Assembly (NCBI GenBank): GCA_947502405.1
Contig: CANMZT010000008.1
Location: 1 to 64,000 of the forward strand
Direction of reading: 5' to 3'
Origin: an uncultured Algibacter sp.
GTDB taxonomy: Bacteria; Bacteroidota; Bacteroidia; Flavobacteriales; Flavobacteriaceae
DNA length: 64,000 nt
In this document: piece after piece, positions 1 through 64,000 of the stretch
Layout of the letters: every line of letters starts with the position of its first letter
How positions within the stretch are numbered: the first letter of the stretch is position 1
Program-made: the position numbers and the translations under genes
The notes under the pieces: model-generated
Told to the model about the DNA's origin: nothing
The model's database searches: none
Seen by the model: only the letters and a program-made list of their open reading frames with translations

Positions 1-643
1 CCATTTGCAAACCAATACCTTTGATTGAGCACATCAAATCTAAGTTGTTTTGCAGCTCATCATCTTCTTTGATGATTTCTATAATTTTTGATTCAACAGC
101 TTTTATTTGTTTGGTCAAGTAGAGTATCATCTTCTGCTGTATATCAAAAATAGTCTTAAAGTCCTTGGCCTTATAAATACTTTTTTGTTCCTTCAATGTA
201 ACTTTATAAGAAGCCCTCTGCTTTATCAACTTTGTTTTTAAGCTCATCAATGATTTAAGCTTAGAAATTGATTTGCTATATGTTTTGGTTGGTGTAATCT
301 CATCTTTTAAGCGGTAAGCATATAAAGCAATACGTTTGGCGTCTACCTTATCATTTTTACCTCTAACAATGCCCATGGATCTTTTTATCTCTAAAGCGGG
401 TGCTATAAAGTAACAGTACTTTTGCTTGTCCAAAACGCAGGTGATTAAATGGGCGTACATACCAGTATGTTCAAACACAAACAGAACACGGCTTATATCC
501 CTGACATGTTTTTTACTCCAGCTCATAAACTCATGTAAACCTTTGCTTGTGTTTTTGAATTGTTTGTTCTTTTGCACTACATGGATACATACATCAATTG
601 TTTTTTTACTAACATCAATACCAATAACTTCAATAAAATTCAT
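1..643 (-). CDS. IS110-family transposase, N-terminal part (runs off left edge)
   Basis: DEDD-type serine recombinase of the IS110 family, which moves its element through a circular intermediate. Reading leftward from the ATG at 641-643 gives an open frame of 214 codons that is still open at base 1. It begins MNFIEVIGIDVSKKTIDV and carries the DEDD N-terminal domain: Asp10 (GID), Glu58 (FEH), and Asp98 and Asp101 in NDKVDAKR, followed by a basic helical linker. The C-terminal Tnp_20 domain with the nucleophilic serine lies outside the window, so I cannot tell whether the gene is intact. The non-coding end expected 5' of an IS110 transposase lies at 644 to about 830. Confidence 0.88.
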   Translation of the reverse strand, partial: MNFIEVIGIDVSKKTIDVCIHVVQKNKQFKNTSKGLHEFMSWSKKHVRDISRVLFVFEHTGMYAHLITCVLDKQKYCYFIAPALEIKRSMGIVRGKNDKVDAKRIALYAYRLKDEITPTKTYSKSISKLKSLMSLKTKLIKQRASYKVTLKEQKSIYKAKDFKTIFDIQQKMILYLTKQIKAVESKIIEIIKEDDELQNNLDLMCSIKGIGLQM

Positions 644-667
644 AACTTTAAATTTAGAAATTAAACA

Positions 668-818
668 TAATGAGTTACTTAAACTAAAACCTTTATAAGG
701 TCGGAAACTGAAATTCTATAGGGTTCTAAGTAACTCTGAAAAAAGAACGGAGACTAATACGCGCCATAGCTCTTTGTTAAGCTAGCTAGGGATAAAGTTC
801 ACTCCGTTCTTTTTAAAT
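668..818 (-). ncRNA. Candidate IS110 bridge RNA (non-coding element end)
   Basis: Upstream of the transposase, in element orientation, two long-range stems follow one another. Stem A pairs 803-814 with 741-752 (AAAAGAACGGAG and its complement, 12 bp, no mismatch) around about 50 nt. Stem B pairs 727-736 with 672-681 (GAGTTACTTA and its complement, 10 bp) around 45 nt. The ATG follows 28 nt later. IS110-group elements are known to encode a bridge RNA with a target-binding and a donor-binding loop in this end. The match here is architectural only; the element boundary and loop pairing are not established. Confidence 0.5.
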
Positions 819-852
819 TTAAACATTAATTTTAATCTGATGCTAATCTAAA

Positions 853-939
853 GGTTAGGGATTGCAGTGGAAAGCCCACAGCGACGCAGGAGCGAGGACT
901 TGTAACGTAAAGCCCGACCCCTTGTGGGTAACGCCCAAA
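853..939 (+). repeat. Dispersed structured repeat, copy 1
   Basis: Starts with GGTTAGGGATTGCAG, contains GAAAGCCCACAG, GCGAGGACTTGTAACG and AAAGCCCGACC, and ends GGTAACGCCCAAA. Related copies lie at 6050-6153 and 46855-46952 in the same orientation. The ends are complementary (GTTA with TAAC). It sits about 60 nt upstream of the pirin gene. It resembles structured repeats common in Flavobacteriia, possibly the Flavo-1 RNA motif, which I name from memory only. Confidence 0.7.
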
Positions 940-1001
940 TTATAACAGAAAAAATAATAATAAAATTTCCTTCTACAAGGAAATGACAAAAGATTAAAAA
1001 A

Positions 1002-1718
1002 ATGAAAACAATAGTTCACAAAGCAGACACAAGAGGGTTTGCAAACCACGGATGGTTAAAATCCCACCATACATTTAGTTTTTCAAGCTATCAAAATGCA
1101 GAGCGCATGAATTTTGGGAAACTAAGAGTGTTAAACGACGATGTTGTACAACCAAAAATGGGGTTTGGAACGCATCCACATCAAAATATGGAGATTATAT
1201 CCATTCCCTTAAAAGGCGCATTATCTCATAAGGACAGCATGGGAAATAAACGCGCTATTGAGGTTGGCGAAGTGCAAGTAATGAGTGCTGGTACGGGACT
1301 GACACATTCTGAGTTTAACGATAGTAAAACCGATGAAGTTAACTTTTTACAACTTTGGATTATCCCAGAAGAAATGGGTGTCGCCCCAAATTACGAGCAG
1401 CGTAAATTTGATGCTTCCAAACGCAAAAATGAATTGCAAACCGTTGTGGCACCAAAGGATAAATTAGAAGGTGATGCGTTACCTATTAGTCAGCAAGCAT
1501 ATATTTATAGAGCTGACTTAGGTGCTGGAAACGCGGTGAATTTAAGTCCGAAAAATGTTGATAATGGGGTTTATGTTTTTGTTGCTGAAGGACGAGTGCA
1601 AGTATCTGGAAATACTTTTGATAAGCGCGATGCCATTGGTATTTGGGATGTTGATACTGTTGAAATTTCAGCTGTTGAAAATTCAGAAGTAATTATTATA
1701 GAAGTTCCTATGAACTAA
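1002..1718 (+). CDS. Pirin family protein (bicupin)
   Basis: A 238-residue cytoplasmic bicupin of the pirin/YhhW family. Some members are quercetin dioxygenases; others act in transcription or redox sensing, so the substrate cannot be assigned. The start MKTIVHKADTRGFANHGW is typical. Residues 17-30 carry the HGWLKSHHTFSF segment. The first cupin holds the metal ligands in FGTHPHQNMEI (about 60-70), and a further His follows in TGLTHSEFN (about 103). The second cupin fills the C-terminal half. Length fits the family. It lies 60 nt downstream of a structured repeat and is followed by its own terminator, so it is probably transcribed alone. Confidence 0.93.
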   Translation: MKTIVHKADTRGFANHGWLKSHHTFSFSSYQNAERMNFGKLRVLNDDVVQPKMGFGTHPHQNMEIISIPLKGALSHKDSMGNKRAIEVGEVQVMSAGTGLTHSEFNDSKTDEVNFLQLWIIPEEMGVAPNYEQRKFDASKRKNELQTVVAPKDKLEGDALPISQQAYIYRADLGAGNAVNLSPKNVDNGVYVFVAEGRVQVSGNTFDKRDAIGIWDVDTVEISAVENSEVIIIEVPMN

Positions 1719-1740
1719 TGATTAGTATTGATTAATAGCG

Positions 1741-1771
1741 AAAAAGCATCTAGAAATAGGTGCTTTTTTTA
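1741..1771 (+). terminator. Rho-independent terminator after the pirin gene
   Basis: AAAAAGCATCT pairs with AGGTGCTTTTT (one G-T pair) around a short loop and is followed by a T run. Confidence 0.75.
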
Positions 1772-1823
1772 TTAAAAACTACGATATTTGCTTTTCTACT
1801 AACTATTATAAAAAGAAAAGATT

Positions 1824-2006
1824 ATGGCGATGAATAAGAATACAGTTTTAGCATGGGCAACCATTTTAATGATAATTATGGGAGTTGTGCTAATTTTAAT
1901 GGGAGCATATAGATACGATGATGTTGCAGGCTGGGGCTTTGCTACAGTAGGTATTGGTTTTTTTGCAATAGCATGGGTGTTTAATGCTTTGAAAGGAAGA
2001 GTTTAA
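1824..2006 (+). CDS. Small membrane protein, CAL67264-like
   Basis: A 60-residue protein with two predicted transmembrane segments, about residues 8-27 (WATILMIIMGVVLILMG) and 37-54 (WGFATVGIGFFAIAWVF), joined by a short AYRYDDVAG loop and ending in a basic KGRV tail. It strongly resembles the small Flavobacteriia membrane family that NCBI labels CAL67264, as far as I recall. It ends 47 nt before ettA on the same strand, so the two may share a transcript. No function is known. The ATG at 1824 is followed by a second ATG at 1830, so the exact start is uncertain by two residues. Confidence 0.75.
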   Translation: MAMNKNTVLAWATILMIIMGVVLILMGAYRYDDVAGWGFATVGIGFFAIAWVFNALKGRV

Positions 2007-2053
2007 GGATTTTCCAAATAAACAATTAAACACTTTAACAAATAACATATATA

Positions 2054-3745
2054 ATGAGTGACGATAAAAAGATAATTTTCTCAATGTCTGGTGTTACCAA
2101 GACATTTCAAAGTGCAAATACGCCAGTTTTAAAAAATATTTATTTAAGTTTTTTCTATGGGGCTAAAATTGGAATTCTAGGGCTTAACGGTTCTGGTAAA
2201 TCTACATTACTAAAAATTATTGCAGGTGTTGATAAGAATTACCAAGGCGATGTGGTGTTTTCTCAGGATTACTCTGTGGGGTATTTAGAGCAGGAACCAC
2301 AACTTGATGAAGAGAAAACGGTAATGGAAGTAGTTAGAGAAGGAGCTGCTGAAACCGTTGCCATTCTTGATGAATACAATAAAATAAACGATCAGTTTGG
2401 GCTTGAAGAAGTATACAGTGATCCTGATAAGATGGAGAAACTTATGGCAAGACAAGCAGAATTACAGGATCAAATTGATGCTGCAAATGCTTGGGAATTA
2501 GACACTAAGTTAGAAATTGCCATGGATGCCTTAAGAACTCCTGATGGCGATAAAAAAATAGGCGTATTATCTGGAGGTGAACGCAGACGTGTAGCCTTAT
2601 GTCGTTTATTATTAAAAGAACCAGATGTCTTATTATTAGATGAGCCTACCAACCATTTGGATGCAGAATCCGTTCATTGGTTAGAGCATCATTTAGCACA
2701 ATATAAAGGTACGGTAATTGCCGTAACGCACGATAGGTATTTCCTAGATAATGTGGCGGGTTGGATTTTAGAGCTGGATAGAGGAGAAGGTATTCCTTGG
2801 AAAGGAAACTACTCGTCTTGGTTAGACCAAAAATCTAAGCGTATGGCGCAAGAAGGTAAAGCAGCTTCTAAACGTCAAAAAACCTTAGAACGTGAATTAG
2901 AGTGGGTGCGCCAAGGGGCTAAAGGGCGACAAACCAAGCAAAAAGCACGTTTAAAGAATTACGATAAATTAATGAGTCAAGATCAAAAGCAGCTTGACGA
3001 AAAATTAGAAATATACATCCCTAATGGGCCGCGTTTAGGAACCAATGTCATTGAAGCCAAGGGTGTTGCTAAAGGTTATGACGATAAGTTGTTGTACGAC
3101 GATTTAAATTTCAATTTACCACAAGCCGGAATAGTTGGTATTATAGGTCCTAACGGTGCTGGTAAAACCACCATTTTTAGAATGATAATGGGAGAAGAAA
3201 AACCTGATAAAGGTGAGTTTGTTGTGGGGGATACTGCAAAATTGGCTTATGTAGACCAAAAACATTCTAATATAGATCCAGAAAAAACCATTTGGCAGAA
3301 CTTTAGTGATGAACAAGAATTGGTGATGATGGGTGGAAAAGAAGTAAATTCTAGAGCGTATTTAAGCAGATTTAATTTTTCTGGTGGTGAACAAAACAAA
3401 AAGGTGAAATTACTTTCTGGAGGGGAGCGTAACCGTTTACATTTGGCTATGACGCTAAAGGAAGAAGGTAATGTATTACTTTTAGATGAGCCTACTAACG
3501 ATCTTGATGTAAATACTTTACGAGCTTTAGAAGAAGGTTTAGAGAACTTTGCAGGTTGTGCTGTAGTTATTAGTCACGACCGTTGGTTTTTAGATAGAAT
3601 TTGTACGCATATTTTAGCGTTTGAAGGCGACTCGCATGTGTATTTCTTTGAGGGTAGTTTTTCAGATTATGAGGAAAATAAGAAGAAACGATTAGGTGGT
3701 GATTTGATGCCAAAACGAATTAAGTACAAGAAATTAGTAAGATAA
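2054..3745 (+). CDS. ettA: Energy-dependent translational throttle protein EttA (ABC-F ATPase)
   Basis: A 563-residue ABC-F ATPase. EttA binds the ribosomal E site and gates the first peptide bond according to the ATP/ADP ratio. There are two ABC domains and no membrane segments. Domain 1 has Walker A GLNGSGKST (43-51), signature LSGGERRR and Walker B LLLDEPTNHLDAE. Domain 2 has GPNGAGKTT, LSGGERNR and LLLDEPTNDLDV. The linker between them is basic (RQKTLERELEWVRQG), as in EttA, and the protein ends in the basic KRIKYKKLVR. Length and domain order match EttA rather than Uup or YheS. The CAL67264-like gene precedes it and a strong hairpin terminator follows 10 nt after the stop. Confidence 0.96.
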   Translation: MSDDKKIIFSMSGVTKTFQSANTPVLKNIYLSFFYGAKIGILGLNGSGKSTLLKIIAGVDKNYQGDVVFSQDYSVGYLEQEPQLDEEKTVMEVVREGAAETVAILDEYNKINDQFGLEEVYSDPDKMEKLMARQAELQDQIDAANAWELDTKLEIAMDALRTPDGDKKIGVLSGGERRRVALCRLLLKEPDVLLLDEPTNHLDAESVHWLEHHLAQYKGTVIAVTHDRYFLDNVAGWILELDRGEGIPWKGNYSSWLDQKSKRMAQEGKAASKRQKTLERELEWVRQGAKGRQTKQKARLKNYDKLMSQDQKQLDEKLEIYIPNGPRLGTNVIEAKGVAKGYDDKLLYDDLNFNLPQAGIVGIIGPNGAGKTTIFRMIMGEEKPDKGEFVVGDTAKLAYVDQKHSNIDPEKTIWQNFSDEQELVMMGGKEVNSRAYLSRFNFSGGEQNKKVKLLSGGERNRLHLAMTLKEEGNVLLLDEPTNDLDVNTLRALEEGLENFAGCAVVISHDRWFLDRICTHILAFEGDSHVYFFEGSFSDYEENKKKRLGGDLMPKRIKYKKLVR

Positions 3746-3754
3746 ATTAGTAAT

Positions 3755-3783
3755 AAAAAAGGCTGCAATTGCAGCCTTTTTTA
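3755..3783. terminator. Bidirectional terminator between ettA and the 3789-3992 gene
   Basis: A perfect stem GGCTGCAATTGCAGCC flanked by an A run on the left and a T run on the right, so it can stop transcription from either side. Confidence 0.9.
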
Positions 3784-3788
3784 TTACT

Positions 3789-3992
3789 CTATTTTTGAGA
3801 TTCTAATTGTTTAATTCTTTTTCTTAATTTATAAGTATTGAACAGGCTTAAACTTAATAAAAGTAAAAGTGTTAAAAACCCAATAGATAAGATACTAATC
3901 AGATTACCAAGGTTTTTTTCGTTTTCTAAAGAATTTAAAACTTCTAGATTATTTTGAAATAATATTTTTGTGTAAACAATGAATGTTTTCAT
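3789..3992 (-). CDS. Small single-span membrane protein, unknown
   Basis: 67 residues, not recognised. One hydrophobic segment at about 31-51 (LISILSIGFLTLLLLLSLSL) is followed by a short basic coiled-coil tail (NTYKLRKRIKQLESQK). The preceding 30 residues are polar. It converges on ettA and shares its terminator. The next gene on the same strand (4162-4404) has the same plan, one span then YKLKKENERLD, so the two may be distant paralogues; that is inference from layout and tail. Real-gene status is likely but unproven because the protein is short. Confidence 0.55.
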   Translation of the reverse strand: MKTFIVYTKILFQNNLEVLNSLENEKNLGNLISILSIGFLTLLLLLSLSLFNTYKLRKRIKQLESQK

Positions 3993-4161
3993 GATTATTG
4001 GGGTTTATTATTTTTATATATCAAGGGCCTAACTTGTAGTGTTAAGGTCTATTAAAAATTAACATAGCTAAATTACTACATTGATAAATGAAAGAAAAAT
4101 CTAAAGACGCATTTTCGATAAAGTGTTGATTCAGAAATCTTCCAAAGATTTAATTAGTTCA

Positions 4162-4404
4162 TTAATTTCCACCATACATATGCCCATCAGTAAAGTCTTG
4201 ATAGGGTTTGTCTTCTTCCTCTGCAATCTTTTTGTTTATAGCATCTAAACGCTCATTTTCTTTTTTTAGCTTATAGGATTTTCTTATACCCAAAAGCAAT
4301 AAAATACCAAAAAACACGGTCACAATAATAAGAACTGTAACAATACTTGATTGATTTACTAGAGGTAATAGAAGAAGTAAAGAGAGTAAGTAGTTTTGCA
4401 CCAT
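4162..4404 (-). CDS. Small membrane protein with charged coiled-coil tail, unknown
   Basis: 80 residues, not recognised. It has a hydrophobic N-terminus (MVQNYLLSLLLLLPLV) that could be a signal sequence or first span, a clear span at about 22-42 (VTVLIIVTVFFGILLLLG), then a charged helix (RKSYKLKKENERLDAINKKI) and an acidic end with DGHMYGGN. The span-plus-KLKK helix layout matches the neighbour at 3789-3992. No partner or function can be inferred from context; the flanking gaps contain no obvious operon link. Confidence 0.6.
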   Translation of the reverse strand: MVQNYLLSLLLLLPLVNQSSIVTVLIIVTVFFGILLLLGIRKSYKLKKENERLDAINKKIAEEEDKPYQDFTDGHMYGGN

Positions 4405-4636
4405 AATTAATGCGTCATTGGTATTTGGTTATATACCAAAGATAATATATTCTTTCAATATGTATGAAAATTTTAACAAGTGTAACAATTTCTTAATTTG
4501 GAATACCTATAATTTGAGCAAAAAAAATTAAAGCACATTTTTATAAAGTAAATATCTATTTACGTTTTAAAATTGAGATTTTTTAACGAAATTGCTTGTC
4601 CGTAAAATTGTTCAACTTAAAACCTAATAATATACC

Positions 4637-5980
4637 ATGTCTGATGATTTTGATTTACTAGAAACCAATTCTAACGAAAAAACCGAAAAAGTAGATGTTA
4701 ATTGGGGAAAAGCCATTGACACTATGAAATCTAAATTATCTCAAGAAGATGATCCTGAAGTGCGTCAAAAAATATTAAATGCCACTTTGGATGATGTGGT
4801 GCATATGGCAGAAAAGGATAGAACTACACTTTTGGATGCTATAAAGGACTTAACCGACTATCAAGATGAAGTAGGTATTATATTCGAGAAATTTTCAGCA
4901 TTAAACCCAACAGAGCAAAAAGTTATTGATGATGCTCAAAAAGGATTAGAGCGTGCTAAAATTGAATTGGAAGATGCGCAAGCTAAACCAGACACCTGGT
5001 GGAATAACCTTTGGGGAAGAAAGAGTAAAATCAAGAAAGCTCAAGACGCTTTACAAGCAGCTGAAAAAACTAGAGCAGGAGCAGATAACAAGGCTAAAGC
5101 CATGTTTCAAGAGCGTATAGAAAGTGCAGATGTACAAACACTTTTAAGCGAACTATCTTATAAATCGCAAGCAGCGGTTACTCGTTTAAAAAATCGTGAG
5201 GTAGAAATAAAAGAAGTAGAAGATAAGTTACAAGATGCTATAGTTGAAGCTACAAAAAACCATACAAAAGCTTTAGAAAAAAAGAAAGAAGTAGAAGCTA
5301 AACTAGAAGAACAATATGCGTTGTTAAAGCAAGCGCGTCAAGAGCTAGAAGATATTGCCGATAAGCAATCAGCTGAATATGCTCAAGCCGTTGGTAAAGT
5401 AACACAACTAGAGCAAAAGGTTGAAGAACTTGAAGGTCTTAAAAATGCATACACCACTTTAGCAGCTAGTAAAGATAGCTTTGTACACAAGCATAATTTA
5501 ACTATTAAGGTGTTAACATCTTTACGTAGCAATTTGCAAACGCATCGTGCGAAATTAAAAAGTGATACCGAGGAACGACTTAAGTATTACGATGGCTATG
5601 TGGTAGCATTAAAAGCTAGAACAGACCAAGAATTTGCTGCTATTTTAGAGCATTTAGGCGTAAAAACCGACGAACATATTGGAGAAACTCTAGCATCAAT
5701 GCATACCGCAAGTGCCAAAGCGCGTCAAGATATGATGGATAACATCCCAGTTCACGAAAAAGTAATGCAAGGTGTCTATAGCAGTTATGCAGAGGCTTTA
5801 CAAGAAATTAGAGCTAAGGATGGTGAAATCCAAAAGAATTTTGCAGAGCGTTATGGTATCGATATGAAAGAGATTTTCGAAGATTATTATAAAGCCGATG
5901 CTAGCCAACCTTCTGGAGACGATGGTGAACCAGCAGGAAAACCAAAACCAGAAGCTAACGACGACGATTTATTAAGTTAA
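4637..5980 (+). CDS. Cytoplasmic coiled-coil protein, first gene of AAA+ locus
   Basis: 447 residues with no signal peptide or membrane span. Acidic N-terminus (MSDDFDLLETN), helical region to about 115, then a tryptophan-containing break (DTWWNNLWGRKSKIKKA, about 118-134), a long heptad-rich coiled coil to about 270, a second helical domain to about 420, and an acidic Pro/Gly/Asp tail ending DDDLLS. Automatic annotation often gives such proteins misleading cytoskeletal names; I do not recognise a characterised family. It opens a co-directional run that includes an AAA+ ATPase, so a scaffold or client role for that ATPase is plausible inference. A hairpin repeat and a structured repeat separate it from the next gene. 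Confidence 0.8.
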   Translation: MSDDFDLLETNSNEKTEKVDVNWGKAIDTMKSKLSQEDDPEVRQKILNATLDDVVHMAEKDRTTLLDAIKDLTDYQDEVGIIFEKFSALNPTEQKVIDDAQKGLERAKIELEDAQAKPDTWWNNLWGRKSKIKKAQDALQAAEKTRAGADNKAKAMFQERIESADVQTLLSELSYKSQAAVTRLKNREVEIKEVEDKLQDAIVEATKNHTKALEKKKEVEAKLEEQYALLKQARQELEDIADKQSAEYAQAVGKVTQLEQKVEELEGLKNAYTTLAASKDSFVHKHNLTIKVLTSLRSNLQTHRAKLKSDTEERLKYYDGYVVALKARTDQEFAAILEHLGVKTDEHIGETLASMHTASAKARQDMMDNIPVHEKVMQGVYSSYAEALQEIRAKDGEIQKNFAERYGIDMKEIFEDYYKADASQPSGDDGEPAGKPKPEANDDDLLS

Positions 5981-5981
5981 G

Positions 5982-6008
5982 TTTGTCATTCCCGCGAAGG
6001 CGGGAATC
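5982..6008 (+). repeat. TGTC-hairpin repeat (REP-like), solo copy
   Basis: TTTGTCATTCC leads into the hairpin CCCGCGAAGGCGGG and ends GGAATC. It shares its outer bases with the hairpins flanking the GIY-YIG gene at 11671 and 12011 and is the reverse complement of the copy at 42041-42067. It starts one base after the coiled-coil gene stop. Confidence 0.85.
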
Positions 6009-6049
6009 TAATTAAAAGAAGCTATACTTTTCAAATGAAGTTCTGCTTT

Positions 6050-6153
6050 GCGTTAGGGATTGCAGAGGAAAGCCCACAGCCCGATCCCGATAGTTATCGG
6101 GTGAGGTGCGAGGACTTGAAACGGAAAGCCCGACCCTTGTGGTAACGCCCAAA
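6050..6153 (+). repeat. Dispersed structured repeat, copy 2
   Basis: Begins GCGTTAGGGATTGCAG and ends GGTAACGCCCAAA, so the termini pair (GCGTTA with TAACGC). It contains an internal hairpin CCCGATAGTTATCGGG absent from copy 1. It lies 33 nt upstream of the 6187 gene. Confidence 0.8.
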
Positions 6154-6186
6154 TTATATAAATCTATTTATTTTTCAAAATAAAGC

Positions 6187-7254
6187 ATGTCCATTAATCA
6201 CATCGTTACACCTTTAGATTCTGCAATACTCGATTCCAAAGAGCATTACGTTTTCTATCACAAAATGGTTGACTTTGCTTTTAAAGAGTTAATTGTAGCT
6301 GTTCAGCAGCAAAATATTTGTGATTCTATTGAGGTACAATTATTTAAGCAATACTGTGATTTGTTACTATATTCTATTGAGGCTATGCGTGTAAAATACA
6401 TGTATGATGATGAGGATAATATGAAAGTGGATTTAACAGATTCCGGATTCCCTAATTATTTAGAATTTCGGTACCTGTTTAACGATTTAGAATTACGTGA
6501 TGAATACCTTGGTAAATTAACACCTATAGCTACATTAAAAGAAGAGTTTTTAGATACCTTATTGCGCAAAAAACAATCCGTAAAAAAAAGTAAACTCTTT
6601 CAAGCGGCTTCTATTGTATATTATTCGTCTGTAAATAAGCAATATATTTTCAATCGTTTTGTACAAGGAAAAATTTTAGGTGCACCCGAAAATGCTGATG
6701 CCGATTTAATAACGAGTTGGAGTTTTTACGATGTATCTCATAATCGACCATTTATTTGTTTCATGTATTTTAATTACGACGGTAATAAAATAAATGATTA
6801 TAGAGATGAGATTTACGAGGTTTTAAAATCAGTGGCAGATAGAGATATGTCTTTAGATACAATGGCTTATACTATAGATAGAAAACTACCAAAAGTTTTT
6901 CCTAAGCTTATTAAACGTATAGATTTGGGGCCTTTGCATAATGTTTTTGCTAAAGACGAACACCAAGTTACCCATGCTATTCTAGAAAGTATAGGTAAAA
7001 AAGAAATACCCTTAGAGTCTTATGCTTTTTCGCTTCGAGTAAACGAAGTAAAGTCTAAAAGCGAATTTAAAGAAGGTGGTTTTTTTAGTAAACAAATTTT
7101 ACAGAAATGGGATGGTGTTTTTAAGCAAAAGTTTGTTCTAGCACCACATCGGGTTATTCAATTGCTATACAATAAAACTCCAGAAATAATGAACAAGTTG
7201 GCAAAAGCGCCTATTGAAATTTCGAGTTTAAAAATTGATAAAAATGAAATTTAA
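6187..7254 (+). CDS. Conserved soluble protein of the AAA+ locus, unknown
   Basis: 355 residues, no signal peptide, no membrane span and no motif I recognise. The N-terminal half is helical (YVFYHKMVDFAFKELIVAV; MRVKYMYDDEDN), the middle holds an alpha/beta stretch (FICFMYFNYDGNKINDYRDEIYEVL), and the C-terminus is basic. It lies between the coiled-coil gene and the AAA+ ATPase gene on the same strand, which suggests a shared job, but no biochemical role can be assigned. Its last 11 bases overlap the next small lipoprotein gene. Confidence 0.75.
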   Translation: MSINHIVTPLDSAILDSKEHYVFYHKMVDFAFKELIVAVQQQNICDSIEVQLFKQYCDLLLYSIEAMRVKYMYDDEDNMKVDLTDSGFPNYLEFRYLFNDLELRDEYLGKLTPIATLKEEFLDTLLRKKQSVKKSKLFQAASIVYYSSVNKQYIFNRFVQGKILGAPENADADLITSWSFYDVSHNRPFICFMYFNYDGNKINDYRDEIYEVLKSVADRDMSLDTMAYTIDRKLPKVFPKLIKRIDLGPLHNVFAKDEHQVTHAILESIGKKEIPLESYAFSLRVNEVKSKSEFKEGGFFSKQILQKWDGVFKQKFVLAPHRVIQLLYNKTPEIMNKLAKAPIEISSLKIDKNEI

Positions 7255-7765
7255 AATTATTTATTTTTTTCTTTTAGTATTTATAATGTCATGTAAAAGT
7301 GATGATGATACTACAAATAATACTAATGCTACAAACATAGAATTAGTTACAGGTATGCATGCTAGAGCATCCGAGTTTGGACCATCTATTTTATTAGGAA
7401 ACCCAAATGTTTTTGATAGTGCTATAGCGGTATATCCTAATCCAGCTATAGGGAATCTTAGGGTTGTTAGTAATTCTGGAAGTATTTCTGATTTATGGAT
7501 AGTAAAAGGAGATGCTCAAAAAAGCTTTCAAGACATAGAATTCTCTTCAGTTTTGTCAAGTGATTTATATAGTTCAACTGAAATTGAAAATATAGCAGAA
7601 CTAAGTTTTGAGAACTTAACAGGTAATAACATAAATATAAATCTTGAAAATGTGAGTTTTGGATATTACAGGGTATTTGTTAAAATTAATAATGATATTT
7701 TTTGGACTAATGTTTATGTAGGAAACGATAAAGATATTGAGGATTTAATAAGTTTCTGGAACTAG
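7244..7765 (+). CDS. Small lipoprotein with YPNP motif, unknown
   Basis: 173 residues from the ATG at 7244; a TTG nine bases earlier is in frame but less likely. The signal peptide (MKFKIIYFFLLVFIMSC) ends in a lipobox Cys followed by KSDDDTTNNTN, typical of Bacteroidota lipoproteins. The segment IAVYPNPAIGNLRV and the later GYYRVFVKINNDIFWTNVYVG resemble the beginning and end of a type A T9SS sorting domain, but the protein also looks lipidated, which is an unusual combination. It overlaps the previous gene by 11 nt and ends 27 nt before the AAA+ gene, so it is embedded in that locus. Function unknown. Confidence 0.7.
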   Translation: MKFKIIYFFLLVFIMSCKSDDDTTNNTNATNIELVTGMHARASEFGPSILLGNPNVFDSAIAVYPNPAIGNLRVVSNSGSISDLWIVKGDAQKSFQDIEFSSVLSSDLYSSTEIENIAELSFENLTGNNININLENVSFGYYRVFVKINNDIFWTNVYVGNDKDIEDLISFWN

Positions 7766-7792
7766 TAACATTTTAAAAAGCATTGAAATAAC

Positions 7793-9754
7793 ATGGAACA
7801 TAACTCAACTTTCCCAATAAAATTAACCGAACTCGATATGCTTCGAGACGAGGCGTCCTCATACCTTAAAAGTATACAGTGGGAGCAAGGATCTCGTGCA
7901 AAAAGTAAAGATAAAGATGCGAAAGATGAATCTATTTTGCTGTATTTATCCCGTGCTAATAATGGGTCAAGTTCGGCTTCAATTACGTCAGTATCTAAAA
8001 CTATTTTAGCGCTTAAAAAGCGATTGTTGCCTGATTCTGTTGCAATTCCTATTTATTTGAATCAAACCTTATATGCTGTACAGGAAGGTATTACTTTGGG
8101 TATATGGATTAAGGATAGTTATTATGATGCGTCTGGATTGGCAAGTTTAAACGAGAATAAATCAGCTTTAGATAATAGTGGTAAACGTGAGTTTGAAAGT
8201 AAAATGCATACCGCTACGGCATTTATGCTATTTGCGCAGGCATATAAAATTTTACACGATTTAAAACCACATGCTTCAGATGATTTAAGTGTGATGAAGC
8301 AAAAGTTTGCAGGCATTCCTGAAGTATCATTAATGTCACCTATCAAAGGCATTTCTTGTAGTTTGTTTTATTATGATAAGTATCTAGGACATCCAGAAAT
8401 AATTAAGTCTGATAAAGACGTTATCGACTTCACGGTAGTGTATTTTGAAGCTCTTATAGATGAAATTCAATTACGAAAAAGTTCATTAGAATATACAGAA
8501 ACTATTGAGGATAGAACTTATAAATTAGAAAACTCTGAGTTTGCCGTTTCAGGTTGGAATAATGTATTTCAAGGTACAGCAAAAAGTGTAGAGTTCAATA
8601 AAATTCAATTTGAACAAATTGTTGGTAACCGAGATGCAAAACACTTTGCAAGACGTTTAACTGAACGCTTGTTGAGCTATGATTTTACAGCTAAGAAAAA
8701 TCCGTTTCAAGAATTAGGCGGTTTTATGCCTGTATTTATGGGATATGGTATCCCTGGAACAGGAAAAAGTATGTTGATTGCCGCAATTGCAACGAGACTG
8801 AAAGAGCACTGCGATACTTTAGACATTCCATTTTTGTTTCATCCAATGCCAGATACATTGATATCAACCTTCCAAGGAGGTTCTGCTGAGAAAATGGTGG
8901 AGTGGATGAAACCATTACAAGACCCTTCTAAATTGATTTTTGCACCTATCGATGATGCAGAGAATAATTTACAAGAACGTACAGCGCAAGGTGTTTCAGC
9001 AGGGGTTAAGGAAGTGATTGGTGTATTTTTAAGGTATACTGAAGGTGCTTATGCGGTGAATTACGGTAACAGCTCTATTGGTTTGTTTACTAACCTCCCT
9101 GAGATGTTGGATAAAGCAGTCATTTCTCGTGTGCAAGGGCGTTTCAAGATAGATGGCGCAAGATCAGAACATGATTTTCTAGATCAAGACCATTTGTGGT
9201 GGCGAAAAATTGACGATACCATGCCAGATTTTGTTAATATGCAAGGACCTGAAAACTATAGTTATTTGCAAGACCAAGGTTTAGCAAAAAATATGGGAGA
9301 TATTTTAAGTAATGTTGAAAAACCCACTGAGGAACGTGTACATGCGGTTTATGATAAGGTAGAAAATCACTTTAAAACGAATCAACATTTGTTTTATGCG
9401 AATTTATACAAGGAAATACAAGCCATATTTCCGTTCTTTTCATCTCGTGATGTTCGAAATATTCAATCTGCTATTTCTTTGAGATTAACTGATTTTGATT
9501 TAGAAGAAGACTGGTTTGAAAATCCAGAGATTTACTTTAAACAGGAGTATGAAATTAAATTTAATATGCTTCAGGAATTGATGCGTAGTAATATGAAAGG
9601 ATTAGATTTTTCAGAAATTCGTCGTCAAGAAGTAGTGCGCTATTTAGATAATGTGGCAACCATTGCAGATACAGATTTTAAACGAAAAGTAGATGCTAGA
9701 GTTAATCAGTTAAATATTGAAATGGAAGCGAGACATCAGTTTGATAAAAATTAA
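7793..9754 (+). CDS. AAA+ family ATPase
   Basis: 653 residues, cytoplasmic. An N-terminal region of about 280 residues without recognised motifs precedes the ATPase core. Walker A is GYGIPGTGKS (317-326). The likely Walker B is LIFAPIDDAENN (about 380-391), with two Asp where most AAA+ enzymes have DE. Arginines in AVISRVQGRF and a helical lid region follow; the rest is a helical C-terminus. AAA+ proteins remodel partner proteins using ATP. The core resembles AAA+ members of the ClpA/FtsH/Cdc48-like type only generally, so no substrate is assigned. It is the only recognisable enzyme core among the unknowns at 4637-9754, and the flanking genes are likely its partners. Confidence 0.85.
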   Translation: MEHNSTFPIKLTELDMLRDEASSYLKSIQWEQGSRAKSKDKDAKDESILLYLSRANNGSSSASITSVSKTILALKKRLLPDSVAIPIYLNQTLYAVQEGITLGIWIKDSYYDASGLASLNENKSALDNSGKREFESKMHTATAFMLFAQAYKILHDLKPHASDDLSVMKQKFAGIPEVSLMSPIKGISCSLFYYDKYLGHPEIIKSDKDVIDFTVVYFEALIDEIQLRKSSLEYTETIEDRTYKLENSEFAVSGWNNVFQGTAKSVEFNKIQFEQIVGNRDAKHFARRLTERLLSYDFTAKKNPFQELGGFMPVFMGYGIPGTGKSMLIAAIATRLKEHCDTLDIPFLFHPMPDTLISTFQGGSAEKMVEWMKPLQDPSKLIFAPIDDAENNLQERTAQGVSAGVKEVIGVFLRYTEGAYAVNYGNSSIGLFTNLPEMLDKAVISRVQGRFKIDGARSEHDFLDQDHLWWRKIDDTMPDFVNMQGPENYSYLQDQGLAKNMGDILSNVEKPTEERVHAVYDKVENHFKTNQHLFYANLYKEIQAIFPFFSSRDVRNIQSAISLRLTDFDLEEDWFENPEIYFKQEYEIKFNMLQELMRSNMKGLDFSEIRRQEVVRYLDNVATIADTDFKRKVDARVNQLNIEMEARHQFDKN

Positions 9755-9759
9755 ACGAA

Positions 9760-9785
9760 TGTCAGGTCGAGCGCATTCGAGACCT
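9760..9785 (+). repeat. TGTC-hairpin repeat, solo copy
   Basis: TGTCAGGTCGAGCGCATTCG continuing to GAGACCT: TGTC followed by a hairpin with arms AGGTCGAG and TTCGAGACCT (imperfect). It lies in the 66-nt gap between the AAA+ and nudK genes and matches the second hairpin type at 12583-12646. Confidence 0.75.
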
Positions 9786-9820
9786 AAAAAGATGATAAAT
9801 AGTTAAAGTGAATTCATAGA

Positions 9821-10405
9821 ATGAATAACAAAAACGTCAAAAACATAAAACACACCTTACTATCAGATAACTATTACATTCTGAATAAAGTCACTTTTGA
9901 CTATATGATGAAAAGTGGTGAGTGGGTCAATCAAATGCGTGAGGTATACGATAGAGGTGATGGAGCTGGAATTCTCTTATACAATAAAGAAAAGAAAACG
10001 ATAATACTTACCAAACAATTCAGAATGCCAACCTATTTAAATGATAATAAAGATGGCATGCTGGTAGAAGTAGCAGCTGGTATGTTGGATAAAGATAATC
10101 CCGAAGCCTGTATTATAAGAGAAACAGAAGAAGAAGTTGGATACCGTTTAAAAGAAGTTAAAAAGATATACGAAGCCTATTCATCTCCGGGAGTAATGAC
10201 TGAAAAAATGCACTTTTTTATAGGAGAATATACTGATGATATGAAAGTGAATGATGGTGGAGGTTTAGATAATGAAGGTGAGGATATTGAGGTTTTGGAA
10301 ATCCCTTTTGAGAAAGCTCTACAGATGCTAAACAAAGGAGAGATTGTGGATACACGCACTATAGTACTGTTGCAATACGCTATAATTCATAAGTTGCTGG
10401 AGTAA
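9821..10405 (+). CDS. nudK: NudK-type Nudix hydrolase
   Basis: 194 residues. Nudix pyrophosphatase of the NudK/GDP-mannose hydrolase group, which cleaves nucleotide-sugar or related diphosphates. The Nudix box is the extended NudK form: AAGMLDKDNPEACIIRETEE, followed by EVGY, with two extra residues between the Gly and the first Glu, as in E. coli NudK (recalled). Further NudK hallmarks are YSSPGVMTEKMHFFIGEY and NEGEDIEVLEIPFEKAL. The stop codon touches the ATG of the next gene with no spacer, which suggests translational coupling with the 10406 protein. Its presence in the AAA+ locus is odd for a housekeeping hydrolase. Confidence 0.88.
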   Translation: MNNKNVKNIKHTLLSDNYYILNKVTFDYMMKSGEWVNQMREVYDRGDGAGILLYNKEKKTIILTKQFRMPTYLNDNKDGMLVEVAAGMLDKDNPEACIIRETEEEVGYRLKEVKKIYEAYSSPGVMTEKMHFFIGEYTDDMKVNDGGGLDNEGEDIEVLEIPFEKALQMLNKGEIVDTRTIVLLQYAIIHKLLE

Positions 10406-11641
10406 ATGGAAAAACTAAAACAAGCAAACCTATATAGAAGCGAACTTATTCCCGTAAGCGGAAAGTTAGTAGAGCGTTATAATAAATGTTTGGTAAAACT
10501 TGGATTTACAAAAACGAAGCTAAAAACGTTTCACATTGATGGTATTGGTTGGAGCCCTGAAATTGCTGAAGAGAAAGCCGATAATAATTATTTGAATAAT
10601 GGAGAGGCAAATCCACATGGTATTATTATTTCCCCACTTCAAAAGGGAAAACCTGTCTATTTGCCATTTCATACGTTTGATAGGGACTTAATGAAATATG
10701 TCTTTAAAGTCCATGGTGAAAAGATAAAGGATATTACAAGAGACTGCGCAATTTGTTTGGATTTTGATCAAGGCGTTGATGCTTTTTACGAGCCTTTAGA
10801 TGTTTTAAAATATGATAAGATATCTATTAATTTTCATTTAATAGATAGATTATGGTATATCCAAAAAGAGCAGTTAGCACTAGTTGATAAGTTTAATAGA
10901 GCCAATAATTTTATTGATGAAAATTTGCATCAAGAGCTTTTAGATTCAGCAAAAGCTCATGGTGATTTACGACATAGAGATTTAGATTTACATAAACTTC
11001 AATACACCACAGATTCTTTTTACACAAGGTCTTTTGGAGGGGTATATGTGTTGCGCGATTTTATAAAACCTATAGTAGTTTTTGAAGATGAATCTTGGCA
11101 TAAAGAAGCGATAAAAGACACGAATTATGATGTGCTTATTTATCATATAGAGCAACCTGAACTTTTTGATAAACTCGGAGATCATATGATTATTGAGTAC
11201 GATTTGGAAAAGGTGGTAACTACTAAGCGTTATGAGCGCATCAAAAAATTTGAAATGGCTCAGTATCTTAATAAGCCTCAGCACCCGATTAAAGATATTT
11301 TAAACGATCCTATTTTGTTCAAAAGTTATTTAAATAAACTAGATATAAAAGCTAGAAAAAAAGTAATGAGTGTTGAGCGCTATTTGGAAAAACTAGAAAC
11401 GAGTAACCAATACAAAATAGCAGATATTGTTGATGAAAAACTCTTTAAAGCATTACATAAACCGCATTCCTCATTAGAGGTTAAACACCAAGATTTAATC
11501 TGGAAGCTATTAGTAAATATTTCGGAAAAAGATATTTTATATTGGTATTGGTATGATAAAGTTGCTTTTTACAAGAGTTTTAAAACTTGGGATGAATCTT
11601 TGAAAGATTGGGCAATTGAAACGATTAGTAACAATATTTAA
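10406..11641 (+). CDS. Conserved soluble protein coupled to nudK, unknown
   Basis: 411 residues, no signal peptide or membrane span. Conserved-looking stretches are FHIDGIGWSPEIAEEK (43-58), NPHGIIISPLQKGKP and ITRDCAICLDFDQGVDAF. The middle has SFGGVYVLRDFIKPIVVFEDE, and the last third is helical with a Trp/Tyr-rich segment (ILYWYWYDKV). It may belong to one of the Bacteroidota DUF families, which I cannot name with certainty. The ATG follows the nudK stop directly, so the two products are probably made together and may interact. The GIY-YIG unit is inserted just downstream, 29 nt after its stop. Confidence 0.78.
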   Translation: MEKLKQANLYRSELIPVSGKLVERYNKCLVKLGFTKTKLKTFHIDGIGWSPEIAEEKADNNYLNNGEANPHGIIISPLQKGKPVYLPFHTFDRDLMKYVFKVHGEKIKDITRDCAICLDFDQGVDAFYEPLDVLKYDKISINFHLIDRLWYIQKEQLALVDKFNRANNFIDENLHQELLDSAKAHGDLRHRDLDLHKLQYTTDSFYTRSFGGVYVLRDFIKPIVVFEDESWHKEAIKDTNYDVLIYHIEQPELFDKLGDHMIIEYDLEKVVTTKRYERIKKFEMAQYLNKPQHPIKDILNDPILFKSYLNKLDIKARKKVMSVERYLEKLETSNQYKIADIVDEKLFKALHKPHSSLEVKHQDLIWKLLVNISEKDILYWYWYDKVAFYKSFKTWDESLKDWAIETISNNI

Positions 11642-11670
11642 GAAATATAGACTAATTTTATAGAAACTGA

Positions 11671-11699
11671 TTTGTCATTCCGCACTTGATGCGGAATCC
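11671..11699 (+). repeat. Left hairpin of the GIY-YIG unit
   Basis: TTTGTCATTCCGCACTTGAT continuing GCGGAATCC. The palindromic core is ATTCCGCA / TGCGGAAT. Same TTTGTCATTCC lead as 5982-6008. Confidence 0.88.
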
Positions 11700-11706
11700 A
11701 CAAAAA

Positions 11707-12009
11707 ATGAACGGGAATTATCATCAATATTACGTCTATCTTTTATCTAATAAGAAAAATGGTACGTTGTATATTGGAGTCACCAATGATTTGGAAAGAC
11801 GAATGTTTGAACATAAAAACAAATTAGTTCGAGGATTTACATCTAAATACGGGTTAGATAAATTAATGTATTTTGAACAATTTCAATATGTGAATGATGC
11901 TATAAAAAGAGAAAAGCAATTGAAAAATTGGAATCGACAATGGAAGATTGATTTGATTGAAGAAGATAACCATCAATGGAAAGATTTGTCTTCTGATTGG
12001 ATATATTAA
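11707..12009 (+). CDS. GIY-YIG nuclease family protein
   Basis: 100 residues from the ATG at 11707 (MNGNYHQYYVYLLSN). An in-frame TTG and ATG at 11686 and 11689 lie inside the left hairpin and are less likely starts. The compact GIY-YIG fold is visible: YYVYLLSNKKNGTLYIGVTN, catalytic Arg in DLERRMFEHK, and Glu in DAIKREKQLKNW. It matches the small UPF0213/YhbQ-like nucleases that occur in many copies in Bacteroidota. There is no separate DNA-binding domain. It sits alone between inverted hairpin repeats, suggesting it is or was a selfish or repeat-linked nuclease. Confidence 0.92.
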   Translation: MNGNYHQYYVYLLSNKKNGTLYIGVTNDLERRMFEHKNKLVRGFTSKYGLDKLMYFEQFQYVNDAIKREKQLKNWNRQWKIDLIEEDNHQWKDLSSDWIY

Positions 12010-12010
12010 T

Positions 12011-12039
12011 GGATTCCGCATCAAGTGCGGAATGACAAA
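12011..12039 (-). repeat. Right hairpin of the GIY-YIG unit
   Basis: Exact reverse complement of 11671-11699 (29 of 29 bases), beginning one base after the nuclease stop codon. Confidence 0.88.
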
Positions 12040-12052
12040 AAACTTATAAAAT

Positions 12053-12568
12053 ATGACACTAGAACTCATTGTATTTATTGGAGCTATATTATTTGGAGTT
12101 TTTTTGTACTGGAGAGAATCCAAAGGAAACGGACTTTACAGGTTTTTTAATAAAATTATTAACTCCAAAGAACTCCAAATGAAACCTGAAGATAAAACAG
12201 GTTTTGTTTACCAACAAACCTTTTTGTTGCGCCTAGTTTTTATTGGCTTTCTATTTTTAATAGGTATTGTTGTATTTCGATTTTTAATACCTATTGATAT
12301 TGCAACTATTTCAATTTTTGCATCTATGATAGTTGGAACTATAGCTGGAACATATTTAGCCAATTTTATCTTTAAATCTAGTGAAGTCATCGAAGAAAAA
12401 AGTGATTCCATTGAGGATATAGTACAAGATACCATCGAAAAAGGAAAAGATTTTATTGAAGACTTAAAAACTAAAGATGCAGAAGAAGTTGTTGAAGAAA
12501 TTAAAGAAACGCCTAAGGTTGAAGAAAAGAGTGCGCGTGAGCGATTGAAGGATAAAGGGTTGTTGTAA
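12053..12568 (+). CDS. Membrane protein with long charged C-terminal helix, unknown
   Basis: 171 residues. Three predicted spans: about 4-20 (ELIVFIGAILFGVFLYW), 58-80 (LLRLVFIGFLFLIGIVVFRFL) and 84-108 (IATISIFASMIVGTIAGTYLANFIF). The last 60 residues are acidic-basic helix (SIEDIVQDTIEKGKDFIEDL) ending RERLKDKGLL, somewhat like YtxH-type stress membrane proteins, though the family is not recognised. It probably places a coiled-coil tail in the cytoplasm, where it could meet the soluble AAA+ locus proteins. It lies 14 nt after the GIY-YIG unit and before a paired hairpin repeat. Confidence 0.75.
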   Translation: MTLELIVFIGAILFGVFLYWRESKGNGLYRFFNKIINSKELQMKPEDKTGFVYQQTFLLRLVFIGFLFLIGIVVFRFLIPIDIATISIFASMIVGTIAGTYLANFIFKSSEVIEEKSDSIEDIVQDTIEKGKDFIEDLKTKDAEEVVEEIKETPKVEEKSARERLKDKGLL

Positions 12569-12582
12569 GATATAAAGTTGAA

Positions 12583-12646
12583 TTTGTCACCTCGAGCGCA
12601 GTCGAGAGGTTTTAAATTAGGTCTCGACTGCGCTCGACCAGACAAA
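12583..12646. repeat. Paired inverted TGTC-hairpin repeats (REPIN-like)
   Basis: Left hairpin 12583-12610 (TTTGTCACCTCGAGCGCAGT then CGAGAGGT) and right hairpin 12620-12646, in opposite orientation and ending GACCAGACAAA, are separated by 9 nt. Together they form a REPIN-like double palindrome between two genes. The core GTCGAGCGCA also occurs in the copy at 9760. Confidence 0.82.
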
Positions 12647-12659
12647 ACAGATAAAAGAA

Positions 12660-14354
12660 ATGATAAAAAACTATTGGAATAAAGGAAAGAAGCAAAAAAC
12701 AATAACCATTGTTGTTGCATTAATTCTACTCATAGCATTATTCGTATTACGTGATGACTATCAACCAGCGTTGTTATTTGTTAGAAAATTTATTTTCATA
12801 ATATTACTAAGTGGTGTTATATTATTCTTAGGTTTAAGAAAATTCAGAAAGTCTGCAAGCACAGGTGGACGTTTAGGGATTTTAGCATTATTAGTAATAT
12901 TCTTTGGTATTTTATATGTAGTTGGTTGGCATTTCAAAATGTATGATTACATGAAAACTTATAATGTTTTCAATCATCTAAATAAAGTTGAAATAGGTGA
13001 ATTACCATTAACTCAAAATGAACGCATTCAACCTTTGCGAAATGTATTTTCCATGGCCAATGAAAGCGTTGGGGAAACTAAAGACGTTTCACTGCCGCAT
13101 TTAGTGAGAATTGGAGATGAAAACAAATGGACTATGGCTATTCAGCCTACTGAAAAGTACATGTGGCAAGGTATGACTGATAATACCGAAGAAGTTTTTG
13201 CAGTATCAAGCACAACACCTTTTCCAAGATTTTCAAGTGAAAATAGAATTCCTGTAACTTTTTCAATTGGGGAATCTTTGAAATTTAGTAGAAACACGTA
13301 TAATGCCGTAGTGCAACGTTTCAATTTTCTCCAACTTTTCACAATGGAACCAAGTGATACGTATTACATGAAAAATGATTCAGGAGATTGGGTACAAGTG
13401 GTGAGTTTAATTAAATGGAAAGGTTTTTTATTTCCGTATCCAACGTTTGGTGGTGTTATGGTTATTGATAATGGTGAGCACGATTTTAACGATTATATAG
13501 AGCGTATTTTGATTGGAAAAGGAACATACATTAGCCCTGAAAATATGAAGAACCACGAGTATTTAACAAGACAAAATACTTTGGCTGAAAAAGTTTCTAG
13601 ATTACAAGCAGAGTCTTTAAAATTTTTAGGTGGTTTTAGTGACCCATTACCTTGGAATATGGAAACAGCGGTTAAAATACCTGAAATGCCTAAAGATCAA
13701 AACCAACAACCTTATGTTACGGATTTTGATTTTTCTGGTACTCAAACAGGAGCTTTTAGTGGCTTGTATCATTGGTTTGGATTGGAGCCAGTAGGTGATG
13801 AGCGTACCAGTTTAAGTTTTAGTGTTTTTGTTCCTGCAGATGGTACTGATAAATTGTATTATTACAATCACGCTGCTAAAAAACAAGGCTATGCAGGGGT
13901 TTCTGCGATGCCTCTAAAAGTACAAGAATCTAGAAAAGAATACGATTGGACAGCAAACACTCCAGTTGAGTTTAGACCCTATATTAAAGATATTGCTGGT
14001 AAAAAGCGTATGTTTTTTATGGGAACAGTATCGTCTATCAGTGATACAAATTCTAAACAATTTGATGGCTCTGCAACGCCAGATTTAGTTTTGATTGATA
14101 GTGAATACAGAGACGTGGTTTGGATAGACGTAAAGCATCCAAGTCAATGGAATAAAACAGTTTATGATCAATTAAATGAAGCATGGCGTTCTAGCGAAAA
14201 GATTGGTTATTATTTTGTTGAAGAAACTAAAGAAATTGATATAGCTCAATCCGTTGTAGATTCAATAAAAGCAATACCTCAAGTTGATAAGAAGACTGAA
14301 GCCATTGAAAGATTACAGAGACAGATTGATTCTTTGAAAGCTGTTAATGATTAG
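12660..14354 (+). CDS. Membrane-anchored protein with large extracytoplasmic domain, unknown
   Basis: 564 residues. Three N-terminal spans: about 14-30 (TITIVVALILLIALFVL), 40-58 (FIFIILLSGVILFLGLR) and 70-88 (LGILALLVIFFGILYVVGW). A domain of about 460 residues follows, rich in beta-type segments (DTYYMKNDSGDWVQVVSLIK, PYPTFGGVMVIDNGEHDFND, DFSGTQTGAFSGLYHWFG) and ending in a short coiled coil (AIERLQRQIDSLKAVND). I do not recognise the family. Three spans would put the large domain on the side opposite the N-terminus, probably the periplasm. As last large gene of the AAA+ locus it is a candidate envelope partner. Confidence 0.78.
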   Translation: MIKNYWNKGKKQKTITIVVALILLIALFVLRDDYQPALLFVRKFIFIILLSGVILFLGLRKFRKSASTGGRLGILALLVIFFGILYVVGWHFKMYDYMKTYNVFNHLNKVEIGELPLTQNERIQPLRNVFSMANESVGETKDVSLPHLVRIGDENKWTMAIQPTEKYMWQGMTDNTEEVFAVSSTTPFPRFSSENRIPVTFSIGESLKFSRNTYNAVVQRFNFLQLFTMEPSDTYYMKNDSGDWVQVVSLIKWKGFLFPYPTFGGVMVIDNGEHDFNDYIERILIGKGTYISPENMKNHEYLTRQNTLAEKVSRLQAESLKFLGGFSDPLPWNMETAVKIPEMPKDQNQQPYVTDFDFSGTQTGAFSGLYHWFGLEPVGDERTSLSFSVFVPADGTDKLYYYNHAAKKQGYAGVSAMPLKVQESRKEYDWTANTPVEFRPYIKDIAGKKRMFFMGTVSSISDTNSKQFDGSATPDLVLIDSEYRDVVWIDVKHPSQWNKTVYDQLNEAWRSSEKIGYYFVEETKEIDIAQSVVDSIKAIPQVDKKTEAIERLQRQIDSLKAVND

Positions 14355-14356
14355 AA

Positions 14357-14860
14357 ATGAAGTTTAAGCTTGTATATGTTGTTCACTTTTTTGTATTTAT
14401 TATAGCAACATATATTTATTATATTGGAATAACTGGATTTATTGAATTCATGAAGTTTGGTGGCTATAGTAATTATGATTTTTCAAGTATAATTCATTCA
14501 TTAAAATATTCTGGAAGATTACATGCTTCAGTAATAATTAGTTTTCCTTTATTAGGTGTTTTTTTGAAAAACAAGCTTGGTTGGATATTTATAACTTTCT
14601 ATTTTTATTTTGTTTTATGGTTTTTGTTGCTGCAGACATTTGAAGAAAGTTTGATAAGTTTTGAAGGTATTATTTCCTTTTCTGCTTTTGCTTCAATATT
14701 TATATCGTTATTAATAATAATGAATATGACACAGGTGAATTTTGATTATTATAAAGTTAAAAACAATAAGTTGTTAGGAATTAATGTCATTGCTTTTACT
14801 ATTGGATTATGTATATCAATGATTTTTAATCTTTCTAGAATTACAGAATATTTAGTTTAA
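14357..14860 (+). CDS. Four-span membrane protein, unknown
   Basis: 167 residues beginning two bases after the previous stop, so it is probably cotranscribed. About four hydrophobic segments: 5-27, 50-68 (SVIISFPLLGVFL), 73-90 (WIFITFYFYFVLWFLLL), 100-120 and 140-158. No recognised family or motif. Its end overlaps the end of the convergent MarR-GNAT gene by four bases. The low GC content is like that of its neighbours. It may be a late addition to the locus rather than a core member. Confidence 0.65.
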   Translation: MKFKLVYVVHFFVFIIATYIYYIGITGFIEFMKFGGYSNYDFSSIIHSLKYSGRLHASVIISFPLLGVFLKNKLGWIFITFYFYFVLWFLLLQTFEESLISFEGIISFSAFASIFISLLIIMNMTQVNFDYYKVKNNKLLGINVIAFTIGLCISMIFNLSRITEYLV

Positions 14861-15807
14861 ACCACCAATTCCATTTTAATATCACAACGTTTATAAGGGC
14901 AATTAGCCTCTACAGGAATTTCAATAAAGCCATATTTCCTATAAATGTATATCGCATTTTCAAGTTTTCTACTAGAATAAATAATGAGTTTGGGTATGTT
15001 GTTTTTCTTTGCAAAATCAATGCAATATTGCATTAGTTTTTGTCCAATTTTATGTCCTCGTTGATTTGGCGCTACGGCCATTTTAGTTAATTCAAATTCA
15101 CCTACATTACCTATTGGCATCAACGCCACTGTACCCACAATTTGTTTATTTAGTCGTGCAAAAAATATATGCCCGCCTTTATTAATAATATATTTTTCTG
15201 GTTTGCTTAGTACCTCTTCGTCATAGGGTTCAACATAGAAATAAGTTTTAAGCCATTCAACATTTAAATCATAAAAGTGCTGTGAGTAATCATTATCAAA
15301 TGAAACAATATCTACTTCTTGTCTTACTCTTGTTTTTGCATCCTCGATAATGATATTGCTTAAACTTTTTTCATTGAGTTTATTTTCAAGTCTATTGAGA
15401 TGTTCTATCAAAGAAGAAGAATGTTCTAAAGTGTATTCCTTTATTACCTTATCTATACTATTCCAAATGGGTTTTAACAACGTTAAGGTTTTTTCCCCTT
15501 TAGTAGATAAGTGTATAATCTTTTTTCTTTTGTCTAATTTATCACTCTCTAAATCTATTAAACCTTTTTTATTTAACTTATTCAAAGCTTGAGTGATAGC
15601 TGGTTGAGTATATTTTAATGAATTTTGAATTTCAGAATTAGTAACCCCATTTTTATTTGATATTATTTTATATAAAGGAAATAGGTAAGGGTCAAAATCT
15701 ATATTAAAGTGATTATATACCAATTGTATTTCTTTCATCATATATTCACTAACACGTTTTAAACGTGATCCTAATCCTAATTCACCATAACCTATTAAAG
15801 CATCCAT
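14857..15807 (-). CDS. MarR-GNAT fusion: HTH regulator with acetyltransferase domain
   Basis: 316 residues. The N-terminal MarR winged helix (about 30-140) includes SEIQNSLKYTQPAITQALNK and the wing DKLDKRKKIIHLSTKG. The C-terminal GNAT domain (about 160-310) has the acetyl-CoA loop VAPNQRGHKIGQKLMQ and the typical end YRKYGFIEI. Such fusions occur widely; the GNAT half probably acetylates a small amine and the MarR half controls nearby or its own transcription. A 24-bp near-palindrome abuts the start codon, pointing to autoregulation. The hutG gene on the same strand starts upstream, with a 53-nt gap. Confidence 0.9.
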   Translation of the reverse strand: MDALIGYGELGLGSRLKRVSEYMMKEIQLVYNHFNIDFDPYLFPLYKIISNKNGVTNSEIQNSLKYTQPAITQALNKLNKKGLIDLESDKLDKRKKIIHLSTKGEKTLTLLKPIWNSIDKVIKEYTLEHSSSLIEHLNRLENKLNEKSLSNIIIEDAKTRVRQEVDIVSFDNDYSQHFYDLNVEWLKTYFYVEPYDEEVLSKPEKYIINKGGHIFFARLNKQIVGTVALMPIGNVGEFELTKMAVAPNQRGHKIGQKLMQYCIDFAKKNNIPKLIIYSSRKLENAIYIYRKYGFIEIPVEANCPYKRCDIKMELVV

Positions 15808-15831
15808 ATTTATATAAGTACTTATGTAAAT
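15808..15831 (-). promoter_or_regulatory. Probable operator of the MarR-GNAT gene
   Basis: Near-perfect palindrome directly next to the start codon: left half ATTTATATAAGT, right half ACTTATGTAAAT, with only one symmetric pair (two bases) breaking the symmetry. MarR-family proteins usually bind such palindromes over their own promoters. Confidence 0.6.
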
Positions 15832-15860
15832 TTAAACTTTTTTATTGTTTTTCAAAGTAA

Positions 15861-16874
15861 TTAAGAAGATTTTATAAAATCTGTGATAAGATAGGAGATA
15901 AGCTTACCAACTGTTATTGCTGATTTTTTTGTTGGTGCAGCTTCACAAATATGTAAATAAGTTGCATTACTATTTTTAGCAAAAAAACTTAAAAACTGCC
16001 TAGATTTATTAACATTAAATCCGCTAGGGGTCATTGCGCTACTTGGTATGTTTTCAATGGCATCACAATCTATTTCAATTCCAAAGTTATCTTCACATAT
16101 AAATTCAGATATATTTTGGAGAGCTTTTTTAAATTTCAACTCTTTTCTAATTTCTAGAGCTTCAAAAGTATAGTAAGTGGTGTTTTTAGACTTATCTAAT
16201 ATATTAAAAACCTTATCTGATGTATAATTTTCGTGTAACCCAAAAACAACATATCTATTTAAAAAACCTTCAGAATAGGCATAACTGAATCCATTTCCGC
16301 TATGACGTCCTTCTTCATCTCTAAAATCAGAATGCGCATCGAGGTTTATAACATTAACTGGCTTTCCTAAAGCTAATGCTGTTCCTTTTATATTACCGTA
16401 AGCATTATTGTGTCCACCTCCAATAATTATTGGTTTTTTTCCAGTTGACACAATTTGATGAACAATATGTGTTACGTAAGTATCAATCTCACTAACTATC
16501 TTTCTGGCTTTTAGAACATCTTTTTTTCTTGACGGATTTAGTTTTGATACTTTTAGTAGTTCTTCTTTAAAGTCTAAATGTCCTAATATCAAAACCTTAT
16601 TAGCCTTGGTATATTGATTACTTTGGATGTTTAACAAAACTTTAAGGGTGTTGTTCCAAGCCTTTGAAGCTCCTTGCTTTCCATGATTTGCAAAGATCCC
16701 AACATCTTCTGGTAAACCTAAAATAACATGTGTAACATCCAAATTTTCAAGTTGCTCGTATATGTTAGAAATGCTGGTTAATATTTGAACGTGTTGACCA
16801 AATTTGGATTCACCTGAGCGTTTGTTTAATAATTTATTGCGAGTAGTATTGTTAAATAAGACCAGTTTATCCAT
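15861..16874 (-). CDS. hutG: Formimidoylglutamase (arginase/ureohydrolase family)
   Basis: 337 residues. Ureohydrolase fold enzyme; next to hutI it most likely hydrolyses N-formimino-L-glutamate to glutamate and formamide, the last step of histidine degradation. Binuclear Mn ligands are visible: His in GGGHNNAYG, the cluster NLDAHSDFRDE, and Asp-x-Asp in GIEIDCDAIEN. Arginase or agmatinase specificity cannot be excluded from motifs alone, but hutI 1 kb away supports the Hut role. The coiled-coil gene at 16981 is divergently transcribed, so hutG and hutI are on the same strand but separated by an opposite-strand gene. Confidence 0.85.
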   Translation of the reverse strand: MDKLVLFNNTTRNKLLNKRSGESKFGQHVQILTSISNIYEQLENLDVTHVILGLPEDVGIFANHGKQGASKAWNNTLKVLLNIQSNQYTKANKVLILGHLDFKEELLKVSKLNPSRKKDVLKARKIVSEIDTYVTHIVHQIVSTGKKPIIIGGGHNNAYGNIKGTALALGKPVNVINLDAHSDFRDEEGRHSGNGFSYAYSEGFLNRYVVFGLHENYTSDKVFNILDKSKNTTYYTFEALEIRKELKFKKALQNISEFICEDNFGIEIDCDAIENIPSSAMTPSGFNVNKSRQFLSFFAKNSNATYLHICEAAPTKKSAITVGKLISYLITDFIKSS

Positions 16875-16980
16875 AAAAAAGTAAATAAGTTGTAATAATT
16901 AAAAATACACCAATATTTATTTATAGCATTAAACAAAAGACAAAAATTAGATTAACCTTAACAATTAAAAACAAGTAATT

Positions 16981-17856
16981 ATGGAAAACAAAAGTAACAC
17001 TGGACTTAAAGTTGGATTGGGTATTGCACTAGTTTTATTTTTAGCAACTGGATTCTACACAATGAATTTATATAACAGTAGCAAAAAAGTGCAAAATGAA
17101 TTAACTGAAGAGAAGCAATTAGTAATGAATGATTTAAACGCTATGGCAAAGCAATATGACGATGCTATAGGAGAAAATGAAGTTGCTAATGCTAACTTAA
17201 TTGAAGCAAGAGGTCGTATTCAAGGATTAATTGATTCTTTAAAAATCTCTGAAACCAATGTAAAAAGTTTATGGAGATATAAAAGAAAGTACCAATCTTT
17301 ACAAAAGGAAATGGATGTGTTATTAGCTCAAAATGATTCATTACGTGTTGAAAACAACTATTTAGCAACCTCATTAGATAGTACTCGTGTACGTTTAGAA
17401 GAGCGAACAGTTTTTACAGATTCTTTACTAGTTCAAAACAATGCTTTAGCTGAAGTTGTTGAAAATGCAGCGGTTTTAAATACAGTAGGATTAAAAGGAT
17501 TTGGAGTTATTGAAAGAACTTCAGGGAAATTAATCCCAACAGAAAGAGCTAAAAGAGCTGATAAAATTAGAGTTTGTTTTACAGTAGCTAAAAATGCTTT
17601 AGTTCAAGCTGGAGACCAAGAATTGTATGTGCAAGTTATAGACCCTAAGAATAATACTCTAGGTTTAAACGAACAAGTTACTTTTGATGAAAAAACATTA
17701 AACTACAGTACAATAAGTAAGTTTAACTATGAAAATGCAAGTCTTAATGTATGTGAGTTTGTAACTTCAAAGAAAGACTTTGAAAAAGGACGTTATGTAG
17801 TGAATGTATTTAATGCAAAAGATTTAGTATCTAGCTCAGAATTTACTTTAAAGTAA
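16981..17856 (+). CDS. Membrane-anchored coiled-coil protein with C-terminal beta domain, unknown
   Basis: 291 residues. A single N-terminal span (about 9-28, LKVGLGIALVLFLATGFYTM) works as a signal anchor. A coiled coil (about 35-160, with repeated LxxxxDSLxxEN segments) is followed by a beta-rich domain (about 165-291: GLKGFGVIERTSGKLIPTER, CFTVAKNALVQAGDQELYVQ, GRYVVNVFNAKD). The topology puts most of the protein in the periplasm. Similar Bacteroidota proteins carry unsupported names such as ParA; there is no Walker motif here. It interrupts the hutG-hutI strand and has its own terminator, so it is probably unrelated to histidine degradation. Confidence 0.82.
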   Translation: MENKSNTGLKVGLGIALVLFLATGFYTMNLYNSSKKVQNELTEEKQLVMNDLNAMAKQYDDAIGENEVANANLIEARGRIQGLIDSLKISETNVKSLWRYKRKYQSLQKEMDVLLAQNDSLRVENNYLATSLDSTRVRLEERTVFTDSLLVQNNALAEVVENAAVLNTVGLKGFGVIERTSGKLIPTERAKRADKIRVCFTVAKNALVQAGDQELYVQVIDPKNNTLGLNEQVTFDEKTLNYSTISKFNYENASLNVCEFVTSKKDFEKGRYVVNVFNAKDLVSSSEFTLK

Positions 17857-17880
17857 ATCCATTATAACACTTAAGAGCAA

Positions 17881-17913
17881 AAACCTCAAACATATTTTGT
17901 TTGGGGTTTTTTT
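17881..17913. terminator. Terminator between the coiled-coil gene and hutI
   Basis: AAACCTCAAAC pairs with GTTTGGGGTTT (one G-T pair) across a 7-nt loop, followed by T residues. hutI ends two bases later, so it probably serves the + strand gene. Confidence 0.8.
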
Positions 17914-17914
17914 A

Positions 17915-19153
17915 TTAAAAAATTTTGCCGTTTATTAAAACGGTTTCAATATTGTTTTCCCCAAAAGAATAAGGTAAATAGTTGTAACTTGGGATATCTT
18001 TTGTAATTATAATGTTAGCTTTTTTACCTTTTGTAATACTTCCATATTCATCTGAAATACCCATAGCATAAGCCCCATTTATAGTGGCTGCATTAATAGC
18101 TTCCTCAGGAGTCATTCTCATTTTTATGCATGCAGTACTAACCACAAAATTCATATTACCACTAGGTGTAGAACCCGGATTAAAATCTGTTGCCAAGGCT
18201 AATGGTAAACCAGAATCAATAATTTTTCTTGCTGGTGTATAGGGTATACTTAAAAAGAAGGAGCATGAGGGAAGTGCTACAGGCATAGTTTCACTATGCT
18301 TGAGAGTATTAATATCATCCTCATTTAATACTTCTAAATGGTCAACAGATAAAGCCTTATGCTTCACTCCAAGTGCAACTCCTCCAAAAGCATTAAATTG
18401 ATTTACGTGTATTTTAGGTACTAATCCATATTTTTTTCCAGCTTCAAGAATAGCTTCAGTATGTTCCAATGAAAAATAGCCTTTTTCACAAAACACATCT
18501 ATGAATTCAGCTAAATCCTCTTTTGCTATTTTTGGAAGCATATCGTTAATAATCAAATCAATATAACCTTTTTTGTTATTTGAATAAACTTCGGGAAAGG
18601 CGTGAGCGCCTAAGAAAGTAGCTCTTATCTTTACAGGAAATTCTTTTTTAATTTGCTTGATAACACGAAGCATTTTGAGTTCTGATTCAACAGATAACCC
18701 ATAGCCTGATTTAATTTCAATGGCTCCTGTACCAAGTTTTATAATTTGTTTTACTCGTTGAATGGATTGATTATATAAATCTTCTTCAGTAGTGTTTTGC
18801 AACATTTTAGCAGAATTTAAAATACCGCCACCACGGTTTGCAATTTCAGTATAACTCAAACCATTTATTCTGTCTACAAATTCTTGTTCTCTATTTCCAG
18901 CATAAACAATATGTGTATGGGAGTCGCACCAAGCTGGTAAAACAATCTTGCCTGTTGCATCAATTGTATCATCTGGGTTAATTTTTGGGCAATTATTCAT
19001 AACACCATAATCTACAATCGTATCATTTTCTATAAGTAGAAAAGCATTTTTGATACTAGGGAGAGTTTGCATATCCTTTCCAGATACTTTTAGAGTTGAT
19101 TTATCTCGTATCTGAAGCATTTCTTTTATATTGATAAGTAATGTAGTAGACAT
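17915..19153 (-). CDS. hutI: Imidazolonepropionase
   Basis: 412 residues. Amidohydrolase that opens 4-imidazolone-5-propanoate to N-formimino-L-glutamate, third step of histidine degradation; the product is the substrate of HutG. The metal site motif DSHTHIVYAG is at about 77-86, followed by IEIKSGYGL, the His-containing IHVNQFNAFGG, SVDHLEVL and the catalytic Asp region LALATDFNPGS. Length is that of the family. The genes for histidase and urocanase are not in the window. hutG lies downstream on the same strand beyond an opposite-strand gene. Confidence 0.95.
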   Translation of the reverse strand: MSTTLLINIKEMLQIRDKSTLKVSGKDMQTLPSIKNAFLLIENDTIVDYGVMNNCPKINPDDTIDATGKIVLPAWCDSHTHIVYAGNREQEFVDRINGLSYTEIANRGGGILNSAKMLQNTTEEDLYNQSIQRVKQIIKLGTGAIEIKSGYGLSVESELKMLRVIKQIKKEFPVKIRATFLGAHAFPEVYSNNKKGYIDLIINDMLPKIAKEDLAEFIDVFCEKGYFSLEHTEAILEAGKKYGLVPKIHVNQFNAFGGVALGVKHKALSVDHLEVLNEDDINTLKHSETMPVALPSCSFFLSIPYTPARKIIDSGLPLALATDFNPGSTPSGNMNFVVSTACIKMRMTPEEAINAATINGAYAMGISDEYGSITKGKKANIIITKDIPSYNYLPYSFGENNIETVLINGKIF

Positions 19154-19404
19154 AGTACGAATTTATTAAGTAAAGCTATGAATTTTAGTTAGATTAATGA
19201 TGTATCAAGACCTTTTATCGAGCAGGTAAACAATTTTATATGCTAATTGTAGATTAATTGATGACTTATCCACAAAACAAATTACTTTTATCTTATACTT
19301 GAACCATTAATTTTTAAAGAGACTATTAACCAACCTGTCTTTTTGATAATGCAACCATTTATGTTACCAACCACAAATGGAAGTATTTTTAAAATGTAAA
19401 TAGT

Positions 19405-19995
19405 ATGAACCCTAACTTAATATTTCTAAATTCGTTTTTAGATGTGTCTGAAGAAACATTTTCTAAATTAACGAGTATAGCAACATACAAAAAACTTAGA
19501 GCTGGTGAATTAATTGCCAGACCTGGTGAAATTCCTAGTAAGATATATATGCTTACTTCCGGAATGATGCGAGCATATCTAAGTACTGAAAAAGGAAAAG
19601 AGTTTAATAAAAACTTTTTTATGCCTTTTAGTTTTGTTGGAGCGCTTACAGCTTTAATACAAAATCAACCCTCTAAACTTACATATGAAGCGCTTACTGA
19701 ATGCAAAGTTTACGAAGTAAATTTTCATGATATCATAGAATTTTGTAAAGAAGATATTAACATCAGTAACCTCTATAATAGAATACTAGAGCAGGTTTAT
19801 ATGCGTTATGAAGAACGGCAATTGGAACTCATTTCTATGGACGCAATGGACAGGTATCTTACGTTACGCAAAAAAATCCCGAAAATAGACGAACTTATTC
19901 CTCAATATCAAATAGCTTCCTATTTGAGTATCACTCCGGTTCAGCTAAGTAGAATCAGAAGAAAAATTAAAAAAGTAGACAAAAAAGATAGATGA
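19405..19995 (+). CDS. Crp/Fnr-family transcriptional regulator
   Basis: 196 residues. Cyclic-nucleotide-binding-like beta barrel (about 15-120; LRAGELIARPGEIPSKIYML, then MMRAYLSTEKGKEFNKNFFM) and a short C-terminal HTH (IPQYQIASYLSITPVQLSRI) near the end. No FNR cysteine cluster is visible and the cAMP-binding Arg motif is not conserved, so the ligand is unknown. The HTH ends almost at the C-terminus (RRKIKKVDKKDR), a common form in Flavobacteriia. It is transcribed away from hutI with a 250-nt gap, and its target is not evident. A strong terminator lies 150 nt downstream. Confidence 0.9.
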   Translation: MNPNLIFLNSFLDVSEETFSKLTSIATYKKLRAGELIARPGEIPSKIYMLTSGMMRAYLSTEKGKEFNKNFFMPFSFVGALTALIQNQPSKLTYEALTECKVYEVNFHDIIEFCKEDINISNLYNRILEQVYMRYEERQLELISMDAMDRYLTLRKKIPKIDELIPQYQIASYLSITPVQLSRIRRKIKKVDKKDR

Positions 19996-20146
19996 AACTT
20001 TATAAAAATTGAGTCGTATTTTTAGTTAAAGTTGTTTTTTACATGAAACTTAACATATGTTAATTTCAATACGTATAGTTAGTTATATATTTGACTCGAT
20101 TTCCTTTATGGATTACAATTTACAAAGGATTGATAGCTAACCAACC

Positions 20147-20180
20147 AAAAAGACAGGTAAATTTATTTACCTGTCTTTTT
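20147..20180. terminator. Bidirectional terminator between the Crp-like gene and fumC
   Basis: Perfect 15-bp stem: AAAAAGACAGGTAAA pairs with its complement across a 4-nt loop, with T runs on both sides. It serves two convergent genes. The same ACCTGTCTTTTT arm also occurs at 19333-19344 upstream of the Crp-like gene. Confidence 0.9.
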
Positions 20181-20206
20181 TTATAACAATCTAGTTTTTT
20201 GAGTTT

Positions 20207-21604
20207 TTATTTAAGGCTTCCTACCATATCCTCTGGCTTTACCCAAGCGTCATAATCTTCAGCAGATACATAGCCTAAATTAATAGCTTCTTCTTTTAAG
20301 GTTGTACCATTTTTATGGGCGGTATTAGCAATTTCTGCAGCTTTATAGTAGCCAATTTTGGTATTCAAAGCTGTTACTAACATCAAAGAGTTGTTTAATA
20401 ATTTTTTGATGGTTTCATGGTTAGGTTCAATACCTACAGCACAATTTTCTTCAAAACTAATACAAGCGTCTCCAATTAACTGAGCCGAATGCAAGACATT
20501 AGCAGCCATAACAGGTTTAAAAACATTTAATTCATAATGCCCTTGTAATCCGCCTACGGAAACTGCTACATCATTACCCATAACTTGAGCACAAACCATA
20601 GTTAAAGCTTCACATTGTGTTGGATTAACTTTTCCTGGCATAATTGAACTTCCTGGTTCGTTTGCAGGAATAATAATTTCTCCAATTCCTGAACGAGGTC
20701 CAGATGCCATCAATCTAATATCGTTAGCTATTTTATTTAATGATACAGCCAATTGTTTTAAGGCTCCATGAGTTTCAACTAAGGCATCATGAGCTGCTAA
20801 AGCTTCAAATTTGTTAGGAGCGGTTACAAAAGGTAATTCTGTGAATTCAGCAATATATTCTGCAACTCTCTTACTGTATCCTTTTGGAGTGTTTAATCCG
20901 GTTCCAACAGCAGTTCCTCCTAAGGCCAATTCGCTTAAATGTGATAAGGTGTTCTCTAAAGCTTTTAAACCATGATCTAATTGTGCAACGTAACCAGATA
21001 GTTCTTGTCCCAAGGTAATCGGCGTTGCATCCATTAAATGTGTTCTACCAATTTTAACAACATCTTTAAATGCTTTAGATTTATTATTAAGCGTATCGCG
21101 TAATTTTTTTACTCCAGGAATAGTTGTTTCTACTACTTTTTTATAGGCAGCAATATGCATACCAGTTGGAAATGTATCATTTGAAGATTGCGATTTATTT
21201 ACATCATCATTAGGTTGAATGGTTTTTTCTCCTTCTCCAATAGTCTTGCCTGCAATTTGATGCGCTCTATTAGCAATAACTTCGTTTACATTCATGTTAC
21301 TTTGAGTTCCAGAACCAGTTTGCCATATAACTAAAGGAAATTGATCATCATGCTTACCTTCTAAAATTTCATCACAAACTTCAGCAATTAAATCGCGTTT
21401 TTCTATAGCTAATACACCCAATTCACAGTTTGTATAAGCTGCAGCTTTTTTTAAATATGCAAAGCCATAAATAATTTCTAACGGCATTGATGCATTAGGT
21501 CCAATTTTAAAGTTATTTCTTGAACGTTCAGTTTGTGCTCCCCAAAGTTTATCAGCGGGCACTTTTACTTCACCCATAGTATCTTTTTCAATTCTGTAAC
21601 TCAT
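20207..21604 (-). CDS. fumC: Class II fumarate hydratase
   Basis: 465 residues, full length for the iron-independent fumarase of the citric acid cycle (fumarate plus water to L-malate). Motifs: start [37 protein letters not shown] (about 98-114), [15 protein letters not shown], and the superfamily signature [16 protein letters not shown] (about 317-332). Confusion with aspartase is possible in this superfamily, but the SxxNDTFPT and C-terminal patterns fit FumC. It is transcribed alone, converging on the Crp-like gene, with a 140-nt upstream gap before the peroxiredoxin. Confidence 0.95.
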
Positions 21605-21788
21605 TATAATAGTGCTTAAATTTAAAGTTGCTAAGTTAATTCATTTAAGCTTTTTTTAGTTATGATTTTTGTTAGTTTTTACAATATCTTTTTAACATTT
21701 AAATAACTGGAATAATTCCTCTAATCCATTAAAATCTATTAATTTAGTGGGATTAATTAAATATTGTGAACACATTAAAAATAATATT

Positions 21789-22430
21789 ATGGCAACAATT
21801 AGATTAGGAGATGAAGCTCCAAATTTTACTGCACAGTCTACAGAAGGGACTATTAATTTTCATGATTGGTTAGGAGATAGTTGGGGGATTTTATTTTCTC
21901 ATCCAGCAGATTATACACCAGTTTGTACAACAGAATTGGGTACTGTTGCGAAATATAAAGATGAATTTGACAAACGTAACGTAAAAGTAGTTGCATTAAG
22001 TGTTGATGGTTTAGATTCTCATAATGGATGGGTAAAGGATATTAATGAAACCCAAAATACAACAGTAAATTTTCCGATAATAGCTGATGAGGATAGAAAC
22101 GTTTCTGAATTATATGATATGATTCACCCTAATGCCGATAGCAAGTTAACAGTACGCTCAGTTTTTGTTATTGATGATAATAAAAAAGTAAAGCTGATTA
22201 TTACCTATCCAGCTTCTACCGGTAGAAACTTCAATGAATTACTTCGTGTAATTGATTCGTTGCAATTAACTGCTTATCATAAAGTAGCAACACCAGCAAA
22301 CTGGAATAATGGTGATGATTGTGTAGTGGTTCCTGCAGTAGCAACTGAAGATATACCTAATATTTTCCCAAAAGGGTACAAGGAGGTTAAGCCTTATTTG
22401 CGTATGACACCACAACCTAATCTAGATTAG
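21789..22430 (+). CDS. 1-Cys type peroxiredoxin (Prx6-like)
   Basis: 213 residues from the ATG at 21789; an earlier in-frame alternative codon is not needed. AhpC/TSA thioredoxin fold. The peroxidatic Cys46 sits in HPADYTPVCTTELG, the Prx6-type motif. The protein reduces hydroperoxides; the Prx6 group has a long C-terminal domain, seen here with NWNNGDDCVVVPAV and the end FPKGYKEVKPYLRMT. No clear partner resolving Cys is expected in the 1-Cys group. It stands alone between fumC (divergent) and a small membrane protein gene with its own promoter. Confidence 0.93.
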   Translation: MATIRLGDEAPNFTAQSTEGTINFHDWLGDSWGILFSHPADYTPVCTTELGTVAKYKDEFDKRNVKVVALSVDGLDSHNGWVKDINETQNTTVNFPIIADEDRNVSELYDMIHPNADSKLTVRSVFVIDDNKKVKLIITYPASTGRNFNELLRVIDSLQLTAYHKVATPANWNNGDDCVVVPAVATEDIPNIFPKGYKEVKPYLRMTPQPNLD

Positions 22431-22463
22431 TTAAAAAGTCTGTTAATAATTTTAATTTTGGTA

Positions 22464-22494
22464 TTGTGTAGAAATACACTTTACATTATCTTTG
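22464..22494 (+). promoter_or_regulatory. Bacteroidota-type promoter
   Basis: TTG at 22464-22466 and TATCTTTG at 22487-22494 (exact TAnnTTTG), spaced by 20 nt, within the 17-23 range known for the group. It leads the 57-residue gene starting at 22523. Confidence 0.65.
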
Positions 22495-22522
22495 CATAAG
22501 ATTATAAAATACAATCTTTACT

Positions 22523-22696
22523 ATGTTTGAATTTGACCAGTATTTAGGCTTTTTAGCATTCTTAACTATTTTAACAATTGGTTTTTGGTTAATGATTTTT
22601 TTATTAACTTTTGTAATTCCTTATTGGATAGGAGGTTCTTTAATTGAAAGATTAAAGGAGATAAGAGAAGAAAAAAAGGCTAAACGACAAGCATAA
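22523..22696 (+). CDS. 57-residue single-span membrane protein
   Basis: Short protein beginning MFEFDQYLGFLAFLTILTIG, with a hydrophobic stretch at about 8-36 (probably one long or two short spans, ending TFVIPYWIGG) and a basic helical tail ERLKEIREEKKAKRQA. It has its own promoter (22464-22494) with a 5' leader of about 25 nt and a hairpin terminator 15 nt after the stop, which supports a real monocistronic gene. Function unknown. The length is below usual gene-finder cut-offs, so it may be missed. Confidence 0.7.
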   Translation: MFEFDQYLGFLAFLTILTIGFWLMIFLLTFVIPYWIGGSLIERLKEIREEKKAKRQA

Positions 22697-22710
22697 TAAG
22701 AATAAAATAT

Positions 22711-22744
22711 AAAAAAGGAAGCTAAAATAGCTTCCTTTTTTTGT
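22711..22744. terminator. Terminator after the 57-residue gene
   Basis: AAAAAAGGAAGCTA pairs with TAGCTTCCTTTTTT around AAA; A/T runs on both sides make it bidirectional towards the convergent ArsC-like gene. Confidence 0.88.
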
Positions 22745-22767
22745 GTTTATAATTTTATTATTATTGA

Positions 22768-23109
22768 TTATAAAATTGTAGATATAATCTCCGGAGGTCT
22801 CCCAATTACAGCTTTCTTTCCGTTTATTACAATTGGGCGTTCTATAAGTTTTGGGTATTCAACCATAGCAGAAATTATTTCAGAATCGCTTAATGCTTTG
22901 TTTTTGAAGTTTTCTTTCCAAATACTCTCATTTTTTCTAACCAGCTGTATGGGTTTTATATTGAGTAACTTTATAATATCTTTCAATTCTTTTATTGATG
23001 GAGTATTTTCTAAATACTTAATAACTTCAAAGTCTTTACCCGATTTTTCTAAGATATCTAATCCACATCTGGATTTTGAGCATCTGTTGTTATGATATAT
23101 TTTAATCAT
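22768..23109 (-). CDS. ArsC/Spx-family thioredoxin-fold protein (arsenate reductase-like)
   Basis: 113 residues. N-terminal active site NNRCSKSRCGLDIL with Cys9 and Cys14, the CxxSRC form of the YffB/ArsC group. The C-terminal half holds the family segment ERPIVINGKKAVIGRPPEII, which includes the conserved Arg-Pro. It may reduce arsenate with glutaredoxin or be a YfgD-type reductase of unknown substrate; there are no arsenic-resistance genes nearby, so true arsenate reduction is unproven. The start codon overlaps the stop of the HAD gene by four bases, indicating coupling in a three-gene operon with HAD and prfB. Confidence 0.88.
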   Translation of the reverse strand: MIKIYHNNRCSKSRCGLDILEKSGKDFEVIKYLENTPSIKELKDIIKLLNIKPIQLVRKNESIWKENFKNKALSDSEIISAMVEYPKLIERPIVINGKKAVIGRPPEIISTIL

Positions 23110-23729
23110 TTGATGTTAATATTGTATGTTGTTTTTAATTCTTTAATTAGCTGTTCAGGAGATTTAAATTGTATACCATTGATACCATGTCTTTTAGCGG
23201 CCTCAATGTTTCTTAGGTTGTCATCAATAAAAATAGCATTTTCGGCAGTTATATTAAATCTTTCTAATGTAAGCTTATAAATTTCATTAAAAGGCTTTCG
23301 TGTTTTTTCTTCACCAGAAACAATAATACCTTCAAACCATTGTAGGAACTCAAAACGCTCAAGCGCAATAGGAAAGGTTTCTGCACTCCAATTGGTTAAG
23401 GCTACAACTTTATAGTTATTTGTATTAATCAAATGTTTTAAAACAGCAACAGTGCCAGTAATTGCATTGCCTAACATATCTTCCCATCGCCCATAAAACA
23501 TGCGTATTTCCTTTTCATATTCAGGAAATAAAGCAACACGTTCTTCTGTGGCTTTAGCCATCGGATACCCAGCATCTTGGTTTTCATTCCAATCGCTGGT
23601 ACATATATTATCAAAAAACCATTGCATTTTTTTTCGATTTCCTTCAAATACATCTAGAAATACATACTCTGGATTCCAATCGATTAAAACGCCTCCCAGG
23701 TCAAATATTATCGTATTTATTTTATTCAT
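23106..23729 (-). CDS. HAD-superfamily phosphatase (YihX-like)
   Basis: 207 residues. Motif I is [14 protein letters not shown] (8-21), with the second catalytic Asp replaced by Gly as in the YihX/epoxide-hydrolase-like HAD-IA group. Motif II is [12 protein letters not shown], Lys in [12 protein letters not shown], motif [15 protein letters not shown]. YihX-type enzymes act on sugar phosphates such as glucose-1-phosphate; the substrate here is not known. It overlaps prfB upstream by four bases and the ArsC-like gene downstream by four bases, so the three are translated from one transcript. Confidence 0.9.
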
Positions 23730-24836
23730 AATTGATTATCATCTTCAACTTTTTGTCCCATCATCATTAAGTAAGACTTGAGAAATTCATCAATTTGCCC
23801 ATCCATTACCGCATCAACATTACCTGTTTCATGAGATGTTCTTACATCTTTAACTAATTTATATGGGTGCATTACATAATTCCTTATTTGGCTACCCCAC
23901 TCAATTTTCATTTTACTAGCTTCAATATCTTCGCGCTGAGAAAGTTGCTTTTGTAGTTCAATTTCATACAGTTGAGATTTAAGCATTTGCATTGCTCTTG
24001 CTCTATTATCATGTTGAGAACGTGTTTCAGAACATGATATTTGAATACCAGTAGGTTTATGAGTTAATTGAACCTTAGTTTCAACTTTATTAACATTCTG
24101 CCCACCGGCACCACTCGAACGTGCGGTTGTTATTTCTATATCTGCTGGGTTTATTTCAATTTCGATAGTGTCATCTACCAAAGGATAAACATAAACAGAA
24201 GCAAAACTTGTATGTCGTTTAGCATTACTGTCAAAAGGGGAAATTCTTACCAAACGATGTACACCGTTTTCACCTTTTAACCATCCAAATGCAAAATCAC
24301 CTTCAATTTCTAGAGTTACAGTTTTAATACCCGCTACATCACCTTCTTGATAGTTGAGTTCTTTAACTTTAAAACCACTTTTTTCTGCATACATCAAATA
24401 CATTCTCATGAGCATGCTAGCCCAATCACAACTCTCAGTTCCTCCAGCGCCTGCGGTAATTTGCAATACCGCACTTAAATTATCACCTTCTTCAGAAAGC
24501 ATGTTTCTAAACTCAATATCTTCTAAAAGTATTGCTGCTTTATTGTATCTTTTTTCTAAATCTTCAGCAGTAGATTCACCTTCTTTAAAAAACTCATAGA
24601 TAACTTCAAGGTCTTCAATAAGTGTTTTTAAACCTTTATAGTCTTCAACCCATTTTTTTTTGACGCGAAGTGATTTCATAATAACTTCAGCAGCTTTCGG
24701 GTCGTCCCAAAAACTAGGGGAGTAGGTTTGTTCTTCTTCGTTTTGAATTTCTATCAATTTGGCATCTATGTCAAAGATAGTGCCTTAGTTTGTCTAGGCG
24801 GGTATTAAGATCTTTAATTTGATCTGATGTTATCAT
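23726..24836 (-). CDS. prfB: Peptide chain release factor 2, made by +1 programmed frameshift
   Basis: RF2 recognises UGA and UAA stop codons. The gene is complement(join(23726..24772, 24774..24836)), 369 residues. A 21-codon zero frame starts at the ATG 24834-24836 ([10 protein letters not shown]) and ends CTT TGA; shifting one base at T24773 continues with GAC into the main frame ([14 protein letters not shown]). The main part has the stop-recognition SPF in [15 protein letters not shown] and the catalytic GGQ in [15 protein letters not shown]. The internal UGA gives autoregulation: low RF2 lets the ribosome shift. It heads an operon with the HAD and ArsC-like genes. Confidence 0.95.
24770..24776 (-). 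promoter_or_regulatory. RF2 programmed frameshift site
   Basis: CTTTGAC on the minus strand: in-frame TGA at 24771-24773 preceded by the slippery CTT, the classic prfB autoregulation signal. The upstream AAGG is not a strong Shine-Dalgarno-like stimulator. Confidence 0.9.
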
Positions 24837-24930
24837 GTCTAATTTGTTTTGTAACAAAAATAAGGTTAAATCAAACAGATGAAAATAATTGTTAATATAA
24901 TTTTTTAGCTTTACTCAATAATTTTTTAAA

Positions 24931-25953
24931 ATGATAATAGATCTAAGAAGTGATACTGTAACGAAACCCTCTAAAGGCATGTTAGAGGCAATGATGCAAG
25001 CTAAGGTTGGCGATGATGTTTTTAGAGAGGATGAAACCGTAAATAGATTAGAGTCTAAAGTTGCTAAAATGTTTGGAAAAGATGAGGCATTATTTTTTCC
25101 TAGTGGAACAATGGCAAATCAAACAGCTTTAAAATTGCATACAAATCCTGGGGATCAAGTTATATGTGATAAATATGCTCATATATATAATTATGAATCT
25201 GGTGGTGCCTCTTTTAATAGTGGTGTTTCATGTAAATTAATTGATGGCGATAGAGGGATGTTTACTGCTAAACAAGTTGAAGAGGCTATTAATCCTGATG
25301 CGTATTATTATAGTAAAACTAGTTTGGTAGAAATTGAAAACACAACCAATAAAGGAGGTGGAGCCTGTTGGGATTTTAATGAAATTAATAAAATTAAAAG
25401 TGTTTGTGAAAACAATGATTTGAGGCTTCATTTGGATGGAGCTAGACTCTGGAATGCTATGGTTGAAAAAAGCATAAATTTGAAAGCATATGGAGATAGC
25501 TTTGATACGCTTTCAGTATGTTTAAGCAAGGGTTTGGGATGTCCTGTAGGATCTGTATTAGTTGGTAATTCGGATGTTATGAAGGAAGCTATTAGAATTA
25601 GAAAAATTTTTGGTGGCAACATGAGACAGGTTGGTTATTTAGCAGCAGCTGGGATTTATGCCTTAGACAATAATTTGGAACGTTTAGTTGATGATCATTT
25701 AAAAGCAAAGGAAATTGGTGTTGCACTATCTAAGCTATATATAGTTAAATATGTTGAAAAAATAGAAACTAATATAGTTGTTTTTGAGCTTAATGATGAT
25801 TTTGAAGAACGTAAGTTTATGCAACAACTTGCCGATAATAATATTCATATTATTAACATGGGAAATAGAAAACTTAGGATGGTTACACATCTAGATTATA
25901 ATGATGATATGCATCACAAACTAATAAAAACTTTATCAACATTTGGGAAATAG
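24931..25953 (+). CDS. ltaE: Low-specificity L-threonine aldolase
   Basis: 340 residues. PLP fold-type I enzyme that cleaves threonine or allo-threonine to glycine and acetaldehyde. Start MIIDLRSDTVTKPSKGML is typical. The GDDVF(R)EDETVNRLE and EALFFPSGTMANQ segments form the active-site entry; HLDGARLWNA binds the PLP ring and the Schiff-base Lys200 is in CLSKGLGCPVGS. Length matches the family. It is divergent from prfB with a 95-nt gap. No catabolic neighbours suggest a special role. Confidence 0.94.
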   Translation: MIIDLRSDTVTKPSKGMLEAMMQAKVGDDVFREDETVNRLESKVAKMFGKDEALFFPSGTMANQTALKLHTNPGDQVICDKYAHIYNYESGGASFNSGVSCKLIDGDRGMFTAKQVEEAINPDAYYYSKTSLVEIENTTNKGGGACWDFNEINKIKSVCENNDLRLHLDGARLWNAMVEKSINLKAYGDSFDTLSVCLSKGLGCPVGSVLVGNSDVMKEAIRIRKIFGGNMRQVGYLAAAGIYALDNNLERLVDDHLKAKEIGVALSKLYIVKYVEKIETNIVVFELNDDFEERKFMQQLADNNIHIINMGNRKLRMVTHLDYNDDMHHKLIKTLSTFGK

Positions 25954-25997
25954 TTAACTGTGTTTAAGCGACAGTTTATTATTAAATATTATAAAAA

Positions 25998-27311
25998 TTA
26001 ATTTTCTTTTGTATGATAATTATTTACAATCTTACGCCTTTTTCCTGAGGCTAGAGGTGGTATTTCATTAACATAAGTAATAACTACATGGGCATCATGA
26101 CCAAAGTCTTTTTTTACATTTTTAATTAATTCATCTTCATAATCAAATTTTTCTTTATGTAAATTAAGTTTTATTTCATATTCTTTTTCACCCTGTTGTA
26201 TAAACTGGTATTGTTTAATCAAGTGATAATACTCTGACACTTTTGTATAAAATATGTATGAGGATAATAAATTACCTTTTGTATCATAGATAAGATCCAT
26301 TTTACGACCTTCAACTTTTTCAAATACTTTTTGGCCATTTTTTAAAATTTTTAATTTTGCAACATCACCTGTATCATAACGTATTATTGGCATTGCATAA
26401 TTAAATAAATCTGTTACTACAATTCTGCCAGATTCACCATAATTTATAGGCTCATTGTTGTTGAAGTTTAATAATTCAATAACATAGCTAGCATTATTAA
26501 TAGTAAAATTATCTGGTGATTTAAAAGTTTGATGAGCAAGAATTCCTAATTCATCACTAGAATATCTAGAATATACAGCAGTTTTAAAACGTTTTATAAG
26601 CGAAGATTTTGTTTGTGGACTCAAATATTCCGAATTGGCAATTATCGAATTAATATTTAAATTCTTAAGATCTATATCTTCTCTTTCAACATATCTTAGT
26701 ATAGATTCTAGTCCTGAAACATACCCTAAGATAGATTTCTTATGGCTTTTATCATTTTTAAGCTGATTGAGTAAATTTTTAATGGTTTGATCTGAAAGTC
26801 TTGAAATTTCTACTAAAATAACATTTTTAAACCATGATTTAAATGTCTTTTTTTGGTTCTCTTCTAATCTAACAGCTAAGTTGTAAAGTCGATTTCCCAT
26901 TTCAAATCCACACTGTTTTAAAAAGTAAATAACATCGGCCTTATTTCTATCTCTTTTATTTTTATTTTGATATAGAGTAAAGGGGAGACCCGTAGAGCCA
27001 CTAGTGGAAACTTTAAAGTTGTTTTTATTTATAAAAGTGTTTGATTGGAAATCTTTAAAATTATTCTGGATAATCGTTTTTTTTATCACTGGGAAATCTT
27101 TTAAATTTAATTTACTTTCAAACTCATTATAAAAATTAGTAGTTTTAGTTGCATGTTTTAGCAAATTATCTAGATTGTTTTTCTTTATTTCTTTGGTTTG
27201 AAAACTTTCAGGGTTTTCTAAAATAAACTTTATTTCATTTAAATGAGTCTTAACATTTCCGCCAGTTAAAGCATCATTTAACCAGTAAATTAAATTTCTA
27301 AAATTGAACAT
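25998..27311 (-). CDS. PaaK/CapK-like adenylate-forming protein
   Basis: 437 residues of the phenylacetate-CoA ligase-like ANL superfamily, the CapK group often found with polysaccharide genes. Motifs: nucleotide loop VSTSGSTGLPF (about 104-114), YSSDELGILAHQ (about 253-264), RYDTGDVAKL, and the A10-like Lys region LASGKRRKIVNN near the C-terminus. These support adenylation of a carboxylic acid, but the acceptor is unknown. It lies alone here, away from the glycan operon at 36814, so a role in surface polysaccharide modification is inference. Its start codon lies 43 nt beyond the terminator of the upstream lipoprotein gene. Confidence 0.82.
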   Translation of the reverse strand: MFNFRNLIYWLNDALTGGNVKTHLNEIKFILENPESFQTKEIKKNNLDNLLKHATKTTNFYNEFESKLNLKDFPVIKKTIIQNNFKDFQSNTFINKNNFKVSTSGSTGLPFTLYQNKNKRDRNKADVIYFLKQCGFEMGNRLYNLAVRLEENQKKTFKSWFKNVILVEISRLSDQTIKNLLNQLKNDKSHKKSILGYVSGLESILRYVEREDIDLKNLNINSIIANSEYLSPQTKSSLIKRFKTAVYSRYSSDELGILAHQTFKSPDNFTINNASYVIELLNFNNNEPINYGESGRIVVTDLFNYAMPIIRYDTGDVAKLKILKNGQKVFEKVEGRKMDLIYDTKGNLLSSYIFYTKVSEYYHLIKQYQFIQQGEKEYEIKLNLHKEKFDYEDELIKNVKKDFGHDAHVVITYVNEIPPLASGKRRKIVNNYHTKEN

Positions 27312-27353
27312 GTTTATTTTTAGAGTAAAAATTAATTTTAAGATTATAAATAT

Positions 27354-27388
27354 AAAAAAAGAGGTCTTTATTTAAAGACCTCTTTTTC
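27354..27388. terminator. Terminator after the 27412-28590 lipoprotein gene
   Basis: GAGGTCTTTA pairs with TAAAGACCTC across a 2-nt loop; A run on the left and T run on the right, so functional for minus-strand transcription leaving 27412. Confidence 0.88.
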
Positions 27389-27411
27389 TATTATGTTAAA
27401 TTGATAGTCTA

Positions 27412-28590
27412 TTACCACCAGTATCTTTTACAATGCTCAGGTTGAACATAATCACAAAGCTCACCTCCATGACTGCTTTCACCACTTAATACATTAAATA
27501 CGCCACGGAAATAACCAGGACCAATATTTAAGTAACAATTTGTTTTGATTTTTGTGTAGTAACAGTTATTTATATATATGTAGATATATTTTCCAAATGT
27601 TCCATCATGATTTTTACCAGAAATATTGATTATTTCACCAGGTTGTGCATTTCGGTTACAGTAAACTCTTTTTCCGTAACATGTATTCTCATATCTTTGT
27701 ACAATATCTATTTTTTTAGCTCTGTGCCAATCAAATTCTAATTCTAATTTAGTAACTTTTCCTTCACAATCACTACATGGAACTTCCTTAGCTGGAACAT
27801 CTTTCATTATAATAATTGATTGTTTTCCATCAGGAATAAGAACAACAGCAATTTTTTGACCAACAGCAGGTACAAAACCTTCTCCATTAGCAAGAGCAGC
27901 ATCTACGATTTCTTGTCCTTTAGTAATATTATTTGAATCACTTCTCCAATCTCCAGTTGGGTTTGTTAAGAACGTACATGATATACAGTTTGCATCATCT
28001 ATAAGTTCCCAGATAGCCCATTGTACATGTCCAAAAGTATAAGTACCTCCACTTGGACTAGCTTTACCTACGTAGTTTTGATTCATTATATAGTTAACTA
28101 AATCAAAATTCTGTGGATTTTCAAATTTTCCTGCAGGTAATTCTTCATAACTAGAATATACATCAAAGTCTAAAGGTCCTTCAACACCTAAGCTTAAATC
28201 AACATCAACACACCATCCTTCAAGGTTTGTACCTGCTAAATTTGTGTTTAAAACATCTAATGCAAAGTAAGCTAAATCTGTTGGCTTTTCAGTAGTTTGA
28301 ATACTTACTACATCTGGTAAGCTTAATTCAAATCCTTCAAGGTCAGCTTCAGGTGCACTTGACAAATCACTAGACATAGAAAAAGATAATGCTTCAGCAG
28401 GCATTTCTGCATTCAAGTCTTGATTTAGCATAAATGTTTCGTCTTCTTCTCCATCAGAGACTAAGATTTGGTCTTCCATAGATAGTTCTTCCTCAACAAT
28501 TGAAGAGGCACCCTCGTTTAGTGTCTCATTCTGACACGAAGCTAATACCACAAGTACAGCTAATAAAAATAATTTGGTAAGATTTTTCAT
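27412..28590 (-). CDS. Secreted lipoprotein with thioester-domain-like motifs
   Basis: 392 residues. Lipoprotein signal MKNLTKLFLLAVLVVLASC with lipobox Cys19, then an acidic linker rich in E/D/S to about 100. The middle domain has GWCVDVDL (Cys127), an aromatic YSSYEELPAG, and FGHVQWAIWELID (Gln190). The Cys plus VQxAIW pairing is like the Cys and Gln that form the internal thioester in bacterial TED adhesins; this is motif-level inference. The C-terminal region is Cys-rich (PCSDCEGKVTKLELEFDW, TCYGKRVYCN). Probably outer-surface. It has its own terminator and no operon partner. Confidence 0.72.
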   Translation of the reverse strand: MKNLTKLFLLAVLVVLASCQNETLNEGASSIVEEELSMEDQILVSDGEEDETFMLNQDLNAEMPAEALSFSMSSDLSSAPEADLEGFELSLPDVVSIQTTEKPTDLAYFALDVLNTNLAGTNLEGWCVDVDLSLGVEGPLDFDVYSSYEELPAGKFENPQNFDLVNYIMNQNYVGKASPSGGTYTFGHVQWAIWELIDDANCISCTFLTNPTGDWRSDSNNITKGQEIVDAALANGEGFVPAVGQKIAVVLIPDGKQSIIIMKDVPAKEVPCSDCEGKVTKLELEFDWHRAKKIDIVQRYENTCYGKRVYCNRNAQPGEIINISGKNHDGTFGKYIYIYINNCYYTKIKTNCYLNIGPGYFRGVFNVLSGESSHGGELCDYVQPEHCKRYWW

Positions 28591-28877
28591 AATATAAAAT
28601 TAGTTTTTTACAATTTACAATTACAAATATATTGGTTGACACCTCTGAGAGTTGTTTTTTTAGACTAAATACCAAACTTTTAGATTTATGAAATTTTGCT
28701 TACACTTTGTCGACTTTATTTACATTTTATAAGGATTTAAAACTTTATTTAGAATTACATCCAAGATCAATACGATATTAAAAACAATTAAATTATTATT
28801 TTAACATGCTTCTGCCTGAGAACTTTATATTGATTACAGTTATTATTTAAATATCTAGCAAGAAATAGATTTAAATA

Positions 28878-29201
28878 TTATTTAAATAAATCCATACCAG
28901 GAATGTTAGGCATCCCTTCTTTGGCAACTGCACCTAATTCGGTTTCATTTACTTTTGTAGCTTTTTCTATGGCTTTATTAAGGGTAAGTATAAGATAATC
29001 TTCTAGTTGTTCTTTATCTTCAAGTAGTTCATCATCAATTTCAATAGACTTTATGGTTCTATTGGCTGTTAAAGTAATTTTAAGTTTATTATCGTTACTG
29101 GATTCATCAACTAAAACAGTATCTAAACGTTTTTTTGTTTCCTCAACTTTCTTTTGGGTTTCTTTAAGTTTACCCATCATATTCATCATATCTCCAAACA
29201 T
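28878..29201 (-). CDS. YbaB/EbfC family nucleoid-associated protein
   Basis: 107 residues from the ATG at 29199-29201; a longer reading frame upstream encodes an unrelated hydrophobic leader and is rejected. Small DNA-binding dimer of the YbaB/EbfC family. The N-terminal [20 protein letters not shown] is typical (Met-rich helix), followed by the central beta segment [19 protein letters not shown] and a C-terminal helix. In many bacteria it neighbours dnaX/recR, but not here. It is divergent from the oligopeptidase gene, and the two -7 boxes lie a few bases apart. Confidence 0.9.
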
Positions 29202-29227
29202 AATTTTAAATTTAATAATTAGAATTA

Positions 29228-29254
29228 CAAAGCTATTTAATTTTTCTATTTTTG
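29228..29254. promoter_or_regulatory. Back-to-back -7 boxes for ybaB (-) and the oligopeptidase (+)
   Basis: On the minus strand TAGCTTTG (29228-29235) and on the plus strand TATTTTTG (29247-29254), both exact TAnnTTTG. No good TTG at -33 for either, so confidence is limited. Confidence 0.42.
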
Positions 29255-29296
29255 AAGGCTTAATTTTTAAGTTTAAACTTACTTTCACAGAAAACA

Positions 29297-31348
29297 ATGT
29301 CCTCAACACCAGAAGCTAAAAAGATTGCTAAAGAACTAACCATTCATAATGATACTCGAATTGATAATTATTATTGGCTGAATGACAGAGATAACCCAGA
29401 AGTTATTGAGTACCTAAATGCTGAGAATGATTATACTAAGGTTAAGATGCAACATACAGAAACCTTTCAGAAAGTATTGTTTGAAGAGATGAAAGGTAGA
29501 ATTAAAGAAGATGACACCTCTGTTCCTTATAAATTAAATGGTTATTGGTATTTTACTAAATATCAAGAGGGAAAAGATTATCCTATTTATGTTAGAAAAA
29601 AGGAAACTTTAGAAGCTGATGAAGAAATTTTATTTGATTGCAACAAATTGGCAGAAAAGCATACCTACTTCAATTTAGGTGGTATTGCTATAAGTCCAGA
29701 TAATACATTAGCTGCGTTTTCTACTGATGTAGTAAGTAGACGACAATATACTATTCAAATAAAGAACCTCATAACTGGAGAGATTTATCCTGACAAGATT
29801 ATAAATACAACTGGAAGTGTTACTTGGGCGAATGATAATAAAACGTTGTTTTATGCAATGAAAGATCCTCAAACGTTGCGTTCTTATAAAATATTTAAGC
29901 ATAAATTAAATGCTGATTTTGAACAAGATGAAGAAGTTTACCATGAAACTGATGAAACCTTCAATACTTTCGTCTATAAATCAAAATCGAAGAAATATAT
30001 CATTATAGGTTCCTCAAGTACTTTGTCCTCTGAATATCGTTTTTTGGATGCTAGCAATCCAGATTCTGATTTTAGAATTTTTCAAAAAAGAACCAAAGAT
30101 TTGGAGTATAATATTGCACATTATGATGATAGCTTCTATATCATTTCAAATATTGATGGTGCAATAAATTTCAAAATTTCTAAAACACAAGAGGGCAATA
30201 CAAGTAAGGAAAATTGGAAAGATGTTATTCCGCATAGGAAATCTGTTTTAATTGAAGATATTGAGATTTTTAAGAGTTATTTAGTTATAAACGAACGTGA
30301 AAACGGACTTAATAAGCTAAGAATTATTAAATGGAACGGTGAAGAAGATTATTATTTGCCATTCAATTCGGAAACATATACCACATATATTGGTAATAAT
30401 CCAGACTTTGAAAGTAATTTATTGCGCTATGGTTATAATGGATTAACATCGCCAAGTTCAATAATTGATTATAATTTAAAAACTAAACAAAGCGAAGTTA
30501 AAAAAGAACAGAAAGTACTAGGAGGGAAGTTCAAGAAAGAAAACTACGAATCAAAACGTATTTGGGCTACGGCTCGAGATGGTGTAAAAATCCCAATGTC
30601 TATAGTATATAGAAAAGGTACTAAGCTAGACGGTACTAATCCGTTATTGCAGTATGCTTATGGCTCTTATGGCTCAACGGTAGACCCATCTTTTTCAAGT
30701 ATTCGTTTAAGTTTACTAGATAGAGGTTTTATATATGTTATTGCTCATATCAGAGGCGGTGAGTATTTAGGTAGAGCATGGTACGAAAACGGCAAGCTTC
30801 TGTCTAAGAAAAATACATTTACTGATTTTATTGATTGTTCAAAACATTTAATTAAAGATAAATATACTTCAGAAGACCATTTATATGCTTATGGAGGTTC
30901 TGCGGGTGGTTTACTCATGGGAGCGGTTATTAATATGAATCCCGAATTGTATAAAGGTGTTTTAGCAGCAGTTCCTTTTGTAGATGTTGTAACAACTATG
31001 TTGGATGATTCTATTCCCTTAACCACAGGAGAGTATGACGAGTGGGGGAACCCAAATCAATCAGAATATTATGATTATATGAAATCATATTCACCATACG
31101 ATAATGTTGAAGCAAAAGCCTACCCAAATATTTTAGTTACAACCGGCTTACATGATTCGCAAGTGCAGTATTGGGAACCTGCAAAGTGGGTGGCTAAGTT
31201 AAGGGAGATGAAGACAGACTCTAATACGCTTTTACTGCATACGGATATGGATTCTGGTCATGGAGGTGCTTCTGGTCGTTTTGAAAGCCTGAAAGAGGTT
31301 GCATTAGAGTATGCCTTTTTGCTAGATTTAGAGGGAATTCATGGTTAA
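29297..31348 (+). CDS. ptrB: S9 family peptidase, oligopeptidase B type
   Basis: 683 residues. Serine peptidase of the prolyl oligopeptidase family; the layout (N-terminal [19 protein letters not shown], seven-bladed propeller, C-terminal alpha/beta hydrolase) fits oligopeptidase B, which cuts after basic residues in short peptides. The catalytic triad is visible: Ser535 in YGGSAGG, Asp in [12 protein letters not shown], His in [10 protein letters not shown]. The basic-residue pocket is not tested by motif. No signal peptide, so it is probably cytoplasmic. It starts 95 nt from the divergent ybaB start and stands apart from the downstream cysteine-synthase homologue. Confidence 0.92.
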
Positions 31349-31425
31349 TAAAAAAAAATGTTTTATTTTTGTGCGGTTTAAACAATGATTATGTTTTACA
31401 CAATCAATGTTTATAAAGAGCTTAT

Positions 31426-32466
31426 ATGAAACACAGAAATCAAGTATTTGATAATGTATTAGATTTAATAGGTAATACCCCACTTGTTAAACTTAATAGA
31501 ATAGCTTCCAAGTTTAAAGGTAACTTTTATGCCAAAGTAGAATCCTTTAACCCAGGACACTCATCCAAAGATAGAATAGCACTTTACATTATAGAAGAAG
31601 CCGAAAGAAAAGGTATTCTTTCACCTGGTGACACCATCATAGAAACAACTTCTGGTAATACAGGGTTTAGTATAGCTATGGTAAGCATCATTAAGGGTTA
31701 CGATTGTGTATTAGCAGTAAGTTCTAAATCGTCACCTGACAAAATAGACATGCTAAAAACAATGGGTGCTAAGGTTTATGTCTGTCCTGCACATGTAAGT
31801 GCAGATGACCCTAGATCTTATTATGAAGTTGCAAAGCGGCTACATACCGAAATTAAAGGTTCTGTTTATATAAATCAATATTTTAATCAATTAAATATTG
31901 ATGCACATTACAAATCTACAGGCCCTGAAATTTGGGAACAAACTAAAGGAAAGATTACGCATTTAGTAGCATGTAGCGGAACTGGTGGAACCATATCGGG
32001 TACAGCTAGATTTTTAAAAGAGCAAAATCCTGATATTAAAGTCATAGGAGTTGATGCTTTTGGTTCTGTTATTAAGAAATATCATGAAACCAGAGAGTTT
32101 GATGAAAAAGAGATTTACCCATACAGAATTGAAGGTTTAGGTAAAAACTTGATACCTACAGCTACAGATTTTGATGCTATTGATGAGTTTGTAAAAGTAA
32201 CGGACGAAGATAGTGCGCACACTGCAAGATTAATAGCCAAAACTGAAGGTATGTTTGTAGGTTATACTTCTGGTGCAGTTACACAAGCTTTATTGCAATT
32301 AGGAGAAGAGAATCGTTTTAAGGAAGATGATTATGTAGTAGTTATTTATCCAGATCATGGTGCTAGATATATGAGTAAAGTTTATAGTGACAAGTGGATG
32401 AACGATCAAGGATTCTTTGATAGTGTAAATGAAGCCGCTGCACAAAGTATACAATACATAAAATAA
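31426..32466 (+). CDS. PLP-dependent cysteine-synthase homologue (possible cysteate synthase)
   Basis: 346 residues, fold-type II PLP enzyme. Schiff-base Lys48 is in [12 protein letters not shown]; the substrate loop is [13 protein letters not shown]; the phosphate cup is [10 protein letters not shown]. Generic annotation would be cysteine synthase or cystathionine beta-synthase without CBS domains. Its direct position before a serine-palmitoyltransferase homologue suggests instead a cysteate synthase that makes L-cysteate from phosphoserine and sulfite for sulfonolipids (known pathway in Bacteroidota). This is inference from context. The gene is followed by a strong terminator, so the two are adjacent but perhaps separately transcribed. 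Confidence 0.85.
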
Positions 32467-32485
32467 GATATTTTCAAAGATACTA

Positions 32486-32531
32486 GAGAGACGAATTTTT
32501 ACTTTAAAGTAAAAAAATCGTCTCTTTTTTT
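32486..32531 (+). terminator. Terminator after the cysteine-synthase homologue
   Basis: AGAGACGA pairs with TCGTCTCT, with an inner stem TTTTTACTTT / AAAGTAAAAA, followed by a T run; a strong two-part hairpin. Confidence 0.88.
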
Positions 32532-32716
32532 GTTTTATAAATAATTGAGCATTAAAAATTATGTTCAAACCAGATAAATATTTAATTTTGCAGCAACTAA
32601 CTAAAAGAATAAGAGCTTTTTAATTTCCCTTACTCAAGGTGGGTTAAATTTTTAACTTGACCTTTCTGTACATTTTAGTTATGACTTAAATTAATAGCAA
32701 TAAGATTATTATATAA

Positions 32717-33976
32717 ATGAAAGATTTATTCGAAAAAATTTATAAAGATAAAGGCCCACTAGGTAAATGGGCGTCTCAGGCTGAAGGTTACTTTGTGTTT
32801 CCAAAGTTAGAAGGAGAGATTTCTAATCGCATGAAATTTCAAGGAAAAGAAGTTATTACTTGGAGTATAAATGATTATCTGGGTATGGCGAATCATCCAG
32901 AAGTGAGAAAGGTTGATGCTGAAGCTGCTGCGCAATACGGTTCTGCCTATCCAATGGGAGCAAGAATGATGTCTGGTCATACAGATTTACATGAAAAGCT
33001 TCAAAATGAACTAGCTGATTTTGTAAGTAAAGAAGCAGCATATCTTTTGAATTTTGGTTATCAAGGTATGGTTTCAACTATTGATGCTTTGGTTGCTAAA
33101 GATGATATTATTGTTTACGATGTTGATGCTCATGCGTGTATAATTGATGGTGTACGCTTGCATATGGGTAAACGCTTTACTTATAAACATAATGACGTTG
33201 AAAGTTTAGAGAAAAATTTAGAGCGCGCCACTAAAATGGCAGAACAAACAGGTGGAGGGATTTTAGTAATTTCTGAAGGTGTTTTCGGGATGCGAGGTGA
33301 GCAAGGACGTTTAAAAGAAATTGTTGCATTAAAGAAGAAATTCAATTTTAGATTATTTGTTGATGATGCGCACGGGTTTGGAACTTTAGGAGCAACAGGA
33401 GCAGGAGCAGGAGAGGAACAAGGTGTTCAAGATGATATTGATGTATATTTTGCAACATTTGCAAAATCTATGGCAAGTACAGGAGCTTTTATTGCTGGAG
33501 ACAAAGAAATTATTGATTATTTAAAGTATAATTTACGTTCTCAAATGTTTGCCAAATCTTTGCAAATGCAATTAGTAGTTGGTGCACTTAAGCGTTTAGA
33601 GATGCTTAAAACTATGCCTGAATTAAAAAAGAATTTATGGACAATTGTTGATGCATTACAATCTGGTTTAAAAGCCCGTGGTTTTGATATTGGTACAACG
33701 CAAAGTTGTGTAACACCTGTATATTTAAAAGGTAGTATTCCAGAGGCTATGGCCTTAGTTAAAGATTTGCGTGAAAATTATGGAATATTCTGTTCTATAG
33801 TAGTTTACCCTGTGATACCTAAAGGGTTAATTTTACTAAGAATGATTCCAACAGCTACACATACCTTACAAGATGTTGAAGAAACTTTAGATGCATTTGA
33901 TGCTATTAGAGATCGTTTGGATAACGGAACTTATAAGCGTTTATCTGCAGCCTTAATGGCAGCAATGGGAGAATAA
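32717..33976 (+). CDS. Alpha-oxoamine synthase (serine-palmitoyltransferase-like; probable cysteate acyltransferase)
   Basis: 419 residues. Aminotransferase class I/II PLP enzyme of the SPT/KBL/BioF family that condenses an amino acid with an acyl thioester. The N-terminal GYFVFPKLEGEISNRMKF and the Schiff-base Lys250 in FATFAKSMASTGAF are visible, with DDAHGFGTLG and the aromatic SINDYLGMANHP. Flavobacteriaceae often make sulfonolipids rather than sphingolipids; next to the cysteine-synthase homologue this enzyme probably joins cysteate to a fatty acyl group, though true SPT activity cannot be excluded. A leader of over 100 nt with a hairpin at 32636-32664 precedes it. Confidence 0.88.
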   Translation: MKDLFEKIYKDKGPLGKWASQAEGYFVFPKLEGEISNRMKFQGKEVITWSINDYLGMANHPEVRKVDAEAAAQYGSAYPMGARMMSGHTDLHEKLQNELADFVSKEAAYLLNFGYQGMVSTIDALVAKDDIIVYDVDAHACIIDGVRLHMGKRFTYKHNDVESLEKNLERATKMAEQTGGGILVISEGVFGMRGEQGRLKEIVALKKKFNFRLFVDDAHGFGTLGATGAGAGEEQGVQDDIDVYFATFAKSMASTGAFIAGDKEIIDYLKYNLRSQMFAKSLQMQLVVGALKRLEMLKTMPELKKNLWTIVDALQSGLKARGFDIGTTQSCVTPVYLKGSIPEAMALVKDLRENYGIFCSIVVYPVIPKGLILLRMIPTATHTLQDVEETLDAFDAIRDRLDNGTYKRLSAALMAAMGE

Positions 33977-33994
33977 AGAATTTTTAAAAAAACT

Positions 33995-34030
33995 AAAAAA
34001 TCCGATTCAATAATTGAATCGGATTTTTTT
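33995..34030. terminator. Bidirectional terminator between the SPT-like and GNAT genes
   Basis: A 16-bp stem AAAAAATCCGATTCAA paired with its complement across TAA or AAT, with A and T runs on both sides. Confidence 0.92.
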
Positions 34031-35150
34031 ATGCAATATCTTTTCTATAAGTTTTTCTACGTTTGTAAACTTCAGGGTCAAAGTGCTTCCATATTTTATG
34101 GATAGCCTCATTATCCTCTAATTCTGGAGTTCTAAAACAGGTTTCAATACCTTTTTCTTTAAATGTTTCATAATACTCATTAAAAATTACAGCATGAACA
34201 CCTTTGTTTTGGTAGTCTGGATGAATACCAATTAAGTAAAAAATAACATCCTTACTGTGCTTTTTTGCGTGCAATATATGTCTGAAACCAAAAGGAAATA
34301 ATTTACCATTTATCTTTCTTAATGCTTTAGCAAATGCTGGCATTACAATAGCAAAACCAACCATATTATCATCTTTATCAACAACAAATTTAATATACTC
34401 TGGATTTACAAAGCTGATGAATTTCTTTTTAAAATAGGCTTTCTGAACATCATTAATGGCTACAAACGAGGATAATGATGCATAACTTTCGTTAAATAAG
34501 TCAAACATTTTATCTGCATAAGGCATCACTTCATCTGTCTTTGTAAGCTTAAGTGGTGTTAATTGATAACGCTTTTTAATAAGCTCTTGAGCCTTTTTAA
34601 AAAACTCAGGTTTAACATTTTCAAAAGGGAATTTACTTTCTGAATATGACTTTTCTATCTTATAACCAGCAGCTTCATAATGTTTAACATAATATGCATG
34701 ATTATACCAAGTAATCATAGTTGCTATGGATTCAAACCCTTCTGTCATTACACCAACCTTATCAAGGTTTGAAAACCCAACAGGGCCTTCAGTATATTTT
34801 AATTCATAAGACTTTCCTATTTTTTCAACTTCATTTAAAAGTGTTTTGGATACTTCTAAATCATCAATAAAGTCAAACCAACCAAAACGCATTTTCTTTT
34901 GGTTTTGTTCTTTTACTTCAAGCCAATTAACAATCGCCGCAATTCGTCCAACTATTTCTCCATTTTTATACGCTAAAAACATTCGTGCGTCTGCATCATT
35001 AAAAACGGGGTTTTCTTTTTTGTTAAATGTTTTGATTTCTTGACTAATAATAGGAGGGACCCAGTAATCGGAGTCCTTGTAAAGCTTAAAAGGAAACTTC
35101 ACAAATGCTTTAAGATCTTTATTGGTTTTAACTTCTTTGAGTGTTATCAT
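34029..35150 (-). CDS. GNAT-fold acyltransferase-like protein, possibly lipid N-acylation
   Basis: 373 residues from the ATG at 35148-35150; a TTG 15 bases upstream is in frame but less likely. Large two-part GNAT-like protein: N-terminal FVKFPFKLYKDSDYWVPPII and ARMFLAYKNGEIVGRIAAIV, central EGPVGFSNLDKVGVMTEGFE, C-terminal YLIGIHPDYQNKGVHAVIFN, which resembles an acetyl-CoA loop. Homologues are sometimes called GTP cyclohydrolase, which no motif supports. It converges on the SPT-like gene; because capnine needs N-acylation, this protein is a candidate for that step, by inference only. The OMP gene upstream starts on the same strand. Confidence 0.72.
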   Translation of the reverse strand: MITLKEVKTNKDLKAFVKFPFKLYKDSDYWVPPIISQEIKTFNKKENPVFNDADARMFLAYKNGEIVGRIAAIVNWLEVKEQNQKKMRFGWFDFIDDLEVSKTLLNEVEKIGKSYELKYTEGPVGFSNLDKVGVMTEGFESIATMITWYNHAYYVKHYEAAGYKIEKSYSESKFPFENVKPEFFKKAQELIKKRYQLTPLKLTKTDEVMPYADKMFDLFNESYASLSSFVAINDVQKAYFKKKFISFVNPEYIKFVVDKDDNMVGFAIVMPAFAKALRKINGKLFPFGFRHILHAKKHSKDVIFYLIGIHPDYQNKGVHAVIFNEYYETFKEKGIETCFRTPELEDNEAIHKIWKHFDPEVYKRRKTYRKDIA

Positions 35151-35177
35151 ATTATATTGATGCAAATTGATGGTTGG

Positions 35178-36197
35178 CTAATCATCAAAGTCTATATCTT
35201 TCTTCTTTTGCTTGTTGATTTTTTTATCTGGAATGTCTTCATTTTTCTTTTTCTTTTTAGTTTTCCCTTTTCTATTAGCTCTTCTTTGTCCTTCGTCTTT
35301 TGCTGATGTACCATTATCAACCTCTTTATCTTTATGGAAATCTAATCGGTACGAAGCTCCAAAATTAACACTAAAAACTGATGGCGTATCTTTAGTATTA
35401 AAAGTAACCGCTGTATCTAGTTGAAAATCCTTTCCCATTAAATAGGCACCACCGAATCTAAATAGATTATCTGCATAAAAATCACTTTGAATACCTTGAG
35501 TTTCACCAAAAATAACCCATTTAGGGCTGAATGAATGTGTTAAAGTTAATATGTATTGAAAATCGGATTGATCTGTACCTATTCTGTCTTTTATTAAATT
35601 CATTACAAATACCCAGCCACCTGAAAAATTATTTTGAGTAGCAACCATTACTTTTGGGCTAAAACCTTCTATTCCTGTAAAAGTATATGGGTTTGGTTTT
35701 GTGTCATAATTAGCACCAACATATACAGAAACTGCAGGAATTAAAGATTTCCATTTAAATTGTCTATTAGCTTTCCAGCTGTATAAATTGGGTTTGTCTT
35801 CTTCTGCGTTCTTGTAAGGGTCAAAAACTAAATACTTTGCACCTACCGCTAAAAACCTAAAATTAGCACGTTTATCTTCAGATGAAAAGCTTGAGGCAAA
35901 CGTTTTTGTGTCATTTTGGTAAGTACCTTCTATGTTTATTTCTAATTCTTCCAAAAGTAAACCGTAACGTGCTGCAAAATCAACACCAAATCCAGAAACT
36001 TCATAGGCTGCAGTAGGCGTTCGTTCTTCTTTTATGATGTATGGGCCAACTTCAAATTGAGCAACATTAGTTCCAACAGAAAAAGCACTGCGTGAAACAC
36101 CAGGTCTATTAGAATTTATTACGTCGGTATATTGACAGAAAGCGTCTACAGAAGCTAAAGTTAGTAGGATTAATAAAGTAGACTTGAATGGGTTCAT
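35178..36197 (-). CDS. Outer-membrane transporter-like beta barrel with Lys-rich tail
   Basis: 339 residues. Signal peptide MNPFKSTLLILLTLASVDAFC, then a barrel-like repeat of amphipathic strands (QYTDVINSNRPGVSRSAFSV is the usual start of the PF13557-type transporter family; later FSGGWVFVMNLIKD, QYILTLTHSFSPKWVIFGE, FRFGGAYLMGKDFQLDTAV). The barrel ends at about residue 283 with SVNFGASYRLDF. An unusual hydrophilic tail follows, very rich in Lys (KGKTKKKKKNED, KKINKQKKKD) and ending DIDFDD. The tail could be cytoplasm-incompatible and must lie in the periplasm if the barrel is correct. It precedes the GNAT gene by 27 nt. Confidence 0.8.
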   Translation of the reverse strand: MNPFKSTLLILLTLASVDAFCQYTDVINSNRPGVSRSAFSVGTNVAQFEVGPYIIKEERTPTAAYEVSGFGVDFAARYGLLLEELEINIEGTYQNDTKTFASSFSSEDKRANFRFLAVGAKYLVFDPYKNAEEDKPNLYSWKANRQFKWKSLIPAVSVYVGANYDTKPNPYTFTGIEGFSPKVMVATQNNFSGGWVFVMNLIKDRIGTDQSDFQYILTLTHSFSPKWVIFGETQGIQSDFYADNLFRFGGAYLMGKDFQLDTAVTFNTKDTPSVFSVNFGASYRLDFHKDKEVDNGTSAKDEGQRRANRKGKTKKKKKNEDIPDKKINKQKKKDIDFDD

Positions 36198-36341
36198 AAT
36201 TATTAATTTAATTATTTCATTTACTAAAAGCGTTTTAGGCTTTTTTCAAATATAGATATTTTATACTTTTTTTATCATACTTCAGCGTTTTTTAAGCCAA
36301 TAGAATTGTATTTTTGTATACATTATTAATAAAAGTTAAAA

Positions 36342-36608
36342 ATGGGTTTATTAAGAACCATACTAATAATAGCCTTAGTATACTACGGAATTAAGATTCT
36401 TTCAAGAATTTTTGCGCCTTTCTTACTTAAATATGCAGCAAAAAAAGCTGAACAACGTTTTGGTGATCAATTCGGACAGTTTCAAAAAGGGCAGCAAAGG
36501 CAAGATGCTCAGAAAAAAGAAGGTGAAATAACTATTGACAAAATCCCAAAAACAAAAACTTCTAATAAAGAGGTAGGAGAGTATGTGGATTATGAGGAAA
36601 TAGAATAG
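36342..36608 (+). CDS. DUF4834 family protein
   Basis: 88 residues. One N-terminal membrane span (MGLLRTILIIALVYYGIKIL), then a basic-amphipathic helix (RIFAPFLLKYAAKKAEQRFG) and a Gln/Lys-rich linker (QFQKGQQRQDAQKKEGE), ending with the conserved GEYVDYEEIE. This matches DUF4834 of Bacteroidota, which has no known function. It lies upstream of the glycan operon with a 205-nt gap and is divergent from the OMP gene at 36197. I see no hairpin terminator before YfhO, so read-through is possible. Confidence 0.88.
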   Translation: MGLLRTILIIALVYYGIKILSRIFAPFLLKYAAKKAEQRFGDQFGQFQKGQQRQDAQKKEGEITIDKIPKTKTSNKEVGEYVDYEEIE

Positions 36609-36813
36609 AATACTTAGTTTTACTTTCTTCTAACAGCAGTATTTGCTTTTATAAAACTTATTGATTGTAATATTTTAGTTTTGTAAATAATAACTCTTGA
36701 TTTTAGGTGTTTTTATTTATGGAAAGTTTCATTTATTGTAAGCTCTCTTTTATATTTACGGAATTAAGATTTAATTTGTTAATGCTCGTTAAGAGCTTTC
36801 TTAAAACAGTTTC

Positions 36814-39273
36814 ATGCATTTTTCTTTTAAAAAAGTATTACCTCACGTTCTAGTATTACTAGGTTTCATAATAATTTCTTTAGCATATTTTAATCCTGTT
36901 TTAAAAGGAAAAGTTATATACCAAAGTGATATTGTACAGTACATTGGTATGAGTAAGCAGCAAAAAGATTTTAAAGCTGAAACTGGTAAGGAAACTTACT
37001 GGACAAATAGTGCCTTTGGCGGTATGCCAACCTACCAACTTGGTGCAAGATACCCTCATAATTATATAAAAAAACTTGATTCTGTATTGCGCTTTCTACC
37101 TAGACCAGCAGATTATTTATTTCTGTATTTATTGAGTTTTTACATATTGCTGATAGTGTTAAAAGTAGATTTTAAGCTAGCTGCCTTGGGTGCGTTAGCT
37201 TTTGGCTTTTCTACATACTTAATAATCATTCTAGGTGTAGGGCATAATAGTAAAGCACATGCTATTGCTTACATGCCATTAGTATTAAGTGGCATCTTGC
37301 TTGTTTTTCAAAAACGTTATGTTATTGGATTTTTGTTAACAACTGTTGCTATGGGGCTAGAGTTGGTGGCTAATCATTTTCAAATGACATATTATCTTAT
37401 GTTTTTGGTAATAATATTAGGAATAGCCTATTTAATTGATGCCTTCAGAAAAAACATGCTACCGCATTACTTTAAATCCATTGGTGTTTTAGTAGCAGCT
37501 GTTGTATTATCTGTTGCATTAAATGCTACTAATTTTCTAGCAACCAAGGAGTATGTTAAAGAAAGTAAGCGTAGTAAAAGTGAGTTAACAATTAACTCAG
37601 ATGGATCTCCAAAAGAGGTAACGTCAGGACTGGATAGGGAGTATATTACCCGTTATAGTTATGGTATAGTAGAAACATTTAATTTATTTATTCCACGTTT
37701 TATGGGCGGTGGAAATTCTGAGGATGTTGGTAAAGATTCTGCCACTTATGAGGCTTACAGAAAATTAGGTGCTAGTACTACACAAGCAGCTCAAGAAGCT
37801 AAGCGTGCGCCAATGTATTGGGGCGATCAACCTATTGTAGAAGCGCCAGCTTATATTGGGGCTGTTGTTTTGTTTTTGTTCATATTCGCTTTGTTTTTAG
37901 TCAAAGGAAGATTAAAATGGTGGTTAGTCGGAGGAACTGTTTTTTCTTGGGTGCTTTCTCTTGGTAAAAATTGGTTTTTAGTTGCTAACGCAAAGCCTGA
38001 TAGTAACCCAATAACAAATTTCTTTATAGACTTTATTCCTTTATATGATAAATTTAGAGCAGTAAGCTCCATGCAGGTTATATTAGAATTATGCATTCCT
38101 GCTTTAGCCATTTTTGGTTTGGTTAAGTTATTTAATGATTTTGAACAGAAAGGAGATAAGCTAAAAGCTCTTAAATATACTACAATCATTACTGGAGGTT
38201 TAGCTTTAGTATTTTTGCTGTTTAAATCGTCATTATTTGATTTTGTTGGTGTTAACGATGGGTTTTATCGCCAGAATTACGGACAAAGCTTTGTAGGTGC
38301 TTTAAAAACGGATAGAAAAGCTATTTTCACACAAGACACTATTAGAAGCTTAATTTTAGTCATTTTATCGGCTAGTGCTATTTATTTGTTTTTAAAAGAA
38401 AAATTAAAAGAACAATGGGTTATAGTAGCTTTTGCTGTTTTGATTCTATTTGATTTGGTAGGTGTAGATAGACGTTATGTGAACAATGAAGATTTTGTTT
38501 CAAGTGTTAAAATGTCTAAACCGTTCCAAGCTAGTGAAGTAGATAAATATATTTTGAATGATAAGAGTCATTATCGTGTATATGATTTAGTCTCTGGTAG
38601 ATCTAAGCCTTCATACTTTCATAATTCTTTAAATGGTTACAATGCTGCTGAATTAAGACGTTACAGGGAAGTATTTGATTTTTACATCGCTAGAAATAAT
38701 ATTAATGTATTGAATATGCTGAATACGAAATACATTGTGGCTCAAGATGAAAAAGGGACACCATTTCCTTTTGAAAATGAAAGTTCTAATGGCAATGCAT
38801 GGTTTATTAAACATTTAGAAAAAGTAGCGTCTCCTGATGCAGAGATTAAAATTTTGGACAGTTTGGATAATAAAAATAAAGCTGTTTATACATCGCACAA
38901 AGCAGTAGAATCCTTAAAAAATATTCAATTAAATTATCAGGTTGATTCTTTGTCAACTATCAGATTAACAGAGCATAAACCAAATTATTTAAAGTATCAA
39001 TCTAGCAACTCAAATGATGGTTTTGCGGTGTTCTCTGAAATCTATTACCCAGAAGGGTGGAAAACATTTATTGATGGCAATGAGACTAACCATATACGTG
39101 TAAATTATATTTTACGTGGGATGCACATTCCTGCAGGGAATCACATCATTGAGTTTAAATTTGATCCAGATGTTGTTAAGACTGGTAGCAAAATTACCTT
39201 AGCAAGTTCTATTCTATTTGGGCTGCTATTTATTGGTGGGTTGTTTTATGAGTTCAAAAGAAAGGATGAATAA
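36814..39273 (+). CDS. YfhO family membrane glycosyltransferase-like protein
   Basis: 819 residues. Large polytopic protein of the YfhO family, which in Firmicutes modifies lipoteichoic acid and in Bacteroidota is of unknown but probably glycosyl-transfer function. About eleven to twelve spans fill residues 8-560; an early conserved acidic loop is YQSDIVQYIGMSKQQKDF, with Asp in a GT-C-like position. The C-terminus is a soluble domain ending in beta strands (VNYILRGMHIPAGNHIIEFKF) and a last span (ITLASSILFGLLFIGGLFY). The 3' end overlaps the glycosyltransferase gene by 8 nt, so the two are translationally coupled, with a flippase following. Confidence 0.92.
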   Translation: MHFSFKKVLPHVLVLLGFIIISLAYFNPVLKGKVIYQSDIVQYIGMSKQQKDFKAETGKETYWTNSAFGGMPTYQLGARYPHNYIKKLDSVLRFLPRPADYLFLYLLSFYILLIVLKVDFKLAALGALAFGFSTYLIIILGVGHNSKAHAIAYMPLVLSGILLVFQKRYVIGFLLTTVAMGLELVANHFQMTYYLMFLVIILGIAYLIDAFRKNMLPHYFKSIGVLVAAVVLSVALNATNFLATKEYVKESKRSKSELTINSDGSPKEVTSGLDREYITRYSYGIVETFNLFIPRFMGGGNSEDVGKDSATYEAYRKLGASTTQAAQEAKRAPMYWGDQPIVEAPAYIGAVVLFLFIFALFLVKGRLKWWLVGGTVFSWVLSLGKNWFLVANAKPDSNPITNFFIDFIPLYDKFRAVSSMQVILELCIPALAIFGLVKLFNDFEQKGDKLKALKYTTIITGGLALVFLLFKSSLFDFVGVNDGFYRQNYGQSFVGALKTDRKAIFTQDTIRSLILVILSASAIYLFLKEKLKEQWVIVAFAVLILFDLVGVDRRYVNNEDFVSSVKMSKPFQASEVDKYILNDKSHYRVYDLVSGRSKPSYFHNSLNGYNAAELRRYREVFDFYIARNNINVLNMLNTKYIVAQDEKGTPFPFENESSNGNAWFIKHLEKVASPDAEIKILDSLDNKNKAVYTSHKAVESLKNIQLNYQVDSLSTIRLTEHKPNYLKYQSSNSNDGFAVFSEIYYPEGWKTFIDGNETNHIRVNYILRGMHIPAGNHIIEFKFDPDVVKTGSKITLASSILFGLLFIGGLFYEFKRKDE

Positions 39274-40546
39274 AAAAAAGGTACTCATCTTAACCTATTA
39301 CTGGCCGCCAGCAGGTGGGCCAGGGGTTCAGCGCTGGTTAAAATTTGTAAAATACTTACCAGAATTTGATATTGAGCCTATTGTATTTGTTCCAGAAAAT
39401 CCTAATTATCCAATAGTCGATGAGAGTCTTATTTCAGAAGTGTCTGAAGATATAACAGTGATTAACCATCGTATAAATGAGCCTTATAGATGGGCTGGAT
39501 TTCTTTCAAAAAAATCTTCTAAAACTATAAGTAAGGGTATTATTTCTGAAGATAGGGATCAATCTTTTATAGAAAAAGTAATGCTTTTTATTAGAGGAAA
39601 TTTCTTTATTCCTGATGCTAGGGTAGGTTGGGTTAAACCTTCGGTGTCATTTTTACTGGATTTTATTCAAAAAGAAAATATTGAAACTGTAATTACTACA
39701 GGGCCACCACATAGCGTTCATTTAATAGGCTATCAATTAAAACAAAAATTAAACATCAAATGGTTGGCAGATTTTAGAGATCCCTGGACAACTATTGGGT
39801 ATCATAAACAGCTTAAATTAACTTCAGCTTCAAAAGCAAAACATAAATTACTCGAAAAGCAGGTTTTAAATACTGCAAATCAAGTAATAGTAACAAGTTC
39901 GGTAACCAAAAAAGAATTTCAAAAAATTACTAATAAGCCTATTGAAATTATAACAAACGGTTATGATAATGAAGCGTATGTTGATTTTAAAATGGATTCT
40001 AAATTTTCTTTATCGCACATTGGCTCATTGTTATCTAAACGTAACCCAGAAATATTATGGCGTGTTTTAAAAGATTTAATTACTGAAAACACTGTGTTTT
40101 CGAAAGATTTTGAGCTTGTTTGCGTAGGATTGGTTAGTGAGGAAGTTCAAAAATCTATCAAGAAGCACAACTTAAATGATTATGTTAATTATGTTGGTTA
40201 TGTATCACATAATGAATCTATAGTCTATCAAAAAAAATCTCAGGTATTGCTTCTTGTAGAAATTGATTCAATAGATACGCGTTGTATAATTCCAGGAAAA
40301 TTATTTGAATATATGGTTTCCAACAGGCCCATTGTGGCTATAGGCCCCAAAGATTCAGATGTAGAGCAAATCATCAAAGAAACAAATACAGGGCACTACT
40401 TTTATTATGCAGATTACGACTCGTTAAAAAGAATTATCTTAGAGCATTATAAAGCGTTTCTAAATAACAACTTGCAATCTCACCCCGTAGGATTGCAAAA
40501 GTATCACAGAAAGGCGCTTACAAAATCGTTAGTCAAGCTCTTATAA
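39266..40546 (+). CDS. GT4-like glycosyltransferase
   Basis: 426 residues from the ATG at 39266 (MNKKKVLILTYYWPPAGGPG), which overlaps the YfhO stop (ATGAATAA); longer in-frame starts exist but fall within yfhO. GT-B fold: the N-terminal PPAGGPGVQRWLKFVKYLPE is the nucleotide-sugar glycosyltransferase start; LADFRDPWTTIGY is in the middle, and the acceptor and donor region includes IETNGYDNEAYVD-like and IIPGKLFEYMVSNRPIVAIG. The donor sugar cannot be read from the sequence. The stop overlaps the flippase ATG, placing this in a three-gene surface-glycan operon. Confidence 0.9.
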   Translation: MNKKKVLILTYYWPPAGGPGVQRWLKFVKYLPEFDIEPIVFVPENPNYPIVDESLISEVSEDITVINHRINEPYRWAGFLSKKSSKTISKGIISEDRDQSFIEKVMLFIRGNFFIPDARVGWVKPSVSFLLDFIQKENIETVITTGPPHSVHLIGYQLKQKLNIKWLADFRDPWTTIGYHKQLKLTSASKAKHKLLEKQVLNTANQVIVTSSVTKKEFQKITNKPIEIITNGYDNEAYVDFKMDSKFSLSHIGSLLSKRNPEILWRVLKDLITENTVFSKDFELVCVGLVSEEVQKSIKKHNLNDYVNYVGYVSHNESIVYQKKSQVLLLVEIDSIDTRCIIPGKLFEYMVSNRPIVAIGPKDSDVEQIIKETNTGHYFYYADYDSLKRIILEHYKAFLNNNLQSHPVGLQKYHRKALTKSLVKLL

Positions 40547-42003
40547 TGGGAATCGTTGCATCACAATCCTTTAAAAACATTATATCTACCTATTTAGGCT
40601 TTTTTATTGGTGCTATCAACACATTGTTTCTTTACACCGAATTTTTAAGTGATGATTACTACGGCATGGTAGGATACATGCTGTCTCTGGCTTATGTCAT
40701 CATGCCTCTTATGGCTTTCGGGATGCATAATACCATAGTAAAATTTTACTCTTCATTTAAAACAAGGGTATCATTAAATAGTTTTTTAACACTTACATTG
40801 GTATTGCCTTTTTTTATTATAATTCCCATAATATTAATTACTTATGTGAGTCATGATGTAATATCAGGTTTTCTTTCAAAGAAGAATGATATTATAAAAG
40901 ACTACCTGTGGCACACTTTAATTATAGCTATTTCTTTAGCTTATTTTGAAATCTTTTTTGCTTGGGCTAAAGTTCAAATGCAAACTGTTTTTGGAAATTT
41001 TATGAAAGAAGTTTTTCATAGAGTAGGTGCTATGGTATTGTTGTTGTTATTGCACTTTAAAGTTATTGATTTAGAACAGTTTATGATGGGTCTCGTTGTG
41101 ATGTATTTTGTAAGAATGCTAGTGATGAAAATCTATGCTTTTACTATAAAACTTCCTGTAATAATTTTTAAGCGTGTTCCCAACTCAAAAGATATTTTAA
41201 AATATTCTTTTTTAATTATTATAGCGGGTTCTATAGCAACTATATTATTGGATGTAGACAAAGTTATGCTTGGTTCTTATGTTAAAATAAAAGAGATTGC
41301 TTATTATCAAGTGGCTATTTTTATAGCTACGGTTATAGCTGTACCACAAAGAGCGATGCATCAGATTTTATCGCCTTTGTCTGCGAAATTTTTGAATGAA
41401 AGTGATTTCTCTGCGTTAGAGGATTTATATAAGCGTAGCTCATTGAATCTTTTTATTATTGGTGGTTTTATTTTTTTATTAATTATACTCAATATCAATC
41501 AGCTATATTTAATAATCCCTGAAGAGTTTAGTAGCGGATTAATTGTCGTGTTTCTGATTAGTATTTCAAAACTATTCGATAATGCTTTAGGAAGTAATAA
41601 TGCTATTTTATTCAACAGTGATTATTATCGATTGGTGCTAGTTTTAGGGGTTTTTCTAGTAATTATTATGATACTTTTAAATATGCTATTTATTCCAATT
41701 TTAGGAATTAATGGGGCAGGTATAGCTACGTTTATAGCTGTTTTTATGTACAACTCCATTAAGCTATTCTTTGTTTACAAGAAGTTCAAAATTTTTCCTT
41801 TTACAGTCGCAACACTTAAAATTGGTGTAGTGTTGGTGCTAGGTGTTTTGTTATTCTATTTTTGGGAGTTTCCATTTCATCCTATTGTTAATATAGCTTT
41901 AAAATCAATATTAATTGCAATGCTGTATGTATATGTGGTGTATCGATTAAATTTTTCTGCAGATATTTCAGATCTGATTAAGAAGTACTTAAAGTTGAAG
42001 TGA
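40546..42003 (+). CDS. Polysaccharide flippase of the MOP superfamily (Wzx-like)
   Basis: 485 residues. Polysaccharide biosynthesis protein with about 12-14 hydrophobic segments in pairs and no soluble domain; the MATE/Wzx fold moves lipid-linked glycans across the inner membrane. Start MGIVASQSFKNIISTYLGFF is typical. Charged loops such as MQTVFGNFMKEVFHRVG and LDVDKVMLGSYVKIKEIAYY are conserved family segments. It overlaps the preceding glycosyltransferase gene by one base (TAATG). The gene ends the operon; a TGTC hairpin repeat lies 37 nt later. Confidence 0.9.
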   Translation: MGIVASQSFKNIISTYLGFFIGAINTLFLYTEFLSDDYYGMVGYMLSLAYVIMPLMAFGMHNTIVKFYSSFKTRVSLNSFLTLTLVLPFFIIIPIILITYVSHDVISGFLSKKNDIIKDYLWHTLIIAISLAYFEIFFAWAKVQMQTVFGNFMKEVFHRVGAMVLLLLLHFKVIDLEQFMMGLVVMYFVRMLVMKIYAFTIKLPVIIFKRVPNSKDILKYSFLIIIAGSIATILLDVDKVMLGSYVKIKEIAYYQVAIFIATVIAVPQRAMHQILSPLSAKFLNESDFSALEDLYKRSSLNLFIIGGFIFLLIILNINQLYLIIPEEFSSGLIVVFLISISKLFDNALGSNNAILFNSDYYRLVLVLGVFLVIIMILLNMLFIPILGINGAGIATFIAVFMYNSIKLFFVYKKFKIFPFTVATLKIGVVLVLGVLLFYFWEFPFHPIVNIALKSILIAMLYVYVVYRLNFSADISDLIKKYLKLK

Positions 42004-42040
42004 TTTTTATTTCTCTACAAGTTAGAATTATTCCAAATGA

Positions 42041-42067
42041 GATTCCCGCCTTCGCGGGAATGACAAA
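42041..42067 (-). repeat. TGTC-hairpin repeat, solo copy (reverse orientation)
   Basis: Reverse complement of the copy at 5982-6008: GATTCCCGCC TTCG GGCGGGAATC-type hairpin ending GACAAA. It is the only member of the family outside 5982-12646 in this window. Confidence 0.83.
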
Positions 42068-42151
42068 AAACTTTATTGAAACGAAAAACCCCACGATGTT
42101 GCTTTGAGGCGAACTACTCGTAGGGCTTTCCAAACTAACCAACCAAAATTT

Positions 42152-43396
42152 TTATGATCGTCTTCGTGTTGTTGTCGATCTTGTATTTTTGCTAGAACTA
42201 CTTCTGCTTTGTGTTGCTCTTGGTGTTCTGGTTTGTGTAGACCTTTTAACAGTGCGTTGTTGCGTTGTTCTTGGCTTATTAACCGTTCTGCGTTGAGCTA
42301 TCGGCGTATTTCTAGTATTATTATTGCTACTTCTTTTATATGTACGAGTATTTGTGCTTTTTGGTTTTTGCACGGTTCTATTTTTTTTTTGGCGTCTTAC
42401 CTCGTTATTTCTAGTACTCGTTCTATTATTATCTCTATTAACGGTTTCACGGGTTCTTCTAGTATTTATTACTTCAGAATTATTTCTAGAATTAGATCGT
42501 CTTGTAACCGTAGTTTCACGTCTTGTTACATCTCTGTTTAATGTGCCATTATCCCGTCTGCTAGTTTGTCTTTCTCTTACATCATTATTACCTCTTCTTG
42601 TGGTGTTACTAGCTACACTTCTTCTTGAGTTATTATTATTTGTTGCCACAGACCTTCTACTAGAAGTTGCTCGTCTGTTAACTTGAGTTACATTTCTTTT
42701 ACTTCTGTTTACAGTGGCATAACTTCTGTTTCTTTGTATAACGTTACCACGTCTACTCGCAATGGCAGTTCTAGGACGGTAGTTATTATAAAATGGTCTT
42801 CTATAAGTATAACGTACCGGATTATAAAACTGTCTGTAAGGTCTGTTATAAACTACACAGTAATCAAAAGCAGGAACACTGTAAAAACGGTGCCATGGTC
42901 TGTAAACATAAGCTCTGTTATATACGTTTATAAATCCTGTGTAATGAGAAAACACATTGTTTCTGTAAAATACATTTAAGCCTCCAATACGGTTGATGTA
43001 ACCAAAGTTATTGTAATAGATATTTACATTTCCAGCTTGAATGATACGTCCAAAATTATCATAAAAAATAGGAATATTTTCTATCTGAATAATCGCTCCA
43101 AACTCATCATATTGTACATAAGCGTTATAGTCAAAACCAGAGTTGAAACTAATGTTTACGTTTCTTGAATTAATATTAACGCCTAAACGAGAATTGCCTC
43201 TTAGAATATTAAAATCAAATTGACCATCTCTAAATACTGAAAACTCAATACCATCTTCAACAAATATGAAAGAATTGCTATAACCTCCATAAAATGTTGC
43301 AGCTGAATTTAAGTTAGATTCAACGTTGGTTGTAGTTGCGTTCACAGAAAATCCTGTTAGGAGTAAGCCTGCTAATAAAAATGCTATCTTTTTCAT
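42152..43396 (-). CDS. Secreted Tyr/Asn-rich repeat protein with Arg-rich tail (sigma-54 paralogue 1)
   Basis: 414 residues, family not recognised. Signal peptide MKKIAFLLAGLLLTGFSVNA. An N-terminal segment VEDGIEFSVFRDGQFDFN precedes short repeats of the form IxxxNIYYNNFGYIxxIG (about 85-145), then a Tyr/Phe/Arg-rich region (about 150-200). The last 200 residues are low-complexity, almost only R, N, S, T and K (NNNSRRSVASNTTRRGN). The same N-terminal plan occurs in the 44664-45443 gene. The strongly basic, disordered tail suggests binding to nucleic acid, polysaccharide or mineral, by inference. A sigma-54-like promoter lies 58 nt upstream. Confidence 0.72.
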   Translation of the reverse strand: MKKIAFLLAGLLLTGFSVNATTTNVESNLNSAATFYGGYSNSFIFVEDGIEFSVFRDGQFDFNILRGNSRLGVNINSRNVNISFNSGFDYNAYVQYDEFGAIIQIENIPIFYDNFGRIIQAGNVNIYYNNFGYINRIGGLNVFYRNNVFSHYTGFINVYNRAYVYRPWHRFYSVPAFDYCVVYNRPYRQFYNPVRYTYRRPFYNNYRPRTAIASRRGNVIQRNRSYATVNRSKRNVTQVNRRATSSRRSVATNNNNSRRSVASNTTRRGNNDVRERQTSRRDNGTLNRDVTRRETTVTRRSNSRNNSEVINTRRTRETVNRDNNRTSTRNNEVRRQKKNRTVQKPKSTNTRTYKRSSNNNTRNTPIAQRRTVNKPRTTQQRTVKRSTQTRTPRATQSRSSSSKNTRSTTTRRRS

Positions 43397-43453
43397 AATT
43401 GTTTGTTTTTAGGTACTGAAATAAATCAGTATTTGGGTTCATGATTATGTAAT

Positions 43454-43470
43454 TACAAACAGCGTGCCAA
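43454..43470 (-). promoter_or_regulatory. Sigma-54-like promoter of the 42152-43396 gene
   Basis: On the minus strand TTGGCACGCTGTTTGTA: the -24 TTGGCACG element is exact and TTG lies at -12 with the standard spacing. The predicted transcription start gives a leader of about 45 nt. Confidence 0.6.
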
Positions 43471-43609
43471 AAAATTAGAGTAGGGTTGTAAAGGGCATAA
43501 ATGCTGAGAAAATAGTGGATAGCTTTTTTGTAAACAAATAGAATAATTTGAATTGGTGAGAAAAACAAGCTAACTTCGTTTAATAATCAATAAGTCACTT
43601 GTTTTAAAC

Positions 43610-43642
43610 TTGTTTCAGTGTTGAAGTGAAACTTTATTTTTG
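43610..43642 (+). promoter_or_regulatory. Bacteroidota-type promoter of the 43666 lipoprotein
   Basis: TTG at 43610-43612 and TATTTTTG at 43635-43642, spaced by 22 nt. The ATG follows 23 nt after the -7 box, so the leader is short. Confidence 0.6.
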
Positions 43643-43665
43643 AATTACAAACAATTTAAATTAAA

Positions 43666-44445
43666 ATGAAAAACTTAAATCTAGTAATTGGAATTTTAAT
43701 CGGAATAACGATTTTATCTTGCTCATCTGATGATGGTAATTCGAATGATAATAATTTAAAAAAAATAACGTCACTTCAAATAATGGAAAATGGAAACCTT
43801 GTTGGGCAATATGATTTTAAATATGAAAATAAAAGACTTGCATCAATTACTGTTGTTGGTAATGAGCAAATAGTTTTTTCATATTCAGAAGATAGAATTA
43901 TTTTGGCTGAAGAGTTTAATTTTACAGGTTCTGAATACAACCAACTTGACAAAACAACTACTTATATATTTGAAAAAGGACTTTTGGTTTCAGATTTTGA
44001 GGAATTTATTGAAGGTGGCGGTAATAAACACGAATATGAATTTAATTCTAATGGGCAAATAACCGAGTACGACTTTTTTCAATGTCCATCCAATTTAAAT
44101 GATTGTACACCATCTGGAAGCAGGATTTTCGAATATGATGTGAATAACAATATAATTACAGAAACTCAAACCGATAATAATTCTAATATTGTTTTCTCAA
44201 GAGAATACAGTAATTATGATGATAAAAATCATCCTTTTGCTGGAATAAATATAGAAGCGAGAAGACTTTTTTGGAATTATTTTCAGAGTATGAATTTTAA
44301 TAATTATAGTATTTCTACAAGATTTGACACTAACGGAATGGAAATAGGAAACTCTTCTTTTACTTTTAAATATGATAATGATGATTTTCCAATCGAAATG
44401 ATTGAAACTAATGAGCAGACTGTTTATAACTTTATTTATGAATAA
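43666..44445 (+). CDS. Lipoprotein with YD-like beta repeats, unknown
   Basis: 259 residues. Lipoprotein signal MKNLNLVIGILIGITILSC with lipid Cys19 and the usual SSDDGNSNDNN after it. The body is made of short beta hairpins with aromatic and acidic residues (QYDFKYENKRLASITVVGNE, HEYEFNSNGQITEYDFFQ, FTFKYDNDDFPIEMIETNEQ), as in the Bacteroidota DUF4595/YD-repeat lipoproteins. Function unknown, probably surface or periplasmic. It lies alone between the two sigma-54 paralogues on the opposite strand, with its own promoter. Confidence 0.8.
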   Translation: MKNLNLVIGILIGITILSCSSDDGNSNDNNLKKITSLQIMENGNLVGQYDFKYENKRLASITVVGNEQIVFSYSEDRIILAEEFNFTGSEYNQLDKTTTYIFEKGLLVSDFEEFIEGGGNKHEYEFNSNGQITEYDFFQCPSNLNDCTPSGSRIFEYDVNNNIITETQTDNNSNIVFSREYSNYDDKNHPFAGINIEARRLFWNYFQSMNFNNYSISTRFDTNGMEIGNSSFTFKYDNDDFPIEMIETNEQTVYNFIYE

Positions 44446-44599
44446 AGCGTTTTGTAACAATTGCTATGAATAATTTTTATCAGTTAATTTTGAATACCTA
44501 CAGCTATCGAAAAACGTGTTTTATGCTTAGATTGTACTTGTAAATTTAAGTGCTAACCAAAGTAACTACAATTAGTCTAACCGTAAGACAAAACATAAA

Positions 44600-44640
44600 A
44601 AAACCTCAAAGCCATTAAAGCTTTGAGGTTTTCTCTTTTT
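44600..44640. terminator. Terminator after the 44664-45443 gene
   Basis: AACCTCAAAGC pairs with GCTTTGAGGTT across CATTAAA, flanked by A and T runs; it can act in both directions. Confidence 0.85.
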
Positions 44641-44663
44641 AACCAATAACTAATCTCAAAAAA

Positions 44664-45443
44664 TTATCTTTTATATTTTTTATTCTTTTTGTGTTTCTTC
44701 ACTTTACCATTTTGTTTAAAATAGTAGTAACCATCATCGTAAACACCATCTTCATCGCTCCAATCTGTATTATCATCATCAAACCAATCATCATTATGGT
44801 TGTTGTGATTTCCATTTACATGCCCTTGTTGATGCCTTCTTGTGTTTCTAAAATCATGGGGCATGTCGCAACCGGTTACTCCGCAATAGTTGCAATAATC
44901 TCTATTAAAACGGCTTACTTGTCCGTTGGCATAAACTATCTCTCCCCATCGGTTATAATCTACTTGTAATCCGCCAACTCTAAATAAATTAGAGTGTCTA
45001 CCTCTACTATAACTCATAAATATAGAGCCAGCTCTGGTAATTCGCCCAAATCTATCATAATTTAAGTATACGTTGCCAATACGCCTTACGGTACCGTTTC
45101 TATCTCTTAAAATATAAGTACCTCTGTTGTTAGTGTTGTAATTGATTCTGCCGTTTGGTCCACGGTATGTATTGTTTACGTTGCTTCTTCTGGTATTACG
45201 TCTGTAATAATATCCATCATCATAATACTGACCTTGCGCATTGGTATTAAAATCGAAACTTCCGTCTGGGAAAATTAAAAACTCAATACCACGCTCCATA
45301 AACATAATGGGTTGTGCATAGCGGTAATTTTTCTTTATATCAAGTTTAGAACTTAATTTTTGGCTGTTTAGTTCTGTTGCTGATACAGTTGTTAATCCTA
45401 TTAACAAACCTGCACATACTAGTAATACTCTTTTCATAATCAT
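44664..45443 (-). CDS. Secreted Tyr/Asn/Arg-rich repeat protein (sigma-54 paralogue 2)
   Basis: 259 residues. Signal peptide (MIMKRVLLVCAGLLIGLTTV or from the second Met). The N-terminal MERGIEFLIFPDGSFDFN aligns with VEDGIEFSVFRDGQFDFN of the 42152-43396 protein. Short repeats follow (IGNVYLNYDRFGRITRAG, VGGLQVDYNRWGEIVYAN), then a small Cys cluster (DYCNYCGVTGCDMPHDF, about 180-196), a His/Asn-rich and Asp-rich stretch, and a Lys-rich end (KVKKHKKNKKYKR). The Cys/His cluster could bind metal. Function unknown. A sigma-54-like promoter lies about 90 nt upstream, as for its paralogue. Confidence 0.75.
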   Translation of the reverse strand: MIMKRVLLVCAGLLIGLTTVSATELNSQKLSSKLDIKKNYRYAQPIMFMERGIEFLIFPDGSFDFNTNAQGQYYDDGYYYRRNTRRSNVNNTYRGPNGRINYNTNNRGTYILRDRNGTVRRIGNVYLNYDRFGRITRAGSIFMSYSRGRHSNLFRVGGLQVDYNRWGEIVYANGQVSRFNRDYCNYCGVTGCDMPHDFRNTRRHQQGHVNGNHNNHNDDWFDDDNTDWSDEDGVYDDGYYYFKQNGKVKKHKKNKKYKR

Positions 45444-45530
45444 AGGATTTAAATTAAACGTTCCGAAATTTTAAACCGCTTTTAATTTTAGGGTTATAGC
45501 TTTTCGGGTTTCGCTATTGCATTAGTAGTT

Positions 45531-45547
45531 TTCAATTTGCGTGCCAA
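45531..45547 (-). promoter_or_regulatory. Sigma-54-like promoter of the 44664-45443 gene
   Basis: On the minus strand TTGGCACGCAAATTGAA: exact -24 TTGGCACG and TTG at -12 with the same spacing as 43454-43470. Leader of about 75 nt. Confidence 0.6.
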
Positions 45548-45687
45548 AGATGTAAAGAGTTGTTTTGCAGGTTATTGAGATTTTTTGTCATTTCTCGCAT
45601 ATCAATAAATCACTTAATTGATGTGCTAAACCAAGTTCAGTATAACAAAATTTATTTTACTATTTTTATAAGGACTAATTTGAATAC

Positions 45688-46791
45688 ATGAAAAGTAAAA
45701 AAGAAACTTGCAAAAATTGCGAAAAGCAGTTTAAGGAAAGTTTTAAGTTCTGCCCACACTGTGGGCAACATGCCAAGGACGAACTTACTGTAAAAGTATT
45801 GTTTTACAACACCATAAGTAATTACTTTTCTTTTGATGCTCGTTTTTTTAAAAGTTTTATTCCGCTCTTAATAAAACCAGGGTATTTAGCGCGAAAGTTT
45901 GTTGAAGGTAAGCGCCTGTTGTACCTGCATCCTGCACAAATGTATTTGTTTATTGCAGTTATTTTTTTCTTTTTGTTTTCATTTATACAACGTAGCCAAG
46001 TGCAAACCATAGATGAAAAACTATCTAAAACTCTAAAAAAGGAAAATGTAGTTGATACTATTCAAGACCAAAGTATTAGAGATTCTATAAACCTTGCTAA
46101 ACTTGAAAAAAAGCGTATTCAAGATTCTATTGCTAAGGTGGAGTTGAAAAAAGTTTTAGAGAATAACAAGTTTATTACTGGGGTTTCATCTGAAGAAATA
46201 GACTCGATTGTAGCAAAAGAGGGATTCGATGATAGTGATTGGAGAACTAGTTTTGATTTTGATCAGAAAGAAATTGATTCTTTAATAGAAATAAAGGCAC
46301 CAAACGACACTATTTATAAGTATATGGGTATGGATAAGGATGCTGGGTTTTTTACTAAGCGTATTTATATACAGATGCTCAAGTTTTACAAGTACAGAAA
46401 AGGGGGGAGCGTATTACAAACATTTTATGATACCATACCTATAGCCATGTTTTTTTTATTACCGATTTTTGCGTTTATTTTAAAAATCCTTTATCGGAAA
46501 AGCGGGCTTTATGCACATCATCTGGTGTTTAGTTTTTACTATTTCTCTTTCTTATTTACTGTTTTTAGTCTGATTATAGGTGTTAATTTTATTTATGATA
46601 TTCCTGATTGGATTGATTGGTTGTTAGCACTTTCAACATTTATATATTTATTGTTAGCTTTAAAACGTTTTTACGTTCAAGGTTGGTTTAGAAGTTTTAT
46701 AAAGGCTAGTATCGCCTCTTTTACATTTTTAATGTTCGTTATACCCTTAACGATGTTTATTTTAGGGCTTTTTGCATTTTTGTTTTATTAA
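45688..46791 (+). CDS. DUF3667 family protein (zinc ribbon plus membrane spans)
   Basis: 367 residues. The N-terminal zinc ribbon CKNCEKQFKESFKFCPHCGQ is followed by a membrane domain. The first span is about 86-101 (MYLFIAVIFFFLFSFI), then a long charged cytosolic-type loop (about 102-240, rich in Lys/Glu/Asp), and five C-terminal spans from about 250 (AMFFLLPIFAFILKILY) to the end. This is the DUF3667 layout in Bacteroidota; its function is unknown. It is divergent from the sigma-54 paralogue 2, with a 244-nt gap that holds the sigma-54-like promoter of that gene, and no clear promoter of its own. Confidence 0.9.
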   Translation: MKSKKETCKNCEKQFKESFKFCPHCGQHAKDELTVKVLFYNTISNYFSFDARFFKSFIPLLIKPGYLARKFVEGKRLLYLHPAQMYLFIAVIFFFLFSFIQRSQVQTIDEKLSKTLKKENVVDTIQDQSIRDSINLAKLEKKRIQDSIAKVELKKVLENNKFITGVSSEEIDSIVAKEGFDDSDWRTSFDFDQKEIDSLIEIKAPNDTIYKYMGMDKDAGFFTKRIYIQMLKFYKYRKGGSVLQTFYDTIPIAMFFLLPIFAFILKILYRKSGLYAHHLVFSFYYFSFLFTVFSLIIGVNFIYDIPDWIDWLLALSTFIYLLLALKRFYVQGWFRSFIKASIASFTFLMFVIPLTMFILGLFAFLFY

Positions 46792-46854
46792 TGAAGCTAG
46801 ATTGACTATGCTTTGGGTTACTTACTAAGTTTTATGTTTACTATTAGTTGGCAT

Positions 46855-46952
46855 GCGTTAAGGATTGAACGGCATGTTTGAAATCCCCGATTCCGATAGT
46901 TATCGGGAGAGGGATTGAGTAGTGAAAGCCTGACCTTTAGGTAACGCCCAAA
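46855..46952 (+). repeat. Dispersed structured repeat, copy 3 (degenerate)
   Basis: Starts GCGTTAAGGATTG, has the hairpin CCGATAGTTATCGG, then GAAAGCCTGACC, and ends GGTAACGCCCAAA. The ends pair as in copies 1 and 2, but the 5' half has diverged. It lies 18 nt from the end of uvrA. Confidence 0.72.
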
Positions 46953-46969
46953 TAATTAGAATTTAGAGT

Positions 46970-49753
46970 TTATAGTTTTTCTGATAAATATTTTCCAGTT
47001 TCAGAAGTTTTAATTTTTACGATATCTTCTGGAGTTCCTGAAGTTACTAGGTTTCCGCCGTTTTCTCCTCCTGTTGGTCCTAAATCGATAATATAATCAG
47101 CGCATTTTATTAAATCAATATTGTGCTCTACAACAATAATAGAATGTCCTTTATCAATTAAAGCATTAAAGGATTTAAGGAGTTTTTGAATGTCGTGAAA
47201 GTGAAGTCCTGTAGTGGGCTCATCAAAAATAAAAAGGGTATTTTCTTTATTGGTTCCCTTGCCTAAAAAAGAAGCTAATTTTATACGTTGCGCTTCACCA
47301 CCAGAAAGGGTAGAAGAGCTTTGGCCAAGGGTAACATAGCCTAAACCAACATCTTGTAGTGGTTGAAGTTTGTTTTTAATTTTGGTTTGTTCTGTGGCTT
47401 CAAAAAAGGCTATAGCATCATCAATGGTTAGATTTAGAATATCATCAATGTTTTTATTAGCAAACGTTACTTCAAGTACTTCTTTTTTAAAGCGTTTACC
47501 TTTGCATGTTTCGCATTCTAGATGTACATCTGCCATAAATTGCATTTCAATAGTTACTTCACCTTCACCCTTGCAAGTCTCACAGCGTCCGCCATCTACG
47601 TTAAACGAGAAATGTTTTGCTTGGTAGTTTCTAATCTTACTAAGTTTTTGTTTAGAATAGAGTGCACGAATATCATCGTAAGCTTTTATATATGTTACTG
47701 GGTTTGATCTTGAAGAGCGTCCAATAGGGTTTTGGTCTACAAATTCAATTTGACTGATGTTACTAAAATTACCTTCTAGAGAAGTGAATTGTCCTGGTTT
47801 ATCTCCAAAGTCAGTTAGTTTTTTCTGCAAAGCAGGAAATAGTATTTTCTTTATCAAAGTACTTTTTCCGCTACCTGAAACACCTGTAATTACTGTAAGC
47901 ATACCCAAAGGAAAGCTAACATCTATATTTTTTAGGTTGTTTTCTCGCGCACCAATAACATCAACATGATATTTTGAGGTTCTTCTGGTTTTAGGGATTT
48001 CTATTTTTAAATCTTCATTCAGGTATTTTGCTGTAAGCGATTCTGAAGCTAAAATATCTGTATAAGTACCTTCAGCAACCACATGACCACCAAATGTTCC
48101 AGCCTCAGGGCCTATATCTATAATGGTATCTGCGGCTTTCATGATATCTTCATCATGCTCTACAACAATAACGGTGTTGCCTAAATCTCGTAATGATTTT
48201 AATACCGAAATTAAACGTTCGGTATCTTTAGGATGTAAACCTATACTAGGCTCATCTAAAATATACATTGACCCAACTAAGCTACTTCCTAAGGATGTAG
48301 CTAGATTTATACGCTGGCTTTCTCCACCAGATAATGTATTCGATTTTCTGTTTAAAGTCAAATAATTTAGCCCAACATTAGATAGAAAAGCTAGCCTGTT
48401 ATTAATTTCTTTTAAAAGTCGTTTAGCAATTTTTGTATCGTAGTCGTTAAGTTCTAATTGGTTGAAAAAAACAGCTAATTTGTTAAGCGGCATTTCTACT
48501 AAATCTGTTATAGTAGCCCCTTCGATTTTAACGTAATTTGCTTCTTCTCTTAATCGTTTTCCATCGCAAGTTTTACATTTTGTTTTTCCACGGTAACGTG
48601 ATAGCATAACACGGTTTTGGATTTTATAGGCTTTGGATTCTAATTCTGCAAAAAATGAATTTAAACCTTCAAAATATTTGTTACCAGTCCAAACTAGTTT
48701 CTTTTGTGTATTTGTAAGTTCAAAAAATGGTTTGTGAATGGGGAAATCGAATTTATGCGAGTTATTTACCAATTGATCTTTATACCAACTCATGCTTTCT
48801 CCTCGCCAAGGAAAGATGGCACTCTCATAAACGGATAGCCCTGTATTTGGTATTACTAAATCTTCATCTATACCAATAATATCGCCATAACCTTCACATT
48901 TCGGGCATGCTCCATAGGGGTTGTTAAAACTGAATAAATGCACATTTGGTTCTAAAAAACTTATGCCGTCTAATTCAAACTTATTACTAAATAATCGTTG
49001 GTTTTTATCACTCAACGTTTCAATGATGCATTCTCCTTTGCCTTCAAAAAAAGCAGTTTGAATAGCATCTGCGAGTCTGTTTAAAAAATCCTCATCATTT
49101 TTGGTGATGATTCTATCTACGACCAATAAAACGGTGTCTTTTTTTGAGAATGATTTTGCTTCATCAATTCTTACAACATCGTTATTAACTTTTATTCTAG
49201 CATATCCTTGTTGTTGCAATGTTTTGAGTTTATCTTCCATACTTCGCCCTTCTTCAAGATAAATAGGAGCGAGGAGTAGGAGCTTTTCACCCTCATTAAA
49301 GGTTTTGATATGGTTTATAACATCTGAAACCGTGTCTTTTTTTACTTCTAAACCTGAAACAGGAGAATAGGTTTTACCGATTCTAGCAAAGAGTAGTTTT
49401 AAGTAATCGTAAATCTCGGTCGTTGTTCCTACGGTTGAGCGCGGATTGGTAGAATTCACCTTTTGCTCAATGGCAATAGCTGGAGCAATACCTTTTATGT
49501 AATCAACTTTTGGTTTGTTAAGTCTGCCTAAAAACTGGCGTGCGTAACTTGATAAACTTTCTACATAGCGTCTTTGGCCTTCAGCGTAAAGCGTATCAAA
49601 AGCTAAACTAGATTTCCCAGAGCCCGATAACCCGGTTATAACTACTAATTTGTTTCTAGGTATAACTACATCAATATTTTTAAGGTTATGTAATTTAGCA
49701 CCTTTAATAATGATGTTTTCTTTAGGGTTTACTTCTGAAATAGTAGTGTTCAT
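46970..49753 (-). CDS. uvrA: Excinuclease ABC subunit A (UvrA)
   Basis: 927 residues from the ATG at 49751-49753; a TTG-start extension to 49780 is rejected because it would overlap the -7 box. UvrA scans DNA for helix-distorting lesions with UvrB in nucleotide excision repair. Two ABC modules are visible: Walker [10 protein letters not shown] and GVSGSGKST, signatures [10 protein letters not shown] and [10 protein letters not shown]. The zinc modules are [18 protein letters not shown] and CETCKGEGE with CETCKGKRF. Length is usual. It is transcribed alone, and the structured repeat copy 3 lies just downstream. uvrB is not in the window. Confidence 0.97.
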
Positions 49754-49777
49754 AGGTTTTTTAAGGGAATAATTTTG

Positions 49778-49785
49778 CAAAGATA
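49778..49785 (-). promoter_or_regulatory. -7 box of the uvrA promoter
   Basis: TATCTTTG on the minus strand, exact TAnnTTTG, 24 nt before the uvrA ATG. The -33 region holds TTT instead of TTG at the right distance. Confidence 0.45.
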
Positions 49786-49851
49786 AGACAACTGAAGCAA
49801 GAGAGAAAATTACCGTTCATCGAATAAATTGTTAAAAAAAGATATGAATTT

Positions 49852-49883
49852 TTGTTTTTTAGGAATGATTGTTGTTATATTTG
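49852..49883 (+). promoter_or_regulatory. Bacteroidota-type promoter of the sigma factor gene
   Basis: TTG at 49852-49854 (within TTTG) and TATATTTG at 49876-49883, spaced by 21 nt. The leader to 49990 is about 100 nt and includes a small hairpin (CGAAG / CTTCG, about 49957-49972). Confidence 0.6.
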
Positions 49884-49989
49884 AAACTATTAATAACTTA
49901 ATACACACGCATCTATAGCATAAAATTACTTTTAAACTTAATAACCCCAAGCAACGAAGACTTTACTTCGTGCATTAAAAGTAAATATT

Positions 49990-50574
49990 ATGCAACAAGA
50001 ACTTATTACAGATGCTATTCTAGTTAGTAACTACATTAAAGGTGACGAGACTGCTCTAGAAATCCTAATTAAGAGACACAAACAAAGAATTTACAGTTTT
50101 ATTTATTCTAAGGTATACGATAGAGATGTTGCTGAAGATATTTTTCAGGATACCTTTATAAAAGTAATCCGTACGCTTAAACGAGGCGCATACAATGAAG
50201 AAGGGAAGTTTTTGCCGTGGGTAATGCGTATTTCTCATAATTTAGTTATTGATTACTTTAGAAAAAACAACCGTATGCCCAAATTTGATAATGCTGGTGA
50301 GTTTAGTATTTTTTCTGTGTTAAGTGACACTAGTTTAAATGCTGAAAAAACCATTATTAAAGAACAGGTTGAGAATGATGTAAGACGCTTGGTAGATGAA
50401 CTCCCTGAAGACCAAAAAGAAGTGTTATTAATGCGTATTTATAATGATATGAGTTTTAAGGAAATATCTGATAGGACAGGAGTAAGCATTAATACAGCAT
50501 TAGGAAGGATGCGTTACGCTTTAATTAATTTACGTAAGATTATAGACAAGCATAATATTGTTTTAACGAATTAA
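49990..50574 (+). CDS. RNA polymerase sigma factor, sigma-70 ECF type
   Basis: 194 residues with sigma region 2 (about 26-95: RIYSFIYSKVYDRDVAEDIF, then DTFIKVIRTL and WVMRISHNLVIDYFRKNNR) and region 4 (about 130-185: LPEDQKEVLLMRIYNDMSFK, then EISDRTGVSINTALGRMRYA). No region 3 or 1.1, so ECF-like. This sigma factor with the same 48-residue downstream protein recurs in Flavobacteriia as I recall, and no anti-sigma gene is adjacent. It has its own consensus-type promoter, which suggests steady rather than self-induced expression. Regulon unknown. Confidence 0.92.
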   Translation: MQQELITDAILVSNYIKGDETALEILIKRHKQRIYSFIYSKVYDRDVAEDIFQDTFIKVIRTLKRGAYNEEGKFLPWVMRISHNLVIDYFRKNNRMPKFDNAGEFSIFSVLSDTSLNAEKTIIKEQVENDVRRLVDELPEDQKEVLLMRIYNDMSFKEISDRTGVSINTALGRMRYALINLRKIIDKHNIVLTN

Positions 50575-50631
50575 TACAATAAAGTAAGTTTCGCTACGTT
50601 ATCGGTATAAATAAACCCTTAACTTTAAGAA

Positions 50632-50778
50632 ATGGCAAAAATTTACTCTGAAAATTCTATTAAAAACATAGAAAATCTTGAACCGAGAGAAGAAACGGTT
50701 AATTTTCTTCTAAATTATTCTAAGGCTTTAAGTGTTATAAATTGTAATAAAATGAAGTTTGAAGCGCTTCTAAATTAA
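50632..50778 (+). CDS. 48-residue protein downstream of the sigma factor
   Basis: A small protein starting MAKIYSENSIKNIENLEPRE, continuing ETVNFLLNYSKALSVI and ending KMKFEALLN. It starts 57 nt after the sigma stop on the same strand and is followed six bases later by a terminator, so it is the last gene of the transcript. Its hydrophilic helical makeup and coupling suggest a possible modulator of the sigma factor; that is inference. It is shorter than most gene-calling limits and easily missed. Confidence 0.72.
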   Translation: MAKIYSENSIKNIENLEPREETVNFLLNYSKALSVINCNKMKFEALLN

Positions 50779-50784
50779 GTTTTT

Positions 50785-50818
50785 AAAAGTCCTGATTTGT
50801 TTGAATTAGGACTTTTTT
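50785..50818. terminator. Terminator after the sigma factor operon
   Basis: AAAAGTCCT pairs with AGGACTTTT across a 14-nt loop and is followed by T residues; bidirectional with the convergent LRR gene. Confidence 0.85.
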
Positions 50819-50844
50819 ATGGTTATATGAATTACTTAATAGAT

Positions 50845-51825
50845 TTATAGACAAATATCAGGATCAGTATACACAATATCAATTGTATCAATAAAATTAC
50901 AGATTTCTCCATTTAAAGATAAGATGTCATTCTCTTCAATGTCTAAATAGGATAAATTCTCCAGAAAAATTATTTCACCAGGTAATTCATAAAGGCTGTT
51001 TTTATAAAAAGAAAGAAACTTTAAATTGGTACATTCACCGATTTCTACAGGTACAGTTTCCAACTTGTTTTCTGTGCAATCAAGTGTTTCTAGGTTTTCT
51101 AAATTGCCAATTTCATCGGGCAATCCTTCTAGATTATTGTTTAATAAACCTAATGCTACTAACTCTTCTAAATCGCCAATTTCATCGGGTAATTCTTCAA
51201 GTTTATTGTCTGATAAATCCAGTATTACTAACTCTTCTAAGTTTCCAATTTCGTCGGGTAGTGTGCTTAGATTGTTATTAGATAAATAAAGCAATAGTAA
51301 GTTTTCAAGAACTCCTATTTCATTTGGTAATTTATCTATATCATTATTAGTAATACTTAGTGTGTCTAAATTTTTTAAATTACCAACTTTTTGAGGAATT
51401 TGGGAAATTGAATTGTAACTGAACTCTAAAAATGATAATTGATTTAATTTGGTTATTGATTCTGGGAATTCATTAAAGTTGTTATTAGTGAGCCTCAATT
51501 TTTTCAAGCGGGTTAAATTCTCAAAATTTTCTGGTAAGTTATTTAGCCCATTAAATTCTAAATTAAGAGTTGTAATATGGTTCTCACTATCTAAAACCAC
51601 ACCCTCCCATTTTTCTATTGCAGTGCCTGTTATATCCCAAGTTAAGGTATTGTTGGGATTTGCATTATATAAATCAATTAGCACTTCGCGTTGTTGCATT
51701 TTTATTTGTTCTGATGGGGCAATGGTTTCAGAATTTTCATCTTTACTACAATTAAAAAGTAATGAAAGCAAAAGAAGAGTTAAGACTGTTTTTATTGTAA
51801 ATATGGTTTTGAATGTTGTTTTCAT
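50845..51825 (-). CDS. Leucine-rich-repeat lipoprotein
   Basis: 326 residues. Lipoprotein signal ending LLLLSLLFNC (Cys26) followed by SKDENSE. A capping module LYNANPNNTLTWDITGTAIE, then WEGVV, is followed by about nine 23-residue leucine-rich repeats of the form LxxLPDEIGNLEELxxLDLS, nearly identical in the middle three (DNA repeat of 69 bp at about 51090-51300). Probably surface-exposed and binding other proteins. The same cap occurs in the 52689 protein. The gene is codirectional with 52005 and 52689 on the minus strand. The repeats may vary in number between strains. Confidence 0.9.
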   Translation of the reverse strand: MKTTFKTIFTIKTVLTLLLLSLLFNCSKDENSETIAPSEQIKMQQREVLIDLYNANPNNTLTWDITGTAIEKWEGVVLDSENHITTLNLEFNGLNNLPENFENLTRLKKLRLTNNNFNEFPESITKLNQLSFLEFSYNSISQIPQKVGNLKNLDTLSITNNDIDKLPNEIGVLENLLLLYLSNNNLSTLPDEIGNLEELVILDLSDNKLEELPDEIGDLEELVALGLLNNNLEGLPDEIGNLENLETLDCTENKLETVPVEIGECTNLKFLSFYKNSLYELPGEIIFLENLSYLDIEENDILSLNGEICNFIDTIDIVYTDPDICL

Positions 51826-52004
51826 GATTTTAAGTTTAAATTAATTAAGTAAATTCTAAGTTTTAGGTTTAAAAGGTTTATATATCATAAAAGACTATTT
51901 CACTTTTTTCCTTAGATTTTTGAAATAGAAATACTTTAGATTTAGAATTGATTTTATATTTGTATATTTTGTCTTTTAGGTTTAATTTCTTTAGAAATAT
52001 TTCT

Positions 52005-52559
52005 TTATTCATTTTCACCATCTCCAACATCCTCACCAGATGTGTTTAGGTTTACCGAGCAAAGACCTCTGATTTTTAATCGCTCTACAGGAAGAAGTTC
52101 TATTGGTGTGCTCTCGGTTTTGTAGTTAGATTCATTTTCATCAATATCACAGAAAAATTGCATATAAACTGGGTCTTCATTGCGTAGCATATCAACATAT
52201 CTTTCATATTGAGTATCCTTGAGAAATACATAAAGCGCAATTGAAATTGACGATTCGTCAGGAATCAATTCTGGACTTCCAGATATAAAGGCCTCTGCGT
52301 AAGACTGACCAATATCTTTAATAAAGTAAAATCTTGTTTGTATGGTGATATTTGTTGGAGGTGTATGCTTGAAGTTGGTTACACTTTCATTTTTAAAACC
52401 TAAAGTTAAGGCTGTATTATCTATTTGAGTGAACACCGATATCTGCGATTCGTAGTTCCAACTTCTTCCTCTGTTGTTGGGCCTAACATCGGCAACTGTT
52501 CCTATTTTGCTGTTGTAATTCTTTATTTGTATTCTGGGGTGTATTGTTGCGTGATTCAT
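52005..52559 (-). CDS. Hypothetical protein between two LRR lipoproteins
   Basis: 184 residues, not recognised. No signal peptide or membrane span. Features: MNHATIHPRIQIKNYNSKIG at the start, a central beta-rich region (NITIQTRFYFIKDIGQSYAE, SSISIALYVFLKDTQYERYV) and an acidic end (DVGDGENE). Lies between the two LRR lipoprotein genes on the same strand with gaps of 179 and 129 nt and no terminators seen, so cotranscription is possible. It may be a cytoplasmic factor or a leaderless surface protein; the sequence does not decide. Confidence 0.65.
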   Translation of the reverse strand: MNHATIHPRIQIKNYNSKIGTVADVRPNNRGRSWNYESQISVFTQIDNTALTLGFKNESVTNFKHTPPTNITIQTRFYFIKDIGQSYAEAFISGSPELIPDESSISIALYVFLKDTQYERYVDMLRNEDPVYMQFFCDIDENESNYKTESTPIELLPVERLKIRGLCSVNLNTSGEDVGDGENE

Positions 52560-52688
52560 TGGTTAAAATTTAAAGGTATGTTTCTTAAGTCTGAGTTTTA
52601 TGATAAGTACTTGACATATTGTATATACTTATATATAATGTTGTACACAGTTATTGTTTTTAATTTACAGTTAATGAGTTACTTATCA

Positions 52689-54053
52689 TCATTCGCAAGA
52701 ATCTTTTTGATAAGCAGGGTCATTTCCATCATCTAGATTTACAAAAGTATCAGTATCCTCAAGATTACATATGTCAATAGGAATACTAGTTACTGGGTTC
52801 CTTCTTAAATCTAAGCCCTTAAGATTGGATAAGTTCTTTAAACTTTCAGGAACAGAATTTAAATTGTTCTGTGCTAGATTTAGATATTTTAATTTATTCA
52901 GAAACCCTATATTACTAGGAATTACTGTTAATTGATTTCTGCCTAGATTTAGACCTTTTAGTTTCTTTAAGTTCCCTATCTCTTCAGGGATGATGGTAAT
53001 TTGATTTCCGTTTAAAAGAAATTCTTGAAGATTAGTCAATTTCCATATACCAACGGGTACACTTGTTATTGCATTGGTATTAAACGAAAGTTGTTCTAGC
53101 TTAAAAAGGTTTTCTATTTCTTGAGGTATATCAACAATATTGTTGTCGTATACTTCAAGGGAAATTAAATTACATAGAAATCCTATTTCTTTTGGTAAAA
53201 CATTAAGATTTGCCTCCCTTAAACTCAGTGCTCTTACTTTTCCATTAATTAAAACAACACCTTTCCAAGAATGCATCGTTTTATCACTTAAATTCCAACC
53301 AAGTGTGTTGCTGGGATTAATTTCATATAGGATTTTTAAAATGTCGTAATCACTTAAAGATGTGTTGGGATTACAGTTACAATTATTTTCTGTTATAGAA
53401 TTATCAACAGGGATTTTAGGGAAATCTTTTGGATTTATAAAAATCGGATTATTAATAAAACAATTATTACATACTGAATTTGACGAGAAAGGACTAGGAG
53501 GGAAAATGTCCCCAATAAAATTGAATCTACCTTCAAATTGTTTAGCTTTTGGAAATTTTTTAACAAAATCTGTTATCCTGAAATTTTCTGCTGAACAAAG
53601 AATATATTGACAGATTTCAGGTGACACATTCAAACTATCTATGTTGCTTAGCTTATTTATTAATTCATATCTTTTTCCGATTTCAGCGCTAATAGGTTTT
53701 GATGCTAAGTAATACTTGCCTTTTGATAGATTAATACTTATTTCATTTGAATTAAAATCTGCTTTTAAAAGTAATTTTTTAACTTGATTATTTTCATCCA
53801 ATCCAAAAATGTAAATGTCATTGCTTGTGCCTAATTTATCTATGATGGCAGAAAAGTCAGTTTTAGATATTTTTTTGATATTGGAATGAGCCTTAAACGC
53901 TATAAGTTCATTTTCAATAGCTAAATATCGTTCTGACAAATCTTGGTCAATTTCAATCAACTGGTTTTTGTTGCATGAGGTAAATAACATAACAATCATT
54001 AGTAAATAGCAATGTACTTGACTAAAGTTTGATTTTTTGTAATTAGTTTTCAT
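52689..54053 (-). CDS. Leucine-rich-repeat lipoprotein with extra N-terminal domain
   Basis: 454 residues. Signal peptide with lipobox (YLLMIVMLFTSC, Cys27), then an extra domain of about 150 residues (KISKTDFSAIIDKLGTSNDI, later SPEICQYILCSAENF) with several Cys (CNNCF, NNCNCNPN), a cap LYEINPSNTLGWNLSDKTMH with SWKGVV, shared with the 50845 protein, and about seven leucine-rich repeats (LKGLNLGRNQLTVIPSNIGF). Surface location likely. It starts just after a frameshifted secreted-protein remnant on the same strand, so the two once may have shared a transcript. Confidence 0.88.
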   Translation of the reverse strand: MKTNYKKSNFSQVHCYLLMIVMLFTSCNKNQLIEIDQDLSERYLAIENELIAFKAHSNIKKISKTDFSAIIDKLGTSNDIYIFGLDENNQVKKLLLKADFNSNEISINLSKGKYYLASKPISAEIGKRYELINKLSNIDSLNVSPEICQYILCSAENFRITDFVKKFPKAKQFEGRFNFIGDIFPPSPFSSNSVCNNCFINNPIFINPKDFPKIPVDNSITENNCNCNPNTSLSDYDILKILYEINPSNTLGWNLSDKTMHSWKGVVLINGKVRALSLREANLNVLPKEIGFLCNLISLEVYDNNIVDIPQEIENLFKLEQLSFNTNAITSVPVGIWKLTNLQEFLLNGNQITIIPEEIGNLKKLKGLNLGRNQLTVIPSNIGFLNKLKYLNLAQNNLNSVPESLKNLSNLKGLDLRRNPVTSIPIDICNLEDTDTFVNLDDGNDPAYQKDSCE

Positions 54054-54061
54054 TTTTTATT

Positions 54062-54261
54062 TTAATTAATACAATGGTTTAATTTTGAACTATTATTTAT
54101 ATTGGTTAAATATCCTATTGCAGGTTTTCCAACAGTATGTGTTAATTTTATTGAAGTTGCCTTAAAAGCCCTCCTGAAGAATCAATTAACTCTTTATCTA
54201 AACTCTGACTTAATAAAGAGTAAGAAATTAATAGGTAACAAAGTGTTGGGAATAATTTCAT
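54062..54261 (-). pseudogene. Frameshifted remnant of an SSGG/TVGEP-type secreted protein
   Basis: The ATG at 54259-54261 opens MKLFPTLCYLLISYSLLSQS, a signal peptide, then LDKELIDSSGGLLR and a stop at 54148-54150. A second frame continues the expected family sequence ATSIKLTHTVGKPAIGYL, then TNINNSSKLNHCIN and a stop at 54062. The SSGG plus TVGEPxIG pattern is the N-terminal part of a common Bacteroidota secreted family. One frameshift and early loss of the C-terminus indicate decay. A sequencing error at the shift is possible but would not restore the missing end. Confidence 0.6.
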
Positions 54262-54387
54262 AATTTTTTAATTTTAATTGTTAATAACTACCCTTTAATA
54301 GCAAGCCATATAAAAAGGTTAACATTTTTAAAAAATAAAAGTTAAATTGTATTCGCAACAGTTAACTTTTGGATTGTTTAAACATTA

Positions 54388-54954
54388 ATGAATAGAAGAG
54401 ATACGCTTATTACAATAGAAGATTTGAAACAAGGCTCTGACGAAGCACTTCATACTGTTTACGTAGCTAATAGGCAGAAGTTTATAAATTTTGCAAAACG
54501 ATATAATCTGAGTAATGATGAGGTTTTAGATGTTTACCAAGATGCTTACATTGCTTTTTACGAAAATGTGATGAATGGGAAAATAACTAAATTTACAAGT
54601 AGTATATCAACTTATATTATTAGTATAGGTAAATTCATGATTTTTAATGCATTGAAGCAAAAAAAGAAAACTACTAATGATAACTATGATTTTTTATTAG
54701 AAAAAAATGATAATGAATTAATTGAAAATATTGAAATAGATGCGACTCTTTTATCACAAGAGCAAAAACTATTATACGAGCATTATAGTAATCTTGGTAA
54801 AAAATGCATTGAGCTGTTAGATTTGTTTTATTACAGAGGTTATTCTATTGAAGATATTTTGAAGCACACGCATTATAATAGCGAAAATGTTATTAAGAGT
54901 ACAAAATCTCGTTGCTTAAAGAATTTAAAAGAACGAATTTTTAATCATGGATAA
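54388..54954 (+). CDS. ECF-type RNA polymerase sigma factor
   Basis: 188 residues. Region 2: FINFAKRYNLSNDEVLDVYQ, DAYIAFYENVMNGKITKF, STYIISIGKFMIFNALKQ. Region 4: LDLFYYRGYSIEDILKHTHY, then NSENVIKSTKSRCLKNLKER. ECF plan, though divergent in sequence. Its end overlaps the next gene by 8 nt, and that gene encodes a membrane TPR protein that is likely its anti-sigma factor. The pair converges on a CHAT protease operon. No clear consensus promoter was seen upstream, which fits self-activation from an ECF promoter but does not prove it. Confidence 0.9.
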   Translation: MNRRDTLITIEDLKQGSDEALHTVYVANRQKFINFAKRYNLSNDEVLDVYQDAYIAFYENVMNGKITKFTSSISTYIISIGKFMIFNALKQKKKTTNDNYDFLLEKNDNELIENIEIDATLLSQEQKLLYEHYSNLGKKCIELLDLFYYRGYSIEDILKHTHYNSENVIKSTKSRCLKNLKERIFNHG

Positions 54955-55660
54955 AGAAGATTTATTATATCGTTATTTTTCAAACACGCTTAATAAAGAT
55001 GAAAGTAAGGTTTTGGAGCGCTTATTAAAGACCGATATGGAATTTAAAGCACAATTTGAATTTGAAAATGATTTAAAGCGTGTTGCTAAAGAAAAACAGC
55101 GAAATGATTTAAAAAATAAATTGCAAAGCTTTGAAGATAAATTAGCAGAAAAAAGATCGTACACTGCACCTTATTTTTTAAAGATAGCAGCCTCAATACT
55201 ATTATTAATTTCTACTATTTGGTTTGTCTATACAAATTTTGGAGGTGTAAATTATGATAAATTATACGCAAGTAATTTTGAAACTTATCCTAATACAGCT
55301 TATAGTATAACTAGAGATAATACAATAAACTCTATTGAAAGACAAGCTTTTGTTGCCTATGAAACTGGTAATTATCAATTAGCAATCGAAAAATTTAATC
55401 AGGAAGAAGTAAAAGACTATTTTTATTTTTACAAAGCACAATCTTATCTAAATTTAAATGATTTTAAAACTTCAAAATTATTATTTTCAGATATTATAGA
55501 TAATGATTATCCATATTCTGTGGAATCTAAGTGGTATCTTTCTTTAATAGCAATAAAACAAAAGGATAAGAATTCTGCTATAAAATATTTAGAAGATTTA
55601 ATAAATATTAATACTTATAAAGTAGAGGAAGCGAAAATGTTACTTGAGCAAATACACTAA
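54947..55660 (+). CDS. Membrane protein with TPR-like periplasmic domain, putative anti-sigma factor
   Basis: 237 residues. Residues 1-70: charged cytosolic domain (LLYRYFSNTLNKDESKVLER, LKRVAKEKQRNDLKNKLQ) in the position and size of an anti-sigma domain, but without the usual zinc HxxxCxxC. Span at about 77-96 (FLKIAASILLLISTIWFVYT). Periplasmic part with TPR-like helices (AFVAYETGNYQLAIEKFNQE, YFYKAQSYLNLNDFKTSKLL, AIKQKDKNSAIKYLEDLI). It starts within the sigma gene (8-nt overlap), as anti-sigma genes commonly do. The anti-sigma role is inferred from place and layout. Confidence 0.78.
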   Translation: MDKEDLLYRYFSNTLNKDESKVLERLLKTDMEFKAQFEFENDLKRVAKEKQRNDLKNKLQSFEDKLAEKRSYTAPYFLKIAASILLLISTIWFVYTNFGGVNYDKLYASNFETYPNTAYSITRDNTINSIERQAFVAYETGNYQLAIEKFNQEEVKDYFYFYKAQSYLNLNDFKTSKLLFSDIIDNDYPYSVESKWYLSLIAIKQKDKNSAIKYLEDLININTYKVEEAKMLLEQIH

Positions 55661-55662
55661 TT

Positions 55663-58440
55663 TTACTTTTTATTTTTTTTGTAAATGATTATAGCTGTAA
55701 GCATTAAAACAGCAAAAACTATATAAAACCAATTGTTACTGTCAACTAAAGCAGCTGTGTTACCAGAAACAACAAAACCAGACCAATAATAAGGATGCGA
55801 TAGTTTAGTATCATTATTAAGTTTTATATATTCTAATTTTGCATTTTTAAGAGCTAAATCTTTCTGCTGCCCTTTATGTAAATTTTTATAATAGTATCCC
55901 ATGATTTTTGTTGAGGCTGCGTCATTTATTTTCCATAGGGAGCTTGTTAACGATGAGGCGCCACTGTAGAAAAAACTAGCGGCAAGACTTCTAGCACCTT
56001 CACCCTTGTTTAAAGCTCCCGATCCGGTTTCGCATGCACTTAATGTTACCATATTGGCATTAATGCTTGAATTATAAATATCACTAGCAAATAATTTAAA
56101 GTCTTCATTTGCTTTTACATTAGAAAATGCTAAATAGGAATAATCAGGATGCTTATCGTTAAGTACAGCATGTGTAGCTAGATGGATAATGCCATATTTA
56201 TTTGAGTGATCCATGAAATTTTTTAACGATGCAGTCTCACCTACAAATGATTGTCCATCAAAATATTTTGCTATTTCATTAACTTCTTTTGAATTATGCA
56301 CCAATGGAAGTAACTTCAAGCTCGAAGCATCTAGTGAATAATTTTCTTTGAATTTTGGTGCAAACCCCAGAGTATTGTTATTTATAGCTTCTTTAGATTT
56401 TAATTGTTTTAATAATGTAGCAGATAAGGTGTAACTAACTGCAGTAGTTTCAATAAGGTATTTACCTTCGGAATTAACTAAAGTTTCAAATGGAATAAAA
56501 TTTAAAATTCCATCAGGAATAATTACTAATTTTTCTTTATCAATACCTTTTAGGTTGGGTTGTAGAATTGAATTATATAGCGATTTGCTGATTTTATGGA
56601 TATCGTCTATACTTGATTTAGGGGATTTAAGTAAATCCTTATAATCATATATTTTTTTTCTCAAACCGTCTTTTAAAGGTATCTGATTAAATATTGTTTT
56701 TGTGGGGGTTATAGTCATACAAAATATATTTGCATCTCCAAAGAAGTAACTAACAACTGCAGTGTTATCATCCAATGTATTTTGTAGATTTTTTTTGCTT
56801 GTAGTAACAGTATTATATTTCAGATTAAAATAGGGCTTGTAATTTTTTTCTATTGTAGTTATTAGGCTGATTTGTTTTTTTCTAAGGTCAAATAATTCAT
56901 CCCGCAAATAAATATCATTATTCTTCTGTAATTTCTTTTCTAAAAAGTTTATTTTAAACCTTAATTGCTTATCATTATTTAATAAATATTCGGGGACATT
57001 AGAAAATTTTTCAGCTTTACTACTCAACAATGCTTCAAGCATAAGTAAACCCTTGCTTTTTTCAAAATAAGCAAATGCTTTTTCCATATACGCTTCCTTG
57101 CTATTTGTTGAGAGAATCTCATAACAAGAAGAAATTGCACGTTCAAAAATTGGGAACGTGTATTCTTTTAGAAATAATTTATCTGTATGAGTTTTATACG
57201 AAGGTCTAAGAGCATCATTAATTTTGATAGCCGAATCTATTTGAGTTAAAACCTTATTAAAATCCTCTAAAAGATAAAGTGCATCAATTTTGCATTTTAT
57301 AATTTTTAATTTCAATGTTAAATCTACTACTGTGTTTGATTCTGATTTGCTAAAATTATTGAGGGCCAAATCAAGATTAACCAATGCTGCTCTTGGATTA
57401 TTAAATTTTATATGAAGTAAGCTTATAAGGTAATACGCTTCAGTTGTTTCATAATTAGGATTTTGTTCCCATTTGTTTTTTATGAAGTTTAAGTTTTTTA
57501 ACAATGACGATAAAGCACCCTGATAGTTTTCTTCTGATTCATAAACCTTAGCTTCTATTTGATACAACAAGTTTAACATATAATGGTTATCTGTATATTC
57601 CTCGGTCATTAACTTTAAATAATATTTAGATTTATTTAAGTTATTAAGTTGCAAATAATTGTTTATTAGTTCTTTATAACTTACTATAACTCTATTGTTG
57701 CCTTTACCAGACTGTTTTTTATAAAATGGTAAGTGTTTAATAAGAAGCTCATTAGATTTTAAGTAATCGCCTTTTTTACTATATAATTTTGCTAAAAGCA
57801 TCATCGTACTATATGATTCTCTCTCCGGTAAAGATTTTTGTGCTATAAACCTTAAATTTCTTTTGTAATATGCTTCTGCGAGTTTATACTTTTGTTCTTC
57901 CATAAAAATTGAAGCTAAATAATTATAGCTCTCAATAATTAAGTAAAGACCATCTTCAGATATAGTTCTATTAGGTGTTTTTTCGCTAAGGCTTATAACT
58001 TTTTCAAAGTATTTTTGTGATGCCTTTGTATCTTTTATTTCGTCAAAATATATCCCTTTAGTATACTCTAGTTGAATGAGCCTCTCAATTTTATTGGGAA
58101 GTTTATCAAACTCATTGTTTAAAATTTGGTGAAGAGAATCTAGTTGGTTTATATTATTATTAATTCTTTCTAAATCACCATAAAGACTAGCGTTCCATGA
58201 ATCAACAATATAAGCCTCATAAATATTATTGATATCATTCTCCTTTATAGCTAAAACCCTAACTTTTTCCATATAGAATTCTAACGAATCCTTATCAACA
58301 TAATAAAATTTATAAGCGATATTAAGAAGACTATCTAACTTTTGGGTATGAGCTTTTGTTTGCCCAAATACTTGTAATGATAAGGTTAAGCAAAGTAAAA
58401 AAAGATTGAATTTTATAGTATAATTAGAGAATATTAGCAC
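55663..58440 (-). CDS. Exported TPR-CHAT protease, membrane-anchored
   Basis: 925 residues. Signal peptide (MLIFSNYTIKFNLFLLCLTL, cleavable near FGQTKA), a long TPR region (about 30-480; e.g. AYYKRNLRFIAQKSLPERES, YYLKLMTEEYTDNHYMLN), then a CHAT domain (about 560-880). CHAT is a caspase-like cysteine protease fold; the dyad is seen as His757 in IIHLATHAVLND and Cys803 in VTLSACETGSGALNKGEG. A C-terminal span (NWFYIVFAVLMLTAIIIY) ends in KKNKK, so the domains lie outside the cytoplasm. It overlaps the lipoprotein gene upstream by 17 nt and converges on the sigma/anti-sigma pair with 2 nt between them. Confidence 0.92.
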   Translation of the reverse strand: MLIFSNYTIKFNLFLLCLTLSLQVFGQTKAHTQKLDSLLNIAYKFYYVDKDSLEFYMEKVRVLAIKENDINNIYEAYIVDSWNASLYGDLERINNNINQLDSLHQILNNEFDKLPNKIERLIQLEYTKGIYFDEIKDTKASQKYFEKVISLSEKTPNRTISEDGLYLIIESYNYLASIFMEEQKYKLAEAYYKRNLRFIAQKSLPERESYSTMMLLAKLYSKKGDYLKSNELLIKHLPFYKKQSGKGNNRVIVSYKELINNYLQLNNLNKSKYYLKLMTEEYTDNHYMLNLLYQIEAKVYESEENYQGALSSLLKNLNFIKNKWEQNPNYETTEAYYLISLLHIKFNNPRAALVNLDLALNNFSKSESNTVVDLTLKLKIIKCKIDALYLLEDFNKVLTQIDSAIKINDALRPSYKTHTDKLFLKEYTFPIFERAISSCYEILSTNSKEAYMEKAFAYFEKSKGLLMLEALLSSKAEKFSNVPEYLLNNDKQLRFKINFLEKKLQKNNDIYLRDELFDLRKKQISLITTIEKNYKPYFNLKYNTVTTSKKNLQNTLDDNTAVVSYFFGDANIFCMTITPTKTIFNQIPLKDGLRKKIYDYKDLLKSPKSSIDDIHKISKSLYNSILQPNLKGIDKEKLVIIPDGILNFIPFETLVNSEGKYLIETTAVSYTLSATLLKQLKSKEAINNNTLGFAPKFKENYSLDASSLKLLPLVHNSKEVNEIAKYFDGQSFVGETASLKNFMDHSNKYGIIHLATHAVLNDKHPDYSYLAFSNVKANEDFKLFASDIYNSSINANMVTLSACETGSGALNKGEGARSLAASFFYSGASSLTSSLWKINDAASTKIMGYYYKNLHKGQQKDLALKNAKLEYIKLNNDTKLSHPYYWSGFVVSGNTAALVDSNNWFYIVFAVLMLTAIIIYKKNKK

Positions 58441-59074
58441 TTTTACTAAACTCTACATTTTTTATAATATATTCTAAAGTTTCTCCATTAATATTTTCCT
58501 TCACCTGAATGTTGTAGGTTGTATTTAATTTAATTTTTGATAAAGGAGCCGAAAGGGTTTTATGTGAGGTGTTGGTAAATCTATTTTTATTACCTAAGTG
58601 TAATTTTTGAATTACTTTACCTGCATTTGGCTCAATAATAGAAATCTCAGCACTTCTCATAGTATTCGTCCAAATGGTAAGTGTTATCAATTCTGAGAGT
58701 CTTGTAGTACATGTTGCATTTTGACACTTGCCTGGTGGTCTTATTTTGGTCGCAAAAGAACACTCTGAACTAGGGCTTGAGACACTGCAAGCACTAGGAC
58801 ACCATTTTTCTTTGTCCTCGCAGGTTAAACGCTTAAATTTCTGTAGTTTCTGTAATAATGAATTTTGATCAAAGCTTATTTTATCATTAATTTCCAACTT
58901 ATTTGAAGCCATATCAAAACCATTTTCTATTCTATCTTCCAAATAACTTTGATATAATAACCTAAGCTGTAGAATACTTATACTATTAGTATCGGTAATT
59001 TCTGTATTTTTCAAACATTTACAGGAGTTAAGAAGAAAAAGTGTTAAAAGGACTAAAATGAATTTTAATTTCAT
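58424..59074 (-). CDS. Cys-rich lipoprotein in an operon with the CHAT protease
   Basis: 216 residues. Lipoprotein signal MKLKFILVLLTLFLLNSC (Cys18) followed by a second Cys (KCLKN). Central Cys-rich loop LTCEDKEKWCPSACSVSSPS, then ECSF and GKCQNATCTT, possibly disulfide-bonded. C-terminal beta-type domain (LTIWTNTMRSAEISIIEPNA, TYNIQVKENINGETLEYI). The family is not recognised. The last 17 bases overlap the CHAT gene start, so the two are translated together. It may act as sensor, activator or substrate of the CHAT protease; context only. Confidence 0.75.
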   Translation of the reverse strand: MKLKFILVLLTLFLLNSCKCLKNTEITDTNSISILQLRLLYQSYLEDRIENGFDMASNKLEINDKISFDQNSLLQKLQKFKRLTCEDKEKWCPSACSVSSPSSECSFATKIRPPGKCQNATCTTRLSELITLTIWTNTMRSAEISIIEPNAGKVIQKLHLGNKNRFTNTSHKTLSAPLSKIKLNTTYNIQVKENINGETLEYIIKNVEFSKSANIL

Positions 59075-59190
59075 GATGTTGTTTTTTTAGATTAATTAAA
59101 AGTTAATAGCTATAACATCAATAAAGTTAACATTTTTGAAATATATTTATGCTTTCTTTTGAAAATCAATTTTTTAGCACATATTAGAAC

Positions 59191-59841
59191 TCACTTCTTA
59201 TAATACTCATCAAGAACCGATTTCCTACCAATAGTTTTTGTGATTATATCTTTCTCCAAATCCCAACCACGGGCAGGAGAATACTCGCGTCCGTACCAAA
59301 TAATTTGCAAATGCAAATCGTTCCATAATTCTTTTGGGAATAGACGTTTTGCATCTTTTTCTGTTTGAGCTACGTTTTTACCATTGGTTAAATTCCATCG
59401 GTACATAAGCCTGTGAATATGTGTATCTACAGGGAATGCAGGAACACCAAAAGCTTGAGACATCACTACGCTGGCCGTTTTGTGTCCTACGGCAGGTAAA
59501 GCCTCTAAAGCTTCAAAACTTTGCGGAACTTCTCCATTATGCTTTTCAATAAGAATTTTTGATAAACCATAAATGCCTTTACTTTTCATAGGAGATAGCC
59601 CACATGGCTTGATGATTTCTTTTATTTCCTCTACAGACAATTTAATCATATCATAAGGGTTATCTGCTACTTCAAAAAGAATGGGTGTAATTTTATTTAC
59701 ACGAACATCTGTACATTGAGCAGATAATAATACAGCTACTAGTAGGGTATAGGGGTCTTTATGATCTAAAGGAATTGGGATTTCCGGGTAAAGCTTATAT
59801 AGTGTATTTATAACAAAGTTTACCTTTTCTTGTTTAGTCAT
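59191..59841 (-). CDS. nth: Endonuclease III-type DNA glycosylase without Fe-S cysteines
   Basis: 216 residues. Base-excision repair glycosylase/AP lyase for oxidised pyrimidines. The helix-hairpin-helix is LEALPAVGHKTASVV with catalytic Lys121, and catalytic Asp139 is in FPVDTHIHRL. The C-terminus (IIWYGREYSPARGWDLEKDI) lacks all four cysteines that hold the 4Fe-4S cluster in E. coli Nth, so the protein is cluster-free, as I recall for several Flavobacteriaceae relatives. The gene is divergent from bcp, whose -7 box lies 7 nt from its start codon. Confidence 0.93.
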   Translation of the reverse strand: MTKQEKVNFVINTLYKLYPEIPIPLDHKDPYTLLVAVLLSAQCTDVRVNKITPILFEVADNPYDMIKLSVEEIKEIIKPCGLSPMKSKGIYGLSKILIEKHNGEVPQSFEALEALPAVGHKTASVVMSQAFGVPAFPVDTHIHRLMYRWNLTNGKNVAQTEKDAKRLFPKELWNDLHLQIIWYGREYSPARGWDLEKDIITKTIGRKSVLDEYYKK

Positions 59842-59847
59842 AAGTTG

Positions 59848-59855
59848 TATTTTTG
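59848..59855 (+). promoter_or_regulatory. -7 box upstream of bcp
   Basis: TATTTTTG, exact TAnnTTTG, 21 nt before the bcp ATG. A TTG at 59830-59832 is only 15 nt upstream, shorter than the usual range. Confidence 0.4.
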
Positions 59856-59876
59856 ATAAAAATCAAAGTTAAGGCT

Positions 59877-60329
59877 ATGAACACATTAAAACAAGGTGAT
59901 GCTGTACCTAATTTTACGGCAAAAGACGAACAAGGAAATACAATTTCTTTAAGTGATTATAAAGGAAAAAAGTTAGTTGTTTTTTTCTACCCAAAAGCAA
60001 GTACACCTGGTTGTACGGTTGAAGCGTGTAATTTACGTGATAACTACAAAGAGCTACAAGCTCAAGGTTATGAATTGTTAGGTGTGAGTGCGGATTCTGC
60101 AAAACGACAATCTAATTTTAAAAATAAATATGAATTTCCATTTCCGCTTTTAGCAGATGAAGATAAAACTGTGATCAATACATTTGGCGTTTGGGGACCA
60201 AAGAAATTTATGGGTAGAGAATACGATGGTATTCACAGAATGACATTTTTAATAGATGAAAATGGCGTGGTAGAGCGTGTTATTGAAAAAGTAAAGACTA
60301 AAGACCATGCTGCTCAAATATTAGCATAA
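59877..60329 (+). CDS. bcp: Thioredoxin-dependent thiol peroxidase (Bcp/PrxQ)
   Basis: 150 residues from the ATG at 59877 (MNTLKQGDAVPNFTAKDEQG); an in-frame TTG 24 nt upstream is unlikely because the -7 box overlaps it. Atypical 2-Cys peroxiredoxin of the Bcp group: peroxidatic Cys46 and resolving Cys51 in ASTPGCTVEACNLRD, five residues apart, the PrxQ signature. It reduces hydroperoxides using thioredoxin. Divergent from nth with a 35-nt gap; no operon partners. A hairpin terminator starts just after the stop. Confidence 0.95.
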   Translation: MNTLKQGDAVPNFTAKDEQGNTISLSDYKGKKLVVFFYPKASTPGCTVEACNLRDNYKELQAQGYELLGVSADSAKRQSNFKNKYEFPFPLLADEDKTVINTFGVWGPKKFMGREYDGIHRMTFLIDENGVVERVIEKVKTKDHAAQILA

Positions 60330-60330
60330 A

Positions 60331-60365
60331 AAAAACCGGCTATTTAAATAGCCGGTTTTAATTTT
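60331..60365. terminator. Bidirectional terminator between bcp and the 60364-61839 gene
   Basis: AAAACCGGCTATTTAAATAGCCGGTTTT-type hairpin (stem ACCGGCTATTT paired with its complement) with A and T runs; serves two convergent genes. Confidence 0.92.
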
Positions 60366-61839
60366 ATTTCTTCTTTAAAATACGTTTTCTATTAAGGGTT
60401 AGAGGTCTCCTAGTGTAACCAAATAACCTATAATCTTTAATTAACTCAGCCGTACCTTCAGGTACCATATCTTCCCATCCTTGTTCACCTTCAGAAATCA
60501 TTCTTAATATTTCTCTGGAGAAAATGTTCATAATGCTTTCATCATAATCCTTTATGTCTATAACTTTTCCATTGTATTTAAAGAATTTATAAAGTTCTTT
60601 CATTCTAGGGTAAACCTTTAAGTTTTCACTATTAATAAGCTCTCCTGTTTTAGGGTCAAGCATAGGGTATAGGTAAACTTTTAAATCTTTAAAGAATAAT
60701 TTACCGAAAGCCTCTAGAATTCCACCGCTGATATGACGATAGTATTTCTCATCAAAAATATCTACTAAATTACTAACTCCCATTGCTAATCCCATTCTTG
60801 CTTTGGTATAGTTAGAGAAGTATTCAACTACTTTAAAATACTCTTGAAAGTTGGAAATCATTACAGATTGACCAAGCGAACATAATAAATCTGCTCTGTC
60901 TATAAAATCTTGTTCGTCTATTTCTCCTTCTGCTCTTAGGTTTGAAAGTGTTATTTCAAAAACAACTACAGTTTTCTTTTCATCAACTTTATTTTCATTA
61001 ATAAACATTTCATATGATTTCTCATACATAGCCATGTTTACTTTTGTTACTGGTCTAAAACTTCCGCGAAGCGCTAAAATATTTTTCTTGTAAAATATCC
61101 TAGCAGGAAGAACATTGGTGCCATCTGGACCAAACATTACGGCATCTGTCATACCATTTTTAACCAATTGCAAACTCATTAATCGGTTATCAACGTTTTT
61201 GAATACAGGTCCTGAAAAGTTTATAGTGTCTATCTCTATTTGATCTTTATCCAAATGGTCATAGAGATAGCGTAGTAATTTTTTTGGCTCATTGTATTTA
61301 TAAAACGCACCATAAATTAGATTCGTTCCAAGAGCTCCTAGTGTTTCTTGTTGTAACCTAGCGTCAGTCTCTTTAAAACGTACATGAAGGATTATTTCAT
61401 TATAATCTGCCCCAGCTTCAACCTGATATTTTATTCCTACCCAACCATGGCCTTTAAATTGTTTTGCAAAGTCAATCGTTGCAACGGTGTTGGCATAGGT
61501 AAAAAAGATTTTGTTTGGATTTTTTTCACGAGTCAACCTATTTTCCATGAGATCCATTTCATGAATCAACATCTTTCTTAAACGTGCTTCAGTAACATAA
61601 CGACCATCATCTTCTGCTCCGTAAATAGCGTCACTAAAGTCTTTATCGTAAGCTGACATAGCTTTTGCTATAGTTCCTGAGGCGCCACCTGCTCTAAAGA
61701 AATGACGGCAAGTTTCTTGACCTGCACCAATTTCTGCAAATGTTCCGTAAATATTTTCGTTTAAGTTTATGCGAAGCGCTTTGGATTTTAACGAGGGAAT
61801 ATCATCAAACTCTTTATCTCCAGTAATGGTAATTTCCAT
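60364..61839 (-). CDS. Conserved Bacteroidota protein of unknown function
   Basis: 491 residues, no signal peptide or spans. It begins MEITITGDKEFDDIPSLKSK and has well-conserved segments YGTFAEIGAGQETCRHFFRA, GGASGTIAKAMSAYDKDFSD, KIFFTYANTVATIDFAKQFK and FGPDGTNVLPARIFYKKNIL. Automatic systems often name it TonB-dependent receptor or nicotinate-nucleotide adenylyltransferase, for which I see no motif. The Gly-rich AGGASG and long alpha/beta makeup suggest a cytosolic enzyme. It has a consensus-type promoter (61867-61895) and stands alone. Confidence 0.85.
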   Translation of the reverse strand: MEITITGDKEFDDIPSLKSKALRINLNENIYGTFAEIGAGQETCRHFFRAGGASGTIAKAMSAYDKDFSDAIYGAEDDGRYVTEARLRKMLIHEMDLMENRLTREKNPNKIFFTYANTVATIDFAKQFKGHGWVGIKYQVEAGADYNEIILHVRFKETDARLQQETLGALGTNLIYGAFYKYNEPKKLLRYLYDHLDKDQIEIDTINFSGPVFKNVDNRLMSLQLVKNGMTDAVMFGPDGTNVLPARIFYKKNILALRGSFRPVTKVNMAMYEKSYEMFINENKVDEKKTVVVFEITLSNLRAEGEIDEQDFIDRADLLCSLGQSVMISNFQEYFKVVEYFSNYTKARMGLAMGVSNLVDIFDEKYYRHISGGILEAFGKLFFKDLKVYLYPMLDPKTGELINSENLKVYPRMKELYKFFKYNGKVIDIKDYDESIMNIFSREILRMISEGEQGWEDMVPEGTAELIKDYRLFGYTRRPLTLNRKRILKKK

Positions 61840-61866
61840 ATTGTTTATAGGTTACGTCTTGTTTTA

Positions 61867-61895
61867 CAAAGGTACCAAATATGTATAGCAAACAA
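61867..61895 (-). promoter_or_regulatory. Bacteroidota-type promoter of the 60364-61839 gene
   Basis: On the minus strand TTG at 61893-61895 and TACCTTTG at 61867-61874 (exact TAnnTTTG), spaced by 18 nt; leader about 20 nt. Confidence 0.62.
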
Positions 61896-62696
61896 AAAAA
61901 TAAACTTATTTTTGTGCAAAACCAAAAGCATTTGAAAATTACTTTTTTAGGAACTGGTACATCTCAAGGTATTCCCATAATTGGGAGCGACCACCCCGTT
62001 TGTTTAAGTAAGGATTCAAGAGACAAACGTTTGCGAGTCTCTATTTTGATTGAGTGGAGTGATTATGCTTATGTTGTAGATTGTGGTCCAGATTTTCGCT
62101 ACCAAATGTTAAGAGCAGGTGTAAAACGAATAGATGGTATTTTGTTTACTCACGAGCACTCGGACCATATTGTTGGATTTGATGATATTAGACCTTTTTA
62201 TTTTCGGCAAGGCGATATCCCTGTTTATGCCCATAAACGTGTTATAAAGTCTTTAAAAAAACGATTTGAATATGTTTTTGCTAAGGAAAACAGATATCCC
62301 GGAGCACCAGAGGTAAAGACGCACCGAATAAAAAAGAATGTACCTTTTAAGTTGAAAGATTTGAGCGTTATCCCGATAAATGGAAAGCATGCTAATCTTC
62401 AAGTTTTTGGTTACAGGTTTAAAGAATTTGCGTATTTAACAGATATGAAAACAGTTTCTGATAAAGAAATTGAAAAAATAAAACACGTAGAGGTTTTAGT
62501 TATAAATGCGCTACGAATAAAACCACATCAATCGCATTTTAATTTAGAGGAAGCCCTTAATTTTATTGAAAAAGTAAAACCAAAAAAAGCTTATTTAACA
62601 CACATTAGTCATATGTTGGGGTTTCATGAAGAAGTGGAGAAATCATTACCAAAAAACGTCTTTTTGGCTTACGATCAACTTCAAATAACAGTTTAA
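61881..62696 (+). CDS. MBL-fold metallo-hydrolase (PhnP-like)
   Basis: 271 residues from the ATG at 61881. A TTG at 61932 would give MKITFLGTGTSQGIP, the usual start of this family; a TATTTTTG -7 box at 61907-61914 lies between the two, so the shorter protein (254 residues) is quite possible. Metallo-beta-lactamase fold: FTHEHSDHIVGFDDIRP carries the HxHxDH metal motif, INGKHANLQVFGYR and YLTHISHMLGFHEEVEK give further ligands. It resembles PhnP-type cyclic phosphodiesterases, though without a phn locus here. It is divergent from the 60364-61839 gene and followed by an envelope protein gene. Confidence 0.9.
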   Translation: MYSKQKNKLIFVQNQKHLKITFLGTGTSQGIPIIGSDHPVCLSKDSRDKRLRVSILIEWSDYAYVVDCGPDFRYQMLRAGVKRIDGILFTHEHSDHIVGFDDIRPFYFRQGDIPVYAHKRVIKSLKKRFEYVFAKENRYPGAPEVKTHRIKKNVPFKLKDLSVIPINGKHANLQVFGYRFKEFAYLTDMKTVSDKEIEKIKHVEVLVINALRIKPHQSHFNLEEALNFIEKVKPKKAYLTHISHMLGFHEEVEKSLPKNVFLAYDQLQITV

Positions 62697-62708
62697 AAAT
62701 TTAAAAAA

Positions 62709-63209
62709 ATGAAGCAAAGAATTTTTATGTATTTGTTTGTGTTTGCAGCGCTACTTGTGTTGTTTCAATATGTTAATTCGAAACGTATTTTTGAAGATAT
62801 GGATAAAAAGCTAGCAACAAGTGAGTCTCAGCTTAAAACTTATAAAGATTCAGTTGCTGTTCTACAGAATAATATCCTTGAAGTGTCGCATTTTAACTTA
62901 GACAGGAATGAAGATGCAATTAGTTATTTTGAAAATGACGGTTATAATATTGACGAGTTGATTCCTTTTATAAAAGATGAATTGTATAAGTTAAATGTTG
63001 TTAAGGGTGAGCATCCAATAATTCCTTATGCGTCTAGCGAAGGAAGGAAAATGCTAATCAATACAGTAAAAATGTTGAATCATAAATGGATTATAGCTGA
63101 TTTCTCAGATGGCGAATTTTGGGGAGAATTATTTTTAACTTATGAAATTACTCAAGACAAACAATTAAAATTTAATCTTGTAGAATCGTTTTTGTATCCC
63201 TTTGATTAA
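62709..63209 (+). CDS. Membrane-anchored protein, unknown
   Basis: 166 residues. Signal-anchor span (about 4-20, IFMYLFVFAALLVLFQY), a coiled-coil stalk (FEDMDKKLATSESQLKTYKD, then SVAVLQNNI) and a C-terminal compact domain (about 85-166: IDELIPFIKDELYKLNVVKG, IIADFSDGEFWGELFLTYEI). Similar Flavobacteriia proteins are often labelled hydrolase by transfer from the neighbour. It starts 12 nt after the MBL gene stop, so the two are probably cotranscribed. Its stop overlaps the convergent lipoprotein gene by four bases. Confidence 0.78.
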   Translation: MKQRIFMYLFVFAALLVLFQYVNSKRIFEDMDKKLATSESQLKTYKDSVAVLQNNILEVSHFNLDRNEDAISYFENDGYNIDELIPFIKDELYKLNVVKGEHPIIPYASSEGRKMLINTVKMLNHKWIIADFSDGEFWGELFLTYEITQDKQLKFNLVESFLYPFD

Positions 63210-63589
63210 TCTATTTTTATAGCTAACCCTTTTTCTTTTCTTTTGGTTTCGCCTTCATTAAAAGATGCTTTAGAGTACTCAAATGTATAGGAGCTATCAG
63301 TAGTGGTTAGTATTTTCATGTGAATAGGATCTTTTTCTGAAATTGATTTAGGATTGATTTTATATAGAATGAATTCACAATCATTTATCCATTTTACTTC
63401 AGAACTGTCTGTTTTTCCATCATAAAAATTGATACTATGTTTATCTGTCCGCTTAAAAATACCACTTTTGGGAACTCCGTTAACCGTATAATCAAACCGA
63501 AAGGTTCCTGTCTTGTAATCTTTACAGTTTCTAGATACGTTATAACAGCTCAAGCAGCTAAATAATAAAATAAGAAGTAAGTATCGCAT
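63206..63589 (-). CDS. Small lipoprotein, unknown
   Basis: 127 residues. Lipoprotein signal MRYLLLILLFSCLSC with lipobox Cys15; another Cys at 22. The body (KTGTFRFDYTVNGVPKSGIF, EVKWINDCEFILYKINPKSI, TTTDSSYTFEYSKASF) reads like one small beta barrel or sandwich. Proteins of this type in Flavobacteriia are sometimes wrongly named DNA topoisomerase IV; nothing here supports that. It ends in convergence with the 62709 gene and lies 38 nt after the XRE gene on the same strand. Confidence 0.78.
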   Translation of the reverse strand: MRYLLLILLFSCLSCYNVSRNCKDYKTGTFRFDYTVNGVPKSGIFKRTDKHSINFYDGKTDSSEVKWINDCEFILYKINPKSISEKDPIHMKILTTTDSSYTFEYSKASFNEGETKRKEKGLAIKID

Positions 63590-63627
63590 AAATGAAGTTT
63601 AAAATGCTAAATTACTAAAGTCTTAAA

Positions 63628-63999
63628 TCAATTTTCAAAGTTTTTAAAACTTCCATCAGAATAAAAAATAACTATGCGCTCTATGGTTTTGTTTTTATCA
63701 CTTTCTAAAATCAATTTATTTTCATTTAAGTTAGGGTTTATATTTTTAAGCTCATTTTTTTCGGTTGGTACTTTAGATGGAAAATCTCCTTTACCATTAA
63801 ATAACCAATATAAATCTACTTCAGGGTAGGTGGAAAGTGTTTTTAATATAAAATCTAAACTAGGTTTATTTCTTCCTGATAAAATATGCGAAATGCTAGA
63901 ACGTTGCACGCCTATTTTTTCAGCAAAAGAAGATGCTGATTCATTGTAATAGTCAATGATTTTTTGCAGTCTTTTTATAAAATCTTCTGTGTTTATCAA
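63628..63999 (-). CDS. XRE-family helix-turn-helix regulator (start at or beyond the window edge)
   Basis: 123 residues seen. The N-terminal HTH (about 8-60: RLQKIIDYYNESASSFAEKI, GVQRSSISHILSGRNKPSLD) is the Cro/CI type; PEVDLYWLFNGKGDFPSK follows, a frequent continuation in Bacteroidota. The C-terminus (ERIVIFYSDGSFKNFEN) is short and hydrophilic. The first visible codon in frame is TTG at 63997-63999 followed by INTEDF; homologues I recall start MVNTEDF, so either this TTG is the start or the true start is one or more codons beyond 64000. Target unknown. Confidence 0.85.
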   Translation of the reverse strand: MINTEDFIKRLQKIIDYYNESASSFAEKIGVQRSSISHILSGRNKPSLDFILKTLSTYPEVDLYWLFNGKGDFPSKVPTEKNELKNINPNLNENKLILESDKNKTIERIVIFYSDGSFKNFEN

Positions 64000-64000
64000 T

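Follow-up and report, generated by a model that had tools for sequence, protein, structure and literature searches.

Bridge RNAs of IS110 elements are already known, as is the use of a host repeat by one of these elements. IS621 inserts into REP elements, carries guides in the same order and strand sense as those reported below, and has a promoter that is rebuilt where its two ends are joined (PMC11208160); its bridge RNA is also covered by a second paper (PMC11208158). A stem-loop ahead of the target loop is part of the consensus of 103 IS110 left ends (PMC11208160). The Flavo-1 RNA motif (RF01705) comes without a stated function in the available text of two papers (PMC2864571, PMC9723704), and insertion sequences go unmentioned in that text.

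The DNA analyzed here, which we call the window, is a stretch of 64,000 nucleotides from an uncultured Algibacter sp. (assembly GCA_947502405.1, contig CANMZT010000008.1, positions 1–64,000, forward strand). It is the start of contig C8 in a host genome of 81 contigs, and its first base is a contig end that falls inside an IS110-group transposase gene. An earlier note had described a two-stem feature beside that gene, at 644–830, and had proposed that the element carries a bridge RNA. We conclude that this feature is very probably the bridge RNA of an IS110-group insertion sequence, a proposal now supported by the stems and their covariation, four guides, the element ends and an empty site.

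The Transposase and the Position of the RNA Region

The gene at the start of the window is as follows:

1–643, minus strand: first 214 codons of an IS110-group transposase gene that runs off the contig end (PF01548, NF033542 and IS621 profile match)

The fragment matched Pfam PF01548 with 76.2 bits and NCBIfam NF033542 with 96.4 bits, the latter being under the cut-off of 140 for this fragment. Its profile matched that of the IS621 transposase 8wt6 at E 9.9e-18, and the only solved relatives at E ≤1e-5 were the transposases of IS621 and ISCro4. Residues D10, E58, D98 and D101 are invariant in 10 sequences including that of the window and align with D or E of IS621; we take them to be the catalytic residues of the DEDD (RuvC-like) domain. 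The window transposase has the N-terminal DEDD (RuvC-like) domain of the IS110 family. The Transposase_20 domain lies outside the window and was found on the copy at the end of contig C2 (64.3 bits) and in the relative L062 (80.8 bits). On C2 it adjoins a right end identical over 77 bases to that of contig C11, whose flank is that of the window insertion; the domain is assigned on the basis of the C2 copy, a gene piece separate from that of the window. Another gene of the IS110 family, distinct from this one and with both domains, is present in the same genome (G000:C11:20838–21647; L010, L011).

The RNA region lies 5′ of the transposase in element orientation, as the earlier note had placed it: 664–822 is upstream of the gene start at 643 and on the same strand, which is the arrangement of the IS110 group as opposed to IS1111.

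Two Hairpins That Covary among Related Elements

The RNA region and its parts are:

664–822, minus strand: predicted bridge RNA region with both loops (fold z −4.12; covariation)
802–814, minus strand: target-binding loop, 5′ arm of the outer stem, with 740–752 (covariation, 53 sequences)
740–752, minus strand: target-binding loop, 3′ arm of the outer stem (pairing and covariation)
767–784, minus strand: apical hairpin of the target loop, 780–784 with 767–771 (covariation)
727–736, minus strand: donor-binding loop, 5′ arm of the outer stem, with 672–681 (alignment-free arm test, 0/1000)
672–681, minus strand: donor-binding loop, 3′ arm of the outer stem (base-by-base pairing)

Both stems were checked base by base. 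The first had been given as 803–814 with 741–752; it is real and perfect, but that register is off by one, since 803–814 pairs with 740–751. The stem is in fact perfect over 13 bp (802–814 with 740–752) and encloses 49 nt. The second was described correctly, 727–736 pairing with 672–681 over a perfect 10 bp with 45 nt enclosed. None of 500 dinucleotide shuffles of 644–833 had a stem of ≥13 bp with its outer pair ≥35 positions apart, and none combined a stem of ≥12 with a subsequent one of ≥10; the real 644–833 also holds one extra 10-bp pairing, which encloses 157 nt. The minus strand of 664–822 folds into both hairpins with z = −4.12 (0/200 shuffles as good), and the fold that includes the leader, 664–846, has z = −3.24 (1/200 as good). 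Looking for a stem-loop ahead of the target loop, we found that the 32-nt leader, 815–846, folds no better than shuffles (z +0.57).

For covariation, related elements were collected from a scan of named genomes, where the best 80 of 259 related loci were taken and 64 of them used, the other 16 being further copies or cut loci. Protein searches did better at finding relatives than a DNA query with 644–853 against 99 genomes, which, apart from the element's own, matched 11 genomes in stretches of 20–161 bases. Removal of eight of the 64 that have no start motif and of four near-identical sequences left 52 relatives, which were aligned with the window (alignment A2). Across these 53 RNAs, 87.9% of cells in the first outer stem are paired, with both-side changes in 11 of its 13 pairs, and 78.5% in the apical hairpin of the target loop, with both-side changes in all five pairs. 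For the structure as a whole, 0/500 shuffles reached the observed values on any of five measures.

The stem of the donor-binding loop had 52.3% of its cells paired in the MAFFT alignment, a low count that arises because the stretch is misaligned, and the arms were therefore compared alignment-free. Arms of the first outer stem matched their own partners at 8.37/9, against 7.15 between sequences (0/2000 permutations), and those of the second at 6.65 against 5.33 (0/1000); this test used 52 of the 53 sequences (L126 failed) and kept some arms misassigned by the pattern (e.g., L071, L098, L081, L115 and L120). Covariation among relatives, the check proposed earlier, is therefore present in both stems, in the first by alignment and in both by alignment-free permutation, and the region has the two successive internal-loop hairpins of a bridge RNA. 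Rfam searches of 1–5000 (E up to 1) and of the whole window (gathering cut-offs) gave no match to a bridge-RNA family; over 1–5000 they returned Flavo-1 under gathering and four weak, chance-like matches at 3715–3808, and over the whole window nothing at gathering.

Element Ends, Target Repeat and Empty Site

The element is multicopy in its own genome, where we found three left ends (in the window on C8, at the end of C10 and at the start of C26) and five right ends (on C2, C11, C14, C16 and C18). Each of the eight lies where a contig enters the element and stops, as is expected of a repeat that breaks assemblies. The C10 and C26 left ends are 100% identical to window 786–853 and 788–853, respectively, and the last four right ends are the same as C2 over 74–77 bases. 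Lined up, the copies give a left end of CTTTAGATTAGC... and a right end of ...CATAGAATAC, the latter about 40 nt past the transposase stop codon. Outside the left ends, the flanks continue as different copies of a single repeat. The five right flanks have nothing in common except an initial GCG, which is part of the target. The features at this boundary are:

853, minus strand: first base of the left end, CTTTAGATTAGC... (C8, C10 and C26 identical up to 853, then different Flavo-1-type copies; empty site)
854–855, no strand: core dinucleotide AC in element orientation (at both insertion ends, once in the empty site)
854–943, plus strand: Flavo-1-type repeat, the target, with recognized 5′ edge GTTAGGGATTG (RF01705 and repeat family)

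An outer boundary near 820–850 had been suggested earlier. There is one nearby, but the lined-up copies put the actual left end at 853 and the core at 854–855. Among relatives, the base before the core C varies on the left side; AC is shared at the window insertion.

The repeat in the window matched RF01705 over 841–923 with 33.8 bits (gathering 42; E 1.8e-4 in a 5000-base search). It is absent from the genome list of RF01705 matches and is one of a family with at least 40 BLAST places in its own genome. Each of the three left ends directly adjoins the 5′ edge of a different Flavo-1-type repeat copy, always at the same base and in the same orientation. The copy beside C26 scores 53.0 bits, over gathering, and is the sole one of the three in the genome list; that beside C10 was assigned by its DNA similarity to the window copy. 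The genome holds at least 74 RF01705 matches at E ≤0.001 (150 of 917 candidates scored), 37 of them over gathering, and 14 control genomes had no RF01705 match. The sequence CGCGTTAGGGATTG occurs in the genome in 37 exact and 144 near copies (≤2 mismatches), compared with 74 for the reversed control. The edge is GCGTTAGGGATTG in all five uninterrupted repeat copies examined, and the element, antisense to the repeat, has inserted precisely between GC and GTTAGGG. Another Flavo-1 match, G000:C18:61714–61790 (model 9–76), has its 5′ edge cut by a contig end and is possibly another left-end site.

The other side of the window insertion could be identified from the neighboring genes. The right flank on C11 reaches the end of a pirin-family gene, and the gene that follows the window repeat (1002–1718) is likewise a pirin. 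Since both neighbors are pirins, C8 and C11 are the two flanks of a single insertion. In the same-genus genome G007, an uninterrupted repeat with edge AGTGGCGCGTTAGGGATTG lies between two pirin genes, an empty site with the same target edge GGCGCGTTAGGGATTG. When C8 and C11 are joined, they align with G007 through both gene edges with no gap at the junction. The empty-site repeat was assigned by this alignment and is absent from the RF01705 matches listed for G007. A DNA search with 644–853 found no match to the element's RNA region in G007, and by eye no repeat was seen at that place in the same-genus loci L143, L144 and L146. G007 also has at least 70 RF01705 matches (150 candidates scored). 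Of the full element and its empty site, which the earlier note had named as things to look for, the element ends, the partner flank and an empty orthologous site were found.

Guides of the Window Element and of Its Relatives

In element orientation, the target reads ATCCCTA-AC-GCGCCA and the joined ends read ATAGAAT-AC-CTTTA. The two loops contain four matches to these sequences:

785–793, minus strand: left target guide (LTG) AUCCCUAGC, target ATCCCTAAC, 8/9 (left flanks; family test)
759–766, minus strand: right target guide (RTG) UGGCGCGU, complement of ACGCGCCA, the core AC and right target, 8/8 (C11 right flank; family test)
713–719, minus strand: left donor guide (LDG) AUAGAAU, right end ...ATAGAATAC, 7/7 (family test, 52/54)
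689–695, minus strand: right donor guide (RDG) UAAAGGU, complement of ACCTTTA, the core and left end, 7/7 (lined-up ends)

The guides of the target loop match both sides of the target across the core, and those of the donor loop match both element ends across the core, which bears out the suggestion that the loops state the element's target (8/9 and 8/8) and donor (7/7 and 7/7). The one mismatch of the LTG is its base 8, the core A, and is the same in all three left flanks, each of which fits 8/9. Over its first five bases the RTG fits the right ends on C11 at 5, C2 at 4, and C14, C16 and C18 at 3 each. The RDG match was read in the window element alone; the family tests cover the LTG, RTG and LDG.

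In these tests each guide was compared with its own flank or end and with those of other elements. The LTG fits its own left flank at 6.21/9 and those of others at 3.16 (0/5000 permutations; n = 52 of 65 elements, 13 having no usable pair). Of the 52, 24 fit at 8–9/9 and 15 at ≤4/9, some of the latter through a wrongly chosen boundary. The RTG fits its own right flank at 4.00/5 and those of others at 1.51 (0/5000; n = 35 of 65); 29 of the 35 fit at 4–5 and four at ≤2/5, some through a misread guide. A narrower right-end pattern had given n = 15, with 3.87 for own flanks, 1.90 for others and 0/5000, and was then widened to n = 35; the wider pattern misses the right end of the window element, whose flanks were read from the lined-up copies. 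The LDG equals its own right end at 7/7 in 52 of 54 elements (59 tried), which fall into five sequence types (0/5000); the search pattern restricts both sides to those types, and agreement within that range is not forced. None of these guide permutations takes relatedness into account, and the sets still include some close relatives that share a target.

Against this reservation, the nearest relatives, L062 (72% identical) and L063 (68%), have very different LTGs that fit their own flanks at 8/9 and 9/9: target programs change while the donor side stays.

A shared Flavo-1 edge target was considered for the Aureivirga element L067 and rejected. Both of its copies lie elsewhere inside Flavo-1-like sequence, and its 14-base target (guide plus flank) is in 0/14 high-scoring Flavo-1 copies of the same genome. 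Loci L067, L014 and L026 (Aureivirga sp. CE67, matching genome G042) comprise two copies with the same right flank, GGAGGCGACC, and the gene matches of this element carry an internal stop. In Mucilaginibacter, four loci from four genomes (L104, L105, L109 and L110) have a partial second hairpin, similar to a target loop, just outside the apparent left end, which reads CCTTTAGAT (in L109, CATTTAGATT).

Alternative Explanations

Stable hairpins near the ends of insertion sequences often serve as terminators, attenuators or repeats bound by the transposase, and the stems could be such an end structure, for instance sub-terminal inverted repeats as in IS1111. A run of U at the end of the first outer stem fits this explanation. 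Hairpins that enclose 45–49 nt do not, and the longest exact inverted repeat in the outer 60 bases of the ends is 8 A/T bases, compared with the 11–13 bp of IS1111. The unpaired parts of the loops, moreover, match target and donor in the four places expected of a bridge RNA, and the per-element family tests agree for three of the four guides. We consider it very improbable that the stems are an end structure of this other kind.

It could also be that the bridge RNA is real and its association with Flavo-1 incidental, the repeats being tolerant sites for which the RNA is not programmed. The repeats are numerous, and harmless insertions survive better. Against it, three of three left ends are at the same repeat base, in the same orientation and beside the LTG match, and the window insertion fits the LTG at 8/9 and the RTG at 8/8; the relatives' different guides also fit their own different flanks. 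An incidental association is therefore just as unlikely in our judgment, and we favor a bridge RNA that is programmed for the repeat.

A Candidate Promoter Split between the Element Ends, and a Proposed Mechanism

Promoters of the Bacteroidota follow the pattern TTG plus TAnnTTTG. In the related elements, 36 of 49 right ends carry a TTG precisely 17 bases ahead of their end, and CTTTAGATTTG is the most frequent of the 51 left ends selected by CTTTA or TTTTA. The spacing TTG-N18-22-TAnnTT is present in 34 of 41 joined ends, and the full TTG-N17-23-TAnnTTTG in 10 of 32. The window has the following candidate:

843–850, minus strand: TAGATTAG, candidate −7 box, one mismatch to TAnnTTTG (read from the junction)

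Its TTG partner belongs to the right end and lies 20 nt from it when the ends are joined into a circle. The TTG and TTTG lie outside the guide matches, so pairing gives no explanation for them. We infer that a Bacteroidota-type promoter is split between the element ends and rebuilt on joining, and that the bridge RNA is expressed. Such a split promoter predicts when the RNA gets made.

We hypothesize that the element, by the IS110/IS621 mechanism, would be excised as a circle with its ends joined at the core. The circle joint would put the TTG box of the right end beside the TAnnTTTG-like box of the left end, and transcription of the RNA may thereby be switched on. Transposase and RNA would then pair the circle joint, as donor, with a target and recombine the two at the core. 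On this model the element is probably programmed for the 5′ edge of Flavo-1-type repeats; the window copy lies antisense at the edge of one such repeat, flanked by the two pirin-family genes. The host has dozens of these repeats, which would provide a large supply of landing sites.

Related Elements with Two Target Hairpins

Upstream of the transposase gene, seven sister elements (L090, L092, L095, L101, L102, L115 and L215) carry an additional target-binding hairpin that precedes the usual one; the window element has one target loop, which matches Flavo-1-type repeats. Within a two-loop element the left guides are nearly the same, and the right guides, in most cases, differ at the base immediately following the core. 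For the five such elements with a right end, the flank fits one loop at 5/5 and the other at 4/5 with guides picked by eye, the better-fitting loop being the first in L101 and L102 and the second in L090, L092 and L095. In 17 uninterrupted sites from nine genomes (two of them with one-loop elements), the base in question is G in 5, A in 4 and T in 8. Free sites include both variants spelled by the loops in only two of five cases, L101 (A and G) and L102 (T and G). Those of L090 have only T and those of L095 only G; those of L092 also have only G, which neither L092 loop spells. Bridge RNAs of this Bacteroidota clade might thus carry more than one target program, taking one element to two target variants, a tentative reading that we place slightly short of an even chance.

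Translating the joined flanks to name the target of the two-loop elements gave no result, and Rfam returned nothing there. In L095 (Salegentibacter), part of the target loop plus the donor loop is tandemly repeated within the RNA region. Downstream of L101, L102 and L090, a variant of the two-loop elements' target (...GGCNCTATGGGAAGTAA) appears again no more than about 200 bases past the right end, preceded, by eye, by a long hairpin-like stretch; the reading frame that follows in L101 is presumably SSB. As for earlier mention of such an arrangement, two papers were covered: neither ‘tandem’ nor ‘two target’ appears in the main text of PMC11208160, nor ‘tandem’ in the available text of PMC11187229.

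Comparison with Known Systems

What this locus adds to the known systems is a Flavo-1 target, a probable split promoter of Bacteroidota type, and sister elements with two target loops. It provides a decoded natural bridge RNA from the Bacteroidota, complete with ends, core, target, partner flank and empty orthologous site, and the guides of about 50 relatives can be read likewise, which is useful for choosing recombinases for Bacteroidota. The widespread Flavo-1 repeats would also gain a concrete role as landing sites for mobile elements, in parallel to REP elements and IS621.

The window element resembles IS621 in its transposase family, in having its RNA gene ahead of the transposase, within the non-coding left end, and in the order of target loop and then donor loop. 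In both, the left guides have the sequence of the top strand, the right guides are complementary to it, and the core dinucleotide lies within the guides. Both insert at a family of host repeats, REP elements for IS621 and Flavo-1-type repeats here, and both have a promoter rebuilt at the joined ends, which for the window element is our interpretation. They differ in the core, AC here and CT in IS621, and in the Bacteroidota-type boxes of the promoter. Unlike IS621-type elements, the window element has no stem-loop before the target loop; we count this as a difference and do not regard the stem-loop as a requirement for guidance. RNA-guided choice of target is shared with the seekRNA elements (IS1111 and IS110), and a longer non-coding region upstream of the transposase gene with IS110 and some relatives; the downstream region and the sub-terminal inverted repeats of 11–13 bp reported for IS1111 in the available text of the same paper were not seen in the window element (PMC11187229). 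As to Flavo-1 (RF01705; PMC2864571, PMC9723704), the target is a copy or close variant of that motif, which here serves as the landing site.
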